From an uncultured Alphaproteobacteria bacterium (lineage in GTDB: Bacteria > Pseudomonadota > Alphaproteobacteria > Bin95), in NCBI GenBank assembly GCA_937891825.1, contig CALAHN010000060.1, positions 1 through 54,505 of the forward strand: a stretch of DNA of 54,505 bases, in the 5' to 3' direction. Of the stretch, positions 1 to 54,505 are shown piece after piece; positions within the stretch are counted from its first letter, which is position 1, and every line of letters starts with the position of its first letter. Both the position numbers and the translations under genes were made by a program. A model generated the notes under the pieces. That model was not told where the DNA came from. It worked only from the letters and a program-made list of their open reading frames with translations, and did no database searches.

Positions 1-7
1 AGCGAGA

Positions 8-892
8 TTATCCCGCCGCTCCAGTGGACGACTTTCTCACCGCCGTTCTCACACGGTGTTCCCGCCCTGCCTTCATGCGCGTGGCCGGCACCGTCCAGAG
101 CGCGGCATCCAGGTCGACCTCCGACCAGTCAGCCTCTAGCACCTCCGTCGTGCGCGCGGCGGTCAGGATCAGGAACTCCAGCGCTAGTTTGCTCGAAAGC
201 CCGATTGCCAGCTCAGGTAGGGTTTCTTGCAGGAAGGAAGGCACGGCGTCGTAGGCCATCGCGGCATGATGCTTACCGGTTCGCTCAGGTTGCTTGGGCA
301 GGCCGCGTGTGATGCCAGCGCAGGGGTTCTCGCCATCCCGGTGCCCAGCGGCGCGAGCCCAGTCCAGGACGGTCGAGATGCGCTGCCGGACGCGCCGAGC
401 CGTCTCAGGTTTGGTAAGCCAGATATCGCCCAATACCCTGAGCACATCCCCGCTCTCAATCTCGTTTACGCGCTTCTCTCCGATCAACGGGAAGACATAG
501 CGCTCCAAGGTGGAGATCCATTGCGCGCCGTGCTTTGCATTACGCCATGTTGGCTTCTGCGATTCATGTACACGGATCGCAGCCTCCCGGAAGGTCGGCG
601 CCGTCGCTTTCTCACTATTGCGCTCGGCAATCGGATCGCCGCCAGCGCGGGCGATCTTGCGCATGTGGGCGGCGACTTCGCGCGCTTCCGCTAATGGCAC
701 CATCGCCACACTGCCGAGGCCGATATCCTTGCGCACACCGCGGATAAGCAGGCGCAGCGTCCAACTCTTGGAGCCCGTGGGGCGCACATGCAGGTAAAGG
801 CCATTGCCGTCAGCGTACCGTCCCGGCTGCTTCGTATTCCGGACGCCTACCGCTGTCAGCGCATTCATTGGGTGCGCGCCGCTCTTCGCCAT
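8..892 (-). pseudogene. Truncated tyrosine-recombinase integrase next to tRNA-Ser
   Basis: Phage/island integrase with an N-terminal DUF4102-type arm-binding domain (GRYADGNGLYLHVRPTGSKSW, shared with P4-type integrases), a SAM-like core-binding domain, and the start of the catalytic domain with the first catalytic Arg (LTAARTTEVL). The ATG at 892 is preceded by GGGGGACGAG, so I use it rather than upstream ATGs that lie inside the tRNA. After the family-typical RMKAGREHRV the protein runs into 13 unrelated residues and stops. The later catalytic residues (H-x-x-R, H/W and Tyr) are absent, so it should be inactive for strand cleavage. Shifting by one base opens another frame that continues past the window edge. 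This could be a frameshift, or a junction with other DNA at about position 50. The position, reading away from the 3' end of tRNA-Ser, is the classic layout of a tRNA-integrated island lying to the left. Confidence 0.8.
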
Positions 893-1028
893 CTCGTCCC
901 CCAATCCGTACCACAATACATATGCGATGGGGTGAGACGCGATGCAATGCCCCGGAACCGCCTTTCGGCTGAAATCTGGGGATTTCTCGATGTTTTGAGA
1001 CGGCGAAAGATGGCTTGAAACTAGGTGA

Positions 1029-1118
1029 TGGCGGAGGGAGAGGGATTCGAACCCTCGAAGGAGTTGCCCCCTTAACGGTTTTCGAGACCGTCCCATTCAA
1101 CCACTCTGGCACCCCTCC
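1029..1118 (-). tRNA. tRNA-Ser (anticodon CGA)
   Basis: The minus strand reads GGAGGGG as acceptor 5' arm, then TGCCAGAGTGG. The anticodon stem ACGGT/ACCGT encloses loop CTCGAAA (anticodon CGA, reading UCG). A long class II variable arm (AAGGGGGCAACTCCTT) and the T-arm GAGGGTTCGAATCCCTC follow. The 3' acceptor strand TCCCTCC, discriminator G and an encoded CCA complete it. The large variable arm and G73 are serine identity features. Its 3' end faces the truncated integrase, so it is the probable attachment site of an integrated element. Confidence 0.96.
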
Positions 1119-1213
1119 GCAGGGTCGCCCAAACCGGCTCGGTCTGGTGTGAGCGGGGGAAACTAGCGGAGGCGGCGGGGGATCGCAAGCCGTCCCGCCG
1201 CCTTCCGCCCGCG

Positions 1214-1900
1214 CTATTCCGCCGCTCGCTGCAGCAAGGTCGCCGCATAGGTCTCGCGCCGGATCAGGTTGCCCTCGAACTCCGCCGGAAACACGTCCGC
1301 GACAGAGCCTTCGACGATCTCCGTCGCCAGAAGCGCCTCCGTCCAGGCCTTCACCTTCGGATAGCCGTCGATCAGGCCGGTCTTCAGGAGCGCGTCCGCC
1401 ATCAGGAAGCGTTGCAGGAAAGGCGTGTAGGCGCAATCGACCAGGCAAAGCCGGTCGCCGCCAAAGAACGGGCCGCCTGGCGCCTTGTCAGCCGCGAGCG
1501 CGCCTTCCAGCGTTTCAAGCGCGTCCCTGGCGTCTTCATGCGCCGCATCGGAGTCTGCCTTGGTCTTGGCGTAGTAGACCGCCGAGAGGCTGCTTGCGAA
1601 GTCAGGCGTAAAGTCGGTCCAGGCCCGGTGGCGGGCGCGGACAAGCGGATCTTCCGGGTGCAGGCGGGGCGCGATCGTCTCGTCCAGATATTCCGCGATT
1701 GCATTGCTTTCGAACAATGGCTGATCGTCGACCAGCAGCACGGGCACCTTGCCGTGCGGCGAGATCTTCATGAACCAGTCCGGGCGGTCGCGGAGGTTGA
1801 TATAGGTGGTCTCGAACGTGACCGACTTGGCGCGAAGGGCAATCACGGCCCTTTGCACCCAGGGTCAGGTGTAGGCGCTGATGAGATGCAGCTTGGGCAT
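1214..1900 (-). CDS. Glutathione S-transferase, putative selenoprotein (in-frame UGA at catalytic Cys)
   Basis: 228-residue GST with an N-terminal thioredoxin fold (PDWFMKISPHGKVPVLLVDD and the GSH-binding ESNAIAEYLDE) and an all-helical C-terminal domain. I start at the ATG at 1900, which has AGGGAGA six bases upstream. From there the frame reads MPKLHLISAYT, then TGA at 1865-1867, then PWVQRAVIALRAKS. Omega/beta-like GSTs have a catalytic Cys (C-P-[WFY]-x-Q-R) at exactly this place. A conventional annotation would begin at the GTG at 1858 and lose the first strand and active site. The frame is otherwise open to the end, which argues against a decayed gene. A strong stem-loop directly follows the UGA (see 1829-1859). 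I infer Sec at residue 12, using glutathione for conjugation, thiol transfer or reduction. The alternative is a recent nonsense mutation or sequencing error. The gene is monocistronic. Confidence 0.85.
1829..1859 (-). promoter_or_regulatory. Candidate bacterial SECIS hairpin in the GST mRNA
   Basis: Starting six bases after the UGA, GGUGC pairs with GCGCC (one G-U). After one A-C mismatch, AAGGGC pairs perfectly with GCCCUU, leaving a seven-base loop CGUGAUU. The loop begins at +18 from the UGA and has G as its second base. The published bacterial SECIS consensus is a small hairpin 16-37 nt after the UGA with a G in the first two loop bases, so this fits. The structure is seen directly; SelB binding is inferred. 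Confidence 0.65.
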
Positions 1901-2013
1901 CGGCGTCTCCCTTGGGGTTAAGGCGGCCAGTATACAGGAAAATCGCGGCGCTTGTGCGCGCCGCCCCGCCGCGCCAAGCTTTTCCCTTGTTCAGCAGAGA
2001 AGGAAGCCAAGCG

Positions 2014-3426
2014 ATGCAGGACGACGCCGAAGCCCGTGAGGCCCAGAAGGGCGTGTTCGATGCGGGCCGCAGCATAGTGCGGCCGAAGCGCGGCGGCCTC
2101 GGCACGGTCACGGCGCCGGCCGCCGATATTCCGGTCTTCGCGACGACCGACGTGCTCGTCGTCGGCGGCGGACCGGCCGGCACCACGGCCGCCATCGCCG
2201 CGGCGCGGACCGGCGCAAAGGTCATCCTGGCGGAGCGTTATAATCATCTGGGCGGGCTTTCGACCGGCGGCCTCGTCATCTGGATCGACCGCATGTCCGA
2301 CTGGGACGGCAAGCTCGTGATCCGGGGCCTGGCGGAGGAATTGCTCGACCGGCTGCCGGCCGATGCGATCAAGGGGCCGTCGAAGGCGCTTTGGGGCAGC
2401 CGGGATGAGGCCGCCGTTTCGGCGTGGGCGCCCAGGGCGTCGGCCCACCACGGCGCCGTCACCTGGGCGCCGATGATCGACCCGGAATGGCTGAAGCTCG
2501 CCTCGCTCGCGATGATCTCGGAAGCGGGCGTCGATGTGCTGCTGCATACCTGGGTGACGGCGCCGTTGATGGAGGACGGGCGGATCGCCGGCGCCATCGT
2601 CGAATCGAAGGAAGGTCGGATGGCGATCCGAGCGGGCGCGGTCGTCGACGCCTCCGGCGACGGCGACATGTTCGCGCGCGCCGGGGAGGGGGCCGAGGGC
2701 GATATCGACCAGGACAACATCCATCACTGCGCCAACACTGCATCCCTGCTGTCCGGCGTCGACGTCGATGCTTGGATGGCGTTCCGCACGAGCGATTCCA
2801 CGGGCTTCAAGGAATTCATGCAGGCCGGGCGGGCGGCGGTGAAGCATTTCATTCTGCCCATGGCGGGCTGGCGCGACGATGTCGTCGTCTTCATGGGGCC
2901 GCGGTTCGCGGGCTTCGATGTCCTGAAGATCGACGACCTGACCCAGCTGGAGCTGCTGTCGCGGCAGGCGATCGTCGACCTGCTGCATTTCTACAAACGC
3001 CATGCGCCGGGGTTCGAAAAAGCCTGGTTGATGTTGACCGCGCCGCAACTGGGCGCGCGCCACAGCCGCCGGCTTGTCGGCCAGACCAGGATGACGGCGG
3101 CCGAAACCCGGAGCGGCCAGGTTCTTGCCGACGAGATCGGCGTCAGCCCGAGCCTCAGTCCGAACTGGCCGACCGTCTCCGTGCCCTATGGCGCCCTGTT
3201 GCCGCAGTCGACGCCGAACCTGCTGGTCGCGGGCCGGCATATTTCGTCGGACGCGCAGACCCACACCTTCATGCGGGAAATTCCCCAATGCTGGCTGACC
3301 GGCCATGCGGCCGGCGTCGCCGCCGCGCTGACGGCCGGGCGCAAGCTCGCGGCGCGGGACGTGCCGGTCGCCGACATCCGCAAGGAACTGGCGCGGCAGG
3401 GCGCGTATCTGCAGGCGCCCGCATAA
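2014..3426 (+). CDS. FAD-dependent oxidoreductase (FAD_oxidored family)
   Basis: 470 residues with a dinucleotide-binding GGGPAGTTAAIAAARTG about 45 residues in, followed by the acidic LAERYNHLGG loop typical of PF12831-type flavoproteins. A second conserved block near the C-terminus (LLVAGRHISSDAQTHTFMREIPQCWLTGHAAGVAAAL) closes the FAD site. The start is the ATG with AGGAAG nine bases upstream; longer readings add an unrelated N-terminus. It is soluble, with no signal peptide. It is first in an apparent operon with an enoyl-CoA hydratase (42 nt gap) and a TauD-like dioxygenase (27 nt gap), suggesting degradation of an organic acid. The substrate cannot be deduced. Confidence 0.88.
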   Translation: MQDDAEAREAQKGVFDAGRSIVRPKRGGLGTVTAPAADIPVFATTDVLVVGGGPAGTTAAIAAARTGAKVILAERYNHLGGLSTGGLVIWIDRMSDWDGKLVIRGLAEELLDRLPADAIKGPSKALWGSRDEAAVSAWAPRASAHHGAVTWAPMIDPEWLKLASLAMISEAGVDVLLHTWVTAPLMEDGRIAGAIVESKEGRMAIRAGAVVDASGDGDMFARAGEGAEGDIDQDNIHHCANTASLLSGVDVDAWMAFRTSDSTGFKEFMQAGRAAVKHFILPMAGWRDDVVVFMGPRFAGFDVLKIDDLTQLELLSRQAIVDLLHFYKRHAPGFEKAWLMLTAPQLGARHSRRLVGQTRMTAAETRSGQVLADEIGVSPSLSPNWPTVSVPYGALLPQSTPNLLVAGRHISSDAQTHTFMREIPQCWLTGHAAGVAAALTAGRKLAARDVPVADIRKELARQGAYLQAPA

Positions 3427-3468
3427 CGGCGCGCCCAAGGCGATAGTTTAGAGGAGAGACATAGCGCC

Positions 3469-4239
3469 ATGAGCTTGATCGAGCTGACCTTCGACGACCG
3501 CGGCGACAAGGGCCGCGTCGCCCGCGTGATGTTCAACAATCCGGAAAAGCGCAACGCGCTTGGCCTGGAGGGCAAGCAGCAATTCATCGACGTCATGGCG
3601 TCGATCAAGCATGACGGGAGCTTGCGGGCGGTCGTGCTGACCGGCGCCGGCGACAAAAGCTTCGTCGGCGGCACCAATTTGGCGGAAATGAAGGACTTCG
3701 ACCTGGATGGGGCCGAAGCGTCCTCGACGAAGACGCACCGGGTCTGCGACGCCGTGCGCCAATGTCCGGTTCCGGTGATCGCCCGGATCAATGGCTATTG
3801 CTTCGGCTCGGGCTTCGAGATTGCAGCCTGCGCCGATATGCGGGTCGGCGTGCGGGGCGCAAAATTCGGCATGCCGGAAGTGCGGTTCGGCATCCCGTCG
3901 GGCATGGAGGCCTCCGCCCTGCCGCGCCTGATCGGCTGGGGCAAGGCCACGGAACTGGTGCTGACCGGCGATCATATCGACGCCGAGGAAGCGCATCGCA
4001 TCGGCTTTCTGGAGCGCCTGGTCGATCCGGCCGATCTGGACGATGCGGTCGAGCGTTGGGTCCAATCGCTGCTGGCGTGCGGGCCGAAGGCCGTCCGCAT
4101 TCAGAAGCGGCTCATCATGGACTGGGACCGGATGTCGGTGACCGATGGCGCCCGGGCCGGCATTCAGGCTTATGTCGAAGCCTATCGGAGCGACGAGCCG
4201 AACCGCCTTATGACGGCGTTTCTCAACCGCCGCCGCTAA
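3469..4239 (+). CDS. Enoyl-CoA hydratase/isomerase (crotonase) family protein
   Basis: 256-residue crotonase-fold protein. The CoA-binding and oxyanion-hole segments are visible as FVGGTNLAEMKDF and RINGYCFGSGFEIAACADMRV. The usual catalytic Glu region follows in AKFGMPEVRFGIPSG. The start is supported by GAGGAGAG upstream. Members hydrate or isomerise 2-enoyl-CoA esters, but many catalyse other CoA-ester reactions. Here it sits between a flavoprotein and a TauD dioxygenase, so a dedicated catabolic role is more likely than general fatty-acid oxidation. It is one of three crotonase genes in the window. Confidence 0.9.
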   Translation: MSLIELTFDDRGDKGRVARVMFNNPEKRNALGLEGKQQFIDVMASIKHDGSLRAVVLTGAGDKSFVGGTNLAEMKDFDLDGAEASSTKTHRVCDAVRQCPVPVIARINGYCFGSGFEIAACADMRVGVRGAKFGMPEVRFGIPSGMEASALPRLIGWGKATELVLTGDHIDAEEAHRIGFLERLVDPADLDDAVERWVQSLLACGPKAVRIQKRLIMDWDRMSVTDGARAGIQAYVEAYRSDEPNRLMTAFLNRRR

Positions 4240-4266
4240 GGCGGAAGGTTAGAAGGAGCAAGTTCA

Positions 4267-5106
4267 GTGGACGTGCGTTTCAAGAACCTGTCGCCGCATA
4301 CCGGCGTCGAAGTCGAAGGCGTCGATCTCAGGCGGCCGCTCGCGCCGGACCTTCGCGACGCGCTCAATCAGGCCTTTATCGAAGGCTCGGTTCTCGTCAT
4401 TCGGGACCAGGACCTGGACCCCCATCAGCTTCTGGCGGCGGCCAGGCAGTTCGGCCAAGTCTTCCCCCAGCACAATACCCGCTTCCAATTGAAGGAATGC
4501 CCGGAAATCCACTACATCTCGAACCAGGACACCTATGCCGACGGGCGCCGCTACATTCCGGGCGAGGGGTATCATACGGACCACTCAAACGCCGCCCGTC
4601 CGCCCAAGGCGACGGTGCTGCACGCGAAGGAACTGCCAAGCAAGGGCGGCGATACGCAATTCGTGAATATGGGGCTGGCCTACGAGCGCTTGCCGGCGGA
4701 CCTGCGGGCCAAGCTCGACGGTTTGATGGCGGAGCATGTCTATCAGTCGAGCCATAGCGCGAGGAAGCTTGTCGGGCTGACGGCAAAGCGGAAGGATGAG
4801 ATTGAACAAAGCGTCACGCACCCGCTGGTCCGCACCCACGACGAGACCGGCCGGAAGGCGCTCTATATCAATCCGATCCGGATCGAGCGAATTTCAGGCA
4901 TGGCGAACGCGGACGCGCTGCCCTTGCTGGACCAATTGCTGGAGCACGCGGTCCAAACCGCCCATGAATACCGCCATGTCTGGCGGCCGGGCGATTTCGT
5001 CATGTGGGACAACCGCAACCTGCTGCACAAGGCCAATGGCGACTATGACATCGCGGAGCGCCGGTATCTGTATCGGCTGATGCTGGCGGGCGAAGCGCCG
5101 GCCTGA
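4267..5106 (+). CDS. TauD/TfdA-family Fe(II)/2-oxoglutarate dioxygenase
   Basis: 279 residues starting at GTG, with AAGGAG eight bases upstream. The metal site is H-x-D in GYHTDHSNAARPP plus a distal His in WDNRNLLHKANGDYD. A conserved Arg near the C-terminus (ERRYLYRLML) would bind 2-oxoglutarate. Family members hydroxylate sulfonates, aryloxyacids, betaines or similar carboxylates at the expense of 2-oxoglutarate and O2. It is the last gene of the three-gene operon and is followed by a stem-loop. A second, divergent TauD homologue lies at 20417-21283. Confidence 0.9.
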   Translation: MDVRFKNLSPHTGVEVEGVDLRRPLAPDLRDALNQAFIEGSVLVIRDQDLDPHQLLAAARQFGQVFPQHNTRFQLKECPEIHYISNQDTYADGRRYIPGEGYHTDHSNAARPPKATVLHAKELPSKGGDTQFVNMGLAYERLPADLRAKLDGLMAEHVYQSSHSARKLVGLTAKRKDEIEQSVTHPLVRTHDETGRKALYINPIRIERISGMANADALPLLDQLLEHAVQTAHEYRHVWRPGDFVMWDNRNLLHKANGDYDIAERRYLYRLMLAGEAPA

Positions 5107-5111
5107 ACGCA

Positions 5112-5146
5112 AACCGCCCCGCTGACCTGGCGTCGGCGGGGCGGTT
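5112..5146 (+). terminator. Probable terminator after the TauD gene
   Basis: AACCGCCCCGC and GCGGGGCGGTT form a perfect 11-bp stem around a 13-base loop, six bases past the stop codon. There is no clear U-tract after it, so it may act bidirectionally between the converging genes or only as an mRNA 3'-end stabiliser. Confidence 0.6.
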
Positions 5147-5176
5147 GTCGGCGGCGATCGCGGCGGGCGCCATATT

Positions 5177-5419
5177 TTAGTGAGCCACGACGGGGTTCAC
5201 TTTGACCCGGACGCCGCGGCCGCTCAGCCCGCCGACGACGGCGCGGGCGCGCTTCGCGAAGGTCAGAGCGTCGCCAGGCCCCAGGATGATGTCGGCGGCG
5301 CGGTCCGACGCTGTGACCCAGACATTGCCTTCCAGGGAAACCAGGGTTTCGCCCGGCGCCATGTCGAGGCCTTCAACGGCGAGGCCGGGGACGTCGAACT
5401 CGGATGTGATGCGTTGCAT
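5177..5419 (-). CDS. DUF2917-family small protein
   Basis: 80-residue cupin-like small protein (MQRITSEFDVPGLAVEGLDM, then GNVWVTASDRAADIILGPGD). It resembles the DUF2917 family, in which a short beta-rich domain carries W-V-T and L-x-x-G-[DE] motifs. The start at 5419 is preceded by AAGGAAT. DUF2917 genes often lie beside tiny helical proteins and a GcvA-type LysR regulator, and that is the arrangement here. Its function is unknown; a redox or stress role is only a guess from context. Confidence 0.7.
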   Translation of the reverse strand: MQRITSEFDVPGLAVEGLDMAPGETLVSLEGNVWVTASDRAADIILGPGDALTFAKRARAVVGGLSGRGVRVKVNPVVAH

Positions 5420-5432
5420 TGGCAGGAATTCC

Positions 5433-5615
5433 TTATTGACCGGGGATTGTGGAGCGTTCGCCGCCCCGGGCGCCGGCAAGGGCGGCGCGAATGCGGCTGA
5501 AGAAGCCGACCGAAAGGCCCTTCATCGTTCTGGCCTGTTCGCGGCGGCCGAGATTGATGGCTTCGACGATTTCGGTCTGGGGCGGGACGGCGTTGACGCC
5601 GAGCGGCAGGTACAT
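5433..5615 (-). CDS. Small helical protein of unknown function
   Basis: 60 residues preceded by AAGAAGGAAT, a good ribosome-binding site. The middle (INLGRREQARTMKGL, then FFSRIRAAL) is predicted helical and basic. It aligns without gaps to the next small protein upstream over about 29 residues (shared G-R-x-E-Q and A-A-L), so the two look like paralogues. I do not recognise a named family; DUF1127-type proteins occupy similar places but their motif is absent. It lies 13 nt upstream of the DUF2917 start and is likely cotranscribed with it. Confidence 0.6.
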   Translation of the reverse strand: MYLPLGVNAVPPQTEIVEAINLGRREQARTMKGLSVGFFSRIRAALAGARGGERSTIPGQ

Positions 5616-5657
5616 GATGGCATTCCTTCTTGAGATGAGCTTGCGGAGAGAGGCGGG

Positions 5658-5843
5658 TTACAGAGTTGCGGGCTCGGCCGGGCGCGGCGCCTGCGGCTTC
5701 AAGCGCAGCGCTGCCTTGACGTGCGCGACAGTGCGTCGGACGAACGCGGCAAAGGCGATCGACTGCTCCAGGCGGCCGCGTGCGACTGCGGCATCCATCT
5801 GTTCCAGGGTCGGGATCTGCGGGTCGGCATTCTGGGCTGACAT
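5658..5843 (-). CDS. Small helical protein, paralogue of the neighbouring ORF
   Basis: 61 residues with an upstream AGGAAG. The core ARGRLEQSIAFAAFVRRTV is helical and amphipathic, and the tail is Pro/Ala-rich. It is the first gene of a three-gene leftward unit and diverges from the LysR gene across about 117 bp, which must hold both promoters. No function can be named. The pairing with a divergent LysR suggests regulation by it. Confidence 0.6.
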   Translation of the reverse strand: MSAQNADPQIPTLEQMDAAVARGRLEQSIAFAAFVRRTVAHVKAALRLKPQAPRPAEPATL

Positions 5844-5960
5844 GTGAGGCTTCCTCGTGTGTCGTCTTTCGATGAAGGGGATTTATGGCGAGCCAATTGG
5901 TTTGACACCGGACGATTTCTCAGTGCAGCGTTGAGGAAAACTCATAGCTGGAGGAAATCA

Positions 5961-6905
5961 TTGCATAACGCTTTGCCGCCGCTCACGGCGCTGCGCGCGT
6001 TCGAGGCGACTGCGCGCCTCGGCGCGATGTCGCGCGCGGCCGAGGAATTGAGCGTCACGCCCGGCGCTCTCAGTCATCAGATCCGCGGCCTGGAGGACTA
6101 TCTGGAGGTCAAGCTGTTCGAGCGGCTGCCGCGCTCGATCCAACTGACGCCGGCTGGCGCGGCCCTATATCCGGGGCTGCAAGGCGGGTTTCAGCAGATC
6201 CGGGAGGCGGTCGCCGCCCTGCGCCGGTTGGCGGACCCGAATGTGCTGGTCATCAGCACGCCGCCTGGATTGACGGCGAAATTGCTGGCGCCGCGGCTCT
6301 ATCGGTTCGCCGAAACCCATCCCGATGTCGAGGTGCGGGTCGCGTCGTCATCCAAGGTGGCGGATTTCCTGACCGACGGCGTCGATCTGGCGATCCGCAA
6401 TCTGCCGCTCGGGAGCCCGCCGCCGCAGGGACTCGTCGTCGAGCATTTAATGAACCTGCAGGTGCTGCCGGTCTGTGCGCCAAGCGCGATCGCGCGCTTC
6501 GGGTCGCTTACGACGCCGTCCGACCTCGCCCGATTTCCGTTGATTCAGGATGACATGATGATCGGCACGACGCGCTTGCCACGTTGGAGCGAGTGGTTCG
6601 AGGCCGCCGGCGCGCCCGAAGCCGCCCATGGCGGCGGGCTTGGCTTCAACAGCCCCGATCATGCGCTCGACGCAGCGGTCGAAGGGGCCGGGGCGTTGCT
6701 GGCGCAGACGATCCTCGCCCATGACGATCTCAAATCCGGGCGCCTTGTCGCGCCGTTCGACCTGGCGCTGCCGACCGGGCGGGAGTTCTGTCTGGTCTAT
6801 CCCGATGGCTCGACCAAGCGCCCGATCGTTGCGGCTTTCAGGGAATGGGTCTTGCGGGAAGTTGCGGCGACCTGTGTGTCATGTGCTGGAGGGGCTAAGG
6901 ATTGA
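5961..6905 (+). CDS. LysR-family transcriptional regulator (GcvA-like)
   Basis: 314 residues. An N-terminal winged helix (LPPLTALRAFEATARLGAMS, then RAAEELSVTPGALSHQIRGL) resembles GcvA. A LysR substrate-binding domain follows (LVISTPPGLTAKLLAPRL, VDLAIRNLPLG). I choose the TTG at 5961 because GGAGG lies six bases upstream and GcvA proteins begin here; longer frames add unrelated residues. It is divergent from three small genes and overlaps the GNAT gene downstream. It is likely a local autoregulator; the effector is unknown. Confidence 0.88.
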   Translation: MHNALPPLTALRAFEATARLGAMSRAAEELSVTPGALSHQIRGLEDYLEVKLFERLPRSIQLTPAGAALYPGLQGGFQQIREAVAALRRLADPNVLVISTPPGLTAKLLAPRLYRFAETHPDVEVRVASSSKVADFLTDGVDLAIRNLPLGSPPPQGLVVEHLMNLQVLPVCAPSAIARFGSLTTPSDLARFPLIQDDMMIGTTRLPRWSEWFEAAGAPEAAHGGGLGFNSPDHALDAAVEGAGALLAQTILAHDDLKSGRLVAPFDLALPTGREFCLVYPDGSTKRPIVAAFREWVLREVAATCVSCAGGAKD

Positions 6906-7417
6906 CCGAAGAATTTCAGCGGGGGTGGCGGCCGGGCGTCATCGGGGATGTCGTGCGCGCCCATGCGACCTACTACGCCGCCGAATGGGGCTTCGGCATG
7001 GCGTTCGAGGCGCGCGTCGCGGGCGATATGGCGGCGTTCCTGGGCCGCTACGACCCGGAACGCGACCTGCTCCTAACAGCGGATGGAGCCGCTGGGTTCC
7101 TTGCGAGCGTGGCGATCGACGGTTCCGATCCGGCGCTGGCGGATGGGGAAGCGCATCTCCGCTGGTTCATTGCGACCGATGCGGCGCGCGGACGCGGCGT
7201 CGCGCGTCGCCTGTTGGCGGCGAGCCTGACATTCGCCGCGGCCCGGGGTTTCCGGTCTTGCTATCTCGATACATTCGCCGGCCTCGACGCCGCGCGCACG
7301 CTGTATGAGCGGCATGGCTTTCGCCTTGAGCATGAAGCCGATGACATGACCTGGGGCGTTCGTGTGCGCGAGCAGCGCTTTCGGTCCGACCTGCCTGCAA
7401 CTGGGGCGGCGCACTAA
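6902..7417 (+). CDS. GNAT-family N-acetyltransferase
   Basis: 171 residues starting at TTG, which overlaps the LysR stop as TTGA; GGAGGGG lies upstream. The acetyl-CoA pyrophosphate loop is visible as DAARGRGVARRLLAAS, followed by CYLDTFAGLDAARTLYERHGF, the usual motif A/B arrangement. It resembles the acetyltransferase half of MarR-GNAT regulators, but there is no MarR domain here. Translational coupling to the LysR suggests joint expression. The substrate is unknown. Confidence 0.85.
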   Translation: MTEEFQRGWRPGVIGDVVRAHATYYAAEWGFGMAFEARVAGDMAAFLGRYDPERDLLLTADGAAGFLASVAIDGSDPALADGEAHLRWFIATDAARGRGVARRLLAASLTFAAARGFRSCYLDTFAGLDAARTLYERHGFRLEHEADDMTWGVRVREQRFRSDLPATGAAH

Positions 7418-7418
7418 T

Positions 7419-7437
7419 CGCCCGATCGCGTCGGGCG
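7419..7437. terminator. Short stem-loop between convergent genes
   Basis: CGCCCGA and TCGGGCG form a perfect 7-bp stem with a five-base loop, just after the GNAT stop and before the end of the convergent reductase gene. There is no U-tract, so it is a weak or bidirectional terminator candidate. Confidence 0.45.
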
Positions 7438-7460
7438 TTGAGGCATTCGGCTGGGCCGCT

Positions 7461-8750
7461 TTAGCGGCGCAGACGTCCCATGACCCAATGGGCGAGCGCG
7501 GTCAGGCCAATGCCTGTCCGGATCTCGAATTCCTCAAAGTGGAAGCGCTTTGCCGGAACGCCGGCCGCCCTGAAGTCGTGGGCGAGTTGGCGGCGCATCG
7601 AAACGGGGCCGCAGAAGAAGATTTCGGCGTCCCGAAGCGGCGCCGCGACAGTTTCGGCGATGCGCGCGGCGGTGAGGCGTCCATCTCGCTCGGACGCGAT
7701 CACATGCAGGCGAAAATTCGGGAATGCCGCGTCGGCGGCTTCGAGGCTGGGCAGGAGCGCCGCGTCATCCAGGGAGCGCACGCTATAGAACATATCGACA
7801 GGACGATCTGGCGCGCTCATCGCCGCCGTCCAGGCGGCAAACGGCGTGACGCCGATGCCGCTCGCGATCCAGATCTCGCTCCGCGCCCGCTTCGGTCGTC
7901 GGAAGCGGCCAAACGGGCCGGACACGCGGGCTGTCATCCCAGGCCGCAGGACCGAGGCTAGGCGCGCCGTGTAATCGCCAAGGGCCTTGACGGTGATGCG
8001 GAGGGCGCCGTCAGCGTCCGGGGCGTTGCTCAGTGTGAAGGGGTGAACTTCGCCAAGGTCGCGCGCCTGGAAGCGGACGAAGGCAAACTGCCCCGGCGCC
8101 GCCCGTAAGCCGAGCCCGATCGGCTTGAGCGTGATCGCCACGGCGCCGCCGGTCCGATCGATTGCTTCAACAATATAAGGTTTTGCGCCCCTTAGCTTGG
8201 CGTGAAAGATCAAGGAATACAGGTAGGCGGCGAACCCCAGAATGCAGAATGCCATAATGTAGGCGCCCAAGGGATCGCTAAGGGAAAAAGGCTTCAGGAT
8301 CAGCGCGTAATGGATTGCGGCTAATGTGAAAAATATGCCGATGAACTGATGGGTCCAGCGCCATAGGTGATAGGGGATGAAGGTCGCGACCGTCAGCGCG
8401 ACGAGGATCAGAATGCCATACAGGCTGATCTCGCCGATCTCGTTCAGGGTCGTCGCCCGCTCCAGTTCGTCCATGTCCGCGTCGATCGTGTCGTGCAGCA
8501 TCACGGCGGCGACCGCTGTGATGGCTAGGTGCTTGTGCAGGACGTAAATCCGATCGAGCCCGCCGAATATAGCCTCAAGCCATCGCAGGCGCGTTGCGAG
8601 GAGCTGCGTGACGGCCATCAGGATCAACGCCTCGGCGCCAAGGAACTGGCTGAAAGCGGCGATCGGGTCCTGCTTCAGGGCGATGGCGAAGAACCAGGGA
8701 ACCGGAATGGCCAGCAGGACCGCGATCAGAATAAGGCCTTGAAGGCGCAT
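7461..8750 (-). CDS. Ferric reductase-like membrane flavohaem oxidoreductase
   Basis: 429 residues. The N-terminal half has about six transmembrane helices of the ferric-reductase type, with paired histidines on two helices (LHKHLAITAVAAVMLHD and WTHQFIGIFFTLAAIHY) for b haems. The C-terminal half is a ferredoxin-NADP reductase module. It shows the FAD site HPFTLSNAP, the nucleotide loop GIGVTPFAAW and the C-terminal FFCGPVSM. Such proteins pass electrons from NAD(P)H across the membrane to iron, oxygen or other acceptors. It begins 30 nt after the selenocysteine glutaredoxin-DinB gene on the same strand, so the two probably share a transcript. Confidence 0.88.
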   Translation of the reverse strand: MRLQGLILIAVLLAIPVPWFFAIALKQDPIAAFSQFLGAEALILMAVTQLLATRLRWLEAIFGGLDRIYVLHKHLAITAVAAVMLHDTIDADMDELERATTLNEIGEISLYGILILVALTVATFIPYHLWRWTHQFIGIFFTLAAIHYALILKPFSLSDPLGAYIMAFCILGFAAYLYSLIFHAKLRGAKPYIVEAIDRTGGAVAITLKPIGLGLRAAPGQFAFVRFQARDLGEVHPFTLSNAPDADGALRITVKALGDYTARLASVLRPGMTARVSGPFGRFRRPKRARSEIWIASGIGVTPFAAWTAAMSAPDRPVDMFYSVRSLDDAALLPSLEAADAAFPNFRLHVIASERDGRLTAARIAETVAAPLRDAEIFFCGPVSMRRQLAHDFRAAGVPAKRFHFEEFEIRTGIGLTALAHWVMGRLRR

Positions 8751-8780
8751 CGCGATTCCATGTGTCGTTTCGAAGGGCGA

Positions 8781-9542
8781 TCAAGCGTCCCAGACCGGGC
8801 CCGGCAGCGGCAGGTCGGCCAGAAGGTCGGCTGTCAGCGGTCGGTCGACGGTCTGGCCTTCACGCTCCAGCAACGACATGATCTGGCGGACATGTTGCGT
8901 TGAATGCCAGACGGTTCTTTCAATAACTTCATGGACGGGTTGAGCGCCATAATAGGTTTTCATCTCGCCCTGCCCAAGCGTGTCGCCTTCCGCCGCCGCC
9001 CAGGCCGCGAAGCGCGCACGGACGGAGTCGCCGAAGGCGGCGATGTCGGCGCTGGTCAGCACGTCGTCCGGCGGCGGCGCCACCAGGGCCTCATAGGTCA
9101 GGCCCTGGGTCGATTGGCGCGCTTCCAGGAACGCCAGCGGAATCTGGAAGATATGGTGCATCAGCACCCGGTAGCTGCGGGGCCGGTTCGGCAATTCCTT
9201 CGCAAGGGCGGCTTCAGGCATTTGGGCGCAGTATTGGCTTGCGGCCTGCCAGATCGCATCGCCGCGGGCCACGAGGGCCGCGGGCGAAAGCGTCGGGCTG
9301 ACATCCTCGTTGAGGTCGAGGAAGGCGACGACGTCCTTGATCAACTGCGCGAAGACGAACTTGCCGTCCCGCGCGACGACCGGCACCGAACGCGCGCCAA
9401 GCGCGCGCAGCGCGTCCAGGCCGCCCTCATCCTCAAGCACATTCACAGATTTGAACGCAATCCCACGGACCGCGAGGTATTCTTTTACCCTAAGACAGCT
9501 TGTTCAATGGGGCTGCCAGAAGACCGAAATTTCGCCAGACAT
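8781..9542 (-). CDS. Glutaredoxin-DinB fusion, putative selenoprotein (UxxC)
   Basis: 253 residues. The ATG at 9542 has GGAGGG six bases upstream and reads MSGEISVFWQPH, then TGA at 9504-9506, then TSCLRVKEYLAVRGIAF. The TGA is at the first Cys of the glutaredoxin C-x-x-C, giving U-T-S-C at residues 13-16. The frame continues through VNVLEDEGG and SVPVVARDGKFVFAQ (the cis-Pro region of a glutaredoxin). It then enters a DinB/DUF664 four-helix domain from about residue 85, with histidines in VLMHHIFQ and VWHSTQHVRQIM that could bind metal. Standard gene calling would start at the GTG at 9446 and miss half of the first domain. DinB proteins include metal-dependent thiol-S-transferases for bacillithiol or mycothiol, so a seleno-thiol transferase or reductase role is reasonable but inferred. 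Confidence 0.85.
9459..9481 (-). promoter_or_regulatory. Candidate SECIS-like hairpin in the glutaredoxin-DinB mRNA
   Basis: AAUACCUCG can pair with CGUGGGAUU, with two single mismatches, around loop CGGUC. The loop begins 32 nt after the UGA and its second base is G, as in the bacterial SECIS consensus. A competing hairpin nearer the UGA (GGGUA with UACCU, loop AAAGAA, 9475-9490) is also possible but lacks G at the start of its loop. The choice between them is unsure. Confidence 0.4.
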
Positions 9543-9754
9543 GTTTGTCCCTCCACAAAAAAAAGCTTATCCGGCATTGTCGGCGGCGTCGATCATTTCC
9601 GCAACATCGGCGCGGAAATCTTTTGCGGGGGTTGGCCGCGCGAAGGGCCAGGCGCGGCTTGTCGTGCGGCGCGAAGCCGGTAAGGTCGAAAGCAGGCGTT
9701 GGGTGACGGCGCAGGCGACCGGGCCGGAGCGCGATTGACAGGGGGTAGATCACG
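9543..9754. other. Divergent intergenic region, no gene seen
   Basis: About 210 bases between the start of the glutaredoxin-DinB gene and the divergent lyase gene. It must hold promoters for both. Short open frames exist on both strands but none has a ribosome-binding site or a recognisable motif. Confidence 0.4.
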
Positions 9755-10612
9755 ATGGCGAGTTTGAAGGCGAAGCTGGCGGCGGGCGAGTTCATCGCGG
9801 CGCCTGGGATTTTCGACGGTATTTCCGTCCGACTGGCGGAAGCCATGGGCTTCGACGCGCTCTACATGACGGGCTATGGCGCGGTCGCCTCCCATCTCGG
9901 CCTGCCGGATGCGGGCCTTGCAAGCTACCGGGACATGGCGGAGCGGGTGAAAGTCTTCTGCGGCCTCGCGAAGACGCCGATCATCGCCGACGGCGATACC
10001 GGCTATGGCGGCCTCTTGAATGTCGAGCATACGGTTCGCGGCTACGAAGCGGCAGGCGCGGCCGGCATCCAGATCGAGGATCAGGAATTCCCGAAGAAAT
10101 GCGGCCATACCCCGATGCGCCGGGTCATCCCGCTCGCCGATATGGTCAAGAAAGTGAAGGTCGCCGTCGAGTCCCGCGACAGCAGCGATTTCCTGATCGT
10201 CGCCCGCACTGACGCCCGAACCGGCCTGGGGCTGGACGAAGCGCTACGGCGCGGCGAGGCCTTCGCCAAGGCCGGGGCGGATGTGATCTTCATCGAAAGC
10301 CCCGAATCGGTCGAGGAAATGGCGAAGATCGGTCAGACCATCGATGCGCCGTTGCTGGTCAATGTCGTCGAGGGCGGACGGACGCCGGTTCTGCCAGCCG
10401 CCGAATACCAGAAGCTTGGCTACGGGATGGCGATCTATCCAAGCGCCGGCTTTCTGGCGGTCGGCGCGGCGCTCCAGTCGGTCTATGGCCGGATCAAGCA
10501 GACGGGATCCAGCATCGGAGCCGAAGCGCCGTTGGCGGATTTCATGGAGTTCAGCCGCGCCATGGGTTTCGAAGCAGTCTGGGACTTCGAAAAGCGCTGG
10601 GCCGACGACTGA
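9755..10612 (+). CDS. Isocitrate lyase/PEP mutase superfamily enzyme
   Basis: 285 residues with an alpha/beta-barrel. The Mg-binding and active-site elements are ADGDTGYG and the gating-loop motif KKCGH (GIQIEDQEFPKKCGHTP). VARTDAR and FIESPES complete the site. The KKCGH Cys is the general acid/base in lyases such as methylisocitrate lyase and 2,3-dimethylmalate lyase, and its presence argues for C-C cleavage rather than phosphonate mutase chemistry. It stands alone and does not sit with prpC or prpD, so methylisocitrate lyase is not assured. Products would be pyruvate plus a dicarboxylate. Confidence 0.87.
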   Translation: MASLKAKLAAGEFIAAPGIFDGISVRLAEAMGFDALYMTGYGAVASHLGLPDAGLASYRDMAERVKVFCGLAKTPIIADGDTGYGGLLNVEHTVRGYEAAGAAGIQIEDQEFPKKCGHTPMRRVIPLADMVKKVKVAVESRDSSDFLIVARTDARTGLGLDEALRRGEAFAKAGADVIFIESPESVEEMAKIGQTIDAPLLVNVVEGGRTPVLPAAEYQKLGYGMAIYPSAGFLAVGAALQSVYGRIKQTGSSIGAEAPLADFMEFSRAMGFEAVWDFEKRWADD

Positions 10613-10616
10613 TATT

Positions 10617-10651
10617 CGTCCGCCCAAGGCCGACATTTGTCTTGGGACGGT
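10617..10651 (+). terminator. Stem-loop after the lyase gene
   Basis: CGTC plus CCAAG pair with CTTGG plus GACG across a 3-base bulge, with a 12-base loop, four bases after the stop codon. There is no strong U-tract. It likely separates the lyase from the gdhA transcript. Confidence 0.4.
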
Positions 10652-10751
10652 AACGTCTAATACATTGACGCCATGCCAGAGAAGGCCGATGCTTTTGCAG
10701 CAGATCGGCGCTTCACTGGCGACTGCGCCATAAAAAGGGGGGATTAGAGAT

Positions 10752-12101
10752 ATGTCTATTGGTAGTGGGGATCTCGACGAGTTTATGGATGGCGTTCGCC
10801 GTCGGAGCCCCGGCGAAACCGAGTTTCATCAGGCAGTTCAGGAAGTCGCAGCGACGATCTTGCCGTATATCGCCGACAAGCCGGCATACAGGGATGCGAT
10901 GATCCTGGAGCGGATGACTGAGCCGGATCGCACGATTTCCTTCCGCGTCACCTGGCAGGACGACGCCGGCAATGTCCGGGTCAATCGCGGCTACCGGGTG
11001 CAGTTCAACAACTCCATCGGTCCGTACAAGGGCGGCATCCGGTTCCATCCGTCGGTCACGCAGTCGGTCCTGAAATTCCTGGGCTTCGAGCAGACCTTCA
11101 AGAACTCCCTGACGCAGCTGCCCATGGGCGGCGGCAAGGGCGGCGCCGATTTCAACCCGAAGGGCAAGTCGAACGCCGAGATCATGCGCTTCTGTCAGGC
11201 GTTCATGACCGAGCTGGTGAAGTATGTCGGCCCGGACATCGACGTTCCGGCTGGCGACATTGGCGTCGGCGGCCGCGAAATCGGCTTCATGTTCGGCCAA
11301 TACAAGCGGACGACCAATCGCTTCAACGGCGTTCTGACCGGCAAGGGCCGTGAATTCGGCGGTTCGCTGCTGCGCCCGGAAGCGACGGGCTATGGCGCGG
11401 TCTACATGCTCGAAGACATGCTGCACACGAAGAACGACGCCATCGAGGGCAAGAAGGCGATCATCTCCGGGTCCGGCAATGTCGCGACCCATGCGGCGGA
11501 AAAGATCATCCATCGCGGCGGCACGGTGCTGACGCTGTCGGATTCCGCCGGCTTTATCTACGACAAGGACGGCATCACGCTTGAACGTCTGCAGTGGATC
11601 AAGGACCTCAAGGAAAAGCGCCGCGGCCGTATTTCGGAATACGCCACGGAGTTTGGGGCTGAATACCATGAAGGCCTTCAGCCCTGGTCGATCCCGTGCG
11701 ACGTGGCGCTGCCTTGCGCCACCCAGAACGAGATCAATGGCGAAGAAGCCGCGACGCTGATCAAGAACGGCTGTATCGCCGTCTCCGAAGGCGCGAACAT
11801 GCCGACGACGATCGACGGCATCAATCACTATCTGTCCGCCCGGATCCTCTACGCGCCGTCCAAGGCCGCGAACGCCGGCGGCGTCGCGACCTCCGGCCTC
11901 GAGATGAGCCAGAACGCGGCCCACATCTCCTGGAAGGAAGAAGAACTCTCGAAGCTGCTGCGCGACATCATGCACAACATCCATGCGGCATGCGTCGAGT
12001 ATGGCTCCGAGAAGGGCGGCTATGTCGACTACATGAAGGGCGCGAATATCGCGGGCTTCCGTAAAGTCGCCGATGCGATGCTGGCGTTTGGCGCCATCTG
12101 A
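10752..12101 (+). CDS. gdhA: NADP-specific glutamate dehydrogenase
   Basis: 449 residues, full length for the hexameric bacterial NADP-type enzyme. The catalytic Lys segment is PMGGGKGGADFNPKGKS. The substrate-binding VPAGDIGVGGREIGFMFGQY, the Rossmann loop SGSGNVATHAAEK and the late SEGANMPTT motif are all present. It makes glutamate from 2-oxoglutarate, ammonia and NADPH in the cytoplasm. The ATG follows GGGGGGATTAGAGAT. It is monocistronic, with its own terminator downstream. Confidence 0.97.
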   Translation: MSIGSGDLDEFMDGVRRRSPGETEFHQAVQEVAATILPYIADKPAYRDAMILERMTEPDRTISFRVTWQDDAGNVRVNRGYRVQFNNSIGPYKGGIRFHPSVTQSVLKFLGFEQTFKNSLTQLPMGGGKGGADFNPKGKSNAEIMRFCQAFMTELVKYVGPDIDVPAGDIGVGGREIGFMFGQYKRTTNRFNGVLTGKGREFGGSLLRPEATGYGAVYMLEDMLHTKNDAIEGKKAIISGSGNVATHAAEKIIHRGGTVLTLSDSAGFIYDKDGITLERLQWIKDLKEKRRGRISEYATEFGAEYHEGLQPWSIPCDVALPCATQNEINGEEAATLIKNGCIAVSEGANMPTTIDGINHYLSARILYAPSKAANAGGVATSGLEMSQNAAHISWKEEELSKLLRDIMHNIHAACVEYGSEKGGYVDYMKGANIAGFRKVADAMLAFGAI

Positions 12102-12130
12102 ACCGCTTCGCACGCTTGCGGGCAGTCTTG

Positions 12131-12171
12131 AGCGGCCGGTTCTCGATGCGAGGGCCGGCCGCTTGCTTTTT
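12131..12171 (+). terminator. Rho-independent terminator of gdhA
   Basis: AGCGGCCGG pairs with CCGGCCGCT around a 15-base loop, followed by TGCTTTTT. It lies about 30 bases past the gdhA stop. Confidence 0.85.
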
Positions 12172-12188
12172 GGGGGAGGCGCGCCACT

Positions 12189-13409
12189 TTGCGAAGGATG
12201 AAAATGCTTCGATCAGCGCTGCTTGGCGCTTGCCTTGTCTGGTCGCCCGCGGCGTTCGCCGCCGGTCCGGCCTGTCCGCCCGCCGGCGCATGGGTCGACG
12301 GCGCGACAGGAGCTCTTCTGTCGGCCGACGCCGCGATCCGGCGACTGGCGGCCTCCGATGCGATCCTGCTTGGCGAAAGCCACGGCTTTGCCGATATCCA
12401 CCTCTGGCAGGCGCTGACCGCTTCCGGGATTTCCGCCCTGCGCGGCGGCGGCCAATATGCCTATGAAATGCTGCCCCGTTCCGCCCAGCCAGCCTTGAGC
12501 GCATGGGCCGCTGGAGCATCGACGCGGGCCGAATTCCTTGCCGCCGCCGGTTGGAGCGGCGGCTGGGGCTTCGCCGCCGACGCTTACGATCCGATCCTGC
12601 GCTTGCCCCGCCTGCAGAACGCGCCGGCGATCGCGATGAATGTCGGCCGCGATCTGGTGCGGAAGACCGGCCGCGAAGGCTGGGGGGCGGTCTCGCCGGC
12701 TGAGCGCGAAGGCTTGAGCGATCCGGCGCCGGCGCTGCCGGAATATCGGGCGCTGCTGGCGGACGTCGTCGCCCGGAAGGCCGCGGCCGGCAGCGAACGG
12801 CATGCGGTCGTCGAGGAAGCGTCCAGAGCCTCCGATGCGATGCTTGATCGCTTTGTCGCGGCGCAACTCGTGTGGGACCGGGCCTTCGCGGAAGCCATTC
12901 AATCCGGTCTGGCGCGCCATCCCGACCGGCCGGTCATCGCATTCCTGGGCCGCGGGCATGTGGAGCACGGGCACGGCGTCGCCCATCAGCTTGCAGCGTT
13001 GGGCGTCTCGAGCGTCGCGACCGCCATTCCGGTTTTTGCGGGCGACGATTGTTCGGCGGCGCCGGACGCGGCCGGTCGGCCGATCGCTGGCCTGCTCTAC
13101 GGTCTTCCCGCGCCGGAGCCCGAGCCGGAGCCAGCGGCGCGGCCGCGCATCGGCGTCTTCATCGGCGACGCGCCCGAGGCTGGCGGCGCGCTGATCACGC
13201 GCGTCTCCGAAAGCTCGCCTGCGGAAGTTGCCGGGTTCCTGCCGGGCGATATCGTGACCGAGGCCGCCGGGCAGCCCGTGGCGAAAGCGGCCGACCTTAG
13301 CGCCGCGATCCGCCGCCATAGCTGGGGCGCCTGGCTGCCGTTCCAGGTCAGCCGCGACGGCGCCGCACTGGAACTGGTCGCCAAGCTGCCGAAAGCGCCG
13401 CCGCCGTGA
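12189..13409 (+). CDS. Secreted ChaN-family haem-binding-like protein with PDZ domain
   Basis: 406 residues (TTG start with GGGGGAGG ten bases upstream; ATGs at 12198 and 12204 are alternatives). A signal peptide (MLRSALLGACLVWSPAAFA) precedes a ChaN/DUF399 domain, visible as AILLGESHGFADIHLWQ at about residues 58-75 and VIAFLGRGHVEHGHG near 255. These match the E-x-H and G-x-G-H motifs of the TraB/ChaN fold. A C-terminal PDZ domain follows (ALITRVSESSPAEVAGFLPGDIVTEAAGQPV). ChaN of Campylobacter is an outer-membrane haem-binding lipoprotein, but here the signal is type I-like with no lipobox. It overlaps the next gene, an M1-like peptidase, by four bases, so the two are translationally coupled. 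Confidence 0.82.
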   Translation: MRRMKMLRSALLGACLVWSPAAFAAGPACPPAGAWVDGATGALLSADAAIRRLAASDAILLGESHGFADIHLWQALTASGISALRGGGQYAYEMLPRSAQPALSAWAAGASTRAEFLAAAGWSGGWGFAADAYDPILRLPRLQNAPAIAMNVGRDLVRKTGREGWGAVSPAEREGLSDPAPALPEYRALLADVVARKAAAGSERHAVVEEASRASDAMLDRFVAAQLVWDRAFAEAIQSGLARHPDRPVIAFLGRGHVEHGHGVAHQLAALGVSSVATAIPVFAGDDCSAAPDAAGRPIAGLLYGLPAPEPEPEPAARPRIGVFIGDAPEAGGALITRVSESSPAEVAGFLPGDIVTEAAGQPVAKAADLSAAIRRHSWGAWLPFQVSRDGAALELVAKLPKAPPP

Positions 13410-14962
13410 TCCGGCGCGGCATGCGCGTCCTTGCCGGTTTCGCGCTTTGTCTCTGTGTCGCTGGCGTTCCGGGCCTTGCGGCGGCAGGCGAAGCGCTTGT
13501 GGTCAAGCTATCGATCGACCTGGCGGGCGGCGCCGTGACCGGCAGCGCCGGCGCGGAAACTGCGATCAAGGTCCGGCGTCCGCCGCTCGACGGAGCAGAG
13601 GATCCGCTCTCGGGCTATATCGGGCCAGATAGCGCCTTGCTGCCGCCTGATGCCGGCTGGCTGCCGCCTTTGCCCGCCGGGCATGACCGCTGGCGGCTGG
13701 TCGTGACGACGCCGCCGGGCAGCATGGCCGTGCCCTATCCCGACGGCGTCGTGGCGGCGCTGCCAGGCGGCGGCGCGGAGACGACGTTCGAACTCCGGCC
13801 GGAGATCGCGCGCGCGCCCTTGATCGTCGGGCCCTATCAGATGACGGAGCGGGTTCTGAACGGGGTCGCTATCCGCACGTTCTTCACTGGCGCGAATGCG
13901 GGCCTGGCCGACGCCTATATCGAGGCCGCCGGCGCAGCCGTCGCCGCCCTTGGCGAACGGATCGGCGCCTATCCCTACAAGGCCTTCGCCGTCGTCGAGA
14001 CGCCATTGCCGGTCGGACTCGGGTTTCCGGGGTTCACCCTGGCGTCCGGCCGCATCCTGCCGCAGCCGTTCATGCGCGGCCGCTCGCTCTGGCATGAGAT
14101 CGCCCATGTCTGGTGGGGCAATGGCGTATTTGTCGACTATCGGAACGGCAACTGGGCCGAGGGGTTCGCCACATATTTTGCCGACTACGCCCTGGCCGAG
14201 GCCGAAGGCCCCGAGGCGGCGCGCGCCATGCGCTATGACTGGCTGCTGGAATACGACGCGCTGCCGCAAAGCCGCCGGACGCCGCTCCGCGCCTTCGTCA
14301 CGAAGCGCCATGGGCAGGCGCAGGCAGTTGGCTATGGCAAGGCTGCCATGCTGCTGGCCATGCTCCGCGACCGGATCGGGGCGCCGGCCTTCAATGTGGG
14401 CATTCGCCGGTTCTGGACGGACAATCGCTTCACGTCGGCTGGATGGCCGGCGATCGAGGCCGCGTTTTCCGCTGCCGCCGGCCAGGATCTGTCCGCCTTC
14501 TTCGCGCACTGGCTGGACCGGCCGGACGCGCTGCCGGCCAGTCCCGACGATCCGGATTTCCGAACCTTCCGCCAGCTTCAGCCGGACGAGCGGATCCAGA
14601 CCTTGCGCCTCGCGCTGCAAGCGGACAGCCTGACGCCTCAGATCATCGGCGAAAGCGTGATCGAGCCGCAAGCTCTCGCGGACGCCTTGGGGCCGCTCGG
14701 CGCCATCGGCCCGGCGGGAATGCCGGTTCTGATCGGCGCTCGGGCCGAATTCTTTAAGCGGGGCATCGCCGTTCCGCCGGACGCAGGCGCTGCGATCTGG
14801 GTCGCCGCCGGCCAGGATGGCCGCGATATCCTCGCTGTTGCGGCGTCGGATGCAGCAACGGTACAAGCGCTCGCCAGCCGGGCCCGGCATTATGGCCGCT
14901 GGTCGTGGTTGGCGCTTGAAGCGGACGGCCGGCCCATGCGCGGTCGCTGGCCGTCGCCGTAG
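13406..14962 (+). CDS. Secreted M1-like zinc metallopeptidase
   Basis: 518 residues with an N-terminal signal peptide (VLAGFALCLCVAGVPGLAAAG). The gluzincin zinc site is H230-E-x-x-H234 in SLWHEIAHVWWGN, with E252 in NGNWAEGFATYFADY. That is the HExxH-x17-E layout of M1 aminopeptidases. The GxMEN exopeptidase motif is replaced by GFPGFTLAS, so aminopeptidase activity is not certain. The start is a GTG overlapping the upstream stop. It is likely periplasmic and works with the ChaN-PDZ partner, perhaps on envelope peptides. Confidence 0.85.
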   Translation: MIRRGMRVLAGFALCLCVAGVPGLAAAGEALVVKLSIDLAGGAVTGSAGAETAIKVRRPPLDGAEDPLSGYIGPDSALLPPDAGWLPPLPAGHDRWRLVVTTPPGSMAVPYPDGVVAALPGGGAETTFELRPEIARAPLIVGPYQMTERVLNGVAIRTFFTGANAGLADAYIEAAGAAVAALGERIGAYPYKAFAVVETPLPVGLGFPGFTLASGRILPQPFMRGRSLWHEIAHVWWGNGVFVDYRNGNWAEGFATYFADYALAEAEGPEAARAMRYDWLLEYDALPQSRRTPLRAFVTKRHGQAQAVGYGKAAMLLAMLRDRIGAPAFNVGIRRFWTDNRFTSAGWPAIEAAFSAAAGQDLSAFFAHWLDRPDALPASPDDPDFRTFRQLQPDERIQTLRLALQADSLTPQIIGESVIEPQALADALGPLGAIGPAGMPVLIGARAEFFKRGIAVPPDAGAAIWVAAGQDGRDILAVAASDAATVQALASRARHYGRWSWLALEADGRPMRGRWPSP

Positions 14963-15081
14963 CGGCGCAGGCTTTTCGGCGGATTGCGCGCAAGCTCCAG
15001 TTCTCGATACTGGGGTGGCGATCCCGAGCCGACGCGCTATTTTGACGATTGTCTGCCAATTCAGAAGCGAGGACCGTCATC

Positions 15082-15555
15082 ATGATCCAAGGCTTGCATC
15101 ACGCCGCCTATCGCTGCCGGAATTCCGAGGAAACCCGCGCCTTTTACGAAGGCTTTCTGGAATTGCCGCTCGCGCGGGCGCTCAAGATCGACATGACCCA
15201 GACCGGCCGTAAGGCCGCGGTGCTGCACACGTTCTATCAGATGGGCGACGGCTCGTTCCTGGCGTTCTTCGAGGAGCCGGGCGCGCCGTTCGAATTCAAG
15301 GACCAGCGCGATTTCGACCTGCATATCGCGCTTGAAGTCGAGCCGGACGAACTCCAGCGCATGTTCGCCAAGGGCAAGGCGTCGGGGGTCGAGACCCGCG
15401 GCATATCCGACCATGAGTTCATCGATTCGATCTATTTCCGCGATCCGAACGGCTATGTGATCGAATTGACCGCCAAGAAGGGCGATGCGCCTGTCGACCG
15501 CGCCGCGGAAGCCCGGAAAATCCTTGGCGACTGGACGGCCCGACCCATCGGCTGA
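15082..15555 (+). CDS. VOC-family (glyoxalase/dioxygenase fold) protein
   Basis: 157 residues forming one vicinal-oxygen-chelate module pair. Metal-ligand candidates are the His in LHHAAYRC, FDLHIALEV and the Glu in DPNGYVIELTAKKGD. The start at 15082 has a GCGAGGA eleven bases upstream; the TTG farther up adds unrelated residues. VOC enzymes include glyoxalase I, epimerases and extradiol dioxygenases; which applies cannot be told. It heads a same-strand run with quinone reductase, ketopantoate reductase, crotonase and GFA genes. Confidence 0.85.
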   Translation: MIQGLHHAAYRCRNSEETRAFYEGFLELPLARALKIDMTQTGRKAAVLHTFYQMGDGSFLAFFEEPGAPFEFKDQRDFDLHIALEVEPDELQRMFAKGKASGVETRGISDHEFIDSIYFRDPNGYVIELTAKKGDAPVDRAAEARKILGDWTARPIG

Positions 15556-15595
15556 TAAAGCTTCGCCCTCTTATCCGAAGGGGGCAAAGCCTGAT

Positions 15596-16573
15596 ATGCG
15601 AGCGGTCGTCGCGGAGAAAGCATCCGAGCCGGAAGACTTGAAGATCATCGACCTGCCGACGCCGGAGCCCGGTCCGGGGGCGCTTCGGATCGACGTCAAG
15701 GCGACGGCATTGAACTTCGCCGACACGTTGATTATCGGCCACAAATATCAGGTCAAGCCCGATTTCCCGTTCAGCCCCGGCTTCGAGGTCGCGGGCGTGG
15801 TTTCGGCCGTCGGCCCTGGCGTGACCGACTTCAAGGTCGGCGACCGGGCGATCGCGACGATGGACTACGGGGCCTACCGGGAGCAGGTCATCGTCGAGGA
15901 CTATCTGGCCCACCCGTTCCCCGAGGCGATGGATTATGCGACCGCGGCCGCTTTTCCGGTCGCCTATGGCACAAGCTATGTCGGATTGCTGCGGCGCAGT
16001 CATATCGCACCCGGCGAAACGGTGCTCGTCCATGGCGCGGCGGGCGGCGTCGGCCTGACGGCGGTGGAGATCGCCAAGGCCGCCGGCGCCAAGGTGATCG
16101 CGACCGCCAGTTCCGCCGATAAATGCGCCCTGACCCTGGCGCACGGCGCCGATCACGCCATCGATCTCTCGAAGACGCCGGAATTCCGCGATGCGGTGAA
16201 AAGCCTGACTGGCGGCAATGGCGCGGACGTCATCTACGATCCGGTCGGCGGCGATGTCTTCGATCAGTCGCTGCGCTGCATCAACTGGGGCGGGCGCATT
16301 CTGGTGATCGGGTTCGCGGCCGGGCGCATTCCCCAGATTCCGGCCAACCTGCTGCTGGTGAAAAGCTGCTCGGCGATTGGCGTGTTCTGGTCGTCGCACC
16401 GCCGGCGCGAGCCGGAAAGCTTGCGCGCCGACTACCGGCAATTGTTCGCATGGTGGAGCGAAGGCAAGCTCAAGCCCCATGTCGGCGCCTGCTACCCGCT
16501 GGCGGCGGCGGGCGAGGCGATGCGCGCATTGCTCTCCCGCAAGGTCCCCGGCAAAATCGTGCTTGAGACGTAA
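15596..16573 (+). CDS. NADPH:quinone oxidoreductase-like MDR protein
   Basis: 325 residues of the zinc-independent medium-chain dehydrogenase/reductase family. An N-terminal GroES-like domain (ALNFADTLIIGHKYQV) precedes a Rossmann domain with VHGAAGGVGLTAVEIAKAAG. There are no structural-zinc Cys residues, as in QOR/Nqo proteins. The start ATG at 15596 has GGGGGCAAAG upstream. It is a close relative of the MDR at 22275-23252 in the other catabolic operon. It likely reduces an enoyl-CoA, enone or quinone. Confidence 0.88.
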   Translation: MRAVVAEKASEPEDLKIIDLPTPEPGPGALRIDVKATALNFADTLIIGHKYQVKPDFPFSPGFEVAGVVSAVGPGVTDFKVGDRAIATMDYGAYREQVIVEDYLAHPFPEAMDYATAAAFPVAYGTSYVGLLRRSHIAPGETVLVHGAAGGVGLTAVEIAKAAGAKVIATASSADKCALTLAHGADHAIDLSKTPEFRDAVKSLTGGNGADVIYDPVGGDVFDQSLRCINWGGRILVIGFAAGRIPQIPANLLLVKSCSAIGVFWSSHRRREPESLRADYRQLFAWWSEGKLKPHVGACYPLAAAGEAMRALLSRKVPGKIVLET

Positions 16574-16591
16574 TCCAAGGAAGTACCTGAG

Positions 16592-17545
16592 ATGAAAATC
16601 GGCATCATTGGCGCGGGCGCCATGGGCTCTGTCTATGCGGGCCTGATGGCGGATGCGGGCCACGACGTCTGGATGTTCGACAACTGGGCCGAACATATCG
16701 CGGCCATCAAGGCGAACGGATTGAAGGTCGAAGGCGCTTCGGGCGAGCGCGTGGCGCGGCCCAACGCCACGACCGACGCGGCCGAAGCCGGCGAAGTCGA
16801 ACTGGCCATCGTCGCGACCAAGGCGATGCTGACCAAGGCCGCAGTCGAAGCCGCGCGCGCGATGATCGGCCAGAAGACGGCCGTGCTCTCCCTCCAGAAC
16901 GGCCTGGGCAATGTCGAACGCATCTCGGAACTGGTCGATCCGGCCAATGTGCTGTGCGGCATCGCGGGCGGCTTCGGCGCTTCGATGGTGGGGCCAGGCC
17001 ATGTGCATCATAACGGGATGGAGGCGATCAATATCGCCGAAGCCCAGGGCGGCCTGACGCCGCGGATCGAGGCGGTCGCGGAAGCCTGGCGGTCGAGCGG
17101 CTTCACGGTCGGCGTCTATGACGATATCTGGCCGGTGGTCTGGTCGAAGCTGATGGCGAATATCGCGGTCTCCGCGACCTGCACGCTGACGGGCATGCGC
17201 GTCGGGCAGATCGTCGCCAACGAGTGGGCCTGGGGCCTGTCGCTCGATTGCGTGCGGGAAGCCGCGGCCTGCGCCAAGGCGAAAGGCATCAAGCTGCTCT
17301 ATGACGACCCGATCGCCTGGGTCCACGACTTCACGACCAAGATCCCGAACGCGCGGCCGTCGATGTATCTGGATACGCAAGCTGGCCGCATTTCGGAGAT
17401 CAGCTCGATCCACGGCGGCGTCGTCGCCGAGGGCGAGCGGCTCGGCGTCCCGACGCCGACCTGCGCCTTCATGGTGCGCGCCGTGACGGCCTTGCAGGAA
17501 AAGAACCGGGTCCACGGCGCAGGCAGCGCCTATAGCGCGCTCTGA
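16592..17545 (+). CDS. Ketopantoate reductase family (PanE/ApbA) protein
   Basis: 317 residues with an N-terminal NADP loop IGAGAMGSVYAGLMADAGHDV. The family's catalytic region SKLMANIAVSATCTLTGMRV is followed by the C-terminal helical domain. AAGGAAG precedes the ATG. PanE reduces 2-dehydropantoate for pantothenate synthesis, but paralogues in catabolic clusters reduce other 2-oxo acids. The neighbours here (MDR, crotonase) make a non-pantothenate role quite possible, so I do not assign panE. Confidence 0.87.
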   Translation: MKIGIIGAGAMGSVYAGLMADAGHDVWMFDNWAEHIAAIKANGLKVEGASGERVARPNATTDAAEAGEVELAIVATKAMLTKAAVEAARAMIGQKTAVLSLQNGLGNVERISELVDPANVLCGIAGGFGASMVGPGHVHHNGMEAINIAEAQGGLTPRIEAVAEAWRSSGFTVGVYDDIWPVVWSKLMANIAVSATCTLTGMRVGQIVANEWAWGLSLDCVREAAACAKAKGIKLLYDDPIAWVHDFTTKIPNARPSMYLDTQAGRISEISSIHGGVVAEGERLGVPTPTCAFMVRAVTALQEKNRVHGAGSAYSAL

Positions 17546-17546
17546 G

Positions 17547-18221
17547 ATGGCGGGACCGGTTTCCTATAGCCAGGACGGCGATGTCGCGATCCTGACCATG
17601 GACGACGGCAAGGCGAACGCTCTGGCGCCGGCGATGTCGGAAGGCTTGAACGCCGGCCTGGACCGTGCGGCGCGTGAGGCCAGCGCCGTCGTCATCACCG
17701 GGCGGCCCGGTATTCTCTGCGGCGGTTATGACCTGAAGATCATCCGCGGCGACGACGCGGCCGAGCGGACGCGCATGCGCGGCCTCGGGACGGCATTGAA
17801 GCTGCGGCTCTATTTGTCGCCCCAGCCGCTGGTGTTCGCGTGTCCGGGCCACGCGGTCGCCGCCGGGGCGCTGCTGTTGCTGACGGGCGATTTTCGCGTC
17901 GGCGCCCTGGGCGACTTCAAATACGGACTGAACGAGACAGGCATCGGTCTGCCGTTGCCGGTCTCGGGCCTGGAGCTTGCCCGCGACCGGCTTGCCCCGG
18001 CGTTTCTGACGGCGGCGACCATGATGGCGGAATTGTACGATCCGGCGGGCGCTGTCGAGGCCGGTTATCTGGATGCGGCGGTCGCTCCGGCGGACGTGTT
18101 GCCGGCGGCGCTGGCGAAGGCGGCGCAACTGGCGGCGATCGACCCTGCCGCCTACGCTGAAACGAAGCGCCGCCTGCGTCAGCCGACGGTCGATCGGGTA
18201 AAGGCGGCGGGCGGCCATTGA
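17547..18221 (+). CDS. Crotonase/enoyl-CoA hydratase-like protein
   Basis: 224 residues, short for the family, starting one base after the preceding stop. The fold is recognised from DDGKANALAPAMSEGL, the oxyanion-hole segments RPGILCGGYDLKII and ACPGHAVAAGALLLL, and NETGIGLPLP. The usual second catalytic Glu region is degenerate, so the reaction is uncertain. It belongs to the same run as the ketopantoate-reductase-like gene. Confidence 0.85.
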   Translation: MAGPVSYSQDGDVAILTMDDGKANALAPAMSEGLNAGLDRAAREASAVVITGRPGILCGGYDLKIIRGDDAAERTRMRGLGTALKLRLYLSPQPLVFACPGHAVAAGALLLLTGDFRVGALGDFKYGLNETGIGLPLPVSGLELARDRLAPAFLTAATMMAELYDPAGAVEAGYLDAAVAPADVLPAALAKAAQLAAIDPAAYAETKRRLRQPTVDRVKAAGGH

Positions 18222-18250
18222 TGGGGCAGAGCGCCTGGGGGGACAGAGAC

Positions 18251-18724
18251 ATGACGACGACCTATGCGGGCGGCTGCGCCTGTGACGCTGTGCGCTATGA
18301 GGCGACGGCGAAGCCGCTGTTCGTGCACTGCTGCCATTGCCGTCGCTGCCAGCGCCAGAACGGCTCCGCCTTCGCGCTGAATGCGATGATCGAGGCGAGC
18401 TGCGTTCGCAAGCTCCAGGGCGAACTGGAAGTCATCGATACGCCGAGCGAAAGCGGCCGCGGCCAGAAAGTGCATCGCTGCGTCGTCTGCAAGACAGCCG
18501 TGTGGAGCGTGTATGGCGGCGCCGGGCCGAAGATCTTCTTTCTGCGGGTCGGCTCGCTCGACGACCCGACGGCGATGCCGCCCGACGTCCATATCTTCAC
18601 CGACAGCAAGCAGCCCTGGGTCGCATTGCCGACTGGCGTTCCCGCCGTCCCGGCCTTCTATGACCGCAAAGCGCTTTGGCCGGCCGAGAGCCTGGATCGG
18701 CTGAAGCAAGCGCTAACTACATAA
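18251..18724 (+). CDS. GFA/CENP-V-domain zinc protein
   Basis: 157 residues with the GFA zinc signature: GGCACDAVRYE (C-x-C), HCCHCRRCQ (C-x-x-C) and CVVCKTAVW (C-x-x-C). I start at the ATG at 18251, with GGGGGACAGAGAC upstream, since the TTG at 18218 adds a non-conserved lead. GFA enzymes promote S-hydroxymethylglutathione formation from formaldehyde and glutathione, but most family members are uncharacterised. It is the last gene of the 15.1-18.7 kb run and converges on the GMC gene. Confidence 0.87.
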   Translation: MTTTYAGGCACDAVRYEATAKPLFVHCCHCRRCQRQNGSAFALNAMIEASCVRKLQGELEVIDTPSESGRGQKVHRCVVCKTAVWSVYGGAGPKIFFLRVGSLDDPTAMPPDVHIFTDSKQPWVALPTGVPAVPAFYDRKALWPAESLDRLKQALTT

Positions 18725-18775
18725 TAACGGTCGATTATCCCAGACTTAAGCGATTCCGCCAAAGGCGAGATCGAT

Positions 18776-20383
18776 CTACGCTGCCAACATCAGGTCGGCC
18801 GCCTTTTCGGCGATCATGATCGTCGGCGCGTTGGTGTTGCCGCAGACCACCGCCGGCATGACGCTCGCGTCCACGACCCGGAGGCCCTCAAGGCCGCGCA
18901 CCCGGAGGGCGGCGTCGACGACCGCCTTGGCGTCGCCGTCCGGGCCCATCCGGCAGGAGGACGCCGGATGCCAGTTCGAAGAGCCGGCCTCGCGGGCGTA
19001 GGCCGCGAATTCGTCGTCCGACTGCACGTCCTTGCCCGGCGCCATCTCGAAATCGTAGTAGGCCCGCATCGCTTCCGTCTCCATCACGCGGCGGCAGTAG
19101 CGCATGGCGAGGATCGCGGTCCTGAGGTCGTTGTCCGTGCCGAGCACGTTGGTGTGGATCAGCGGGTCCGCGAATGGATCGGCCGAACGCGCATGCACCG
19201 AGCCGCGGCTCTCCGCCCGCAGCAGGGTCGGGCCGAGGGTGACGCCTGGCTCCTTGTGCAGGGCACGGTCGCGCATGCTGTTATAGGTGCCGGGGAACAA
19301 CTGGATCTGCACGTCCGGCGTCTCGAGTTCCGGGCGCGTGCGGAAGAAGGCGTTGATCGGATTGGTCGGGCTGGTCAACACGCCGCGGCGCGCGAAGATA
19401 TACTTCAGGCCTTCGCCGAGCGCCGTCAGGCCGCGGGTGCGCTCGTTGTAAGTGCCGGGCTTGCCCTTGAGGCGCCATTTCATGCGGAAGACCTGATGGT
19501 CCTGCAGCCCTTCGCCGACGCCTGGAAGATGATGCGTCGGCTCGATGCCGATCGCCTTGAGCCGCCCCGCGTCGCCGACGCCGGAGAGCTCCAGCAATTG
19601 CGGCGAGCCATAGGCGCCGCCAGAGAAGATGACTTCGCGGGCGGCGCGCGCCTGTATCGCCTGGCCGTTTTGAATATAGGCGTAGCCGACGACGCGCCGG
19701 CCCTCGAACAGCGCCCGTTGGCCGCGGGCGCCGGTCTCGACGCGCAGGTTGGGCCGTCCGCGGGCCGGCTTCAGATAGGCCTGGGCGGCGCTGTTGCGGC
19801 GTCCGTTGGCCGTCGTGGTCTGGGTCAGGCCGATGCCTTCCTGTTGCGCTCCGTTGAAGTCGGCGTTCAGGGGCATGCCGGCCTCCTGTCCCGCCTTTAG
19901 GAAGGCGTTGAGGATCGGCGGTTTGTCGCGGAGGTCGCTCACCTGCAGCGGACCGCCGACGCCATGGAACTCGTTCGGGCCGCGGGCGTTGTTCTCGGCC
20001 TTCCGAAAGTAGGGCAGCACCTCCTCGTAGGACCAGCCGCGGCAGCCCATCTGCGCCCAGAGGTCGTAGTCCTGCCGCTGGCCGCGCATGTAGACCATGC
20101 CGTTGATTGAGCTCGAGCCGCCCAGGACCTTGCCCCGCGCCAGATAGTCGATGCGGCCGTTCGCATGGGCCTCCGCGACGCTGTCGAAGCACCAGTTGAC
20201 GGCGCGATTGGTGAGGTTCTTGCCATAGCCAAGCGGAATGTGGATCCAGAGATTCCGATCCTCCGGCCCGGCTTCCAGCAGGAGCACCTTGTTCTTCGGG
20301 TCGGCCGAGAGCCGGTTTGCAAGGACGCACCCAGCCGAGCCGGCGCCGACGATTATGAAGTCGTATTCCGGGCGCGTATTCAT
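18776..20383 (-). CDS. GMC-family FAD oxidoreductase (choline/alcohol dehydrogenase type)
   Basis: 535 residues. FAD-binding IIVGAGSAGCVLANRLSAD is at the N-terminus, with the GMC signatures GKVLGGSSSINGMVYMRGQ and SGGAYGSPQLLELSG. The active-site His appears in SSNWHPASSCRMG, with a C-terminal VVCGNTNAPTIMIAEKAAD. It oxidises a primary alcohol to the aldehyde. It is the last of five same-strand genes (ligase, MDR, cupin, TauD, GMC), so its substrate is probably an intermediate of that pathway rather than choline. Confidence 0.93.
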   Translation of the reverse strand: MNTRPEYDFIIVGAGSAGCVLANRLSADPKNKVLLLEAGPEDRNLWIHIPLGYGKNLTNRAVNWCFDSVAEAHANGRIDYLARGKVLGGSSSINGMVYMRGQRQDYDLWAQMGCRGWSYEEVLPYFRKAENNARGPNEFHGVGGPLQVSDLRDKPPILNAFLKAGQEAGMPLNADFNGAQQEGIGLTQTTTANGRRNSAAQAYLKPARGRPNLRVETGARGQRALFEGRRVVGYAYIQNGQAIQARAAREVIFSGGAYGSPQLLELSGVGDAGRLKAIGIEPTHHLPGVGEGLQDHQVFRMKWRLKGKPGTYNERTRGLTALGEGLKYIFARRGVLTSPTNPINAFFRTRPELETPDVQIQLFPGTYNSMRDRALHKEPGVTLGPTLLRAESRGSVHARSADPFADPLIHTNVLGTDNDLRTAILAMRYCRRVMETEAMRAYYDFEMAPGKDVQSDDEFAAYAREAGSSNWHPASSCRMGPDGDAKAVVDAALRVRGLEGLRVVDASVMPAVVCGNTNAPTIMIAEKAADLMLAA

Positions 20384-20416
20384 CGTGGAAGGTCTTTCTG
20401 GCCGAATGGGCTGCTG

Positions 20417-21283
20417 TCAGGCGGCGATGACGGGACCGTCGCCGACGATGGTGGTGCGATGCATGACGCGGCGCTCCAGCGGATCGTGGGGCGTTACGAC
20501 ATGCATGGTGCACCGGTTGTCCCAGAGCAGCATGTCATCCGTCTCCCAGACATGCTTGTAGACAAACCGGTCCTGCCCGGCGAATTCCGTCAGTTCCGCG
20601 ATCAGCGCCATCGCATCCCGATCGTCCATGCCCTCGATCCCATCGTTATAGATCGGGCTGATATAAAGGGACTTTCGCCCGGTTCCCGGATGAACCCGGA
20701 CCATGGGCTGCCAGACCGGCGGCATGGCGGCGCGCTCGGCGTCGGTCGGCTTCCGGGCATTCGCGATCCGGCTCAGCATCTCGAAGTCATGGCGGGCCTT
20801 CCGGCCCTCGACCCTGGCGCGGAGCGCTGGCGGCAAGGCCTCATAGGCGGCATACATGTTGGTGAAGCAGGTGACGCCGCCGGTGCGGCTAACCTCGATG
20901 CCATGCAGCAGCGAGCCCATCGCCGGGTTCGGCCGATAGCTCGAGTCCGTATGCCATCTCCGGGCGGACCCGAGTTGCTGCATCGTCGGATGCTCTGGCG
21001 GCATCAGATTGCCGTCGTCATCGACATTGGAAACACGAAAGATTTCAGGGACTTTTCTCGATTTTATGATGTTCTGATGGAATATTTCCGGCTCGCCGAA
21101 CGCATGGGTCGCCTGCACATGCTCTTCATCGGTCAGCGGTTGGTTCGGGAAGACCAGCACCAGATTGTCCAGCCAGATGCGCTGAAGCTCGGCCCTGGCC
21201 TCGGCCCCGACCGGTTTGCGGAAATCGATGCCGGTGACCCGCGCGCCGATCAGGGGATGCAGTTTCTCAACGGACAAAGCCAT
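20417..21283 (-). CDS. TauD/TfdA-family Fe(II)/2-oxoglutarate dioxygenase
   Basis: 288 residues starting at the ATG at 21283, with GGGAGG upstream. The metal site is HTDSS (RRWHTDSSYRPNP) with a distal His in WDNRCTMHVVTP, and a C-terminal Arg region HRTTIVG. It belongs to the TfdA/alkylsulfatase-like side of the family, hydroxylating a carbon next to a heteroatom. It follows the cupin gene by 13 nt in the five-gene operon. Confidence 0.9.
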   Translation of the reverse strand: MALSVEKLHPLIGARVTGIDFRKPVGAEARAELQRIWLDNLVLVFPNQPLTDEEHVQATHAFGEPEIFHQNIIKSRKVPEIFRVSNVDDDGNLMPPEHPTMQQLGSARRWHTDSSYRPNPAMGSLLHGIEVSRTGGVTCFTNMYAAYEALPPALRARVEGRKARHDFEMLSRIANARKPTDAERAAMPPVWQPMVRVHPGTGRKSLYISPIYNDGIEGMDDRDAMALIAELTEFAGQDRFVYKHVWETDDMLLWDNRCTMHVVTPHDPLERRVMHRTTIVGDGPVIAA

Positions 21284-21296
21284 CGCTCGGCCTCCC

Positions 21297-22247
21297 TTAA
21301 GCGTCGACGAAGGCAAAGCCCATGGCGCGGGCGTGATAGAACAGGCCGCCATCCTGCACGATGAGGAAGAACGCCCGTTCGTCGCCTTCGTTGTGGTGCG
21401 AATGCACGGCGACCGGCGGCGTGATCGTCGTCGCGTAGGGCGACCACATCTTCTTCCGGCCATCGACCTTGGAATAGCAATTAGTCCCGGACACCACGAG
21501 GGAGACCGCGACCGAATTATGGCGGTGCGGCCGCTGCACGACGCCGGGATCGAGGGTGTTCATGGCGACCGTCAGGGTCGGCAGGGCGTTGCGGCTCTCG
21601 ACCTGCATGTCGGACGACATGATGACGGCGGCGCCAGGGATCTCCTGGCCCCGACCGATATCGTAAATCAGGTCGACCTGACGCTGAATTTCAGCCGCCG
21701 GATAGTGCACGACCGGCGTCGGCGCGGTTCCAGGCGCTGGCGCCTGGGCGCGCTCGAAGGCGAACTGCGGCTCGTTGGTGACGATCCAGAGCACGGCGTC
21801 CTCGGCGCCCGCGGTATGGGTCTCAGGCACGCCGCCCGGGGTGATGAAGACGTCGCCCTTCGACCAGGCGATGGTCTCGTCGCCGGAGACGGTGGAGCCG
21901 ACGCCGTCGATCACGAAGTGGACGATGCCGCTGGCGGCCACGTCCATCGCCAGGCTCTCGCCGGCGCGGATGCGGCCGTAGGATGCCAGCACGAAGGGCG
22001 AGGTCGCCGGGAACGGACATTCCAGTACGTCGGAGATATCGCACGGAATCAGCCCCGTCGGCGTCGCGGGATCGAGCGCTCTGGCCGGTTCGGCCGTGAA
22101 GGCGACGTCGGGCACCGCCGGCAGGATGACGTTGAAGGCATTGCCGGGGTTGAAGAACCGGGCGCGGCCCTGGGCCGCCGTCTCGGGCGCTGCCGCGGTC
22201 TGCGGCGGCAGATCGGCGATGGAGCGGGGGCGGACGCTATCGGGCAT
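21297..22247 (-). CDS. Bicupin protein (gentisate 1,2-dioxygenase-like)
   Basis: 316 residues with two cupin domains. The first (about 90-150) has the G-D-V-F-I-T-P-G-G-x-P-x-T-H pattern. The second (about 235-310) has QRPHRHNSVAVSLVVSG and VHSHHNEGDERAFF. The paired His motifs match metal sites in gentisate or salicylate dioxygenases, although ring-cleavage activity cannot be shown. It sits in the operon 27 nt after the MDR gene and 13 nt before the TauD gene. Confidence 0.82.
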   Translation of the reverse strand: MPDSVRPRSIADLPPQTAAAPETAAQGRARFFNPGNAFNVILPAVPDVAFTAEPARALDPATPTGLIPCDISDVLECPFPATSPFVLASYGRIRAGESLAMDVAASGIVHFVIDGVGSTVSGDETIAWSKGDVFITPGGVPETHTAGAEDAVLWIVTNEPQFAFERAQAPAPGTAPTPVVHYPAAEIQRQVDLIYDIGRGQEIPGAAVIMSSDMQVESRNALPTLTVAMNTLDPGVVQRPHRHNSVAVSLVVSGTNCYSKVDGRKKMWSPYATTITPPVAVHSHHNEGDERAFFLIVQDGGLFYHARAMGFAFVDA

Positions 22248-22274
22248 GGAAACCTCCTGGGGTTGGGGCGGCGG

Positions 22275-23252
22275 TTAGAGGGTCAGGACCATCTTGCCGA
22301 TGACCTGCCGGTTCTGAATGGCGCGGAGCGCCGGGATGGCCTCCGCCAGCGGCGACGCTTTCCAGACGCGCGGGCCGAGCGCGCCCTTGGCGATCTCCGG
22401 TAGGATAGCGGTCAGCCGGGCGCGCGTATCGTCCGGGTAGCGCCAGCTATGTTCGCCGAAGACGACGCCGACTGTCGAGAAGTTCTTGACGAGGATCATG
22501 TTGGTCGCGACCTTCGGGATCGCGCCCGAGGCGAAGCCGATGACGAGGATGCGCCCCTCCCACCCGATGCAGCGCACGCTTTGCTCGAAGGCGTCGCCGC
22601 CGACGGGGTCGAACACCACGTCCACGCCCTTGTCGTCGGTCAGCGCCTTTACCCGGTCGCGCAAGCTTTCGGTCGCGTAGTTCACGCCGGCGTCGGCGCC
22701 GTGCGCCTTGGCGACCGCCAGCTTCTCGTCCGAACTGGCGGCTGCGATGACGCGGGCGCCGAGCAGCTTGCCGATTTCGATGGCGGCGATGCCGACGCCG
22801 CCGGTCGCGCCCAGCACCAGCAGCGTCTCGCCGGCTTTCAGGGCGCCCCGGTAGGCCAGCGCGAAATGGGCGGTGCCATAGGCGACGGGGAAGGCGGCGG
22901 CCGTCACGAAGTCCAGGCTGTCTGGGATCGGCGTGACGATGCCGGCCGGCAGGACGCATTCCTCGGCATAGCCGCCGCCCCGGCGGGCGAAGCCGATGAC
23001 CCGGTCGCCGGGCGCGATATGGCTGACGCCGGGCGCGGTCTCCAGGACGACGCCGGCGACTTCGAGGCCCGGCGTGAACGGCAAGGGCGGCTTCACCTGA
23101 TACTTGCCTTCGGCCATCAGGATATCGGGGAAATTCACGCCTGCCGCCTTGACGCCGACCCGCACCTGACCGGTGCCCATCGGCGGGCTTGGAATGTCCG
23201 CGACCTCCAGACTATCGATGCTGCCGAGCTCCCGGCAAATCAGCGCTCTCAA
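22275..23252 (-). CDS. NADPH:quinone oxidoreductase-like MDR protein
   Basis: 325 residues of the MDR superfamily with nucleotide loop LGATGGVGIAAIEIGKLLG. I begin at the TTG at 23252, whose TTGA overlaps the stop of the upstream ligase and which has AAGGAG seven bases before it. Earlier readings extend into the ligase. It aligns well with the MDR at 15596. Its coupling to an acyl-CoA ligase favours an enoyl-CoA/enone reductase role. Confidence 0.88.
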   Translation of the reverse strand: MRALICRELGSIDSLEVADIPSPPMGTGQVRVGVKAAGVNFPDILMAEGKYQVKPPLPFTPGLEVAGVVLETAPGVSHIAPGDRVIGFARRGGGYAEECVLPAGIVTPIPDSLDFVTAAAFPVAYGTAHFALAYRGALKAGETLLVLGATGGVGIAAIEIGKLLGARVIAAASSDEKLAVAKAHGADAGVNYATESLRDRVKALTDDKGVDVVFDPVGGDAFEQSVRCIGWEGRILVIGFASGAIPKVATNMILVKNFSTVGVVFGEHSWRYPDDTRARLTAILPEIAKGALGPRVWKASPLAEAIPALRAIQNRQVIGKMVLTL

Positions 23253-24817
23253 GGCCGATCTCCTTCGGCGGCGGTTCGGGCGAGCGCCGCCAGCTCCCGG
23301 CGCATCAGTTTGCCGGTTGGGGTCAGCGGCAGGTCGTCCCGGAACACGATCTTGTCGGGGAGCTTGTAGCTGGAGAGCAGCGCCCGGCAATGCTGGCGCA
23401 GGGCGGCGGCGTCCGTCGCGGCGCCGGGCCGGGGGATCACAAAGGCGACGATGATCTCGCCCTTGTCGGCGTCCGGCGCGCCCGCGACGCCGGCGAGGCC
23501 GACCGCATCCGATTGCTGCAAGGCTTCCTCGACCTCCGCCGGGGAGACGTTGATGCCGGAGCGCTTGATCATCTCCGAACTCCGTCCGGCATAGACAAGC
23601 GCGCCGTCGGGCCTAAGCGCGCCCAGGTCGCCGGTTCGGAAGAAGCCGTCTTCGGTGAAGCTTTGGGCGTTGGCGGCGGCGCTGGCGCCCGCATAGCCCG
23701 GCGTCAGATAGCCCCGCACCTGGATTTCGCCGACTGTATCCGGCGGCAGGCCGGCCCCGCTTGCCGGGTCGACGATCCGGAGATTGACGCCCGGCAGGGG
23801 CGGGCCCTGGCATGCGGCGCGGCGCTCAAGCGGCCAGTCGTGGGGCGTCACGCAGCAATTGCCGTAGCTTTCGGTCTGGCCGTAGATGTTGCAGATCGCC
23901 TTGGCGCCCAACTCCCGCGCCGCCCGCATCACGTCCTGCGGCGCGCCGATGGTGACGCCGGTCCGGAGCGTGCGGGTCCGTTCCGGCTTGAAGGCAGGGT
24001 GGGCGAGCAGGGCGTTGGTCATCGCCGGCAGCGTATAGAGCGCCGTGACGCCGTGGGCCTCGATCAGGTCAAGCGCGCCGCCGGGTTCGAAGCGGCTTTG
24101 CAGGATCATCGTCGCGCCATGGCTGACGACCGCCATCAGGGCGTTCACGGCGCCGTAGGACCAGAACAGCGGGATGGATACCAGCACCCGGTCCTGCGGC
24201 GCGAGGCCCTGCCGCTCGCCGATGTTGAAGCCGTTCTCGATCGCGGCGAACTGGGCGAGCGGCACGCATTTCGGCCGGCTGCTTGAGCCGGATGTGTACA
24301 AGAGCACCAGGATATCGGTCGCGCTCGGGCCAGCGCCAGGGGCGGCGCGGGCGAGCGGATCGGCATGCCGGAAGCCCGCATAATCCTCGCCGTCGATCCA
24401 GACGACCCGGCGGAGCGCCGTGGCCCGACCTGCGGCCTGCAACGCGGCGATCCCTGCGACATAGTCATTTTCGCCGTAAGATTTTATGGAAAACAGCGTG
24501 TTGACCTCAGAATCATCCAGCAGAAATTCAAGTTCAGCCAGGGTCGACCACGTGCTGAATGGGGCCAGCGTCGCGCCTATGGCGGCGGCCGCGAAATAGA
24601 CCTCCAGCCATTCGAACCGATTGTTCGACAACAGTCCGATGATGTCGCCGCGCGTCAGGCCGTCCGCCCTCATGGCGCCCGCGACCGCCGCGACGCGCGC
24701 CGCCATTGCGCCATAGGTCACTGTCTCTCCAGCGTGGAAAGCGAGGGGATGGTCCGGTTGTTTCGCGGCGAACTCACAGAGCAGATCGTAGGCCGTTCGG
24801 CTGTAGGGCGCTTGCAT
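23249..24817 (-). CDS. Acyl-CoA synthetase (AMP-binding, class I adenylate-forming)
   Basis: 522 residues from the ATG at 24817. The ATP phosphate loop is LLYTSGSSSRPKCVPL, with the second motif YGQTESYGN. The adenylate hinge FRTGDLGALRPDG is followed by GRSSEMIKRSGINVSPAEVEEAL and the C-terminal catalytic Lys region PLTPTGKLMRREL. It activates a carboxylic acid to the acyl-CoA and is the first gene of the five-gene leftward operon. The substrate pocket cannot be read confidently, so it is not named. Confidence 0.92.
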   Translation of the reverse strand: MQAPYSRTAYDLLCEFAAKQPDHPLAFHAGETVTYGAMAARVAAVAGAMRADGLTRGDIIGLLSNNRFEWLEVYFAAAAIGATLAPFSTWSTLAELEFLLDDSEVNTLFSIKSYGENDYVAGIAALQAAGRATALRRVVWIDGEDYAGFRHADPLARAAPGAGPSATDILVLLYTSGSSSRPKCVPLAQFAAIENGFNIGERQGLAPQDRVLVSIPLFWSYGAVNALMAVVSHGATMILQSRFEPGGALDLIEAHGVTALYTLPAMTNALLAHPAFKPERTRTLRTGVTIGAPQDVMRAARELGAKAICNIYGQTESYGNCCVTPHDWPLERRAACQGPPLPGVNLRIVDPASGAGLPPDTVGEIQVRGYLTPGYAGASAAANAQSFTEDGFFRTGDLGALRPDGALVYAGRSSEMIKRSGINVSPAEVEEALQQSDAVGLAGVAGAPDADKGEIIVAFVIPRPGAATDAAALRQHCRALLSSYKLPDKIVFRDDLPLTPTGKLMRRELAALARTAAEGDRP

Positions 24818-24904
24818 TGCGGTTCCGTGATTGGGCAGAGTTTCAGGCTGGTACGATAGGCATCCCTCCCGGCGTCTGTCCAATCCTCGAAAGCGAGCCG
24901 CTTC

Positions 24905-25663
24905 ATGCCATTGAACCTCAGCCAGCCGGCGCCTCATGTCGTTCAGATCGAGATCGACGCGGAAGCGAAGCGGAACGCCATGTCGCGGGCGATGCTGGCC
25001 GAACTCGCCGACCTCTGGGACCGGCTCGACGCCGATCCCGCCTGCCGGGCGATCATCGTGACCGGGGCCGGACCCAAGGCGTTTTGCGCCGGCGCGGATA
25101 TCGGCGGCGACCTTTCCGCCAGTCCTGAACTGGCGGCGACCGTCAATCGCGCGCTGCTCAAGACCAATGGCATCTCGAAGCCGGTGATCGCGGCGGTGAA
25201 CGGGGATTGCGCCGGCGGCGGCGTCGAACTGCTGCTCTCGACCGACATCCGGATCGCGGCGCCCCATGCCCGGTTCGGGCTGCCGGAAGTGAAGTGGTCG
25301 ATCTATCCGTTCGGCGGCGCCGTCGTGAAGCTGTTCCGCCAGATCGGCCACGTCCACGCCATGGACCTGCTGCTGACGGGGCGGCTGATCGCGGCTGAGG
25401 AAGCTGCGCGGCTTGGCCTGGTCAACCGGGTGGCGCCGGCGGGCGACGTTCTGGCGGAGGCGCTTGCGACAGCGACCGCGATCGCCGCGAACAGCCCGCC
25501 AGCCGTCCAGGCGGTCAAGCGCCACATCGCGACCATGATAGCGGAGCACGCTTTGAGCCGGGAAGCCATGGATCAGGCGCTAGGCGATCAGGTGCGCGCC
25601 AGTCCAGAATTCCAGGAAGGCGTGGCGGCGTTTCTGGGCAAGCGGCGGCCGAACTACGACTAA
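24905..25663 (+). CDS. Enoyl-CoA hydratase/isomerase family protein
   Basis: 252 residues with oxyanion-hole segments KAFCAGADIGGDL and AAVNGDCAGGGVELLLSTDI, then ARFGLPEVKW. The start ATG lies 87 bases from the divergent acyl-CoA ligase, so the two probably share a control region. It is a plausible partner in the same CoA-ester pathway. It converges on the Lrp gene with only a 14-base gap. Confidence 0.9.
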   Translation: MPLNLSQPAPHVVQIEIDAEAKRNAMSRAMLAELADLWDRLDADPACRAIIVTGAGPKAFCAGADIGGDLSASPELAATVNRALLKTNGISKPVIAAVNGDCAGGGVELLLSTDIRIAAPHARFGLPEVKWSIYPFGGAVVKLFRQIGHVHAMDLLLTGRLIAAEEAARLGLVNRVAPAGDVLAEALATATAIAANSPPAVQAVKRHIATMIAEHALSREAMDQALGDQVRASPEFQEGVAAFLGKRRPNYD

Positions 25664-25677
25664 ACCGCCCTTTGGCT

Positions 25678-26148
25678 TCAGATCGGCAGCGGGGTCGCCA
25701 TCTTGATGGTTTCCATGGAAATCTGGGACGTGACGTTATAAAGCTCGATCTGATCGATCAGGCTGCGGTAGAAGCGGTCGTATGCAGCAGGGCTTTCCAC
25801 CTGAACTTTGAGCAAGTAGTCGGTTTCGCCCGCCAAGCGGTGCGCTTCGATGATTTGCGGCAGGCTTTCGACGGCGTCGGAAAAGCGCTTCAACCAGGCG
25901 CTATCGTGCTTGTTGGTGCGGATCATGACGAAGAACGTTTGGCCGAGGCCGGCGAGGTCGGGGTCAAGCACAGCTTGGTAACGCTTGATGAGGCCGCTCG
26001 CTTCAAAACGTTTGATGCGGTTCCAGATCGCTGTCCGGGACGCGCCGACTTTCTCGGCAATCCGGTCCAGCGGGAGGTTCGCTTCAAGCTGTAGCACCCG
26101 GAGGATTTTCCGGTCTATGTCGCTCAGGTCGTCATTCTGTTTGGCCAT
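25678..26148 (-). CDS. Lrp/AsnC-family transcriptional regulator
   Basis: 156 residues. The N-terminal helix-turn-helix is clear (LSDIDRKILRVLQLEANLPL, IAEKVGASRTAIWNRIKRFE). A C-terminal ligand-binding RAM domain follows (TDYLLKVQVESPAAYDRFYRS). Such proteins respond to an amino acid and often autoregulate. It diverges from the ABC transporter operon across a 131-base AT-rich region holding a perfect palindrome, so control of that transporter is likely. Confidence 0.92.
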   Translation of the reverse strand: MAKQNDDLSDIDRKILRVLQLEANLPLDRIAEKVGASRTAIWNRIKRFEASGLIKRYQAVLDPDLAGLGQTFFVMIRTNKHDSAWLKRFSDAVESLPQIIEAHRLAGETDYLLKVQVESPAAYDRFYRSLIDQIELYNVTSQISMETIKMATPLPI

Positions 26149-26230
26149 TCAGCGTATTCCAAATTATATTCATATATCTCTTAATATAGCGGAACTTGTC
26201 CCTATTTCCAGGAGGATATTGCGGAAATCC

Positions 26231-26244
26231 GTGAAATTTTTCAC
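26231..26244. promoter_or_regulatory. Palindrome between Lrp gene and ABC operon
   Basis: GTGAAATTTTTCAC, a 6+6 inverted repeat with a 2-base centre, lies in the divergent region just upstream of the transporter's first gene. It is a candidate operator for the Lrp-type regulator, though Lrp sites are usually less well defined. The AT-rich run at about 26158-26195 is a possible promoter. Confidence 0.4.
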
Positions 26245-26279
26245 TGTGCGGCTCCGGTTTTTGTGAAGGCCAATTGACG

Positions 26280-27293
26280 ATGAAATCCTTGTTTTGCGCC
26301 GCCATCGCTGCTGTTTTCCTGTCATCCGCCGCCGCTACGGCCGCCGCCGAAGAGATCGAGATGGGCTATATGCCGATCTTGCCCGTGGCGCAGGCGTTCT
26401 TAGCGCTTGAGAACGGCTGGCTGAAAGACGCCGGGATCGAACCGAAGCTGGTGGAATTCCAGAACGGTCCCGCAATGGTGCAGGCGTTGATCGCCGGGCA
26501 ACTGGATGTCGCGCATCTGGGCATCGGTCCGGCGATGGTGGCGCGCGCCAAGGGCGTGCCGATTAAGGTCGTCGCCGCCAGCAATGCCGAACAGATTTCA
26601 GTCGTCGCCCTGCCGGATCTGAAGGCGGCGTTCGACGCAGGCGACGCCAAGACCGCGTTCGCGCGCTTCGCCGAAAGCCATGGCCGCAAGCCCGTGATCG
26701 CGACGTTCCCCATCGGCTCCGTGCCGCAAACGGTGCTGCAGTATTGGGTCGAGAAAATGCTCGGCCTGCCGGCGGATGCGATCGACGTAATTTATCAGGG
26801 CGCCGCGCAAGTCCAGCAGTCGCTGCTGACCGGCGCTGTCGACGGCGCGGCGATCCTAGAGCCGATCGTCGCGCTCACCATGGCGAAGATCGACGGCGCC
26901 GGCGTCGTCGCCAAGGGATCGGCGTTGTTCCCTGGCCAACCGGGCGCCGTACTGGTCGTGCGGGAAGCCTTGATCGAGCGATCGCCCGATCTGGTCCAGG
27001 CTCTGGTCGCCGCCCATGCCAAAGCGACGGCCGCGCTCCGCGATCATCCGGCGACGACCGTTGAAGCGGTGTCGAAATATGTCGGCGGCGGCCGCATTCC
27101 AGCGCCGATCGTGCTGCAAGCGCTCAAGAACGCTGTCGCCACTTTTGTGGCCGACCCTGACGGGATCGTCGCGGGGACCCGCGCTATGCATGACTTCCAA
27201 TTGGCCGCGGGCACATTGAAAACGCCGGTCGACCTCGCAGCGCTGTTCGAGCCGCGCTTCTTCCGCGCGCTCGGCGCCGCCAAGTCCAACTGA
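26280..27293 (+). CDS. ABC transporter substrate-binding protein (SsuA/TauA/NMT1-like)
   Basis: 337 residues with a signal peptide (MKSLFCAAIAAVFLSSAAAT, cleaved near AAA-EE). The periplasmic-binding fold is that of aliphatic sulfonate/nitrate/thiamine-precursor binders (MGYMPILPVAQAFLALENGW, IAGQLDVAHLGIGPAMVARA). The ATG at 26280 is preferred over the in-frame TTG six bases earlier. The permease and ATPase follow directly. The solute is probably a sulfonate or similar small anion, but it is unproven. Confidence 0.88.
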   Translation: MKSLFCAAIAAVFLSSAAATAAAEEIEMGYMPILPVAQAFLALENGWLKDAGIEPKLVEFQNGPAMVQALIAGQLDVAHLGIGPAMVARAKGVPIKVVAASNAEQISVVALPDLKAAFDAGDAKTAFARFAESHGRKPVIATFPIGSVPQTVLQYWVEKMLGLPADAIDVIYQGAAQVQQSLLTGAVDGAAILEPIVALTMAKIDGAGVVAKGSALFPGQPGAVLVVREALIERSPDLVQALVAAHAKATAALRDHPATTVEAVSKYVGGGRIPAPIVLQALKNAVATFVADPDGIVAGTRAMHDFQLAAGTLKTPVDLAALFEPRFFRALGAAKSN

Positions 27294-27304
27294 GGTCGTT
27301 CGCC

Positions 27305-28066
27305 ATGGCGAAGGGCGGCCGCCTTTGGCGGATAACGCTGGGCGTCGCCGGTCTGGCGGCGTTTCTGGCGCTTTGGAAGATCTCGCATCACTTCGCCTGG
27401 GCGGGGCGGGGCGCCATGCCGGACCCGTTCCTGCTGCCGCAGGCGCTGGTCGACGAATGGACCCGGGGGCGGATCCAGCCGGCGATCCTGTCCAGTCTGA
27501 CGCACTATGTGTGGGGATTGGGCATGGGCGCGGCTTTGGGCGTACTGACCGGGTTTCTTGCAGCGAGCAACCAGACGGTCGATGCGTTGCATGCGTATCT
27601 GGCGCGGTTATTGCGGCCTATTCCGCCTTTGGCCTGGGTCGTCTTCGCCATCGCTTGGTTCAAGGTCAGTCATGCCGGGGCGGCGTTCGTCATTGCGATC
27701 GGCGTGTTCTGGGTCAATTATTTCGCCACATATGCGGCGGTGCGGGGCATTGATCCCAAGTTGTTCGAATTAGCGCGGGCGTTTGGCCAGGGCGGTCGGA
27801 TCAACATGGCGTTGACGGTTACGGCGCCCGCAGCGACGCCCGGCATGCTCGCCGGGTTCCGGGCCGGCGTCGGTCAGGCCTGGATGACCCTGATCGCCGC
27901 CGAACTGCTGGGCGTGCCGGGCATGGGCCAGGAGATGTACGCCGCCGCGGGCGTCGGCGCGTATGAGGCGGTCACGATCTATATGCTGGCGATATCGGGG
28001 GTCTATGCGCTGTCGGATCTGGCGTTTGTGCAAGTGGAAAGGCAGGTTTTGCGATGGCGTCCGTAA
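27305..28066 (+). CDS. ABC transporter permease (SsuC/TauC type)
   Basis: 253 residues with about six transmembrane helices. The binding-protein-dependent transport signature is visible as FELARAFGQGGRINMALTVTAPAATPG, the EAA-like coupling loop. It follows the binding protein by 11 nt and overlaps the ATPase by 13 nt. It forms the membrane channel of the importer. Confidence 0.9.
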   Translation: MAKGGRLWRITLGVAGLAAFLALWKISHHFAWAGRGAMPDPFLLPQALVDEWTRGRIQPAILSSLTHYVWGLGMGAALGVLTGFLAASNQTVDALHAYLARLLRPIPPLAWVVFAIAWFKVSHAGAAFVIAIGVFWVNYFATYAAVRGIDPKLFELARAFGQGGRINMALTVTAPAATPGMLAGFRAGVGQAWMTLIAAELLGVPGMGQEMYAAAGVGAYEAVTIYMLAISGVYALSDLAFVQVERQVLRWRP

Positions 28067-28836
28067 TTGAGTTCGACCGGGTCGCCCTCAGGCATCCCGC
28101 GGCCAAGGCCCCCGTCCTCAGCAATCTGTCGCTGGCGATCGAAGCCGGCAGTTTCGTTTCGATTGTCGGCGGCTCCGGGGTCGGCAAGTCGACGCTGCTT
28201 CGGGCGGCGGCGGGGCTTTTGCCGGCCGAATCGGGCGCTGTCGTCTCGCTTGCGGCATCCCGGCCCGACCAGCGCTCCCGCGCGTTCGTCTTTCAGGACA
28301 GCCGGCTGCTGCCGTGGCGGACCGTCAGCCAGAATGTCGCTCTCGGCCTTAAGGGCTTGGCGCTTGACCGGGCGACGGCTCGTCGCCGGGTCGCCGATGC
28401 GCTGGCGCTGACCGGACTGGCGGACTTTGGCGACCGGTGGCCGCATCAGCTTTCCGGCGGCCAGGCGCAGCGCGTCGGCATCGCCCGCGCGCTCGCCGTC
28501 GAGCCAACCGTGCTGTTGATGGATGAACCTTTCAGCGCCGTCGACGCGATCACCCGACAGCGCTTGCAGGAAGAGCTTGCCGCAATCTGGCAGGCGAGCG
28601 GCGCCGCGGTCATCTTTGTGACCCACGACATTGCCGAGGCGGTCTATCTGGGCGACCGGGTCGTCGTCCTCGCTGACGCGCCGGCCAGAATCGTCGCCGA
28701 CATTGAGATTGCGCAGCCGCGGCCGCGGTACCGCGAGGACCCGGCCTTCGCCGCGCTTGCAAGCCGGGCCGCGAGCTACCTCGACGGCGCTTCCGGCGAG
28801 CCTACGCCCTGCGCCCGCGCCGCCATTCGTTCATGA
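28054..28836 (+). CDS. ABC transporter ATPase (SsuB/TauB type)
   Basis: 260 residues with Walker A VGGSGVGKSTLLRAAAG, Q-loop VFQDSRLLPWR, signature HQLSGGQAQRVGIARAL, Walker B VLLMDEPFSAVDA and switch His FVTHDIAEAVYL. It energises uptake with the preceding two genes. Its last 35 bases overlap the 3' end of the convergent lutB gene on the opposite strand. Confidence 0.94.
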   Translation: MASVIEFDRVALRHPAAKAPVLSNLSLAIEAGSFVSIVGGSGVGKSTLLRAAAGLLPAESGAVVSLAASRPDQRSRAFVFQDSRLLPWRTVSQNVALGLKGLALDRATARRRVADALALTGLADFGDRWPHQLSGGQAQRVGIARALAVEPTVLLMDEPFSAVDAITRQRLQEELAAIWQASGAAVIFVTHDIAEAVYLGDRVVVLADAPARIVADIEIAQPRPRYREDPAFAALASRAASYLDGASGEPTPCARAAIRS

Positions 28837-30217
28837 ACGTCCGGGGCGCCGGCGTCGTCAGGTCGCGGCCGCCGGTCCAGCCGCCCGCGAGCGGGAGCGA
28901 CCGGATGCGGCCGTTCTTCGATTGGAACAGCCGCATGCCGATGACGGCGAATTTTGTCGCGAGCCGATACAGTTTCGGGCGCCGGGCCAGGTGCGCCCAG
29001 GCCAGGATGCTCCAGCGGGCGCGGGCGCCGGTCAGCTTCTCGCGCCATTGCTGTTCGCGCATCTGGCGCATCATGTCGGTCAGCGGAATCTTGACCGGGC
29101 AGACTTCCTGGCAGCGGCCGTTCAATGTGCAGGCGTTCGGCAGGTCGCCCGCTTCCTTCAGGCTGGTGAACGCCGGCGTCAGCACTGAGCCCATCGGGCC
29201 GGGATATGTGGAGCCATAGGCATGGCCGCCGACGACCGCATAGACGGGGCAGTGGTTGATGCAGGCGCCGCAACGGATGCAGCGCAGCATGTCCTTCATG
29301 CCGCTTGCCAGCATCGCCGTCCGGCGGTTATCGACCAGGACGATATGCATCTCCTCAGGCCCGTCCCGATCGCCGGCGCGCTTCGGGCCATTGTAGAACG
29401 TGACGTACTGGGTGAACTCCGACCCAAGCGCCGAGCGCGATAGCAGGCGCAGGAAAATGCTGGTGCTGGCGACCGTCGGCACCAGCTTCTCGATGCCGAC
29501 GGTCACGATGTGGCAGGGCGGCAGCGCGGTCGTCAGTTCGGCATTGCCTTCGTTCGTGACCGTGACGATGGCGCCGGTGTCGGCCGCCAGGAAGTTCGCG
29601 CCCGAGATGCCGACATCGGCGCCGACATATTTCGGCCGCAGCTCGTGGCGCGCGCTTTCGACCAGCGCTTCGACCGCTTCCGAGGCGCGCGGCCTGGCGT
29701 GCTTCGCCGTAAACAGCTCCGCGATTTCTTCCTGGGTCTTGTGGAGCGCCGGGATGACGATATGAGAGGGCCGCTCGTCCGCCAGTTGGATGATGTGCTC
29801 GGCAAGGTCGGTTTCGACGCGCTCGATCCCGGCGGCGGCGAGCGCGTCGGGCAGGCCGATCTCCTCGCCGAGCATCGACTTGACCCGTGTGGCGCTCCTG
29901 GCGCCCCGGCGCTTGCAGATATCGACGACGATCCGGGTCGCCTCGGCGGGCGTCTCGGCCCAATGCACGACCGCGCCATTGGCCTCGGCGGCCGCCTGGA
30001 ATTGCGCCGCGTAGTGATCCAGATACTTGAGCGTGTGGTCCTTGATGTCCGCCGCGGCGTCGCGCGCCGCCGCATACTCGGGATATTCGGCCAGCACCTG
30101 GGCGCGACGGCCCTGGAGCAAGCCCGTCGCCCGGTCGAGCGCGATCTTCAGTTGCGGTCGGCCGAGCGCCGCCTTCGCTTCGGCTTTGAAATCGGCGGGC
30201 GAGGCGGGCGCGGTCAT
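28802..30217 (-). CDS. lutB: Lactate utilisation iron-sulfur protein LutB
   Basis: 471 residues. The LutB/YkgF domain (ADTGAIVTVTNEGNAELTT, then PTVASTSIFLRLL) is followed by two ferredoxin-type clusters. The first is the classical CIRCGACINHCPV. The second is NACTLNGRCQEVCPVKIPL, where Asn stands at the place where I would expect the first cluster Cys, with another Cys three residues earlier. It passes electrons from L-lactate oxidation with LutA and normally LutC. No lutC is seen nearby. It starts four bases inside the lutA stop. Confidence 0.92.
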   Translation of the reverse strand: MTAPASPADFKAEAKAALGRPQLKIALDRATGLLQGRRAQVLAEYPEYAAARDAAADIKDHTLKYLDHYAAQFQAAAEANGAVVHWAETPAEATRIVVDICKRRGARSATRVKSMLGEEIGLPDALAAAGIERVETDLAEHIIQLADERPSHIVIPALHKTQEEIAELFTAKHARPRASEAVEALVESARHELRPKYVGADVGISGANFLAADTGAIVTVTNEGNAELTTALPPCHIVTVGIEKLVPTVASTSIFLRLLSRSALGSEFTQYVTFYNGPKRAGDRDGPEEMHIVLVDNRRTAMLASGMKDMLRCIRCGACINHCPVYAVVGGHAYGSTYPGPMGSVLTPAFTSLKEAGDLPNACTLNGRCQEVCPVKIPLTDMMRQMREQQWREKLTGARARWSILAWAHLARRPKLYRLATKFAVIGMRLFQSKNGRIRSLPLAGGWTGGRDLTTPAPRTFMNEWRRGRRA

Positions 30218-30966
30218 ATGCCGTCGCCTTCAGCCATGCCGGCGAGCGCTTCGGCGACGTGAAAGCATTTGACCCGGCTGCCGGCGCGGGAAAGCTTGCC
30301 GGCCATGTTCATCAGGCAGCCAAGGTCCCCGGCGAGCAGGAGATCGGCGCCGGTCGCTTCGATCGCGCGGGCCTTGTCGGCGACGATCGCGTTTGAAATC
30401 TCGGGGTACTTGACGCAGAACGCGCCGCCGAAGCCGCAGCAGGCTTCCTCGCCGACGAGCGGCGTGAGTTCGAGCCCTTCGACGCCGGCGAGCAGCGCGC
30501 GCGGCTGCCGCTTGACGCCGAGCTCTCTGAGGCCCGAGCAACTGTCGTGATAGGCGGCTTTCGCGTTGAGGGCGACGCCATCGGGCCGCCAGCCCATCAC
30601 GTCATGCAGAAATTGCGTCAGCTCATAGGTCTTCGCCGCGAGTTCTTCATGGCGGAGCGCCCAGTCTGGCGCGTTCTCGAACAGCGCGGCGTAGTGGGTC
30701 TTGATCATGCCGGCGCAGGAGCCGGAGGGGGCGACGACATAGTCGAAGCGCTGAAAAGCTTCGATCACCTGGCAGGCGATGGCGCGGGCCGGGGCGTCGG
30801 CCCCTGAATTGAACGCGGGCTGGCCGCAGCAGGTTTGCGCTTCCGGCACATGGACGTCTGCGCCGGCCGCTTCCAGCAGGTGGATAGCGGCAAAAGCGAC
30901 GCTCGGCCGCATGACATCGGCGAGGCAGGTCACGAATAGCCCGACTGAGGGCTTTTTCTCCATCAT
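30214..30966 (-). CDS. lutA: Lactate utilisation protein LutA (CCG-domain Fe-S protein)
   Basis: 250 residues from the ATG at 30966 (a second ATG at 30963). Two cysteine-rich CCG motifs are present, AQTCCGQPAFNSG and EEACCGFGGAFCVKYPE. They bind a noncubane [4Fe-4S] cluster in related heterodisulfide-reductase/GlpC proteins. It is the first gene of a lutAB unit coupled by a four-base overlap. The role is L-lactate (or glycolate) oxidation to pyruvate at the membrane. Confidence 0.92.
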   Translation of the reverse strand: MMEKKPSVGLFVTCLADVMRPSVAFAAIHLLEAAGADVHVPEAQTCCGQPAFNSGADAPARAIACQVIEAFQRFDYVVAPSGSCAGMIKTHYAALFENAPDWALRHEELAAKTYELTQFLHDVMGWRPDGVALNAKAAYHDSCSGLRELGVKRQPRALLAGVEGLELTPLVGEEACCGFGGAFCVKYPEISNAIVADKARAIEATGADLLLAGDLGCLMNMAGKLSRAGSRVKCFHVAEALAGMAEGDGI

Positions 30967-31152
30967 TTCGCCCCTACGTTCATTGGCGACAACTCTACGG
31001 CAGGCCAATCGCCTGCACGATGTGAGATAGAGCCGCAGTTTGGCGTTCGCGACCCAGGCATCGAGGTTGCCTGTGACCATGGTCGCCGGTCAGGCCGGGC
31101 GCGATGGCCTAAGCTGCAAACTCCGACCCGCTTACGACAAGAGGCTGAATTT

Positions 31153-33276
31153 ATGGCTGTCGTCACTGATTTCACTGCTGTCCTGTTCGACAATGACGCG
31201 CAGCGTTGGAATGGCGCGCGCGATCTCGGCACGCCCGTGATCGTGACATATTCCTTCGATGACCGCGCGGCGGAACTGCCGAGCGAGGGCGACTTTCCCG
31301 ACAAGGTTATCGGCGATTTCACCACCGGATTTGCCGACGCCGGCCAGCAGGCGATCGTGCGCGACGCGCTGGCGGTCTTCGCGGCTTCGGCTGGCATTCG
31401 CTTCGTCGAGGTCGAAACCGGCGGCATGCTGCAATTCGTCGATGCGACCAGCATTCTCAGCAATGGCAATGTCGTCAGCTTCGCGAATACGCCTTCGGTG
31501 AATGCGGCCTTCGGCTCGCTCGGCCACGTGGTCATGAACCAGGCGCATTTCCCGCTCGCCGAAGGCAATTCCGGGTTCCGCATCCTGCTCCATGAAATCG
31601 GCCATGGCCTGGGGCTCGACCACTCGGACCAGGGGACGAACACGCTCGACCCCAGCCTGGAGGGGGTCGAGAACACCGTGATGAAAAGCGTCGGCGCCGG
31701 CGAAATCGTCAGCGATATCGGGACGCTCGACAAACAGGCGCTGGCTTTCCTCTATGGCGGCATTTCCAGTTTCAATCTCGACCAGTTGACGATCGCCGCG
31801 GACGAAGCGAACGCCGAAATCGATATCGCGGGCACATCGGTCGCCGACCGGTTCATGGCGCCGGTCTTCGATACGAATATGGCGCTCGGCGGCGGGGGGG
31901 ATGTCGTTTTCGGCAATCAGGAAGACGATGAGATCGATGGCGAGGACGGCGACGATACGCTGTTCGGCGGCGGCGGCGCGGACATCCTGCGCGGCGGCGC
32001 GGGGGCGGATGAACTCGATGGGCTGGGGTTCCTCCAGGGCAATTTCAACGGCGGGGCCGATCAGTTGTTCGGCGGCGACGGCGATGACCGGCTGTTCTTC
32101 CGGTTTCAGACCACCGTCTTCGATGGCGGCGACGGGGACGACATTCTCGACGGCACGCGGAATTCCAGCATCAGCCTCAATTTCACCGATGCCGCGAAAT
32201 TTGTATCGATCGAAACGGCGATCCTGCCCGACGGCGACAGCTTTTTTCAGGGCGCAGCCGCCAATGAAACCGTCTTCGGCGGCAATGGCGACGACACCCT
32301 GATCGGGGCCGATGGCGACGATGTGCTGGATGGCGGCGCGGGCGCCGATCAACTGGCGGGGCAGGTCGGGAATGACCGCTATGTCATCGATGACGCCGGC
32401 GACACGATCTTCGAAACGTCCGGCGAGGATACCGTCGTCGCCTCGATCGCCTTTACATTGCCAAGCGCCATCGAAAATGGCGAGGCGATCGGGACCGGTC
32501 TCCTGACCGGCAATAGCGGCGCCAACACGCTGCTCGGCGACATCCAGGCGAATGCGCTCTCGGGCGCCGGCGGCGACGATATCCTGGTCGGGCGCGGCGG
32601 CGACGACGTGCTGACGGGCGGCGCCGGTTTCGACCGGTTGAACGGCGGTAGCGGCGCCGACACGATGTCCGGCGGCGACGGCGACGATATCTATACGGTC
32701 GACGATGTCGGCGACGTTGTGAACGAGCTTGCGGATGAAGGCGTGGATCGCATCAACGCCTTTGTCGACTTCGCCAATCCCGACAATGTGGAGTTTCTGG
32801 TCGGATTGTTCGCATCCGTCGGCCTGGAACTGACGGGCAGCGCCGGCCGCGACCGCATCACGGGCGCGAACCGCATCAATTCCGGCGACGTCATCGACGG
32901 CGCTGACGGCGGCGACAAAATCGTCGCCCTGGTCGGCGACGACGTCATCGGGGGCGGGGCCGGCGCCGACCGCATCTTCGGCAATAGCGGCGACGACGTG
33001 ATCACGGGCGGCCTGGGCAACGATCGGATGACCGGCCAGTTCGGCGCCGACAGCTACATCCATGCGCCGGGCGACCACAACGACCGGATCACGGATTTCA
33101 GCGTCATCGAGGACGTCCTGGATCTGAGCGCCCACGGCTTCGCCAGTTTCGCAGCGGTCATGGCGTTGACGAACGATATTGCAGGCGGCGCGTTGATCGA
33201 TCTGGACGGGCCGGATTCCGTGCTGCTCGAGGGCGTCGCGAAGGCGGCGATCGGGGCAGAAGATATTTTGATCTAG
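31153..33276 (+). CDS. RTX-repeat secreted zinc metalloprotease-like protein
   Basis: 707 acidic residues without an N-terminal signal peptide. The N-terminal 230 residues contain the metzincin site H147-E-x-x-H151-x5-H157 (LLHEIGHGLGLDH), with a possible Met-turn in NTVMKSVG. This is the matrixin/serralysin type. The remainder holds clusters of calcium-binding G-G-x-G-x-D nonapeptides (GEDGDDTLFGGGGADILRGG, GAGGDDILVGRGGDDVLTGG). RTX proteins leave through a type I secretion system using an uncleaved C-terminal signal, and the tail (GAEDILI) is of that kind. No type I secretion genes lie nearby. Confidence 0.9.
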   Translation: MAVVTDFTAVLFDNDAQRWNGARDLGTPVIVTYSFDDRAAELPSEGDFPDKVIGDFTTGFADAGQQAIVRDALAVFAASAGIRFVEVETGGMLQFVDATSILSNGNVVSFANTPSVNAAFGSLGHVVMNQAHFPLAEGNSGFRILLHEIGHGLGLDHSDQGTNTLDPSLEGVENTVMKSVGAGEIVSDIGTLDKQALAFLYGGISSFNLDQLTIAADEANAEIDIAGTSVADRFMAPVFDTNMALGGGGDVVFGNQEDDEIDGEDGDDTLFGGGGADILRGGAGADELDGLGFLQGNFNGGADQLFGGDGDDRLFFRFQTTVFDGGDGDDILDGTRNSSISLNFTDAAKFVSIETAILPDGDSFFQGAAANETVFGGNGDDTLIGADGDDVLDGGAGADQLAGQVGNDRYVIDDAGDTIFETSGEDTVVASIAFTLPSAIENGEAIGTGLLTGNSGANTLLGDIQANALSGAGGDDILVGRGGDDVLTGGAGFDRLNGGSGADTMSGGDGDDIYTVDDVGDVVNELADEGVDRINAFVDFANPDNVEFLVGLFASVGLELTGSAGRDRITGANRINSGDVIDGADGGDKIVALVGDDVIGGGAGADRIFGNSGDDVITGGLGNDRMTGQFGADSYIHAPGDHNDRITDFSVIEDVLDLSAHGFASFAAVMALTNDIAGGALIDLDGPDSVLLEGVAKAAIGAEDILI

Positions 33277-33477
33277 CAACCAGGTTTACTAAATCGCGCC
33301 GCGTGACCGGCCTATTGTCGCCACAATCAAGTCGCTAAAATTCGATACTAGGAGACAGATGATTGTTTGAAGGTTTATGGAAAAACTCTTTGAATGTCAT
33401 TTGATTGTATTTGAGCAATAAGCGACGAATATTTTCGTTAACGCGATGCTACATCCGGCATCCCAAGGAGTCATGCG

Positions 33478-34101
33478 ATGAAACGTGGTTTATTTATCCT
33501 GCCTGCGATTCTGTCGCTGGCTCTGATGAGCGGCGGCGCCGCGATGGCGCAATCGGGCGAACGCGGCAATTCCGGCAAGGGTCACAAGGATCGGGAGCAG
33601 GTCGAGCAGAGCCGAGGCGACGGCCATGCCGGGAAAGGCGACAAGGACAAGGGCCACAAGGGCAAGGACCGCGACGATAACGCTCGCTCCGACGACCGCC
33701 GAGACGATCGATATCGCGACGAGCAGCGCCATTCGGATGGAGACCGCCGAGGCGACCGTGACGACAGGGGCGGCAAGCCCAAGCATTTCGACGATCGTCA
33801 TAGGGCCTATGCCCACGATTACTATGCGAACGAATTTCGGCGGGGCCATTGCCCGCCCGGCCTGAAGAAGAAGCACAATGGCTGTATGCCGCCAGGCCAA
33901 GCCAAGCGCTGGCAGATCGGGCGGCCGCTGCCGCGGGATGTGATCTACTATGAGGTTCCGCGACCCATTCTTATCCAACTGCCCGCGCCGCCGCCGCGCC
34001 ACCGCTATGTCCCCGTGGCCGGGGAAATCCTGCTGATCGCCGTCGGGACGGGCATCGTCCTGGATGCGCTCGAAAATCTGAATTGGGAATTCTCAGGCTA
34101 A
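33478..34101 (+). CDS. Secreted, highly charged low-complexity protein
   Basis: 207 residues. A signal peptide (FILPAILSLALMSGGAAMAQ) is followed by about 80 residues rich in Asp, Arg, Lys, His and Gly (DKDKGHKGKDRDDNARSDDR). The conserved-looking tail CPPGLKKKHNGCMPPGQAKRW is typical of RcnB-like periplasmic proteins. The end (VAGEILLIAVGTGIVLDAL) is hydrophobic and may anchor it. AAGGAG precedes the ATG. It is likely periplasmic; metal or polyanion binding is possible but not shown. A strong terminator follows. Confidence 0.75.
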   Translation: MKRGLFILPAILSLALMSGGAAMAQSGERGNSGKGHKDREQVEQSRGDGHAGKGDKDKGHKGKDRDDNARSDDRRDDRYRDEQRHSDGDRRGDRDDRGGKPKHFDDRHRAYAHDYYANEFRRGHCPPGLKKKHNGCMPPGQAKRWQIGRPLPRDVIYYEVPRPILIQLPAPPPRHRYVPVAGEILLIAVGTGIVLDALENLNWEFSG

Positions 34102-34130
34102 TTCCTGACGCCGAGGCGTGAGCGACGATG

Positions 34131-34165
34131 AGCCCAAATGGCCTCCAGGCCGTTTGGGCTTTTTC
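34131..34165. terminator. Strong terminator, convergent gene ends
   Basis: AGCCCAAATGGCC pairs with GGCCGTTTGGGCT (one T-G) around TCCA, followed by TTTTC. It serves the charged-protein gene and could also end the opposing MFS transcript. Confidence 0.85.
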
Positions 34166-34179
34166 TTGTGCGCCGCCGC

Positions 34180-35400
34180 CTATAAGCGCTGGATATCCCG
34201 CAGCCGGTCGATCCGCCGGAGGCCGGGGAACAGCACGGCCCAGAGGGCGGTGACGCCGCAGGTGACGACGCCGCCGATCAGCACCGCCGGCACGACGCCG
34301 ACGAACCCGGCCGTCATGCCCGCGCGGAAATCGCCCAATTCGTTGGACGCATTGATCGAGATCGAATTGACGGCGCTGACGCGACCGCGCATCGCGTCAG
34401 GCGTCGCGATCTGCACCACGGTCTGCCGGACATAGACGCTGATCATGTCGCCCGCGCCGTAGAGAAACAGGGCGACGAGCGACAGCCAGAACAGTTCCGA
34501 GAGGCTGAAGACGACGATCGACGCGCCGAACAGGCCAAGCGCCGCGAACATCAGCGGCCCCATGAACCGCGGCGCCGCGATCTGAGCGAGCGCCAGCCCC
34601 ACCGCCAGCGAGCCGACGCCCGGCATCGCCCGCATCCACCCAAGCCCCGCCGGCCCGACATGCAGGATGTCGCTTGCGTAGACCGGCAACAATCCCATGA
34701 CGCCGCCGAACAGGACCGCCAGCAGGTCGATGGAGATCGCGCCAAGGACGATCTTCTGGCCCCAGATATAACCGAACCCGCCGAGAACGGAGGTGAGCGT
34801 CACCCGTTCCCGGTTGCCGGCAAAGACTGGTTTCGCGATCAGCAAGGGGGTGACCGCCGCGATCAGAAAGAGCGCCATGATCGGCCAGTAAACCCCGTCG
34901 CCGATCCAGGCGAGCAGCCCGCCCGCCGCGGCTGGACCCGTCAATTGCGCCGCCTTGCTGGCCGAAGTCGACCAGGCGATGGCGTTCGGAAATTGCTCGG
35001 CCGGCACCAATTGCGGCAAGAGCGCCTGATTGGCCGTATGATAGAAGGACCGCGCCAGGCCATGCAGCGCCAGGAGCGCGAGGATCGGGGCCATGCTCCC
35101 GCCTCCGTCCCGCAGCAAGGCCATGAAGGCCGCGACGACGGCGACGTGAATGAAGGCGCAGATCGCCAGGATGCCGCGCCGGTCGAACCGGTCGGCCGCA
35201 ATCCCGGCCGCCAGGAAAAACAACAGCGCCGGCGCGAACTGGGCGAGGCCGACATAGCCCAGATCCACGGGATCGCCGGTCATCTGGTAGACATGCCAGC
35301 CAATGGCGACCGTCAGCCCATGCACCGCCATCACAGACGCGGCGCGCCCCGCGACAAAGCACAGAAAGCCACGGTTCCGGAGAAGCGGGCGACTGCTCAT
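34180..35400 (-). CDS. MFS transporter
   Basis: 406 residues with about 12 hydrophobic segments. The cytoplasmic loop motif is GIAADRFDRRGIL. A conserved tail region is RQTVVQIATPDAMRGRVSAV, characteristic of the enterobactin-exporter/TM-MFS3 group (PF05977). It is likely a drug or metabolite exporter. Its start is 25 bases past the hyuA stop, so it may be cotranscribed with the hydantoinase genes. Confidence 0.88.
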   Translation of the reverse strand: MSSRPLLRNRGFLCFVAGRAASVMAVHGLTVAIGWHVYQMTGDPVDLGYVGLAQFAPALLFFLAAGIAADRFDRRGILAICAFIHVAVVAAFMALLRDGGGSMAPILALLALHGLARSFYHTANQALLPQLVPAEQFPNAIAWSTSASKAAQLTGPAAAGGLLAWIGDGVYWPIMALFLIAAVTPLLIAKPVFAGNRERVTLTSVLGGFGYIWGQKIVLGAISIDLLAVLFGGVMGLLPVYASDILHVGPAGLGWMRAMPGVGSLAVGLALAQIAAPRFMGPLMFAALGLFGASIVVFSLSELFWLSLVALFLYGAGDMISVYVRQTVVQIATPDAMRGRVSAVNSISINASNELGDFRAGMTAGFVGVVPAVLIGGVVTCGVTALWAVLFPGLRRIDRLRDIQRL

Positions 35401-35425
35401 GGCCTGGATGTCTGGGCGGTGAGCG

Positions 35426-37471
35426 TCACGGGGCCGCGTTCACAAGCACATTGCCAAGGGCGTCGACGGTCGCCTTGAGCCCTGGGTCGACGAAGATCGT
35501 CGCGTCCGGCTGCTCCAGCACGGCGGGTCCATCGATCCGGGCGCCGGCAGGCAGCAGCAGTCGGGCGAAGATCCGGGCGTCGTGCCAGGCGCCGTCGGCA
35601 TAGACCTTGCGGGCGCCGCGCTCAGCAGCTTCCAGCGAGCCGCCTTCAGGCTTGAGCCGCGCCATGTCGAACGGCGGCCGCTGGCCGATGATGGCGACGC
35701 GCACGTTCATGATCCGAATGGCCGGCCCCGTCAGCAGCCGTCCATAGGCGGCGCGGTAAGCGCTCTCGAACGCCGCCTGGATAGCGCCCTGGCCGCACGG
35801 GATGGCGTCCGGCGCTGCGCCGGCGCCCAGGCGGACGGCGATGGCGTGGGTCTGGCCCTGATAATGCATATCGAGCTCGACCTCGCCCCGGCGGTCGATC
35901 AGGGGCACGCCGGCGGCGTCGATGGCGGCGCGGCCATCCGCCCAGAAGGCCTGGATGACGCTTGCAAGCTCGTCCGCGTCGATGGCATGAAGCGGCCGGT
36001 TCAGGGTCTGCACATAGTCGCGCCGCATATCCGCGATGACGGCGCCCAGGGCTGAAAGCACGCCCGGATACCGGGGCGACAGCGCGCCGGCGAGGCCGAC
36101 TTCCCGAACCAGGGCGCCCGCATGCAAGGCGCCGCCGCCGCCGAACGGCATGGCGATGAATTTCGCCGGATCGTGGCCGCGTTCGATCGAGGCCAGGCGG
36201 ATCGCGCCCGCCATGCGCGCATTCGCGACCCGGATGACAGCCTCCGCGGCATCCATCGGACCGAGGCCCAGGGGCTCGCCGACATGCCTGGCGAGCGCGT
36301 TCCTGGCGGCCTCGACATCCAGGCGCTTCAGGTCGCCGCCAATCGGGCTTTCGGGATTGATGCGCCCGAGCACGACGTTCGCATCGGTGACCGTCGGCCG
36401 CTCGCCGCCCTTGCCGTAAGCGACGGGACCGGGGTCCGCGCCCGCCGATTCCGGGCCGATGTTCAACATGCCGCCCGCATCGACCCAGGCGATCGAGCCG
36501 CCGCCGGCGCCGATGGTCGTGATCTCGACCATCGGCGCGCGGGCGACCATGCCGAAGTCGATGGCGATTTCGGCCGCCAGCGCCGTCCGGCCGTCGGCGA
36601 TCAGGGAGACGTCGAAGCTGGTGCCGCCCATGTCGCAGGCGATGACATTCGCATAGCCGGCGGCCAGGCCGACGGCGCGCGCCGCGACGACGCCGGCGGC
36701 CGGGCCGGAGAGGGCCGTCCGGATCGGCGCGCGCGCTGCTTCCTCCGCCGTCATCAGGCCGCCGTTCGATTGCACGATCAGGAGGCCGGCGCCGCCAGCC
36801 GACAGCGCGTCGCCCAAGCGGCGGAGATACCGCCCCATCACTGGCTGCAGATAGGCGTTCAGGACGGCGGTCGACGTCCGCTCGAACTCCCGGATTTCCG
36901 GCAGGATGTCCGTCGCGGCGGTGATATGGGCGTTCGGCCAGATACGGGCGACGGCGTCCCGGGCGCGTTGTTCGTTTTCCGGATTGGCGTAGGCATTGAT
37001 GAAAGCGATGGCGATGGCCTCGCATCCGGCGTCCAGCAACGTCCGCGCCGCGGCTTCGACCGCCGCCAGGTCGACGGGCCGTTCGATCTCGCCGCTGGCC
37101 AGGGTGCGTTCGGGCGCTTCCAGGCGGTGCTGGCGCGCCGCGACGGGCGTGAAAGTGCCGCGTAGCCCCCATGTCCGCGGCCGGTCCCGGCGGCGCATCT
37201 CGAGCACGTCCCTGAAGCCCTCCGTCGCGATCAGTCCAGTCCGGGCGCCCCGCCGCTCCAGAAGGGCGTTGGTGCCGACCGTGGTGCCATGCACGACGGC
37301 GCCGATCGCGTCGAGTTGAGCGACTGCGGTCAAGCCGTTCAGGAAGCCGATGGACTGGTCGGCTGGCGTCGATGGCGTCTTCGCGGTCTTGACCTGGCCG
37401 GTCTCCGGGTGAATGGCGAAGACATCCGTGAAGGTCCCGCCGACATCGACGCCGACAATCCAGCCGCTCAT
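35426..37471 (-). CDS. hyuA: Hydantoinase/oxoprolinase subunit A
   Basis: 681 residues with an ASKHA-type ATP-binding start (VGVDVGGTFTDVFAIHPETG) and IACDMGGTSFDVSLIADG later. This is the full-length hydantoinase A/oxoprolinase family. The partner is hyuB, whose stop overlaps its start by four bases. The complex hydrolyses hydantoin-like or 5-oxoproline-like rings using ATP. Acetone/acetophenone carboxylases share this fold, so the substrate is open. Confidence 0.92.
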   Translation of the reverse strand: MSGWIVGVDVGGTFTDVFAIHPETGQVKTAKTPSTPADQSIGFLNGLTAVAQLDAIGAVVHGTTVGTNALLERRGARTGLIATEGFRDVLEMRRRDRPRTWGLRGTFTPVAARQHRLEAPERTLASGEIERPVDLAAVEAAARTLLDAGCEAIAIAFINAYANPENEQRARDAVARIWPNAHITAATDILPEIREFERTSTAVLNAYLQPVMGRYLRRLGDALSAGGAGLLIVQSNGGLMTAEEAARAPIRTALSGPAAGVVAARAVGLAAGYANVIACDMGGTSFDVSLIADGRTALAAEIAIDFGMVARAPMVEITTIGAGGGSIAWVDAGGMLNIGPESAGADPGPVAYGKGGERPTVTDANVVLGRINPESPIGGDLKRLDVEAARNALARHVGEPLGLGPMDAAEAVIRVANARMAGAIRLASIERGHDPAKFIAMPFGGGGALHAGALVREVGLAGALSPRYPGVLSALGAVIADMRRDYVQTLNRPLHAIDADELASVIQAFWADGRAAIDAAGVPLIDRRGEVELDMHYQGQTHAIAVRLGAGAAPDAIPCGQGAIQAAFESAYRAAYGRLLTGPAIRIMNVRVAIIGQRPPFDMARLKPEGGSLEAAERGARKVYADGAWHDARIFARLLLPAGARIDGPAVLEQPDATIFVDPGLKATVDALGNVLVNAAP

Positions 37472-39120
37472 CGAGGCTTCTCCGTGACGTAGCCGGCCGC
37501 CAGATCGGCGGCGATCGCTGCTGGGTCCCGCTCGGCCGGGTCGCCATAGCCGCCGCCGCCGGGCGTTTCCAGCCTGACGCGCATGCCGCGCTCCAACTTG
37601 ATCCCGACGATCTTCGACGCCATTCGCGGCGTTTTGCGGCCTTCGGAAGTGTCGAATTGGAAGCGATTCAAGGCGCCGGGACCGCCGCCGAGGATGCCCG
37701 GCGGCGGCGTCCGTCCCCGCTCGCCGAAGAGAAAAGCTTCCGCGTTTTCCTCCAGAAGCTCAATCTCATAGATCGCCCCGAGGCCGCCGCGATGCCGGCC
37801 GACCCCCCCAGAATCGGGCCTCAGCGCCCATTGCCGGAAGGCGACCGGGTAGGCCGCCTCCAGTATCTCCAGGGGCGGGATCGTCGCGGTGGAGATCGGG
37901 GCGTTGCCGTGTTGCAGGCCGTCGCTCGCGTCCGATCCGCCGTGGCCGCCGCCGAAGAAGGAGAACATGACCCAGGGCGCGCCCGTGCCGGTCCGGCGCC
38001 CGGCGATCGAGAGCGCGTTGATGGTGCCGTAAGCGCAGCCGTTCGAGCGTTTCGGCGCGGCGTCGGCCATCGCCTGGAACACCAAGTCGATCAGCCGGAG
38101 GATGGTTTCCGTATAGCCGCCCACCGGCTTCGGCCGCTTCGCCGCGAGGACGGACCCTTCCGGGATGATCACCGTGATCGGGGCCATGGCGCCGGCGTTC
38201 GCCGGGATTTCGTCGAAGACGTGCTTCATCGCCACATAGCAGGCGGCATGGGTCGTCGCCTCGCTGATGTTGATGGGCCCGAGGCAGGCCGGCGCCGAGC
38301 CGGTGAAATCCAGCGTCATGGCGTCGTCCGCGACCGTGATCGCCAGATGCAGCTCCAGGGGCCTGTCGATCACGCCGTCATTATCCATGAAATCCCGCGC
38401 CCGATAGACGCCGTCCGGCAGGGCGCGAATTTCCTGGCGCATCAACTGCTCCGCCCGGTCCCGGAGCGCGACGAGGGCCTCGTCGATCACCGCATCGCCA
38501 TAGGCGTCGAGCAGGCCGGTCAGGCGGTCGTGGCCCAGGTCGAGCGCGTTGATCTGGGCGTTCAGGTCGCCGTAGAGGCTGACCGGCAGCCTGGAGTTCG
38601 ATTGCAGCATGTCGACGATGTCGGTCTGGTAGACGCCGGCCCGATAGAGCTTCACGGGGGGGCAGATGAAGCCTTCCTGCCAGGCCTCGGTCGCGGCCGG
38701 ATTGTAGTTGCCGGGCACGGCGCCGCCGACATCGTGCCAATGGCCGACCGAAGCGATCCAGCAGAAGACCCGGCCGTCGCGATAGACCGGCCGCACCAGA
38801 CGAAAGTCCGAGAGATGCGTGCCGCCGTCCCAGGGATCGTTGAAGATATAGACGTCGCCGTCCGCCAGATCCCGGTCGCGGGCCGCCTTGGCGATCACGG
38901 TCTTGACCGCGAACGCCATCGCGCCGACGAAGATCGGCAGGCCGCTTTTGCCCTGGGCCAGGGTTTCGCCGGTATCCCGATGGTAGATCCCGTGGGAGGC
39001 GTCGTGGGCTTCGGCGATAATCGGGTTGAAGGCGCTCCGAAACAGCGTGGCATCCATCTCGTCGACGATCTGCTCCAGGCGACCGTTCAGGACGGCGAGC
39101 GTGACTGGGTCCAGGGTCAT
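37468..39120 (-). CDS. hyuB: Hydantoinase/oxoprolinase subunit B
   Basis: 550 residues, with family blocks RSAFNPIIAEAHDASHGIYH, YIFNDPWDGGTHLSDF and the Gly-rich C-terminal end LETPGGGGYGDPAERDP. It is the first gene of the leftward unit hyuB-hyuA-MFS. It forms the catalytic complex with HyuA. Confidence 0.92.
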   Translation of the reverse strand: MTLDPVTLAVLNGRLEQIVDEMDATLFRSAFNPIIAEAHDASHGIYHRDTGETLAQGKSGLPIFVGAMAFAVKTVIAKAARDRDLADGDVYIFNDPWDGGTHLSDFRLVRPVYRDGRVFCWIASVGHWHDVGGAVPGNYNPAATEAWQEGFICPPVKLYRAGVYQTDIVDMLQSNSRLPVSLYGDLNAQINALDLGHDRLTGLLDAYGDAVIDEALVALRDRAEQLMRQEIRALPDGVYRARDFMDNDGVIDRPLELHLAITVADDAMTLDFTGSAPACLGPINISEATTHAACYVAMKHVFDEIPANAGAMAPITVIIPEGSVLAAKRPKPVGGYTETILRLIDLVFQAMADAAPKRSNGCAYGTINALSIAGRRTGTGAPWVMFSFFGGGHGGSDASDGLQHGNAPISTATIPPLEILEAAYPVAFRQWALRPDSGGVGRHRGGLGAIYEIELLEENAEAFLFGERGRTPPPGILGGGPGALNRFQFDTSEGRKTPRMASKIVGIKLERGMRVRLETPGGGGYGDPAERDPAAIAADLAAGYVTEKPR

Positions 39121-39184
39121 GGGAGCGGGCTTTCACATAGTGTGGCGGTCGGGTCCGGACACCGTAGCTTGGTTTCGACGGACT

Positions 39185-40117
39185 TCAACGCGGCCGCATC
39201 AGGTCGATGACGTATTCCAGCGGCATTCTGGCGAGCAGGGTGCGCTGCGGCCATTGGAAATTATCGTCGGAGACCAGCCAGATCAGGGCGCCTGACGGGC
39301 CGGCCGCGAGCGTCACGCCTTCCCAGTTCTCGGACGGCAAGATCCCGGTCATCTCGCGGCGTTGGCTGACGGCGAGCGGGCCGTCGCTGGCGTCCAGGCT
39401 GGACGCGGGGATCAGCGCCAGTCGAGTCGAGAAGAATGGCGGGATGAAGCCATTGAAGCGCCGTTCCAGCACCAGGATGTCGCCATTCGGCAAGGCCGTC
39501 GCGTCGACCGGCAGAAAGCCTTGCTCGATGGGATAGCTGCGGGGGGAAAGGACCGCGCCATCGATGATCCAGGCTTGCCGTTCGGCGCCCGTCCCGCCCT
39601 CGGCGATGGCGAAGAGGCGACCGAAGTCGAGCGCCGCCAGCGTCTCGATGCGCGCGTTCTCAGGGAGTTCGCTCCAGGCCTTGGGGCGGAGAACGGCTTC
39701 GGGCGTCTCGCCGAGCGCCGCTGCAGCGCCCCGATAGAACCCGAGCCCGCCGCCGCCCTCGAACGCCACGATCCAGCGTCCCTCCGGCTGCCAGAGCAAG
39801 GCCTCGGGATCGAACATGCGGCTTGGCCGACGCAGCTTCGCGACAAAGCGGGCCGGGTCTTCCGGCCTGGTCGGCATGCTGAAAGCGTCGCCGCGGTCGC
39901 TGACGGCGATCAATGCCTTGGCGTTATTATCCCAGGCAAGGCCGGAAAGGCCGCCGAAGGGCTGGCCATCGACCGGGCCGCGGGGAAATATCCGAATGAC
40001 GGCCTGGCTTGCGGTCGCTCCCGCGCCTTCGGTCGGCGCGCCCGGATCGGCGGCGCAAGCCCATGTCAGAAAGGCGGCGCCGGCGGCTGCGGCGAGGGCG
40101 ACGCCACGAAGGCTCAT
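39185..40117 (-). CDS. Secreted esterase-like phytase-family protein
   Basis: 310 residues starting at the ATG that overlaps the hydrolase stop as ATGA. A signal peptide (VALAAAAGAAFLTWACAAD) has a Cys near its end but a poor lipobox. The body matches the PF13449 'esterase-like activity of phytase' fold (GLSGLAWDNNAKALIAVSDR, FDPEALLWQPEGRWIVAFEG). These are beta-propellers of poorly known activity; the phytase name is by distant homology. It is translationally coupled to the upstream alpha/beta hydrolase. Confidence 0.8.
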   Translation of the reverse strand: MSLRGVALAAAAGAAFLTWACAADPGAPTEGAGATASQAVIRIFPRGPVDGQPFGGLSGLAWDNNAKALIAVSDRGDAFSMPTRPEDPARFVAKLRRPSRMFDPEALLWQPEGRWIVAFEGGGGLGFYRGAAAALGETPEAVLRPKAWSELPENARIETLAALDFGRLFAIAEGGTGAERQAWIIDGAVLSPRSYPIEQGFLPVDATALPNGDILVLERRFNGFIPPFFSTRLALIPASSLDASDGPLAVSQRREMTGILPSENWEGVTLAAGPSGALIWLVSDDNFQWPQRTLLARMPLEYVIDLMRPR

Positions 40118-40899
40118 GGATCGGGCGACGGCGCCGACAATTCCGCGACGACGGCGCATAACAGGCGGAGATCGCTTTCCCGGGAAAGGCGGTGGTCGCC
40201 GTCCTTGATCAGATGCGCGCGCACATCGTCGGATGCGGTCTTGGCGGCGATCTCCAGCGCCAGTTCCCATGGCACCGCGTCGTCCCGCATGCCGTGCAAC
40301 AGCCGAAGCCGGCCATTGAAAGCCAGGGGGCCGGTCAGGACGGATCGCCGGTCGCCGTCATCCAGGAGCGCTTGGGTGAAGACATAGGGGGCGTCGTCAT
40401 AATCGGTCGGCCGCTCGATCCGGCCAGTCGCGGCGAGGGCGGCCCGGTCTTCCGCTGAAAGCGCTTCCCGGAAGCGTCGGGTGAAGTCCGGCGCTGCGGC
40501 GATGCCGACCGCGCCGGTCACGATCTCGGGCCGCGCCAGGGCCGTCAGCAGCATCAGCCAGCCGCCCATGCTGGAGCCCACGACGATCTGGGGGCCAGCG
40601 GTCAAGCGGTCGACGGCGAGGAGGGCGTCGTCGGCCCAGTCGCTCAGCACGGTCGCTTCGAACGTGCCCGACGACCGGCCATGTCCCCGGCAGTCGAAGC
40701 GCAGAAACGCCTGGCCGCGGCAAAGACAGAACGCATGCAGCCGCTCGGCCTTGCCGCCGTCCATGTCGGACCGCAGGCCATGGATGAAGACGACGCCGGG
40801 CAAGCCCGCCTGCTTGCCCTCGCTGCGCCTGTAGGCGATATAGCCGCCATCCGGCGTCGCCAGACGGTCGACGGGAAGAGCGCTTACGTCGATTTCCAT
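40114..40899 (-). CDS. Alpha/beta hydrolase
   Basis: 261 residues from the ATG at 40899, with CTGGAG upstream. The oxyanion segment is VVFIHGLRSDMDGG and the nucleophile elbow IVVGSSMGGWLML (G-S-S-M-G). An Asp in the LLHGMRDDAVPWE strand and a final His in IKDGDHRLSRESD complete a Ser-Asp-His triad. It resembles BAAT/thioesterase-like serine hydrolases. It is divergent from the glycosyltransferase gene. Confidence 0.88.
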   Translation of the reverse strand: MEIDVSALPVDRLATPDGGYIAYRRSEGKQAGLPGVVFIHGLRSDMDGGKAERLHAFCLCRGQAFLRFDCRGHGRSSGTFEATVLSDWADDALLAVDRLTAGPQIVVGSSMGGWLMLLTALARPEIVTGAVGIAAAPDFTRRFREALSAEDRAALAATGRIERPTDYDDAPYVFTQALLDDGDRRSVLTGPLAFNGRLRLLHGMRDDAVPWELALEIAAKTASDDVRAHLIKDGDHRLSRESDLRLLCAVVAELSAPSPDP

Positions 40900-40959
40900 G
40901 GGCGTCTCCAGGCGGGTCGTCGCAAGACGGGTCATTTTTACTCAAGGAGAGCGACGCCG

Positions 40960-42213
40960 ATGTTGCGTCAAGGGCCGTCGCCTCTGAGATTCGCGCACTC
41001 TAGCGGCACGCTGGCGCTCGACCAAGCCACGAAGGCGGCCATGCGCACGGCCTTCGAGGCGCTCGGCCGGAAGCCGGTCATTCTGCAAGCCATGCCGGCG
41101 ATCGATGCGCAGGGGGCCGAGGCGGCGGCGCTCTGGGCGGCGGAAGCAGCGGCGCTGGCGGGCGGGCGCTCCATCGTCGCCGCCGGCGGGGGGCCGGTCG
41201 AACGCCTGAAGCGCATCGGCGTCGAATTCCATCCCTTGCCGCTCGACGGCCGGGGGCCTGTCGCGATCGCGCGGAACGCCGGGCGGCTGAAGCGCCTGAT
41301 CGACGAGCTTGGCGTGGATATCGTGCATGCCCGGGGCCGGGAGATCGCCTGGGCCGCGCGGCAGGCGACCCGAGGCGGCCGGGCGCTGCTGGTCACGTCC
41401 TGCGGGACCGACGCGCCGTTCCGGGACGCCGACAAGGATGGCGGCGCGCTGGCGGAGGGCGACTGCATCGTCGCCGGATCGCGCCATGTCCGGGACGTGC
41501 TGCAGCGGGACGCGCCGAAGCAGCAACGCCTGATCGCGATCATTCCCGATGGCGTCGATACCAGCATCTATGCGCCCGACGGCGTGAGCGCCGAGCGGCT
41601 GACGCGGCTTTGCCAGACCTGGGGCATGCTGGAGGAGCCGGCGCCGACGATCCTGGCGCCCGGCGCGATCGAGCCGCTGCGCGGCCAGCATGGCCTGACC
41701 CGCGCGCTGGCGCTGCTGAACGCCGATCCCAGGCTCAAGGATCTGACGGTCATCATCGCGGGCGATGTCGGCAAGAAGAACAGCTATGCCGAACAGCTTG
41801 GCTGGATCGCCCGGAAGTCCGGCATGAGCGCCCGCGTGTTCCTGACGGGCAAGCTGGACGATCTGCCGGCCGCGATGATGCTGTCGGATATCGTCGTCTC
41901 CCTGCCGACCGAGCCGCTTGGCCAGGACCCGACGGCGGCGATGGCGGCGGCGCTTGGCAAGCCCGTCGTCGGCGCCGATCATGGCGCGACCGCTGAAGTG
42001 GTCGAGGACGGCCAGACCGGACGGCTGGTCTCGCCGATCGATCCGGAAGCCATTGCGGCGGCCGTCGCCGATGTGCTCGGGCGGCCAAGCGCCGCGCGCT
42101 CGGAAATGGCGGACCTGGCGCGCCGCCGCGCAATCGCATACTTCTCGGCCGGGGCGAGCGCCCTTGCGACCGTCAAGCTTTATGCCGCGATCTTCGCGTC
42201 AACGCCCCGTTAA
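40960..42213 (+). CDS. Glycosyltransferase (GT4-like)
   Basis: 417 residues starting at the ATG at 40960, with AAGGAGAG upstream. The GT-B fold appears as GGRSIVAAGGGPVERLKRIG in the N-terminal half. The C-terminal half has PDGVDTSIYAP, then ILAPGAIEPLRGQHGLTRAL, and ends with GKPVVGADHGATAEVVEDGQ. The donor and acceptor sugars are unknown. It likely works on cell-surface polysaccharide or lipopolysaccharide. It is alone before thrS. Confidence 0.88.
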   Translation: MLRQGPSPLRFAHSSGTLALDQATKAAMRTAFEALGRKPVILQAMPAIDAQGAEAAALWAAEAAALAGGRSIVAAGGGPVERLKRIGVEFHPLPLDGRGPVAIARNAGRLKRLIDELGVDIVHARGREIAWAARQATRGGRALLVTSCGTDAPFRDADKDGGALAEGDCIVAGSRHVRDVLQRDAPKQQRLIAIIPDGVDTSIYAPDGVSAERLTRLCQTWGMLEEPAPTILAPGAIEPLRGQHGLTRALALLNADPRLKDLTVIIAGDVGKKNSYAEQLGWIARKSGMSARVFLTGKLDDLPAAMMLSDIVVSLPTEPLGQDPTAAMAAALGKPVVGADHGATAEVVEDGQTGRLVSPIDPEAIAAAVADVLGRPSAARSEMADLARRRAIAYFSAGASALATVKLYAAIFASTPR

Positions 42214-42306
42214 CTATAGGCCGCCATGGTCGCGCCTGCGTTGACAGGCTCCTGCATAACGCTAGTTTGCGCGCTTTCCGTCACGATTTAACGAGATGAG
42301 GTCGAT

Positions 42307-44253
42307 ATGCCGAGCGACGCTCTGGCGAACGCCACTGTGGAAGTCACCCTGCCGGACGGCGCCAAGCGCACGTTGACGGCGGGCGCCACGGGGGCGGACC
42401 TCGCTGGCGATATTTCCAAAAGCCTGCAGAAGCAGGCGATCGCGATCAAGCTGGACGGCAAGGTGGTCGACCTTGCGACTCGCTTGCCGCATGGCGCGGC
42501 TGTGGAGATCGTCACGCCCCAAAGCCCGGAAGCGCTTGAGCTTTACCGCCACGATTGCGCCCACGTCCTGGCGGAAGCGGTGCAGGAACTTTTCCCCGGC
42601 ACGCAAGTCACTATCGGCCCGTCGATCGAGAACGGCTTCTACTACGATTTCGCGCGCGATGAACCCTTTACGCCGGAAGACCTCGAGGGCATCGACGCCA
42701 AGATGCGCGAGATCATCCGTCGCAACGAAGCGTTCCAGCCCGAGGAATGGGATCGCAACGAGGCGATCGCATTTTTTGAAGCCCGCGGCGAAGCATACAA
42801 GGCGGAGCTCATCCGTGATCTTCCCGAGAGCGAGGTGATCTCGATCTATCGCCAGGGCGATTGGATCGACCTTTGCCGGGGGCCGCACATGCCCTCGACC
42901 GGCCGGGTCGGCGAGGCGTTCAAGCTGATGAGCGTCGCTGGCGCCTACTGGCGCGGCGACCACCGGAACGCCATGCTGCAGCGGATCTATGGCACCGCCT
43001 GGCGGACGCCGAAGGAGCTTGCCGCCTATCTCACCATGCTGGAGGAAGCGGAGAAGCGCGACCATCGGCGCCTCGGCCGCGAGATGGGCTTGTTCCATTT
43101 GCAGGAAGAGGCGGCCGGCTCGATCTTCTGGCACGCCAAGGGCTGGACCCTGTATCGCCAGTGCGAGACCTATATGCGCGCGCGGCTGGAGCGTGAAGGC
43201 TATTTCGAGGTGAAGACCCCGCAATTGGTGGATCGCTCGCTCTGGGAAGCGTCGGGCCACTGGGAAAAATTCCGCGAGCATATGTTCACTGCCGAAACCG
43301 AGGACGAACGCATCCTCGCCCTGAAGCCGATGAACTGTCCTTGCCATGTGCAGATCTTCAAGCAGGGCCTCAAGAGTTATCGCGATCTTCCGATGCGGAT
43401 GGCGGAATTCGGTTCCTGCCACCGCAATGAATCGTCCGGCTCCCTGCATGGCATCATGCGGGTGCGGGCATTCACTCAAGACGACGCGCATATCTTCGCG
43501 ACGGAAGACCAGATCACTGACGAATGCCGGTCGTTCTGCGCCCTGCTGCTCTCGGTCTACAAGGATTTCGGCTTTACCGACGTCAAGGTGAAGTTCTCCG
43601 ACCGGCCGGAAGTCCGGGCGGGGGCGGACGCGGTTTGGGACAAGGCCGAGAAAGCCTTGATGGACGCGGTCGTCGCCAGCGGCATCGATGTAGAATTAAA
43701 TCCGGGCGAGGGCGCATTTTACGGCCCGAAGCTCGAGTTCGTTCTGCGCGATGCGATTGGCCGGGACTGGCAATGCGGCACCTTCCAGGTCGACTTCGTG
43801 CTGCCTGATCGCCTGGGCGCCAGCTATATCGGCGAGGATAGCCAGCGCCATACGCCGGTCATGCTGCATCGGGCGATTCTGGGGTCGTTCGAACGCTTCA
43901 TCGGCATCCTGATCGAGAATTATGCCGGGCGTCTGCCGCTCTGGCTGGCGCCGGTGCAGGCGACTGTCGCGACGATCGTCTCCGATGCGGACGCCTATGC
44001 CCACGACGTGCTGGCCAAGTTGAAGGCTGCCGAGATTCGGGCCGATCTCGATATCCGCAACGAGAAAATCAACTACAAGGTTCGGGAGCACAGTCTCGCC
44101 AAAACCCCGATCATGCTGGTCGTCGGCCGGCGCGAGGCGGAGGAAGGCACGGTGGCGCTACGTCGGCTTGGCGGCAGGGATCAGGAAACCCTTGCGCTTG
44201 ACTTAGCGATTGCTACCCTTAAAGAAGAGGCCAAGATGCCGTCAGTCCAATAA
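42307..44253 (+). CDS. thrS: Threonyl-tRNA synthetase
   Basis: 648 residues, full length. The N-terminal TGS domain ([16 protein letters not shown]) is followed by the editing domain with [17 protein letters not shown]. The class II catalytic core has [10 protein letters not shown] and [11 protein letters not shown] (motif 2), with the zinc-binding Cys and His. The C-terminal anticodon-binding domain is [17 protein letters not shown]. It attaches threonine to tRNA-Thr. infC follows as in many bacteria. Confidence 0.98.
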
Positions 44254-44289
44254 TGGCTTGACGGACGTTTTTTAAATCCGCCGCCGAAG

Positions 44290-44321
44290 GCGCGCCAGGG
44301 ACTGGAAATTCCTTGGCGCGC
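44290..44321 (+). promoter_or_regulatory. Stem-loop between thrS and infC
   Basis: GCGCGCCAGGGA pairs with TCCTTGGCGCGC (one G-T) around an eight-base loop, a 12-bp helix. There is no U-tract right after it. It may be a terminator of thrS read-through or part of the infC leader, 35 bases before the infC start. Confidence 0.45.
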
Positions 44322-44356
44322 GCTTGTGACACGGCGGCAAATCAGGAGTTCGATCC

Positions 44357-44893
44357 ATAGCGCGTCCACACATGCAAGCGCCGCCCTCGAAGGATGGCCC
44401 CCGTATTAATGAAGATATCGAAAGCCGGAGCGTACGCCTCGTCGGCGTCGACGGAGAGATGTTGGGGGTCGTGACCCGCATGGCCGCGCTCGACGCCGCC
44501 GCCGCCGCCGGTCTCGACCTGGTGGAAGTTTCGCCGAATGCGGAGCCGCCGGTCTGTAAGCTCCTGGACTATGGGCGCTTCAAGTACGAAGCCCAGAAAA
44601 AGAAAAACGAAGCCCGCAAGAAGCAGAAGGTGATCGAGGTCAAGGAGATCAAGCTGCGTCCGGGCATCGAGCAGCATGACTACGAGATCAAGATGAAGGC
44701 GGCGCGCAAGTTCCTGGAGAACGGCGACAAGGTCAAGGTCACCATGCGCTTCCGGGGCCGCGAGCTGGCGCACCAGGATATCGGCGCGCGGGTTCTGGTC
44801 AGGGTCAGGGACGAGTTCGACGAATTGGCGAAGGTGGAACAGCTGCCGCGCATGGAAGGCCGGCAGATGGTCATGGTCATCGCGCCGCGCTGA
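44357..44893 (+). CDS. infC: Translation initiation factor IF-3 (AUA start likely)
   Basis: 178 residues. The N-domain is [20 protein letters not shown] and the C-domain [20 protein letters not shown]. The first ATG (44372) has no ribosome-binding site at normal distance. In the same frame, ATA at 44357 lies exactly eight bases after AGGAG (44344-44348) and gives an N-terminus [11 protein letters not shown] that looks normal for alphaproteobacterial IF-3. Rare AUU/AUA starts are the basis of IF-3 self-control in other bacteria, so I use it. It binds the 30S subunit and checks initiation codons. rpmI and rplT do not follow here. Confidence 0.93.
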
Positions 44894-44920
44894 TCGGCCG
44901 TCGCGCAGAACGACGATTGA

Positions 44921-44985
44921 AGCGCCAGCTAGGAGATGGGCGTGCTCAAGTGAGAGCGCGCCTGCCTCCCGGCTGGCGCTTTTTC
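44921..44985 (+). terminator. Rho-independent terminator of infC
   Basis: AGCGCCAGC pairs with GCTGGCGCT, enclosing a 42-base region that can itself pair (GGAG with CTCC), and is followed by TTTTC. It lies between the convergent infC and EI24 genes. Confidence 0.8.
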
Positions 44986-44987
44986 GT

Positions 44988-45713
44988 TTAGACGATGCGG
45001 ACGTCGGTCAAGGCTTCCGGCCGCCAGACCCGATGGAAGCGGTGGGTCATATAGGCGGACGCGATGATCGGGCCGGCGAAATTGACGATCGGTATCGTGA
45101 ACAGCACCGTCAGCACGATGCCGTCAGCCATGTTCCACCCAAGCTTCCGCTTGCGCAACACGACCGCCTGTTCCGGCGTCATCCGGCGCAGCGCCACAAG
45201 CTCGAAATATTCCCGCCCGAGCAGGTATCCGTTGACGAGGTAATAGGGGATCGGCGCAAGCGGCGTCGCGACCAGCAGCAGGATGAGCCAGACGAACAGC
45301 AGCGCGAGATTGAGGCCAAGCACCACGAGCGTCAGGCGGAGCGCGGTCGCAATGATCTCGCCGACGCGCTGGCGGCGGCCGGGCGCCAGGTTCGGATAGT
45401 GTTTCGCTTCGACCGCGTCCGCGACTGCATCCAGAAACAGCGACTGCAAGCCGATTGCGGCCGCCGGAAACAGCATGATCGCGATGACGACGCCCAGGGC
45501 GACAGCGGCGCTATCGATCAACCAGGCCAGGGCGCGGTCCAGCAATGAGAATCCGAAGACCCCGCCGCCAAGGTCCAGCGAGGTCAGGCCCCATACAGCC
45601 AGGGCCGACAGCACGGCCAGCAGGAGCACGGCCGAGATCAGGCTGAGAACCAGCGGCTTCAAGAGCCGCGGATCGCGAAGTTGCGCGATCGCGCGGGAAA
45701 GGTCGTGCAGCAT
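44988..45713 (-). CDS. EI24/CysZ-like membrane protein
   Basis: 241 residues with about four to five hydrophobic segments (SLISAVLLLAVLSALAVWGL, LVVLGLNLALLFVWLILLL). The conserved C-terminal motif LLGREYFELVALRRMTPEQA matches the EI24 (PF07264) family. GGAGG precedes the ATG by nine bases. CysZ is a sulfate channel, but the wider family is uncharacterised and the context (adenosine kinase) gives no hint. Confidence 0.85.
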   Translation of the reverse strand: MLHDLSRAIAQLRDPRLLKPLVLSLISAVLLLAVLSALAVWGLTSLDLGGGVFGFSLLDRALAWLIDSAAVALGVVIAIMLFPAAAIGLQSLFLDAVADAVEAKHYPNLAPGRRQRVGEIIATALRLTLVVLGLNLALLFVWLILLLVATPLAPIPYYLVNGYLLGREYFELVALRRMTPEQAVVLRKRKLGWNMADGIVLTVLFTIPIVNFAGPIIASAYMTHRFHRVWRPEALTDVRIV

Positions 45714-45798
45714 CGCTCATTTCCTCCGGGGATGCGGCTGGCGGCGTCGCGTAAGCCCGTTATACTCCGGCCCGATTCGAAATTGGAGTTCTGGGTTT

Positions 45799-46791
45799 AT
45801 GTCGATCAAGGCGCTGGACGTTATCGCCATTGGCAATGCGATCGTCGATGTGATCGCTGCCGTAGACGATGCGTTTATCGCCGCCGAGGGCATGGCCAAG
45901 GGCGGCATGACCCTGATCGACGCCGGAACGGCCGCCGCCGTTTATAGCCGGATGGGGCCAGCGCGGGAAATTTCGGGCGGGTCGGCGGCGAATACCGCCG
46001 CTGGGATCGCGTCCTTCGGCGGGCAGGCGGGCTTCGTCGGCCGCGTGCGCGACGACCAATTGGGCAATATCTTCGCCCATGACATTCGCGCAGGCGGCGT
46101 CGAGTTTTCCACGGCGCCCGCGACCATGGGCATGCCGACGGCGCGCTGCTTCGTCTTCGTGACGCCCGACGCGCAGCGCACCATGATGACGTTTCTCGGC
46201 GCATCGACCGAAATTACGCCGGATGATGTGGCCCCGGCGATCATCGGCCGCGCGGGCATCCTCTATATTGAAGGCTATCTCTGGGATGCGCCGCCGGCCA
46301 AGGCGGCGGTCCTGAAAGCTATTCAGGCGATGCGGGCGAGCGGCGGCAAGGTCGCGCTAACGCTTTCGGACAGTTTCTGCGTCGAACGCCACCGGGCGGA
46401 GTTTCTGGATCTGCTGGACGCGCACGTGGATATCCTGTTCGCCAATGAGGCGGAAATTGGCGCCCTGTACGAGACGGACGACTTCGCTGCCGCCGCGACA
46501 TTGGCGGGCAAGGCGGTCGCGGTCGCCGCGCTGACCCGGGGCCCCGCCGGGTCCGTCGCGATCGCCGGCGCCGAACGGGTCGAGAGCCCGGCTGAGCCCG
46601 TCGCGAAGATCGTCGATACCACCGGCGCCGGCGATCTTTACGCCGCCGGGTTCCTATTCGGCCAGGCGCTTGGCTATGATCTTGCCGCTTCCGCCCGCTT
46701 GGGCGGCCTTGCGGCTGCTGAGGTGATTTCCCACTTCGGCGCCAGACCGGAGCAGTCGCTTGCCGACATCGCCCGCGCCCACGGCCTCTAG
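45799..46791 (+). CDS. Adenosine kinase (PfkB family)
   Basis: 330 residues of the ribokinase/PfkB fold. The N-terminal substrate motif is VIAIGNAIVDVIAAVDD, followed by REISGGSAANTAAGIASFGG. The catalytic anion-hole DTTGAGDLYAAGFLFG is near the C-terminus, with the catalytic Asp in DTTGAGD. The start ATG has GGAG ten bases upstream. It phosphorylates adenosine (or a related nucleoside) to AMP. The next gene overlaps it by 32 bases. Confidence 0.9.
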   Translation: MSIKALDVIAIGNAIVDVIAAVDDAFIAAEGMAKGGMTLIDAGTAAAVYSRMGPAREISGGSAANTAAGIASFGGQAGFVGRVRDDQLGNIFAHDIRAGGVEFSTAPATMGMPTARCFVFVTPDAQRTMMTFLGASTEITPDDVAPAIIGRAGILYIEGYLWDAPPAKAAVLKAIQAMRASGGKVALTLSDSFCVERHRAEFLDLLDAHVDILFANEAEIGALYETDDFAAAATLAGKAVAVAALTRGPAGSVAIAGAERVESPAEPVAKIVDTTGAGDLYAAGFLFGQALGYDLAASARLGGLAAAEVISHFGARPEQSLADIARAHGL

Positions 46792-48490
46792 AGGCAAGCC
46801 ACTCGGCGTCGGCCCCGTCGCGTTTCGGGTTCGCCTGGCATCCGGCCTTGTGCTCTTCGCGTTTGTCCTGACGCATTACCTCAATCACGCGCTTGGGTTG
46901 ATATCGTTTGCGGCGATGGAGCAGGGGCGCCTGGTCTTCATTGCGTTCTGGCGCTTCCCGCCGATCGAGATCGCGCTGGCTGCAAGTCTGGTCGCCCATG
47001 TGGTTCTGGCGCTTCTGAAAGCCGCCCAGTCGCGAACCTTCAAGATGCGGCGGTCGGAATGGGCGCAGCTTGTGCTGGGGCTGACGCTGCCCTTCCTGTT
47101 GGCGGAGCATATTCTGGGCACGCGCGGCTTGTCGCTGCGCGATGGCCTGATTGACAGCTATGCCTGGACAGTCTGGGCGCTCTGGCCCGCCAAGGCGATC
47201 CCACAGACCTTCGCGCTTTTTGCGGTCTGGGCGCACGGTTGCATCGGCGTGCATTTCTGGCTGCGCCTGAAGCAATGGTATCCGCCCTTTGCGCCATGGC
47301 TGCTGGGGGCGGCGGTGCTCTGCCCCGTGCTCGCGTATCTGGGCTTTGTGGATGCGGGACAGGTCGTTCAGGCGCTCGCCGCGGATCGCGGCTGGGTCCA
47401 GGACATGTTGTTCGACGTGCAGTTTCCGGGCGGCGATGCGGCGGCCTGGGTCGCGACGATGAAGGACCGAACGGCGATCGGCGCCGCGGCCGCCATCCTG
47501 CTGGCCGCCGCATGGCGCACGATGTCCTGGCATCGGGCGCGCCGCCGGCAAGGCATCGTCATCCGGTATTCCGACGGCAAGCAGGTTCGTGTCGGCCCCG
47601 GCGTGTCGGTGCTGGAAGCCAGCCGGCTTGCGAACATCCCGCATGCCAGCGTCTGCGGCGGCCGCGGACGCTGCTCGACCTGCCGGGTGCGGGTGTCCGA
47701 AGGGCTGGATGCGCTGCCCCCGGCGGACGACGGCGAGTTGAAGGTGTTGAAGCGGGTCAACGCCCCGCATGGGGTCCGGTTGGCGTGCCAACTCCGGCCG
47801 GTCAAGGACATCGGCGTCGCCTTGCTGCTGCCGCCGACAGCGACGACGAAGGATGCGGGCAAGCGCGCGGAGCATGAAAGCGGCGCCGAGCGCGAGATCG
47901 CGATCATGTTCGTCGATATCCGCGCGTTTACAAAGATTTCGGAGGACAAGCTGCCCTTCGATATCGTCTTCCTGTTGAACCAGTATTTCCGCTCGATGGG
48001 CCAGGCGATCGAGGAGAATGGCGGCCGGTTGGACAAGTTTATCGGCGACGGCATCATGGCGCTGTTCGGCATCGAAGCCGGGCCGAATGTCGGCTGTCGG
48101 CAGGCGCTTGCGGCGACGGCGAAGATGTCCGAGGTGCTGGACGAATTGAACCGCACCCTGGCGAACGACTTGGATCAGCCGCTGCGCATCGGCATCGGCC
48201 TGCATGTCGGCTCGGTGATCGTCGGGGAGATGGGCTATAGCGACACGCGGTCGATCACTGCCATCGGCGACGCCGTCAATGTCGCGAGCCGCCTGGAGCC
48301 GATGACCAAGGATTTCAAGGCCGAGGCGGTGGTGTCCAGCGAGGTTCTGGCGAAGGCAGGCGTGCCGACGGCGGGCCTGGAGGCGGCGACGGTCGATGTG
48401 CGCGGCCGTGAACAGCCGCTTGAGGTCATCGTCCTGAAGCTCGGCAGGGAACTCAGGACGCATCTGGACGCCGCCGGAGCGGAGGGATGA
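46760..48490 (+). CDS. Membrane adenylate cyclase with 2Fe-2S ferredoxin domain
   Basis: 576 residues in three parts. Residues 20-255 form a membrane anchor with several helices carrying His39, His43, His80, His117, His159 and His165, as in succinate:quinone-reductase-type haem anchors. Residues 265-360 form a plant-type ferredoxin with Cys299, Cys305, Cys308 and Cys343. Residues 375-560 form a class III cyclase with metal Asp386 and Asp430, Lys426 and Thr500 for adenine, and Asn507/Arg511 for the transition state. It makes cAMP. The closest described design known to me is the quinone-responsive diheme CyaC of Sinorhizobium. It starts with TTG, 32 bases inside the adenosine kinase gene; another start is possible but the frame is clear. 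Confidence 0.9.
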   Translation: MPTSPAPTASRGKPLGVGPVAFRVRLASGLVLFAFVLTHYLNHALGLISFAAMEQGRLVFIAFWRFPPIEIALAASLVAHVVLALLKAAQSRTFKMRRSEWAQLVLGLTLPFLLAEHILGTRGLSLRDGLIDSYAWTVWALWPAKAIPQTFALFAVWAHGCIGVHFWLRLKQWYPPFAPWLLGAAVLCPVLAYLGFVDAGQVVQALAADRGWVQDMLFDVQFPGGDAAAWVATMKDRTAIGAAAAILLAAAWRTMSWHRARRRQGIVIRYSDGKQVRVGPGVSVLEASRLANIPHASVCGGRGRCSTCRVRVSEGLDALPPADDGELKVLKRVNAPHGVRLACQLRPVKDIGVALLLPPTATTKDAGKRAEHESGAEREIAIMFVDIRAFTKISEDKLPFDIVFLLNQYFRSMGQAIEENGGRLDKFIGDGIMALFGIEAGPNVGCRQALAATAKMSEVLDELNRTLANDLDQPLRIGIGLHVGSVIVGEMGYSDTRSITAIGDAVNVASRLEPMTKDFKAEAVVSSEVLAKAGVPTAGLEAATVDVRGREQPLEVIVLKLGRELRTHLDAAGAEG

Positions 48491-49818
48491 CCACGTCCGC
48501 CATCGGCCGCGGCTTCGGCGTCTACCTGCGGCCGCGCTTGCTTCTGATCCTGGCGCTTGGCTTCGCCAGCGGCTTGCCGCTGTTGCTGACCAGTTCGACC
48601 CTGACGATCCGCCTGCGCGAGGCTGGGGTCGATCTGGGCGCGATCGGCGCGTTTTCGCTTGTCGGCATACCCTATTCCCTGAAATTTCTCTGGGCGCCGC
48701 TGCTGGACCGGCTGCCGCTTCCCGGTTTCACGGCGCGCTTCGGGCGGCGGCGCGGCTGGATGCTGGCGATCCATCTGGCCTTGATGGCGGCGATCGCGGC
48801 GCTCGGCATGATCGACCCGGCGACCGGCGGCGTCCTGGTGATCGCGGGCATCGCCCTGATCGTCGCTTTCCTGTCCGCGACCCAGGATATCGTGATCGAC
48901 GCCTACCGCATTGAAGTGCTGAAGAACGAAGAGTTCGGCGCCGGCGCCGCCATGGCGATCTACGGGTTCCGCTGCGGCATGTTGATGGCGACCGTCGGCA
49001 CGCTGTATCTGGCGGACTGGTTCAACTGGGAACTGGCCTACATCGTGACGTCCGCGACGCTGGTGATCGGCATCGCGGCCATCCTCGTCGCGCCGGAGCC
49101 TGAGGGCGCGCCGCCCCTGAGAGCGCCCGAGACGCTCAGCGGTCTGATGACCGACGCCTACTGGGCGCCGCTGAAGGAATTCATGACGCGCGACGGCTGG
49201 CTTGTGCTGTTGCTATTCGTCCTGTTCTTCAAGTTCGGCGACGCCCTGTTGAGCCAAATGACCGGCGCGCTTTATGTCGACCTCGGTTTTGCGAAAAGCA
49301 CGATCGCGAAAGTCGGGAAGCTCTACGGTTTCATCGCGGTCATGGTCGGGACGTTCCTCGGCGGCCTTGGCGTGGTGTATTTTGGCCTAGGGCGGACGTT
49401 GCTGATCGCAGGCGTTCTGCAGGCCATATCCAACATCGGCTTCTGGGTCCTCGCCGGCCTTGGCGCGCTCACCGGGCAGGAAGGCCCGGCGGACATCGAG
49501 ATGCGAATCGAGACGCTCGCCTGGGTCGTCGGCTTCGAGAATTTTGCGACAGGCCTCGGCCAGACGGCGTTCGTCGCCTTCCTGATGACGCTATGCGACC
49601 GGCGCTATACGGCGGCGCAATTCGCCTTGCTGACGTCGATCGTCGCGTTCTCGCCCAAGGTTCTGGTGGCGCCGGTCGGATTTCTGCCGGATGCGGTCGG
49701 TTGGGAAACCTTTTGTCTGTTGACGTCCTTCGCCGCCATCCCCGGTATGCTATTGCTGCTCTGGCTTTTGCGGTCCTATCCCGAAACGTGGCGCATCGCG
49801 CCCAAAGCGGAGGCTTGA
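48487..49818 (+). CDS. AmpG-like MFS permease
   Basis: 443 residues with 12 or more hydrophobic segments, starting at an ATG that overlaps the cyclase stop (ATGA). AmpG-type features are LGFASGLPLLLTSSTLTIRL near the start and ATQDIVIDAYRIEVLKNEE, which is close to the AmpG signature. AmpG imports anhydromuropeptides for peptidoglycan recycling and beta-lactamase induction. The homologue here sits in a unit with the cyclase, so the cargo is a guess. Confidence 0.88.
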   Translation: MTTSAIGRGFGVYLRPRLLLILALGFASGLPLLLTSSTLTIRLREAGVDLGAIGAFSLVGIPYSLKFLWAPLLDRLPLPGFTARFGRRRGWMLAIHLALMAAIAALGMIDPATGGVLVIAGIALIVAFLSATQDIVIDAYRIEVLKNEEFGAGAAMAIYGFRCGMLMATVGTLYLADWFNWELAYIVTSATLVIGIAAILVAPEPEGAPPLRAPETLSGLMTDAYWAPLKEFMTRDGWLVLLLFVLFFKFGDALLSQMTGALYVDLGFAKSTIAKVGKLYGFIAVMVGTFLGGLGVVYFGLGRTLLIAGVLQAISNIGFWVLAGLGALTGQEGPADIEMRIETLAWVVGFENFATGLGQTAFVAFLMTLCDRRYTAAQFALLTSIVAFSPKVLVAPVGFLPDAVGWETFCLLTSFAAIPGMLLLLWLLRSYPETWRIAPKAEA

Positions 49819-49823
49819 ACATC

Positions 49824-50936
49824 ATGCGCGTCGGTGTGCCGAAGGAAATCAAAATCCGGGAATATCGGGTCGGATTGACCCCGATCAGCGTTCGCGAACT
49901 CGTGGTGCATGGCCATCAGGTGCTGGTCGAGACCCAGGCCGGCGTCGGCGCGGGCTACAGGGACGAGCACTATATCGCCGCCGGCGCGACGATCATCGCG
50001 ACCGCCAGGGACGTCTTCGATCAGGCCGACATGGTGGTCAAGGTCAAGGAGCCGCTGCCCGCCGAAATCGCAATGCTGCGCGATGGCCAGACCCTGTTCA
50101 CCTATTTGCATCTGGCGGCCGACAAGCAGCAGACGGAAGGGTTGATGGCGTCGGGCTGCACCGCGATCGCCTATGAAACCGTGACGGATCGCCTGGGCGG
50201 CCTGCCGCTGCTCGCCCCGATGAGCGAGGTCGCGGGCCGCATGGCCGTTCAGGTCGGCGCCCATTGCCTGGAAAAGGAGCAGGGCGGCCGCGGCATGCTG
50301 CTCGGCGGCATCCCCGGCGTCGCCGTCGCGGACGTCGTGGTGATCGGCGGCGGCACGGTCGGCGCGAACGCGGCCCGCATGGCGATGGGCCTGGAAGCGC
50401 GCGTCACGGTTCTGGACAAATCCATCCCGCGCTTGCGCGAGCTTGAACTGCAATATGGCAAGACCCTGAACACGATCTACTCGACCGTCGGCGCGCTGGA
50501 ACACTATCTTGCCCGCGCCGATCTCGTGATCTGCGCCGTGCTCGCGCCCGGCGCCGCCGCGCCGAAGGTCGTGACGCGGGAGATGGTGAAGGGGATGCTG
50601 CCGGGCTCGGTCATCGTCGACGTCGCCATCGACCAGGGCGGCGCCTCGGAAACCAGCCGCCCGACGACCCATGACGACCCGACCTACGTCGTGGACGACG
50701 TGATCCACTATTGCGTCACCAACATGCCGGGGGCCGTCCCGCGGACGTCGACCCAGGGCCTCTGCAACGCGACTCTGCCGTTCGTGACGGCGCTTGCCGA
50801 CAAGGGCTGGCGCCAGGCCCTCAAGGACGATCCGCATCTGGCGGCGGGCCTGAACGTCCACCAGGGCGCCATCACCTATCAAGCTGTCGCCAATGACCTC
50901 AATCTTGCCTATCGACCCCTCAGCGATGTCCTTTGA
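49824..50936 (+). CDS. ald: Alanine dehydrogenase
   Basis: 370 residues, full length. The N-terminal [18 protein letters not shown], the Lys/His catalytic region [10 protein letters not shown] and [12 protein letters not shown], and the NAD loop [20 protein letters not shown] are typical. It converts L-alanine to pyruvate and ammonia with NAD. It is six bases after the AmpG-like gene and overlaps recQ, so it lies within the same transcription unit. Confidence 0.95.
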
Positions 50937-52749
50937 CGGCGAGGCGAACCTTCTCCTGCTGCTGAAGGAGGTTTTCGGATATGACAGCCTGCGCCCCGGC
51001 CAGGATGAGGTGATCGCGGCCGTCATGGACGGCCAGGACGTGCTCGCCGTCATGCCGACGGGGGCGGGCAAATCCATGTGCTATCAACTGCCGGCGCTGG
51101 CGCGCGGCGGCCTCGCCATCGTGGTCTCGCCGCTGCTGGCCTTGATGCGCGATCAGGTATCGGCCTTGCGCGCCGTCGGGATCGAGGCCGGCACGCTGAA
51201 TTCCGGCACAAGCCCGGCCGAGGCCGACCGGATATTCGATGCGCTCGACCAGGGCGCGCTCCGCTTGCTGTATCTCTCGCCGGAGCGGCTGGCGAACCCC
51301 CAGAACACGCGCTTCCTGGAAGGGCGCAAGATCGACCTTCTGGCGATCGACGAAGCTCATTGCGTCTCGCAATGGGGCCACGATTTCCGCCCGGAATATG
51401 CCGCGCTCGGCGAGGCGCGCCGCCGCCTAGGCATGCCCCAGACGCTCGCCCTGACCGCGACCGCCGACGCTGCGACCCGGGACGATATCGTCGCCCGCCT
51501 GTTCGACGCGCCGCCCCATGCCATCGTGCGCGGGTTCGACCGCCCCAACATCAAGCTGCAGATGCGCCCGAAGGCGAGCCCGGCCCGGCAGATCGCGGAT
51601 TTCGTCGCGCGGTTTCCGGGCGATTGCGGCATCGTCTACGCCAATTCCCGCAAGCAGACCGAACAACTGGCCGCCGCCCTGGCCGCGAAGGGCGCAAAGG
51701 CTATCGCCTATCATGCCGGCATGTCGACCGAGGACCGGGAGGACGCCCAGGACCGCTTCCAGCGCGAGGACGGCATCGTCGTCTGCGCGACTGTCGCGTT
51801 CGGCATGGGCATCGACAAGCCGGACGTGCGCTACGTCGCCCATGCGGGGCTGCCGAAATCAATCGAGGCCTATTATCAGGAAATCGGCCGGGCCGGCCGT
51901 GACGGCCTGCCGGCGGAAACGCTGACCCTTTACGGCATGGACGATATCCGCCTCCGCCGCCTGCAGATCGACGAGGGCGACGCCTCCGACGTCCAGAAGC
52001 GGATCGAGCGGCAGCGCCTGAACGCCCTGATCGCCCTGGCGGAGGCGCCGCAGTGCCGCCGGCAGACCTTGCTCGCGTATTTCGGCGATGAGTCCGGTCC
52101 TTGCGGCAATTGCGACCTCTGCGATGGCGGCGTCACGCTGTTCGACGGCTCGGTCGATGCGCAGAAGGCGCTCTCGGCCATCCTGCGCACGGGCGAGCGC
52201 TTCGGCATGGAACACCTGATCGCTGTATTGCGGGGCGAAGACAGCGAAAAGATCCGCCGGTTCGGCCATGACCAGTTGCCGACGTTCGGCGTCGGCAAGG
52301 ATCGCGGCTTGAATGAATGGCGCGCGATCTTTCGCCAGCTCTATGCGCTTGGAATTGCGACGGTCGACCTCTCCGACTACGGCGCCTGGCGGGTCGGGCC
52401 GAAAGGGCGGGAGGCCTTGAAGGGCAATATGCCGATCATGCTGCGTCTCGACCCGATCAAGGAGACTCGCGGCCGCGCATCCGGCGGCCGGAGCCGCGCT
52501 GGGGCCGCGCCGCTGCCGGATAACATCGACGGGGCGCTGCTGGAGGCGTTGAAGGCCAAGCGCCGGGCGCTTGCGGCGGCGCAGAACGTGCCGGCCTATG
52601 TGGTGTTCTCGGACCGGACGCTGCTTGATATCGCCGCCCGCAAGCCGCGCGATCTTGTCGCGTTCGGCGATGTGCACGGGGTAGGGGCGACGAAGCTTGA
52701 GCGCTATGGCGCCGCGTTCCTGAGTGTGGTCGAAGCAGCGGCAGGCTGA
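50926..52749 (+). CDS. recQ: ATP-dependent DNA helicase RecQ
   Basis: 607 residues from the ATG at 50926 (an in-frame ATG at 50893 is the alternative; neither has a clear Shine-Dalgarno). Walker A is MPTGAGKSMCYQLPAL, motif II IDEAHCVSQWGHDFRPEY and motif VI QEIGRAGRDG. The zinc cluster is CRRQTLLAYFGDESGPCGNC followed by a Cys. An HRDC domain ends the protein (ALLEALKAKRRALAAAQNVP). It unwinds DNA in recombination and repair. It overlaps the ald end by 11 bases. Confidence 0.97.
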   Translation: MSFDGEANLLLLLKEVFGYDSLRPGQDEVIAAVMDGQDVLAVMPTGAGKSMCYQLPALARGGLAIVVSPLLALMRDQVSALRAVGIEAGTLNSGTSPAEADRIFDALDQGALRLLYLSPERLANPQNTRFLEGRKIDLLAIDEAHCVSQWGHDFRPEYAALGEARRRLGMPQTLALTATADAATRDDIVARLFDAPPHAIVRGFDRPNIKLQMRPKASPARQIADFVARFPGDCGIVYANSRKQTEQLAAALAAKGAKAIAYHAGMSTEDREDAQDRFQREDGIVVCATVAFGMGIDKPDVRYVAHAGLPKSIEAYYQEIGRAGRDGLPAETLTLYGMDDIRLRRLQIDEGDASDVQKRIERQRLNALIALAEAPQCRRQTLLAYFGDESGPCGNCDLCDGGVTLFDGSVDAQKALSAILRTGERFGMEHLIAVLRGEDSEKIRRFGHDQLPTFGVGKDRGLNEWRAIFRQLYALGIATVDLSDYGAWRVGPKGREALKGNMPIMLRLDPIKETRGRASGGRSRAGAAPLPDNIDGALLEALKAKRRALAAAQNVPAYVVFSDRTLLDIAARKPRDLVAFGDVHGVGATKLERYGAAFLSVVEAAAG

Positions 52750-52776
52750 CGGGTCAGCACGCCGGAATTCGGGCCG

Positions 52777-53247
52777 TCAGTCGCAGACAGCCAGGGTGCT
52801 CGCGCGCCGGCCGGGCGGTTGGGCCGATGCGAATTCGGCCAGGCGTTCCGGCGGCGTCGCCGCAGCGCGATGGGTCAGCGCAAAGACGAAATCGCAATAG
52901 CCGGACGGCCAGCGCGTCTTGCGTTGGGAGGCTTCATTCGCAAGCCTCGTCACCAGGGCGTCAAGTTTCCGCTGGCCCGCATTGTCGCCGTAGGCGCTTG
53001 TATAATAGTCGGAAAGCGTGCCGCCATGACGCCGCAACTGGGTCTCTTGCTGGTTCACGAACGCAGCATAGGCGTGCTTGATGCCGCAGGTCAGCGCGCC
53101 GACTGTAATCTCCGATTGCAGCACGCGCACCGCGATCGCCTGACGCTCAGCCGCCGACCAGCAGGCCGCGCGCACGCCGGGCGCGAACGTGAGCGCTGTC
53201 ATGACCGTCAGCATGGCGGCGGCTATTGGACGGCGGATGCATGTCAT
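52777..53247 (-). CDS. Small secreted cysteine-containing protein of unknown function
   Basis: 156 residues with a signal peptide (MTCIRRPIAAAMLTVMTALT to VRA). The mature part contains four Cys (ACWSAAERQ, LTCGIKHAY, SGYCDFVFAL and the last-but-one residue), consistent with two disulfides in the periplasm. I do not recognise the family. Its start overlaps the stop of the Na+/Ca2+ exchanger gene (ATGA), so it is translationally coupled to it. Confidence 0.8.
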   Translation of the reverse strand: MTCIRRPIAAAMLTVMTALTFAPGVRAACWSAAERQAIAVRVLQSEITVGALTCGIKHAYAAFVNQQETQLRRHGGTLSDYYTSAYGDNAGQRKLDALVTRLANEASQRKTRWPSGYCDFVFALTHRAAATPPERLAEFASAQPPGRRASTLAVCD

Positions 53248-54191
53248 GCAGGGGGTCCCAGAAACAGGAACGCCATGTATGCGGCATACATGGTTAACAA
53301 GACAATACCGGCCAGCCGTCCGATCGGGATGGCCGTGAGCGCGAGGCCCAGCGCCACGCAGCTCGCAAGGCCCATGACCGCGATATCGATCATGAAGGCC
53401 GAAGTGGCGATGGCGAAGGGCGCCACGATCGCTGTCACCCCGAGTATCGCAAACACATTGAAAACGCAGGACCCGAGGATATTGCCGATAGCGACATCCG
53501 ATTGCCCGCGCCGGGCGGCGACGATGGTCGTCGCCAGTTCCGGCAAGGAGGTGCCGACCGCGACGATCGAAACGCCGATCACCCGGTCCGACACGCCGAT
53601 GGCTTCCGCGATATTGACCGCGCCGTAAATCAGCAATTCCGATCCTGCCGCCAGCCCGACGAGGCCGCCGACGATCAGCCCGATCAGGATGGGCATGCGC
53701 ATCCTGGGCGCGGTGAATTCGGCGAGGGCTGGGTCGAGGTTTTCTGGCTTCCGGCGGGCGATGCGGAAGGAGGCGGTCATGTACCACGCCATGCCCAGCA
53801 GCAAGGCGCCGCCGATCAGCCGGCTCAACTCGCCGCCGATAACGATCGCCGCCAGGAGCGCCATCCCAAGCGTCATCATCAGCGCATCGTTTCGAACGTC
53901 GCGCGCCCGGGTCCGGATCGTCCGGATGAGCGCGCCCGTCCCCAGAATCAGCAGGAGATTTGCGGTATTGCTGCCGATGACATTGCCAAGGGCGATGTTG
54001 GGTTGGTGGGAGAGGGCGGCATCGACAGAGACAAACATTTCCGGCGCCGACGTCCCGAAGCCGACGACCGCGACGCCGACAAACACGTCCGAAAGATGAT
54101 AACGCCGCGCGACGCCTACAGCGCCTCGCAACATCGCCTCGCCGCCGACGAACAGGAGCCCAAGCCCGGCCAAAAGCGCAATATAATCCAT
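53244..54191 (-). CDS. Calcium/sodium antiporter (CaCA family, YrbG-like)
   Basis: 315 residues with ten hydrophobic segments and the two inverted-repeat alpha motifs, VAVVGFGTSAPEMFVSVDAA and VSIVAVGTSLPELATTIVAA, both containing the ion-coordinating Glu. GNVIGSNTANLLLILG and GNILGSCVFNVFAILG are the second halves. It exchanges Na+ or H+ for Ca2+ at the inner membrane. It is coupled to the small secreted protein downstream. Confidence 0.93.
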   Translation of the reverse strand: MDYIALLAGLGLLFVGGEAMLRGAVGVARRYHLSDVFVGVAVVGFGTSAPEMFVSVDAALSHQPNIALGNVIGSNTANLLLILGTGALIRTIRTRARDVRNDALMMTLGMALLAAIVIGGELSRLIGGALLLGMAWYMTASFRIARRKPENLDPALAEFTAPRMRMPILIGLIVGGLVGLAAGSELLIYGAVNIAEAIGVSDRVIGVSIVAVGTSLPELATTIVAARRGQSDVAIGNILGSCVFNVFAILGVTAIVAPFAIATSAFMIDIAVMGLASCVALGLALTAIPIGRLAGIVLLTMYAAYMAFLFLGPPA

Positions 54192-54317
54192 AAATACCTG
54201 TTTCGGCAGCGAGCGGAATGCCGGACGGCGCCGCGTTGCGGCCCGCCGGAATGAGGAGGAACAAAGGGTTAGATGTGGCGGGCCGGTCGATATCGCAAGG
54301 GATCAATTCATCCCCGA

Positions 54318-54346
54318 TTGACAGGGCCACTCGCGCTGCCTATCTC
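54318..54346 (+). promoter_or_regulatory. Candidate sigma-70 promoter for tRNA-Ser(GCU)
   Basis: A perfect TTGACA at 54318-54323 is followed, 17 bases later, by TATCTC at 54341-54346. This places transcription start about 13 bases before the tRNA. The -10 box is only half matched. Confidence 0.5.
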
Positions 54347-54366
54347 TCTGCCTGCGTTGGATAGCT

Positions 54367-54458
54367 GGACAGGTGGGTGAGTGGCTTAAACCAGTGGATT
54401 GCTAATCCGCCGTACCCTTAATTGGGTACCGAGGGTTCGAATCCCTCCTTGTCCGCCA
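54367..54458 (+). tRNA. tRNA-Ser (anticodon GCU)
   Basis: Acceptor GGACAGG pairs with CCTTGTCC, with discriminator G and an encoded CCA. The anticodon stem GTGGA/TCCGC encloses loop TTGCTAA, giving anticodon GCU (reads AGC/AGU). The long variable arm (CGTACCCTTAATTGGGTACC) and the T-arm GAGGGTTCGAATCCCTC fit class II tRNA-Ser. It is not tRNA-Sec, which would have UCA. Confidence 0.96.
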
Positions 54459-54505
54459 GCGCTTGCATTCAAAGCCGGATATTCCATCTGAATGGCCGCA
54501 CTGGC

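Follow-up and report, generated by a model that had tools for sequence, protein, structure and literature searches.

A predicted selenocysteine-containing member of the glutathione S-transferase superfamily in an alphaproteobacterial genome

Selenoproteins resembling glutathione S-transferases (GSTs) have been predicted since 2005 from short marine reads, first as four sequences in Sargasso Sea data (Zhang et al. 2005, PMC1088965) and then as 12 selenocysteine-containing GST (Sec-GST) sequences in the GOS data (Zhang and Gladyshev 2008, PMC2398784). The first-pass annotation of the locus described here refers correctly to such predictions from marine metagenomes. GST-like selenoproteins were still an uncharacterised family in reviews of 2022 and 2026 (PMC9312934, PMC13188914), and the literature searched yielded neither biochemistry of these proteins nor enzymology of any natural Sec-GST.

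A GST-like gene with one in-frame UGA

The window, that is, the whole stretch of 54,505 nucleotides that was analysed, contains on its minus strand a gene of this type with the following features:

1214–1900, minus strand: predicted selenocysteine (Sec) GST-like gene encoding 228 residues, with Sec as residue 12, and ending in TAG
1907–1913, minus strand: Shine-Dalgarno-like AAGGGAG 5′ of the ATG, read directly in the sequence
1865–1867, minus strand: in-frame UGA, codon 12, predicted Sec codon at the catalytic Cys position
1829–1859, minus strand: putative bacterial SECIS hairpin within the coding sequence, with a stem of 5 bp + 6 bp, an A·C mismatch and a 7-nt loop
1841–1847, minus strand: apical loop of the putative SECIS, CGUGAUU, with G at the second position (GU)
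1844–1849, minus strand: codons 18–19, GCC-GTG, synonymously invariant in 20 of 20 Sec genes

The start ATG (1900–1898, minus strand) lies downstream of the AAGGGAG motif (1913–1907) and opens a frame of 229 codons, counting the UGA and the terminal stop, which reads M-PKLHLISAYT-UGA-PWVQRAVIALRAK... through to the TAG (1900–1214, minus strand). The UGA at 1867–1865 is the sole in-frame stop ahead of the TAG (1216–1214). On re-reading, the description given in the first-pass annotation (ATG at 1900 with a Shine-Dalgarno sequence, followed by MPKLHLISAYT-UGA-PWVQRAVIAL in an otherwise open frame) proved exact. Four Pfam models, GST_N_2, GST_N_3, GST_N and GST_C_2, exceed their cut-offs on the translation of the gene (E = 2.3e-18 for the PF13409 match), and the comparison with NCBIfam returned only matches below cut-off.

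Downstream of the Sec-GST gene lies a tRNA-Ser(CGA) (1118–1029) and, directly after it at the contig edge, the gene of a tyrosine integrase with Arm-DNA-bind_3 and Phage_int_M domains; the two together (11–1118, minus strand) look like the start of an element integrated at the tRNA, immediately next to the Sec-GST gene. Upstream and divergently oriented are a FAD-dependent oxidoreductase gene and then genes for an enoyl-CoA hydratase and a TauD-type dioxygenase. The pairing of the GST gene with tRNA-Ser is found in one further genome of this genus (at the related locus L019 the tRNA-Ser likewise lies just downstream), and no neighbour is common to all members of the Sec clade described below. 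In a subset of that clade only (L037:3697–4413 and L039:3356–4084), the gene 3′ of the Sec-GST, on the same strand, encodes a protein in which two stretches match the YCII domain and which might be its functional partner.

Sec and Cys forms among relatives, and the Sec machinery

Three sources supplied the relatives: 95 related genomes searched in six frames, GTDB contigs, which were scanned, and 385 genomes of the class searched with a profile. After duplicate removal they gave a comparison set of 20 distinct alphaproteobacterial Sec loci and 28 Cys homologues that were examined; the locus in G003 (L020) starts near a contig edge, lacks codons 1–15 and is uninformative on the UGA. All 20 Sec loci, from several genera and families, have TGA at the same codon in a frame otherwise open, followed by PWVQRAVI (GCCGTGAT). 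The 28 Cys homologues, the nearest of them at 50% identity or less, have TGC or TGT at this position, which bears out the earlier claim that the UGA falls on the catalytic Cys. The exchange between Cys and Sec across the UGA, which had been proposed as a check, is thus seen with distant homologues, and no Cys codon occurs inside the Sec clade. A single branch of the maximum-likelihood tree (support 96/97) sets the 20 Sec proteins apart from the rest, their nearest group is a Cys clade, and no Cys form lies among them; the natural reading is a change from Cys to Sec, in a tree whose root is not fixed.

This distribution bears on two other explanations of the gene. The UGA could be a nonsense mutation in a pseudogene, or a Cys or Trp codon miscalled through sequencing error, given that a single base change converts TGC to TGA and that the draft genome comprises 163 contigs, of which the window represents one. 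However, the same TGA recurs across the 20 distinct loci without any other in-frame stop, conservation continues past it, and the GCC-GTG codons are frozen (see below), so that we consider this explanation highly improbable; decay of the gene in close relatives, which the first-pass annotation had named as a refutation, is not seen, and these relatives keep the UGA. Alternatively, translation might begin at the GTG at 1858, the likely call of an automatic annotator, where an open frame does exist; the protein would then have 214 aa and lack the catalytic residue. Such a product would, judging from the structural model, lose strand β1 and the active site, and it would leave untranslated the upstream stretch MxKxHLISSxT that is kept across the family; a start at this GTG is improbable in the extreme.

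Sec decoding of the UGA would require a dedicated machinery, and selA, selB, selC (anticodon UCA) and selD, the genes that the first-pass annotation proposed to look for, are all present in the same genome (G000; 4.3 Mb, 163 contigs, 99.97% complete). SelB scores above its curated cut-off and the frame adjacent to it, directly upstream, is that of SelA, assigned from its translation. The selC gene reaches 71.5 bits with Rfam and is called as tRNA-Sec with anticodon UCA by ARAGORN, and SelD is also above cut-off (G000:C104:19770–20648). The SelD region (L053) sits within a 765-aa open frame and may be fused to another domain. A search of this genome for the Sec-type formate dehydrogenase (TIGR01553) gave nothing above cut-off and no internal stop, and therefore no second selenoprotein comes from formate dehydrogenase.

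Across genomes, selB was detected in 16 of the 19 with a Sec form as against 7 of the 35 with a Cys form (Fisher p = 7e-6, with relatedness ignored). The Sec-form genomes tested, save G024 and G398, have a tRNA-Sec scoring at least 64 bits, and most Cys-form genomes gave only serine-tRNA-level scores (about 42–51 bits) in the same search; G069 is a Cys-form genome that carries both selB and selC. The search for selB in Sec-form genomes found none in G024, which is 77% complete, in G399, which has selC, or in G398, without selB or a clear selC, the last two deriving from MAG records (L042 and L041, respectively); we read these three absences as probably due to missing sequence. In the sister genus (g2; G005, G007, G008, G009 and G011), selB is present and a close GST homologue was not found: there, the GST gene was lost or never present while Sec use persisted.

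RNA-level constraint downstream of the UGA

The hairpin in the window is built from a lower stem GGUGC/GCGCC and an upper stem AAGGGC/GCCCUU, its loop lying 17 nt from the UGA. The bacterial SECIS model (PMC13188914) specifies a loop of 3–9 nt, a stem of 4–16 bp, a G in the first two loop positions, a spacing of 16–37 nt and an MFE ≤ −7.5. Run computationally, the SECIS folding check suggested in the first-pass annotation shows that the window hairpin satisfies this model (loop 7, stem 6, G at position 2, spacing 17, −19.2 kcal/mol). The model is permissive, fitting 18 of the 20 Sec genes but also 14 of the 28 Cys genes.

Synonymous constraint was examined at the 43 codons that have synonymous freedom and whose encoded residue is conserved in 19 or more sequences. 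Only two of them never vary among the 20 Sec genes, and they are adjacent: codon 18 (Ala, GCC) and codon 19 (Val, GTG), the pair from which the window hairpin takes its apical loop. At the remaining conserved Val and Ala positions of these genes, mostly three or four codons are in use. Since 2 of the 28 Cys genes share CGCCGTGAT, the presence of GCC-GTG proves nothing by itself; the proof lies in its invariance. The freezing of codons 18–19 amounts to RNA-level selection for a SECIS.

The SECIS argument rests on this frozen loop and not on hairpin stability. Compared with synonymous-codon shuffles, the free energy of the hairpin is not lower overall in the family (mean z −0.2), and that of the window hairpin has a z of −2.3, with 3% of shuffles equally low. 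The strong hairpin at 1829–1859 with G second in the loop, as claimed at first pass, is real and at the right distance (17 nt), but its stability is weak evidence family-wide. Stem geometry varies by lineage, from 7-nt loops to loops of about 12 nt, the latter formed in several lineages by an alternative stem register (AGCGCGC/GCGUGCU). Since the stems of the 20 gap-free SECIS regions fall into two or more registers, RNAalifold recovered no notable shared helix; an Rfam scan of the region gave no match to a SECIS family, only chance-level matches.

It might still be that the UGA is decoded without Sec machinery, by recoding of UGA as Trp, generic readthrough or a suppressor tRNA, and readthrough of a conserved stop would likewise preserve the downstream frame. 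Nevertheless, SelB and neighbouring genes are open under table 11, distant homologues carry Cys and never Trp at the UGA position, the genome has the full selABCD set, and the frozen codons sit precisely where a SECIS loop is expected, all of which makes such decoding very improbable. With the frame intact, the Sec/Cys exchange position, the conservation, the Sec machinery, the RNA-level constraint and the GST fold (see below) established by computation, and Sec insertion itself inferred, we are nearly certain that the UGA at codon 12 encodes Sec and that the gene specifies a selenoprotein of the GST superfamily.

Active site, proposed chemistry and comparison with known systems

An AlphaFold2 model, with Cys in place of Sec, has a GST fold (pLDDT 92, pTM 0.88) in which residue 12 immediately precedes the helix formed by residues 13–24. 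The nearest solved folds are those of tau GSTs, with the plant enzyme 1gwc as the best overall match (TM 0.84, about 30% identity), and of human GSTO1; the nearest PDB sequences are thiol-dependent reductase 1 (TDR1), GSTO1, tau GSTs and DHAR1. The first-pass label "omega/beta-like" was only roughly right, the PDB sequence matches pointing to TDR1 and omega and the fold matches to tau and omega. In tau GSTs the catalytic residue is Ser. The protein combines a GST fold with a catalytic Cys, here Sec, N-terminal to helix 1, as is characteristic of omega GSTs and dehydroascorbate reductases (DHARs), enzymes with an established monothiol mechanism in which glutathione is the resolving thiol.

The active-site motif, U-P-W-V, has no resolving Cys three residues on and no CxxC-type partner, and its chemistry is therefore likely monothiol and omega/DHAR-like; among possible activities we favour that of a glutathione-dependent thioltransferase/reductase. 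In the mechanism that we propose, SelB would bind the hairpin just downstream of the codon 12 UGA and in this way deliver Sec-tRNA(UCA) to a ribosome at that codon; the product would be the full 228-residue protein, in which Sec is the N-cap residue of helix 1 in the thioredoxin-fold domain. The selenolate would then attack an oxidised or glutathionylated substrate, and a second GSH would resolve the resulting selenenyl-glutathione. More tentatively, and with somewhat less than an even chance of being right, these proteins may constitute a distinct, strictly Sec-dependent GST class of some alphaproteobacteria, forming one clade with a lineage-conserved SECIS loop GCCGUGAU and no Cys reversion seen, and catalysing some reaction, such as the reduction of peroxide, dehydroascorbate or quinone-glutathione, in which Cys versions are less effective.

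The locus is of value because the gene is well placed, in a near-complete genome that encodes the entire Sec pathway, because its 20-locus clade is cleanly separated from the Cys forms, and because its RNA signature is precise; together these features make Sec insertion and the benefit of selenium to a GST directly testable.

Compared with omega-class GSTs, DHARs and TDR1, the fold is alike and their catalytic Cys, just ahead of helix 1, is aligned with Sec12, but Sec replaces Cys and the similarity to any solved member is only distant in sequence. Semisynthetic seleno-GSTs with peroxidase activity, in which a GST scaffold becomes a selenium-type hydroperoxidase (PMC10812501), are laboratory constructs made from tau GSTs and not natural selenoproteins. 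The closest counterpart is the GST-like selenoprotein family, with which the gene shares a COG0625/PF13409 GST domain, Sec at the Cys position, no listed UxxC motif, a bacterial SECIS, an occurrence in marine prokaryotes and widespread Cys homologues; the comparison with this family, whose published examples include PPR62222.1 and MEK9676863.1, covers domain and Sec position. The gene is thus an unusually well supported further member of a family already predicted in 2005 and 2008. The published Sec-GSTs are metagenomic sequences, whereas this gene comes from a near-complete genome that also has selABCD and belongs to an alphaproteobacterial clade that is resolved; what is new here is this genome-resolved clade, the RNA-level signature and the omega-like monothiol active site.

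Follow-up and report, generated by a model that had tools for sequence, protein, structure and literature searches.

A predicted selenocysteine-containing glutaredoxin-DinB fusion represents an apparently undescribed protein family in proteobacteria

Glutaredoxins with a UxxC motif are listed in the 2026 review table of prokaryotic selenoprotein families (PMC13188914). These selenocysteine (Sec) glutaredoxins (PF00462) share with the gene described here a thioredoxin fold and a UGA-decoded Sec at the first position of the motif. The Uxx-star family (NF041212) likewise has a glutaredoxin-like N-terminus, and some of its members contain Sec. Proteins of the DinB/YfiT (STL) superfamily, including BstA, YfiT, mycothiol S-transferase and DR0053, are four-helix bundles with conserved His residues for a metal, and the bundle and the conserved His residues are again shared with the product of our gene; to our knowledge, these four proteins have neither a glutaredoxin domain nor Sec. 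The DinB enzymes BstA, YfiT and mycothiol transferase bind metal through His residues and move bacillithiol or mycothiol to electrophiles (PMC10950700), and a title cited in the same paper names a glutathione branch of these enzymes. Formate dehydrogenase has been named as the primary role of Sec in proteobacteria (PMC8124441).

We analyzed a stretch of 54,505 nucleotides (the window) from an uncultured alphaproteobacterium, and focused on a gene on its minus strand, grxU-dinB. Its frame reads MSGEISVFWQPH-UGA-TSCLRVKEYL and then stays open to a UGA stop at 8783-8781. It contains exactly one internal UGA, at the first Cys codon of the glutaredoxin CxxC motif (UTSC). In this region the table-11 ORF list holds 8781-9446 only; standard gene calling takes the UGA as a stop, and is therefore likely to overlook grxU-dinB or to annotate it as a shortened DinB ORF. 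The features of the window are as follows.

8781-9542, minus strand: grxU-dinB, predicted Grx-DinB fusion of 253 residues, with Sec as residue 13
9549-9554, minus strand: GGAGGG, Shine-Dalgarno-like, six bases 5' of the ATG at 9542-9540 (from the sequence)
9504-9506, minus strand: in-frame UGA, codon 13, the U of UTSC; of 60 homologues, 45 have UGA and the other 15 a Cys codon here
9456-9474, minus strand: SECIS-type hairpin CGCGGUCC-GUG-GGAUUGCG with a CGUG tip, bases 33-51 when the U of the UGA is taken as base 1
9354-9527, minus strand: glutaredoxin domain, residues 6-63 (U13, C16 and the cis-Pro position P54)
8880-9257, minus strand: DinB four-helix-bundle domain, residues 96-221, with invariant H130, H213 and H217
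1214-1900, minus strand: GST-like selenoprotein gene, the second of the window, with its UGA at 1867-1865 and a hairpin, GGGC-CGUGAUU-GCCC, just downstream

The preliminary description of this DNA had read the gene from a well-placed ATG at 9542, with the UGA on the redox-active Cys of a UxxC site and the frame running unbroken through a DinB domain. Re-reading the frame from the sequence reproduced its coordinates and reading exactly: the Shine-Dalgarno-like GGAGGG precedes the start, and no further stop occurs before 8783-8781. Every homologue read has UGA or a Cys codon at this position, including further UGA and Cys forms beyond the 60 compared below. A ferric-reductase-like membrane flavoprotein gene (7461-8750, minus strand) begins, in the same orientation, 30 bases past the stop of grxU-dinB and is a possible operon partner, although the pairing was not seen conserved in relatives.

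Both halves of the protein were recognized by profile and structure comparisons. With the UGA read as Cys, Pfam Glutaredoxin PF00462 matched at E 3.5e-11 (43.6 bits against a cut-off of 22.9), and it matched all 30 family members examined. DinB_2 scored 21.7 bits in the window protein (E 3e-4), just under its cut-off of 24.8, and matched 27 of the 30 members at E <= 0.01 (best 1.4e-9). An AlphaFold2 model of the window protein (mean pLDDT 94, pTM 0.89) consists of a glutaredoxin fold and a DinB four-helix bundle; the former matches BC3987 (3zit) with a TM score of 0.9 by target length, and the latter matches DR0053 (6iz2; TM 0.80) as well as YfiT (1rxq). A search by sequence found no solved chain spanning both domains. 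Across the 30 sequences, down to 35% identity, U/C13, C16, P54, H130, E208, R209, W212, H213, Q216, H217, R219 and Q220 are invariant, as is the motif ERxxWHxxQHxRQ around H213 and H217.

We then compared the UGA codon among relatives. Within the order, 14 genomes were searched, the window's included, and each has grxU-dinB with exactly one UGA, at the same codon and within UTSC; the other copies have 52-71% protein identity to the window protein. The UGA is therefore not a chance occurrence. An alignment with Cys-containing homologues, proposed as a check in the preliminary description, was made with 60 Grx-DinB genes obtained by scanning a public genome collection, comprising alpha-, beta- and gammaproteobacterial assemblies and a few labelled otherwise. 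The position is UGA in 45 of them and UGC or UGU in the remaining 15, so that Cys is the conserved counterpart. Among 385 evenly drawn alphaproteobacteria, the gene was present in 32 genomes; 19 of its copies contain the UGA and 14 are uninterrupted. Downstream of the UGA, dN was 0.010-0.086 against a dS of 0.27-0.61 in the three least diverged of the pairs measured; as judged from these sequences, the codons 3' of the UGA are under strong purifying selection. Cys forms also occur on plasmids of cultured relatives (Caballeronia, Variovorax, Roseomonas and Rhizobium). On a Roseomonas marmotae plasmid (L128:4315-8388), the Cys form lies between an isochorismatase-family gene and AtzG-like/amidase genes and close to a gene of the Asp/Glu racemase family; these neighbors hint at a catabolic role for it there.

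A fold test of the sequence after the UGA, also proposed earlier, predicted the SECIS-type hairpin listed above (MFE -10.1 kcal/mol, z -2.8 in the window gene). Its CGUG tip is invariant in 31 diverse sequences of UGA forms belonging to this alphaproteobacterial hairpin class. In the UGA forms, 94.9% of the cells of the 7-pair helix are paired, five of the seven pairs show double changes, and none of 500 shuffles reached the observed covariation score. Kinship alone can lift related sequences above shuffles without any structure, and for this reason two comparisons matter: pairing fell to 33-55% in the UGA forms when the partner was slid by one base, and the same columns in Cys forms were 42.9% paired, indistinguishable from their own shuffles. 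The codons of the tip are frozen (GTC 25/25, CGT 29/29 and GGG 26/26, against pooled usages of 0.40, 0.25 and 0.29). These alignments indicate that the hairpin is evolutionarily supported and specific to UGA forms, the Cys forms tested being without it. A nearer hairpin (bases 17-32) was rejected, as it is absent from the RNAalifold consensus and its Lys-Glu-Phe codons are also found in Cys forms. A second hairpin class, CGAAAG-AGUUU-CUUUCG at bases 20-36, was found mostly in betaproteobacterial assemblies, with frozen CTT and TCG codons; two loci (L091 and L093) retain the AGUU tip on a stem altered to CCAAGG/CCUUGG. Both tips contain GU, like that of the E. coli element. In the alphaproteobacterial class, 36-37 bases separate the loop from the UGA, presumably the outer edge of the range for bacterial SECIS elements and thus a point against Sec decoding.

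The preliminary description had further suggested looking for selABCD. The genome of the window (G000; 99.97% complete) encodes a tRNA-Sec with a UCA anticodon (71.5 bits against a cut-off of 47), together with SelA (512 bits), SelB (424 bits) and SelD (276 bits), all above curated cut-offs; selA and selB adjoin on contig 43. Neither of the two outcomes named in the preliminary description as refuting its reading, a genome lacking Sec-insertion machinery or homologues with an unconserved Cys, was therefore observed. The SelD match (L018; G000:C104:19770-20648) lies inside an open frame of 765 residues, and SelD may therefore carry a further, fused domain. Despite this complete Sec machinery, a profile search with TIGR01553 found no selenocysteine formate dehydrogenase in this genome. 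Formate dehydrogenase was accordingly rejected as its main selenoprotein: no match exceeded the cut-off, and none of the matches listed had an internal UGA.

The presence of SelB followed the form of the gene. SelB scored above its cut-off in 31 of the 35 UGA-form genomes, against 2 of the 15 Cys-form genomes (Fisher p 6e-7); in G049, one of the four UGA-form genomes missed, SelB is split over separate short contigs. Similarly, among the evenly drawn alphaproteobacteria SelB was found in 18 of 19 UGA-form and 3 of 13 Cys-form genomes (p 4e-5), the sole UGA-form miss being a genome only 77% complete. In Filomicrobium sp. MED665 (L061:4001-8196), grxU-dinB, selA and selB are consecutive on one strand, and at five beta-type loci the 5 kb after grxU-dinB contain both a gene for a UGSC-family selenoprotein (UGAC motif) and selA. 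One such UGSC-family gene (L095:5812-7635, minus strand), situated between grxU-dinB and selA, reads AIGA-U-GACTPAVLRA (Pfam UGSC); downstream of its UGA is GCCCG-CCGUGUUG-CGGGC with CGUG in the loop, and homologues of it are present at L088, L089, L094 and L096. Only the selA, selB and UGSC neighbors were carried forward from clustering of neighboring genes, in which many clusters were compositional noise from antisense ORFs; this clustering found no functional partner gene conserved in the lineage of the window.

Taken together, the sequence comparisons make it highly probable (about 0.93) that grxU-dinB encodes a Sec-decoded Grx-DinB protein, its activity left aside; that its UGA is decoded as Sec we hold to be nearly certain. 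A young pseudogene could look much the same, with a single in-frame UGA near its start, and a sequencing error could likewise create such a codon. Yet 45 homologues share this UGA, and they come from many independent assemblies, megabase-length contigs among them, and the strong purifying selection on the downstream codons also opposes a nonsense mutation; because the UGA is conserved, a pseudogene or an artefact is refuted, with a negligible residual chance. UGA is known to be reassigned in some bacteria, and the relatives with Cys at this position would suit its decoding as an ordinary amino acid without selenium, whether by a changed code, by a Cys or Trp tRNA with a UCA anticodon or by plain read-through. 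This is nevertheless very improbable in view of the terminal stop of grxU-dinB and its relatives in genus g2, which is also UGA, leaving a single internal one; of SelA, SelD and tRNA-Sec in the genome; and of the association of the UGA form with SelB and with a UGA-specific hairpin.

The ORF in the table-11 list would instead fit a functional product that consists of only the DinB domain and begins at an internal start, such as the GTG at 9446, with the UGA serving as a true stop or as an attenuator of a short leader. We consider this, too, highly unlikely. The glutaredoxin half is invariant, including I5, V7, F8, W9 and P11, which precede the UGA and are kept across relatives; the Cys relatives encode the whole fusion; and a short leader would have no reason to retain C16 and P54. 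A minor truncated product may accompany the full-length protein.

If grxU-dinB is decoded with Sec as we propose, SelB carrying Sec-tRNA-Sec would bind the hairpin through its GU-bearing loop, by analogy with the E. coli mechanism, and Sec would be inserted instead of termination. The Sec13 selenolate and Cys16 would constitute a UxxC redox centre on the thioredoxin fold, and H130, H213 and H217 of the DinB bundle would, as in the superfamily, bind a divalent metal. The metal might assist transfer to, or reduction of, an electrophile with a low-molecular-weight thiol, probably glutathione; the glutaredoxin half would resolve the mixed selenide or disulfide, with the selenolate either performing the chemistry or resolving the product. 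Such a thiol-dependent transfer or reduction is the most likely activity, by analogy with DinB enzymes, but we put it forward tentatively and at clearly less than even odds. Another possibility is that Sec decoding is real and the DinB half serves for structure or for substrate binding, the enzyme being a glutaredoxin for one protein partner. Sec glutaredoxins with a protein partner are known, one of them adapted to reduce a selenoprotein MsrA according to a reference listed in PMC9312934. The invariance of H130, H213, H217 and ERxxWHxxQHxRQ in sequences as distant as 35% identity argues against a merely structural module and points to an active metal site in the DinB half; we regard the single-partner glutaredoxin as unlikely, if worth keeping in mind.

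A maximum-likelihood tree built from 65 proteins did not group the Sec forms as one clade, and a tree forcing them into a single clade was rejected (AU p = 0.025). This split and the two hairpin designs suggest that the switch from Cys to Sec took place more than once, the number of changes being uncertain on account of long branches. One genome (G366) has both a Sec and a Cys Grx-DinB (L153 and L164; C24:4426-5184 and C25:5256-6005), and the two forms may therefore not be interchangeable. A wider interpretation, which we rate just short of an even chance, is that Grx-DinB forms a new family of selenoproteins, with Sec powering an active site that combines redox chemistry and metal-dependent thiol transfer; that it has Cys ancestry and at least two origins with differently placed SECIS elements; and that, in the lineage of the window, it helps a genome lacking selenocysteine formate dehydrogenase to keep the Sec machinery. 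The family would add to the selenoproteins of many alpha-, beta- and some gammaproteobacterial lineages, in dozens of bacteria. It would also offer a natural experiment, in which one enzyme exists in Sec and Cys forms, both in one genome, and with two SECIS designs, and it bears on what sustains Sec use in proteobacteria.

The preliminary description had alluded to another UGA, most likely that of the GST-like gene at 1900-1214 on the minus strand. This gene reads MPKLHLISAYT-U-PWVQRAVIAL, and its UGA is kept in same-genus relatives and in G009 at 59-77% identity; genus g2 yielded no close homologue. The GST-like selenoprotein shares with grxU-dinB the window, the genus and the CGUG-loop hairpin, but it has a GST fold, and it already appears in published family lists (PMC9312934).

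Other known systems differ from grxU-dinB in different respects. The Cys Grx-DinB proteins, annotated as 'glutaredoxin domain-containing' or 'DinB family', have the same domain order, the same conserved residues and a CxSC motif, but a Cys codon replaces the UGA, the hairpin is absent where tested, and their genomes mostly lack SelB. Against the Uxx-star model NF041212 the window protein scored 28.1 bits, below the cut-off of 66, which places it outside that family. No NCBIfam model claims the full-length protein; the nearest named ones are NrdH and YruB types, all below their cut-offs. The Sec glutaredoxins in published lists have no second domain named, in contrast to the fused DinB domain of grxU-dinB, and DinB occurs nowhere in the main text of either the 2026 review (PMC13188914) or the 2022 review (PMC9312934). 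In the open-licence papers searched, supplementary tables apart, we found nothing relevant that joins Sec or a glutaredoxin with DinB, in keeping with the earlier remark that the fusion had not been functionally described. Since the reviews list UxxC glutaredoxins without DinB and no NCBIfam model covers the whole protein, the chemistry of Grx-DinB is of a known kind, its architecture appears to be new, and the family, though widespread, is apparently undescribed.
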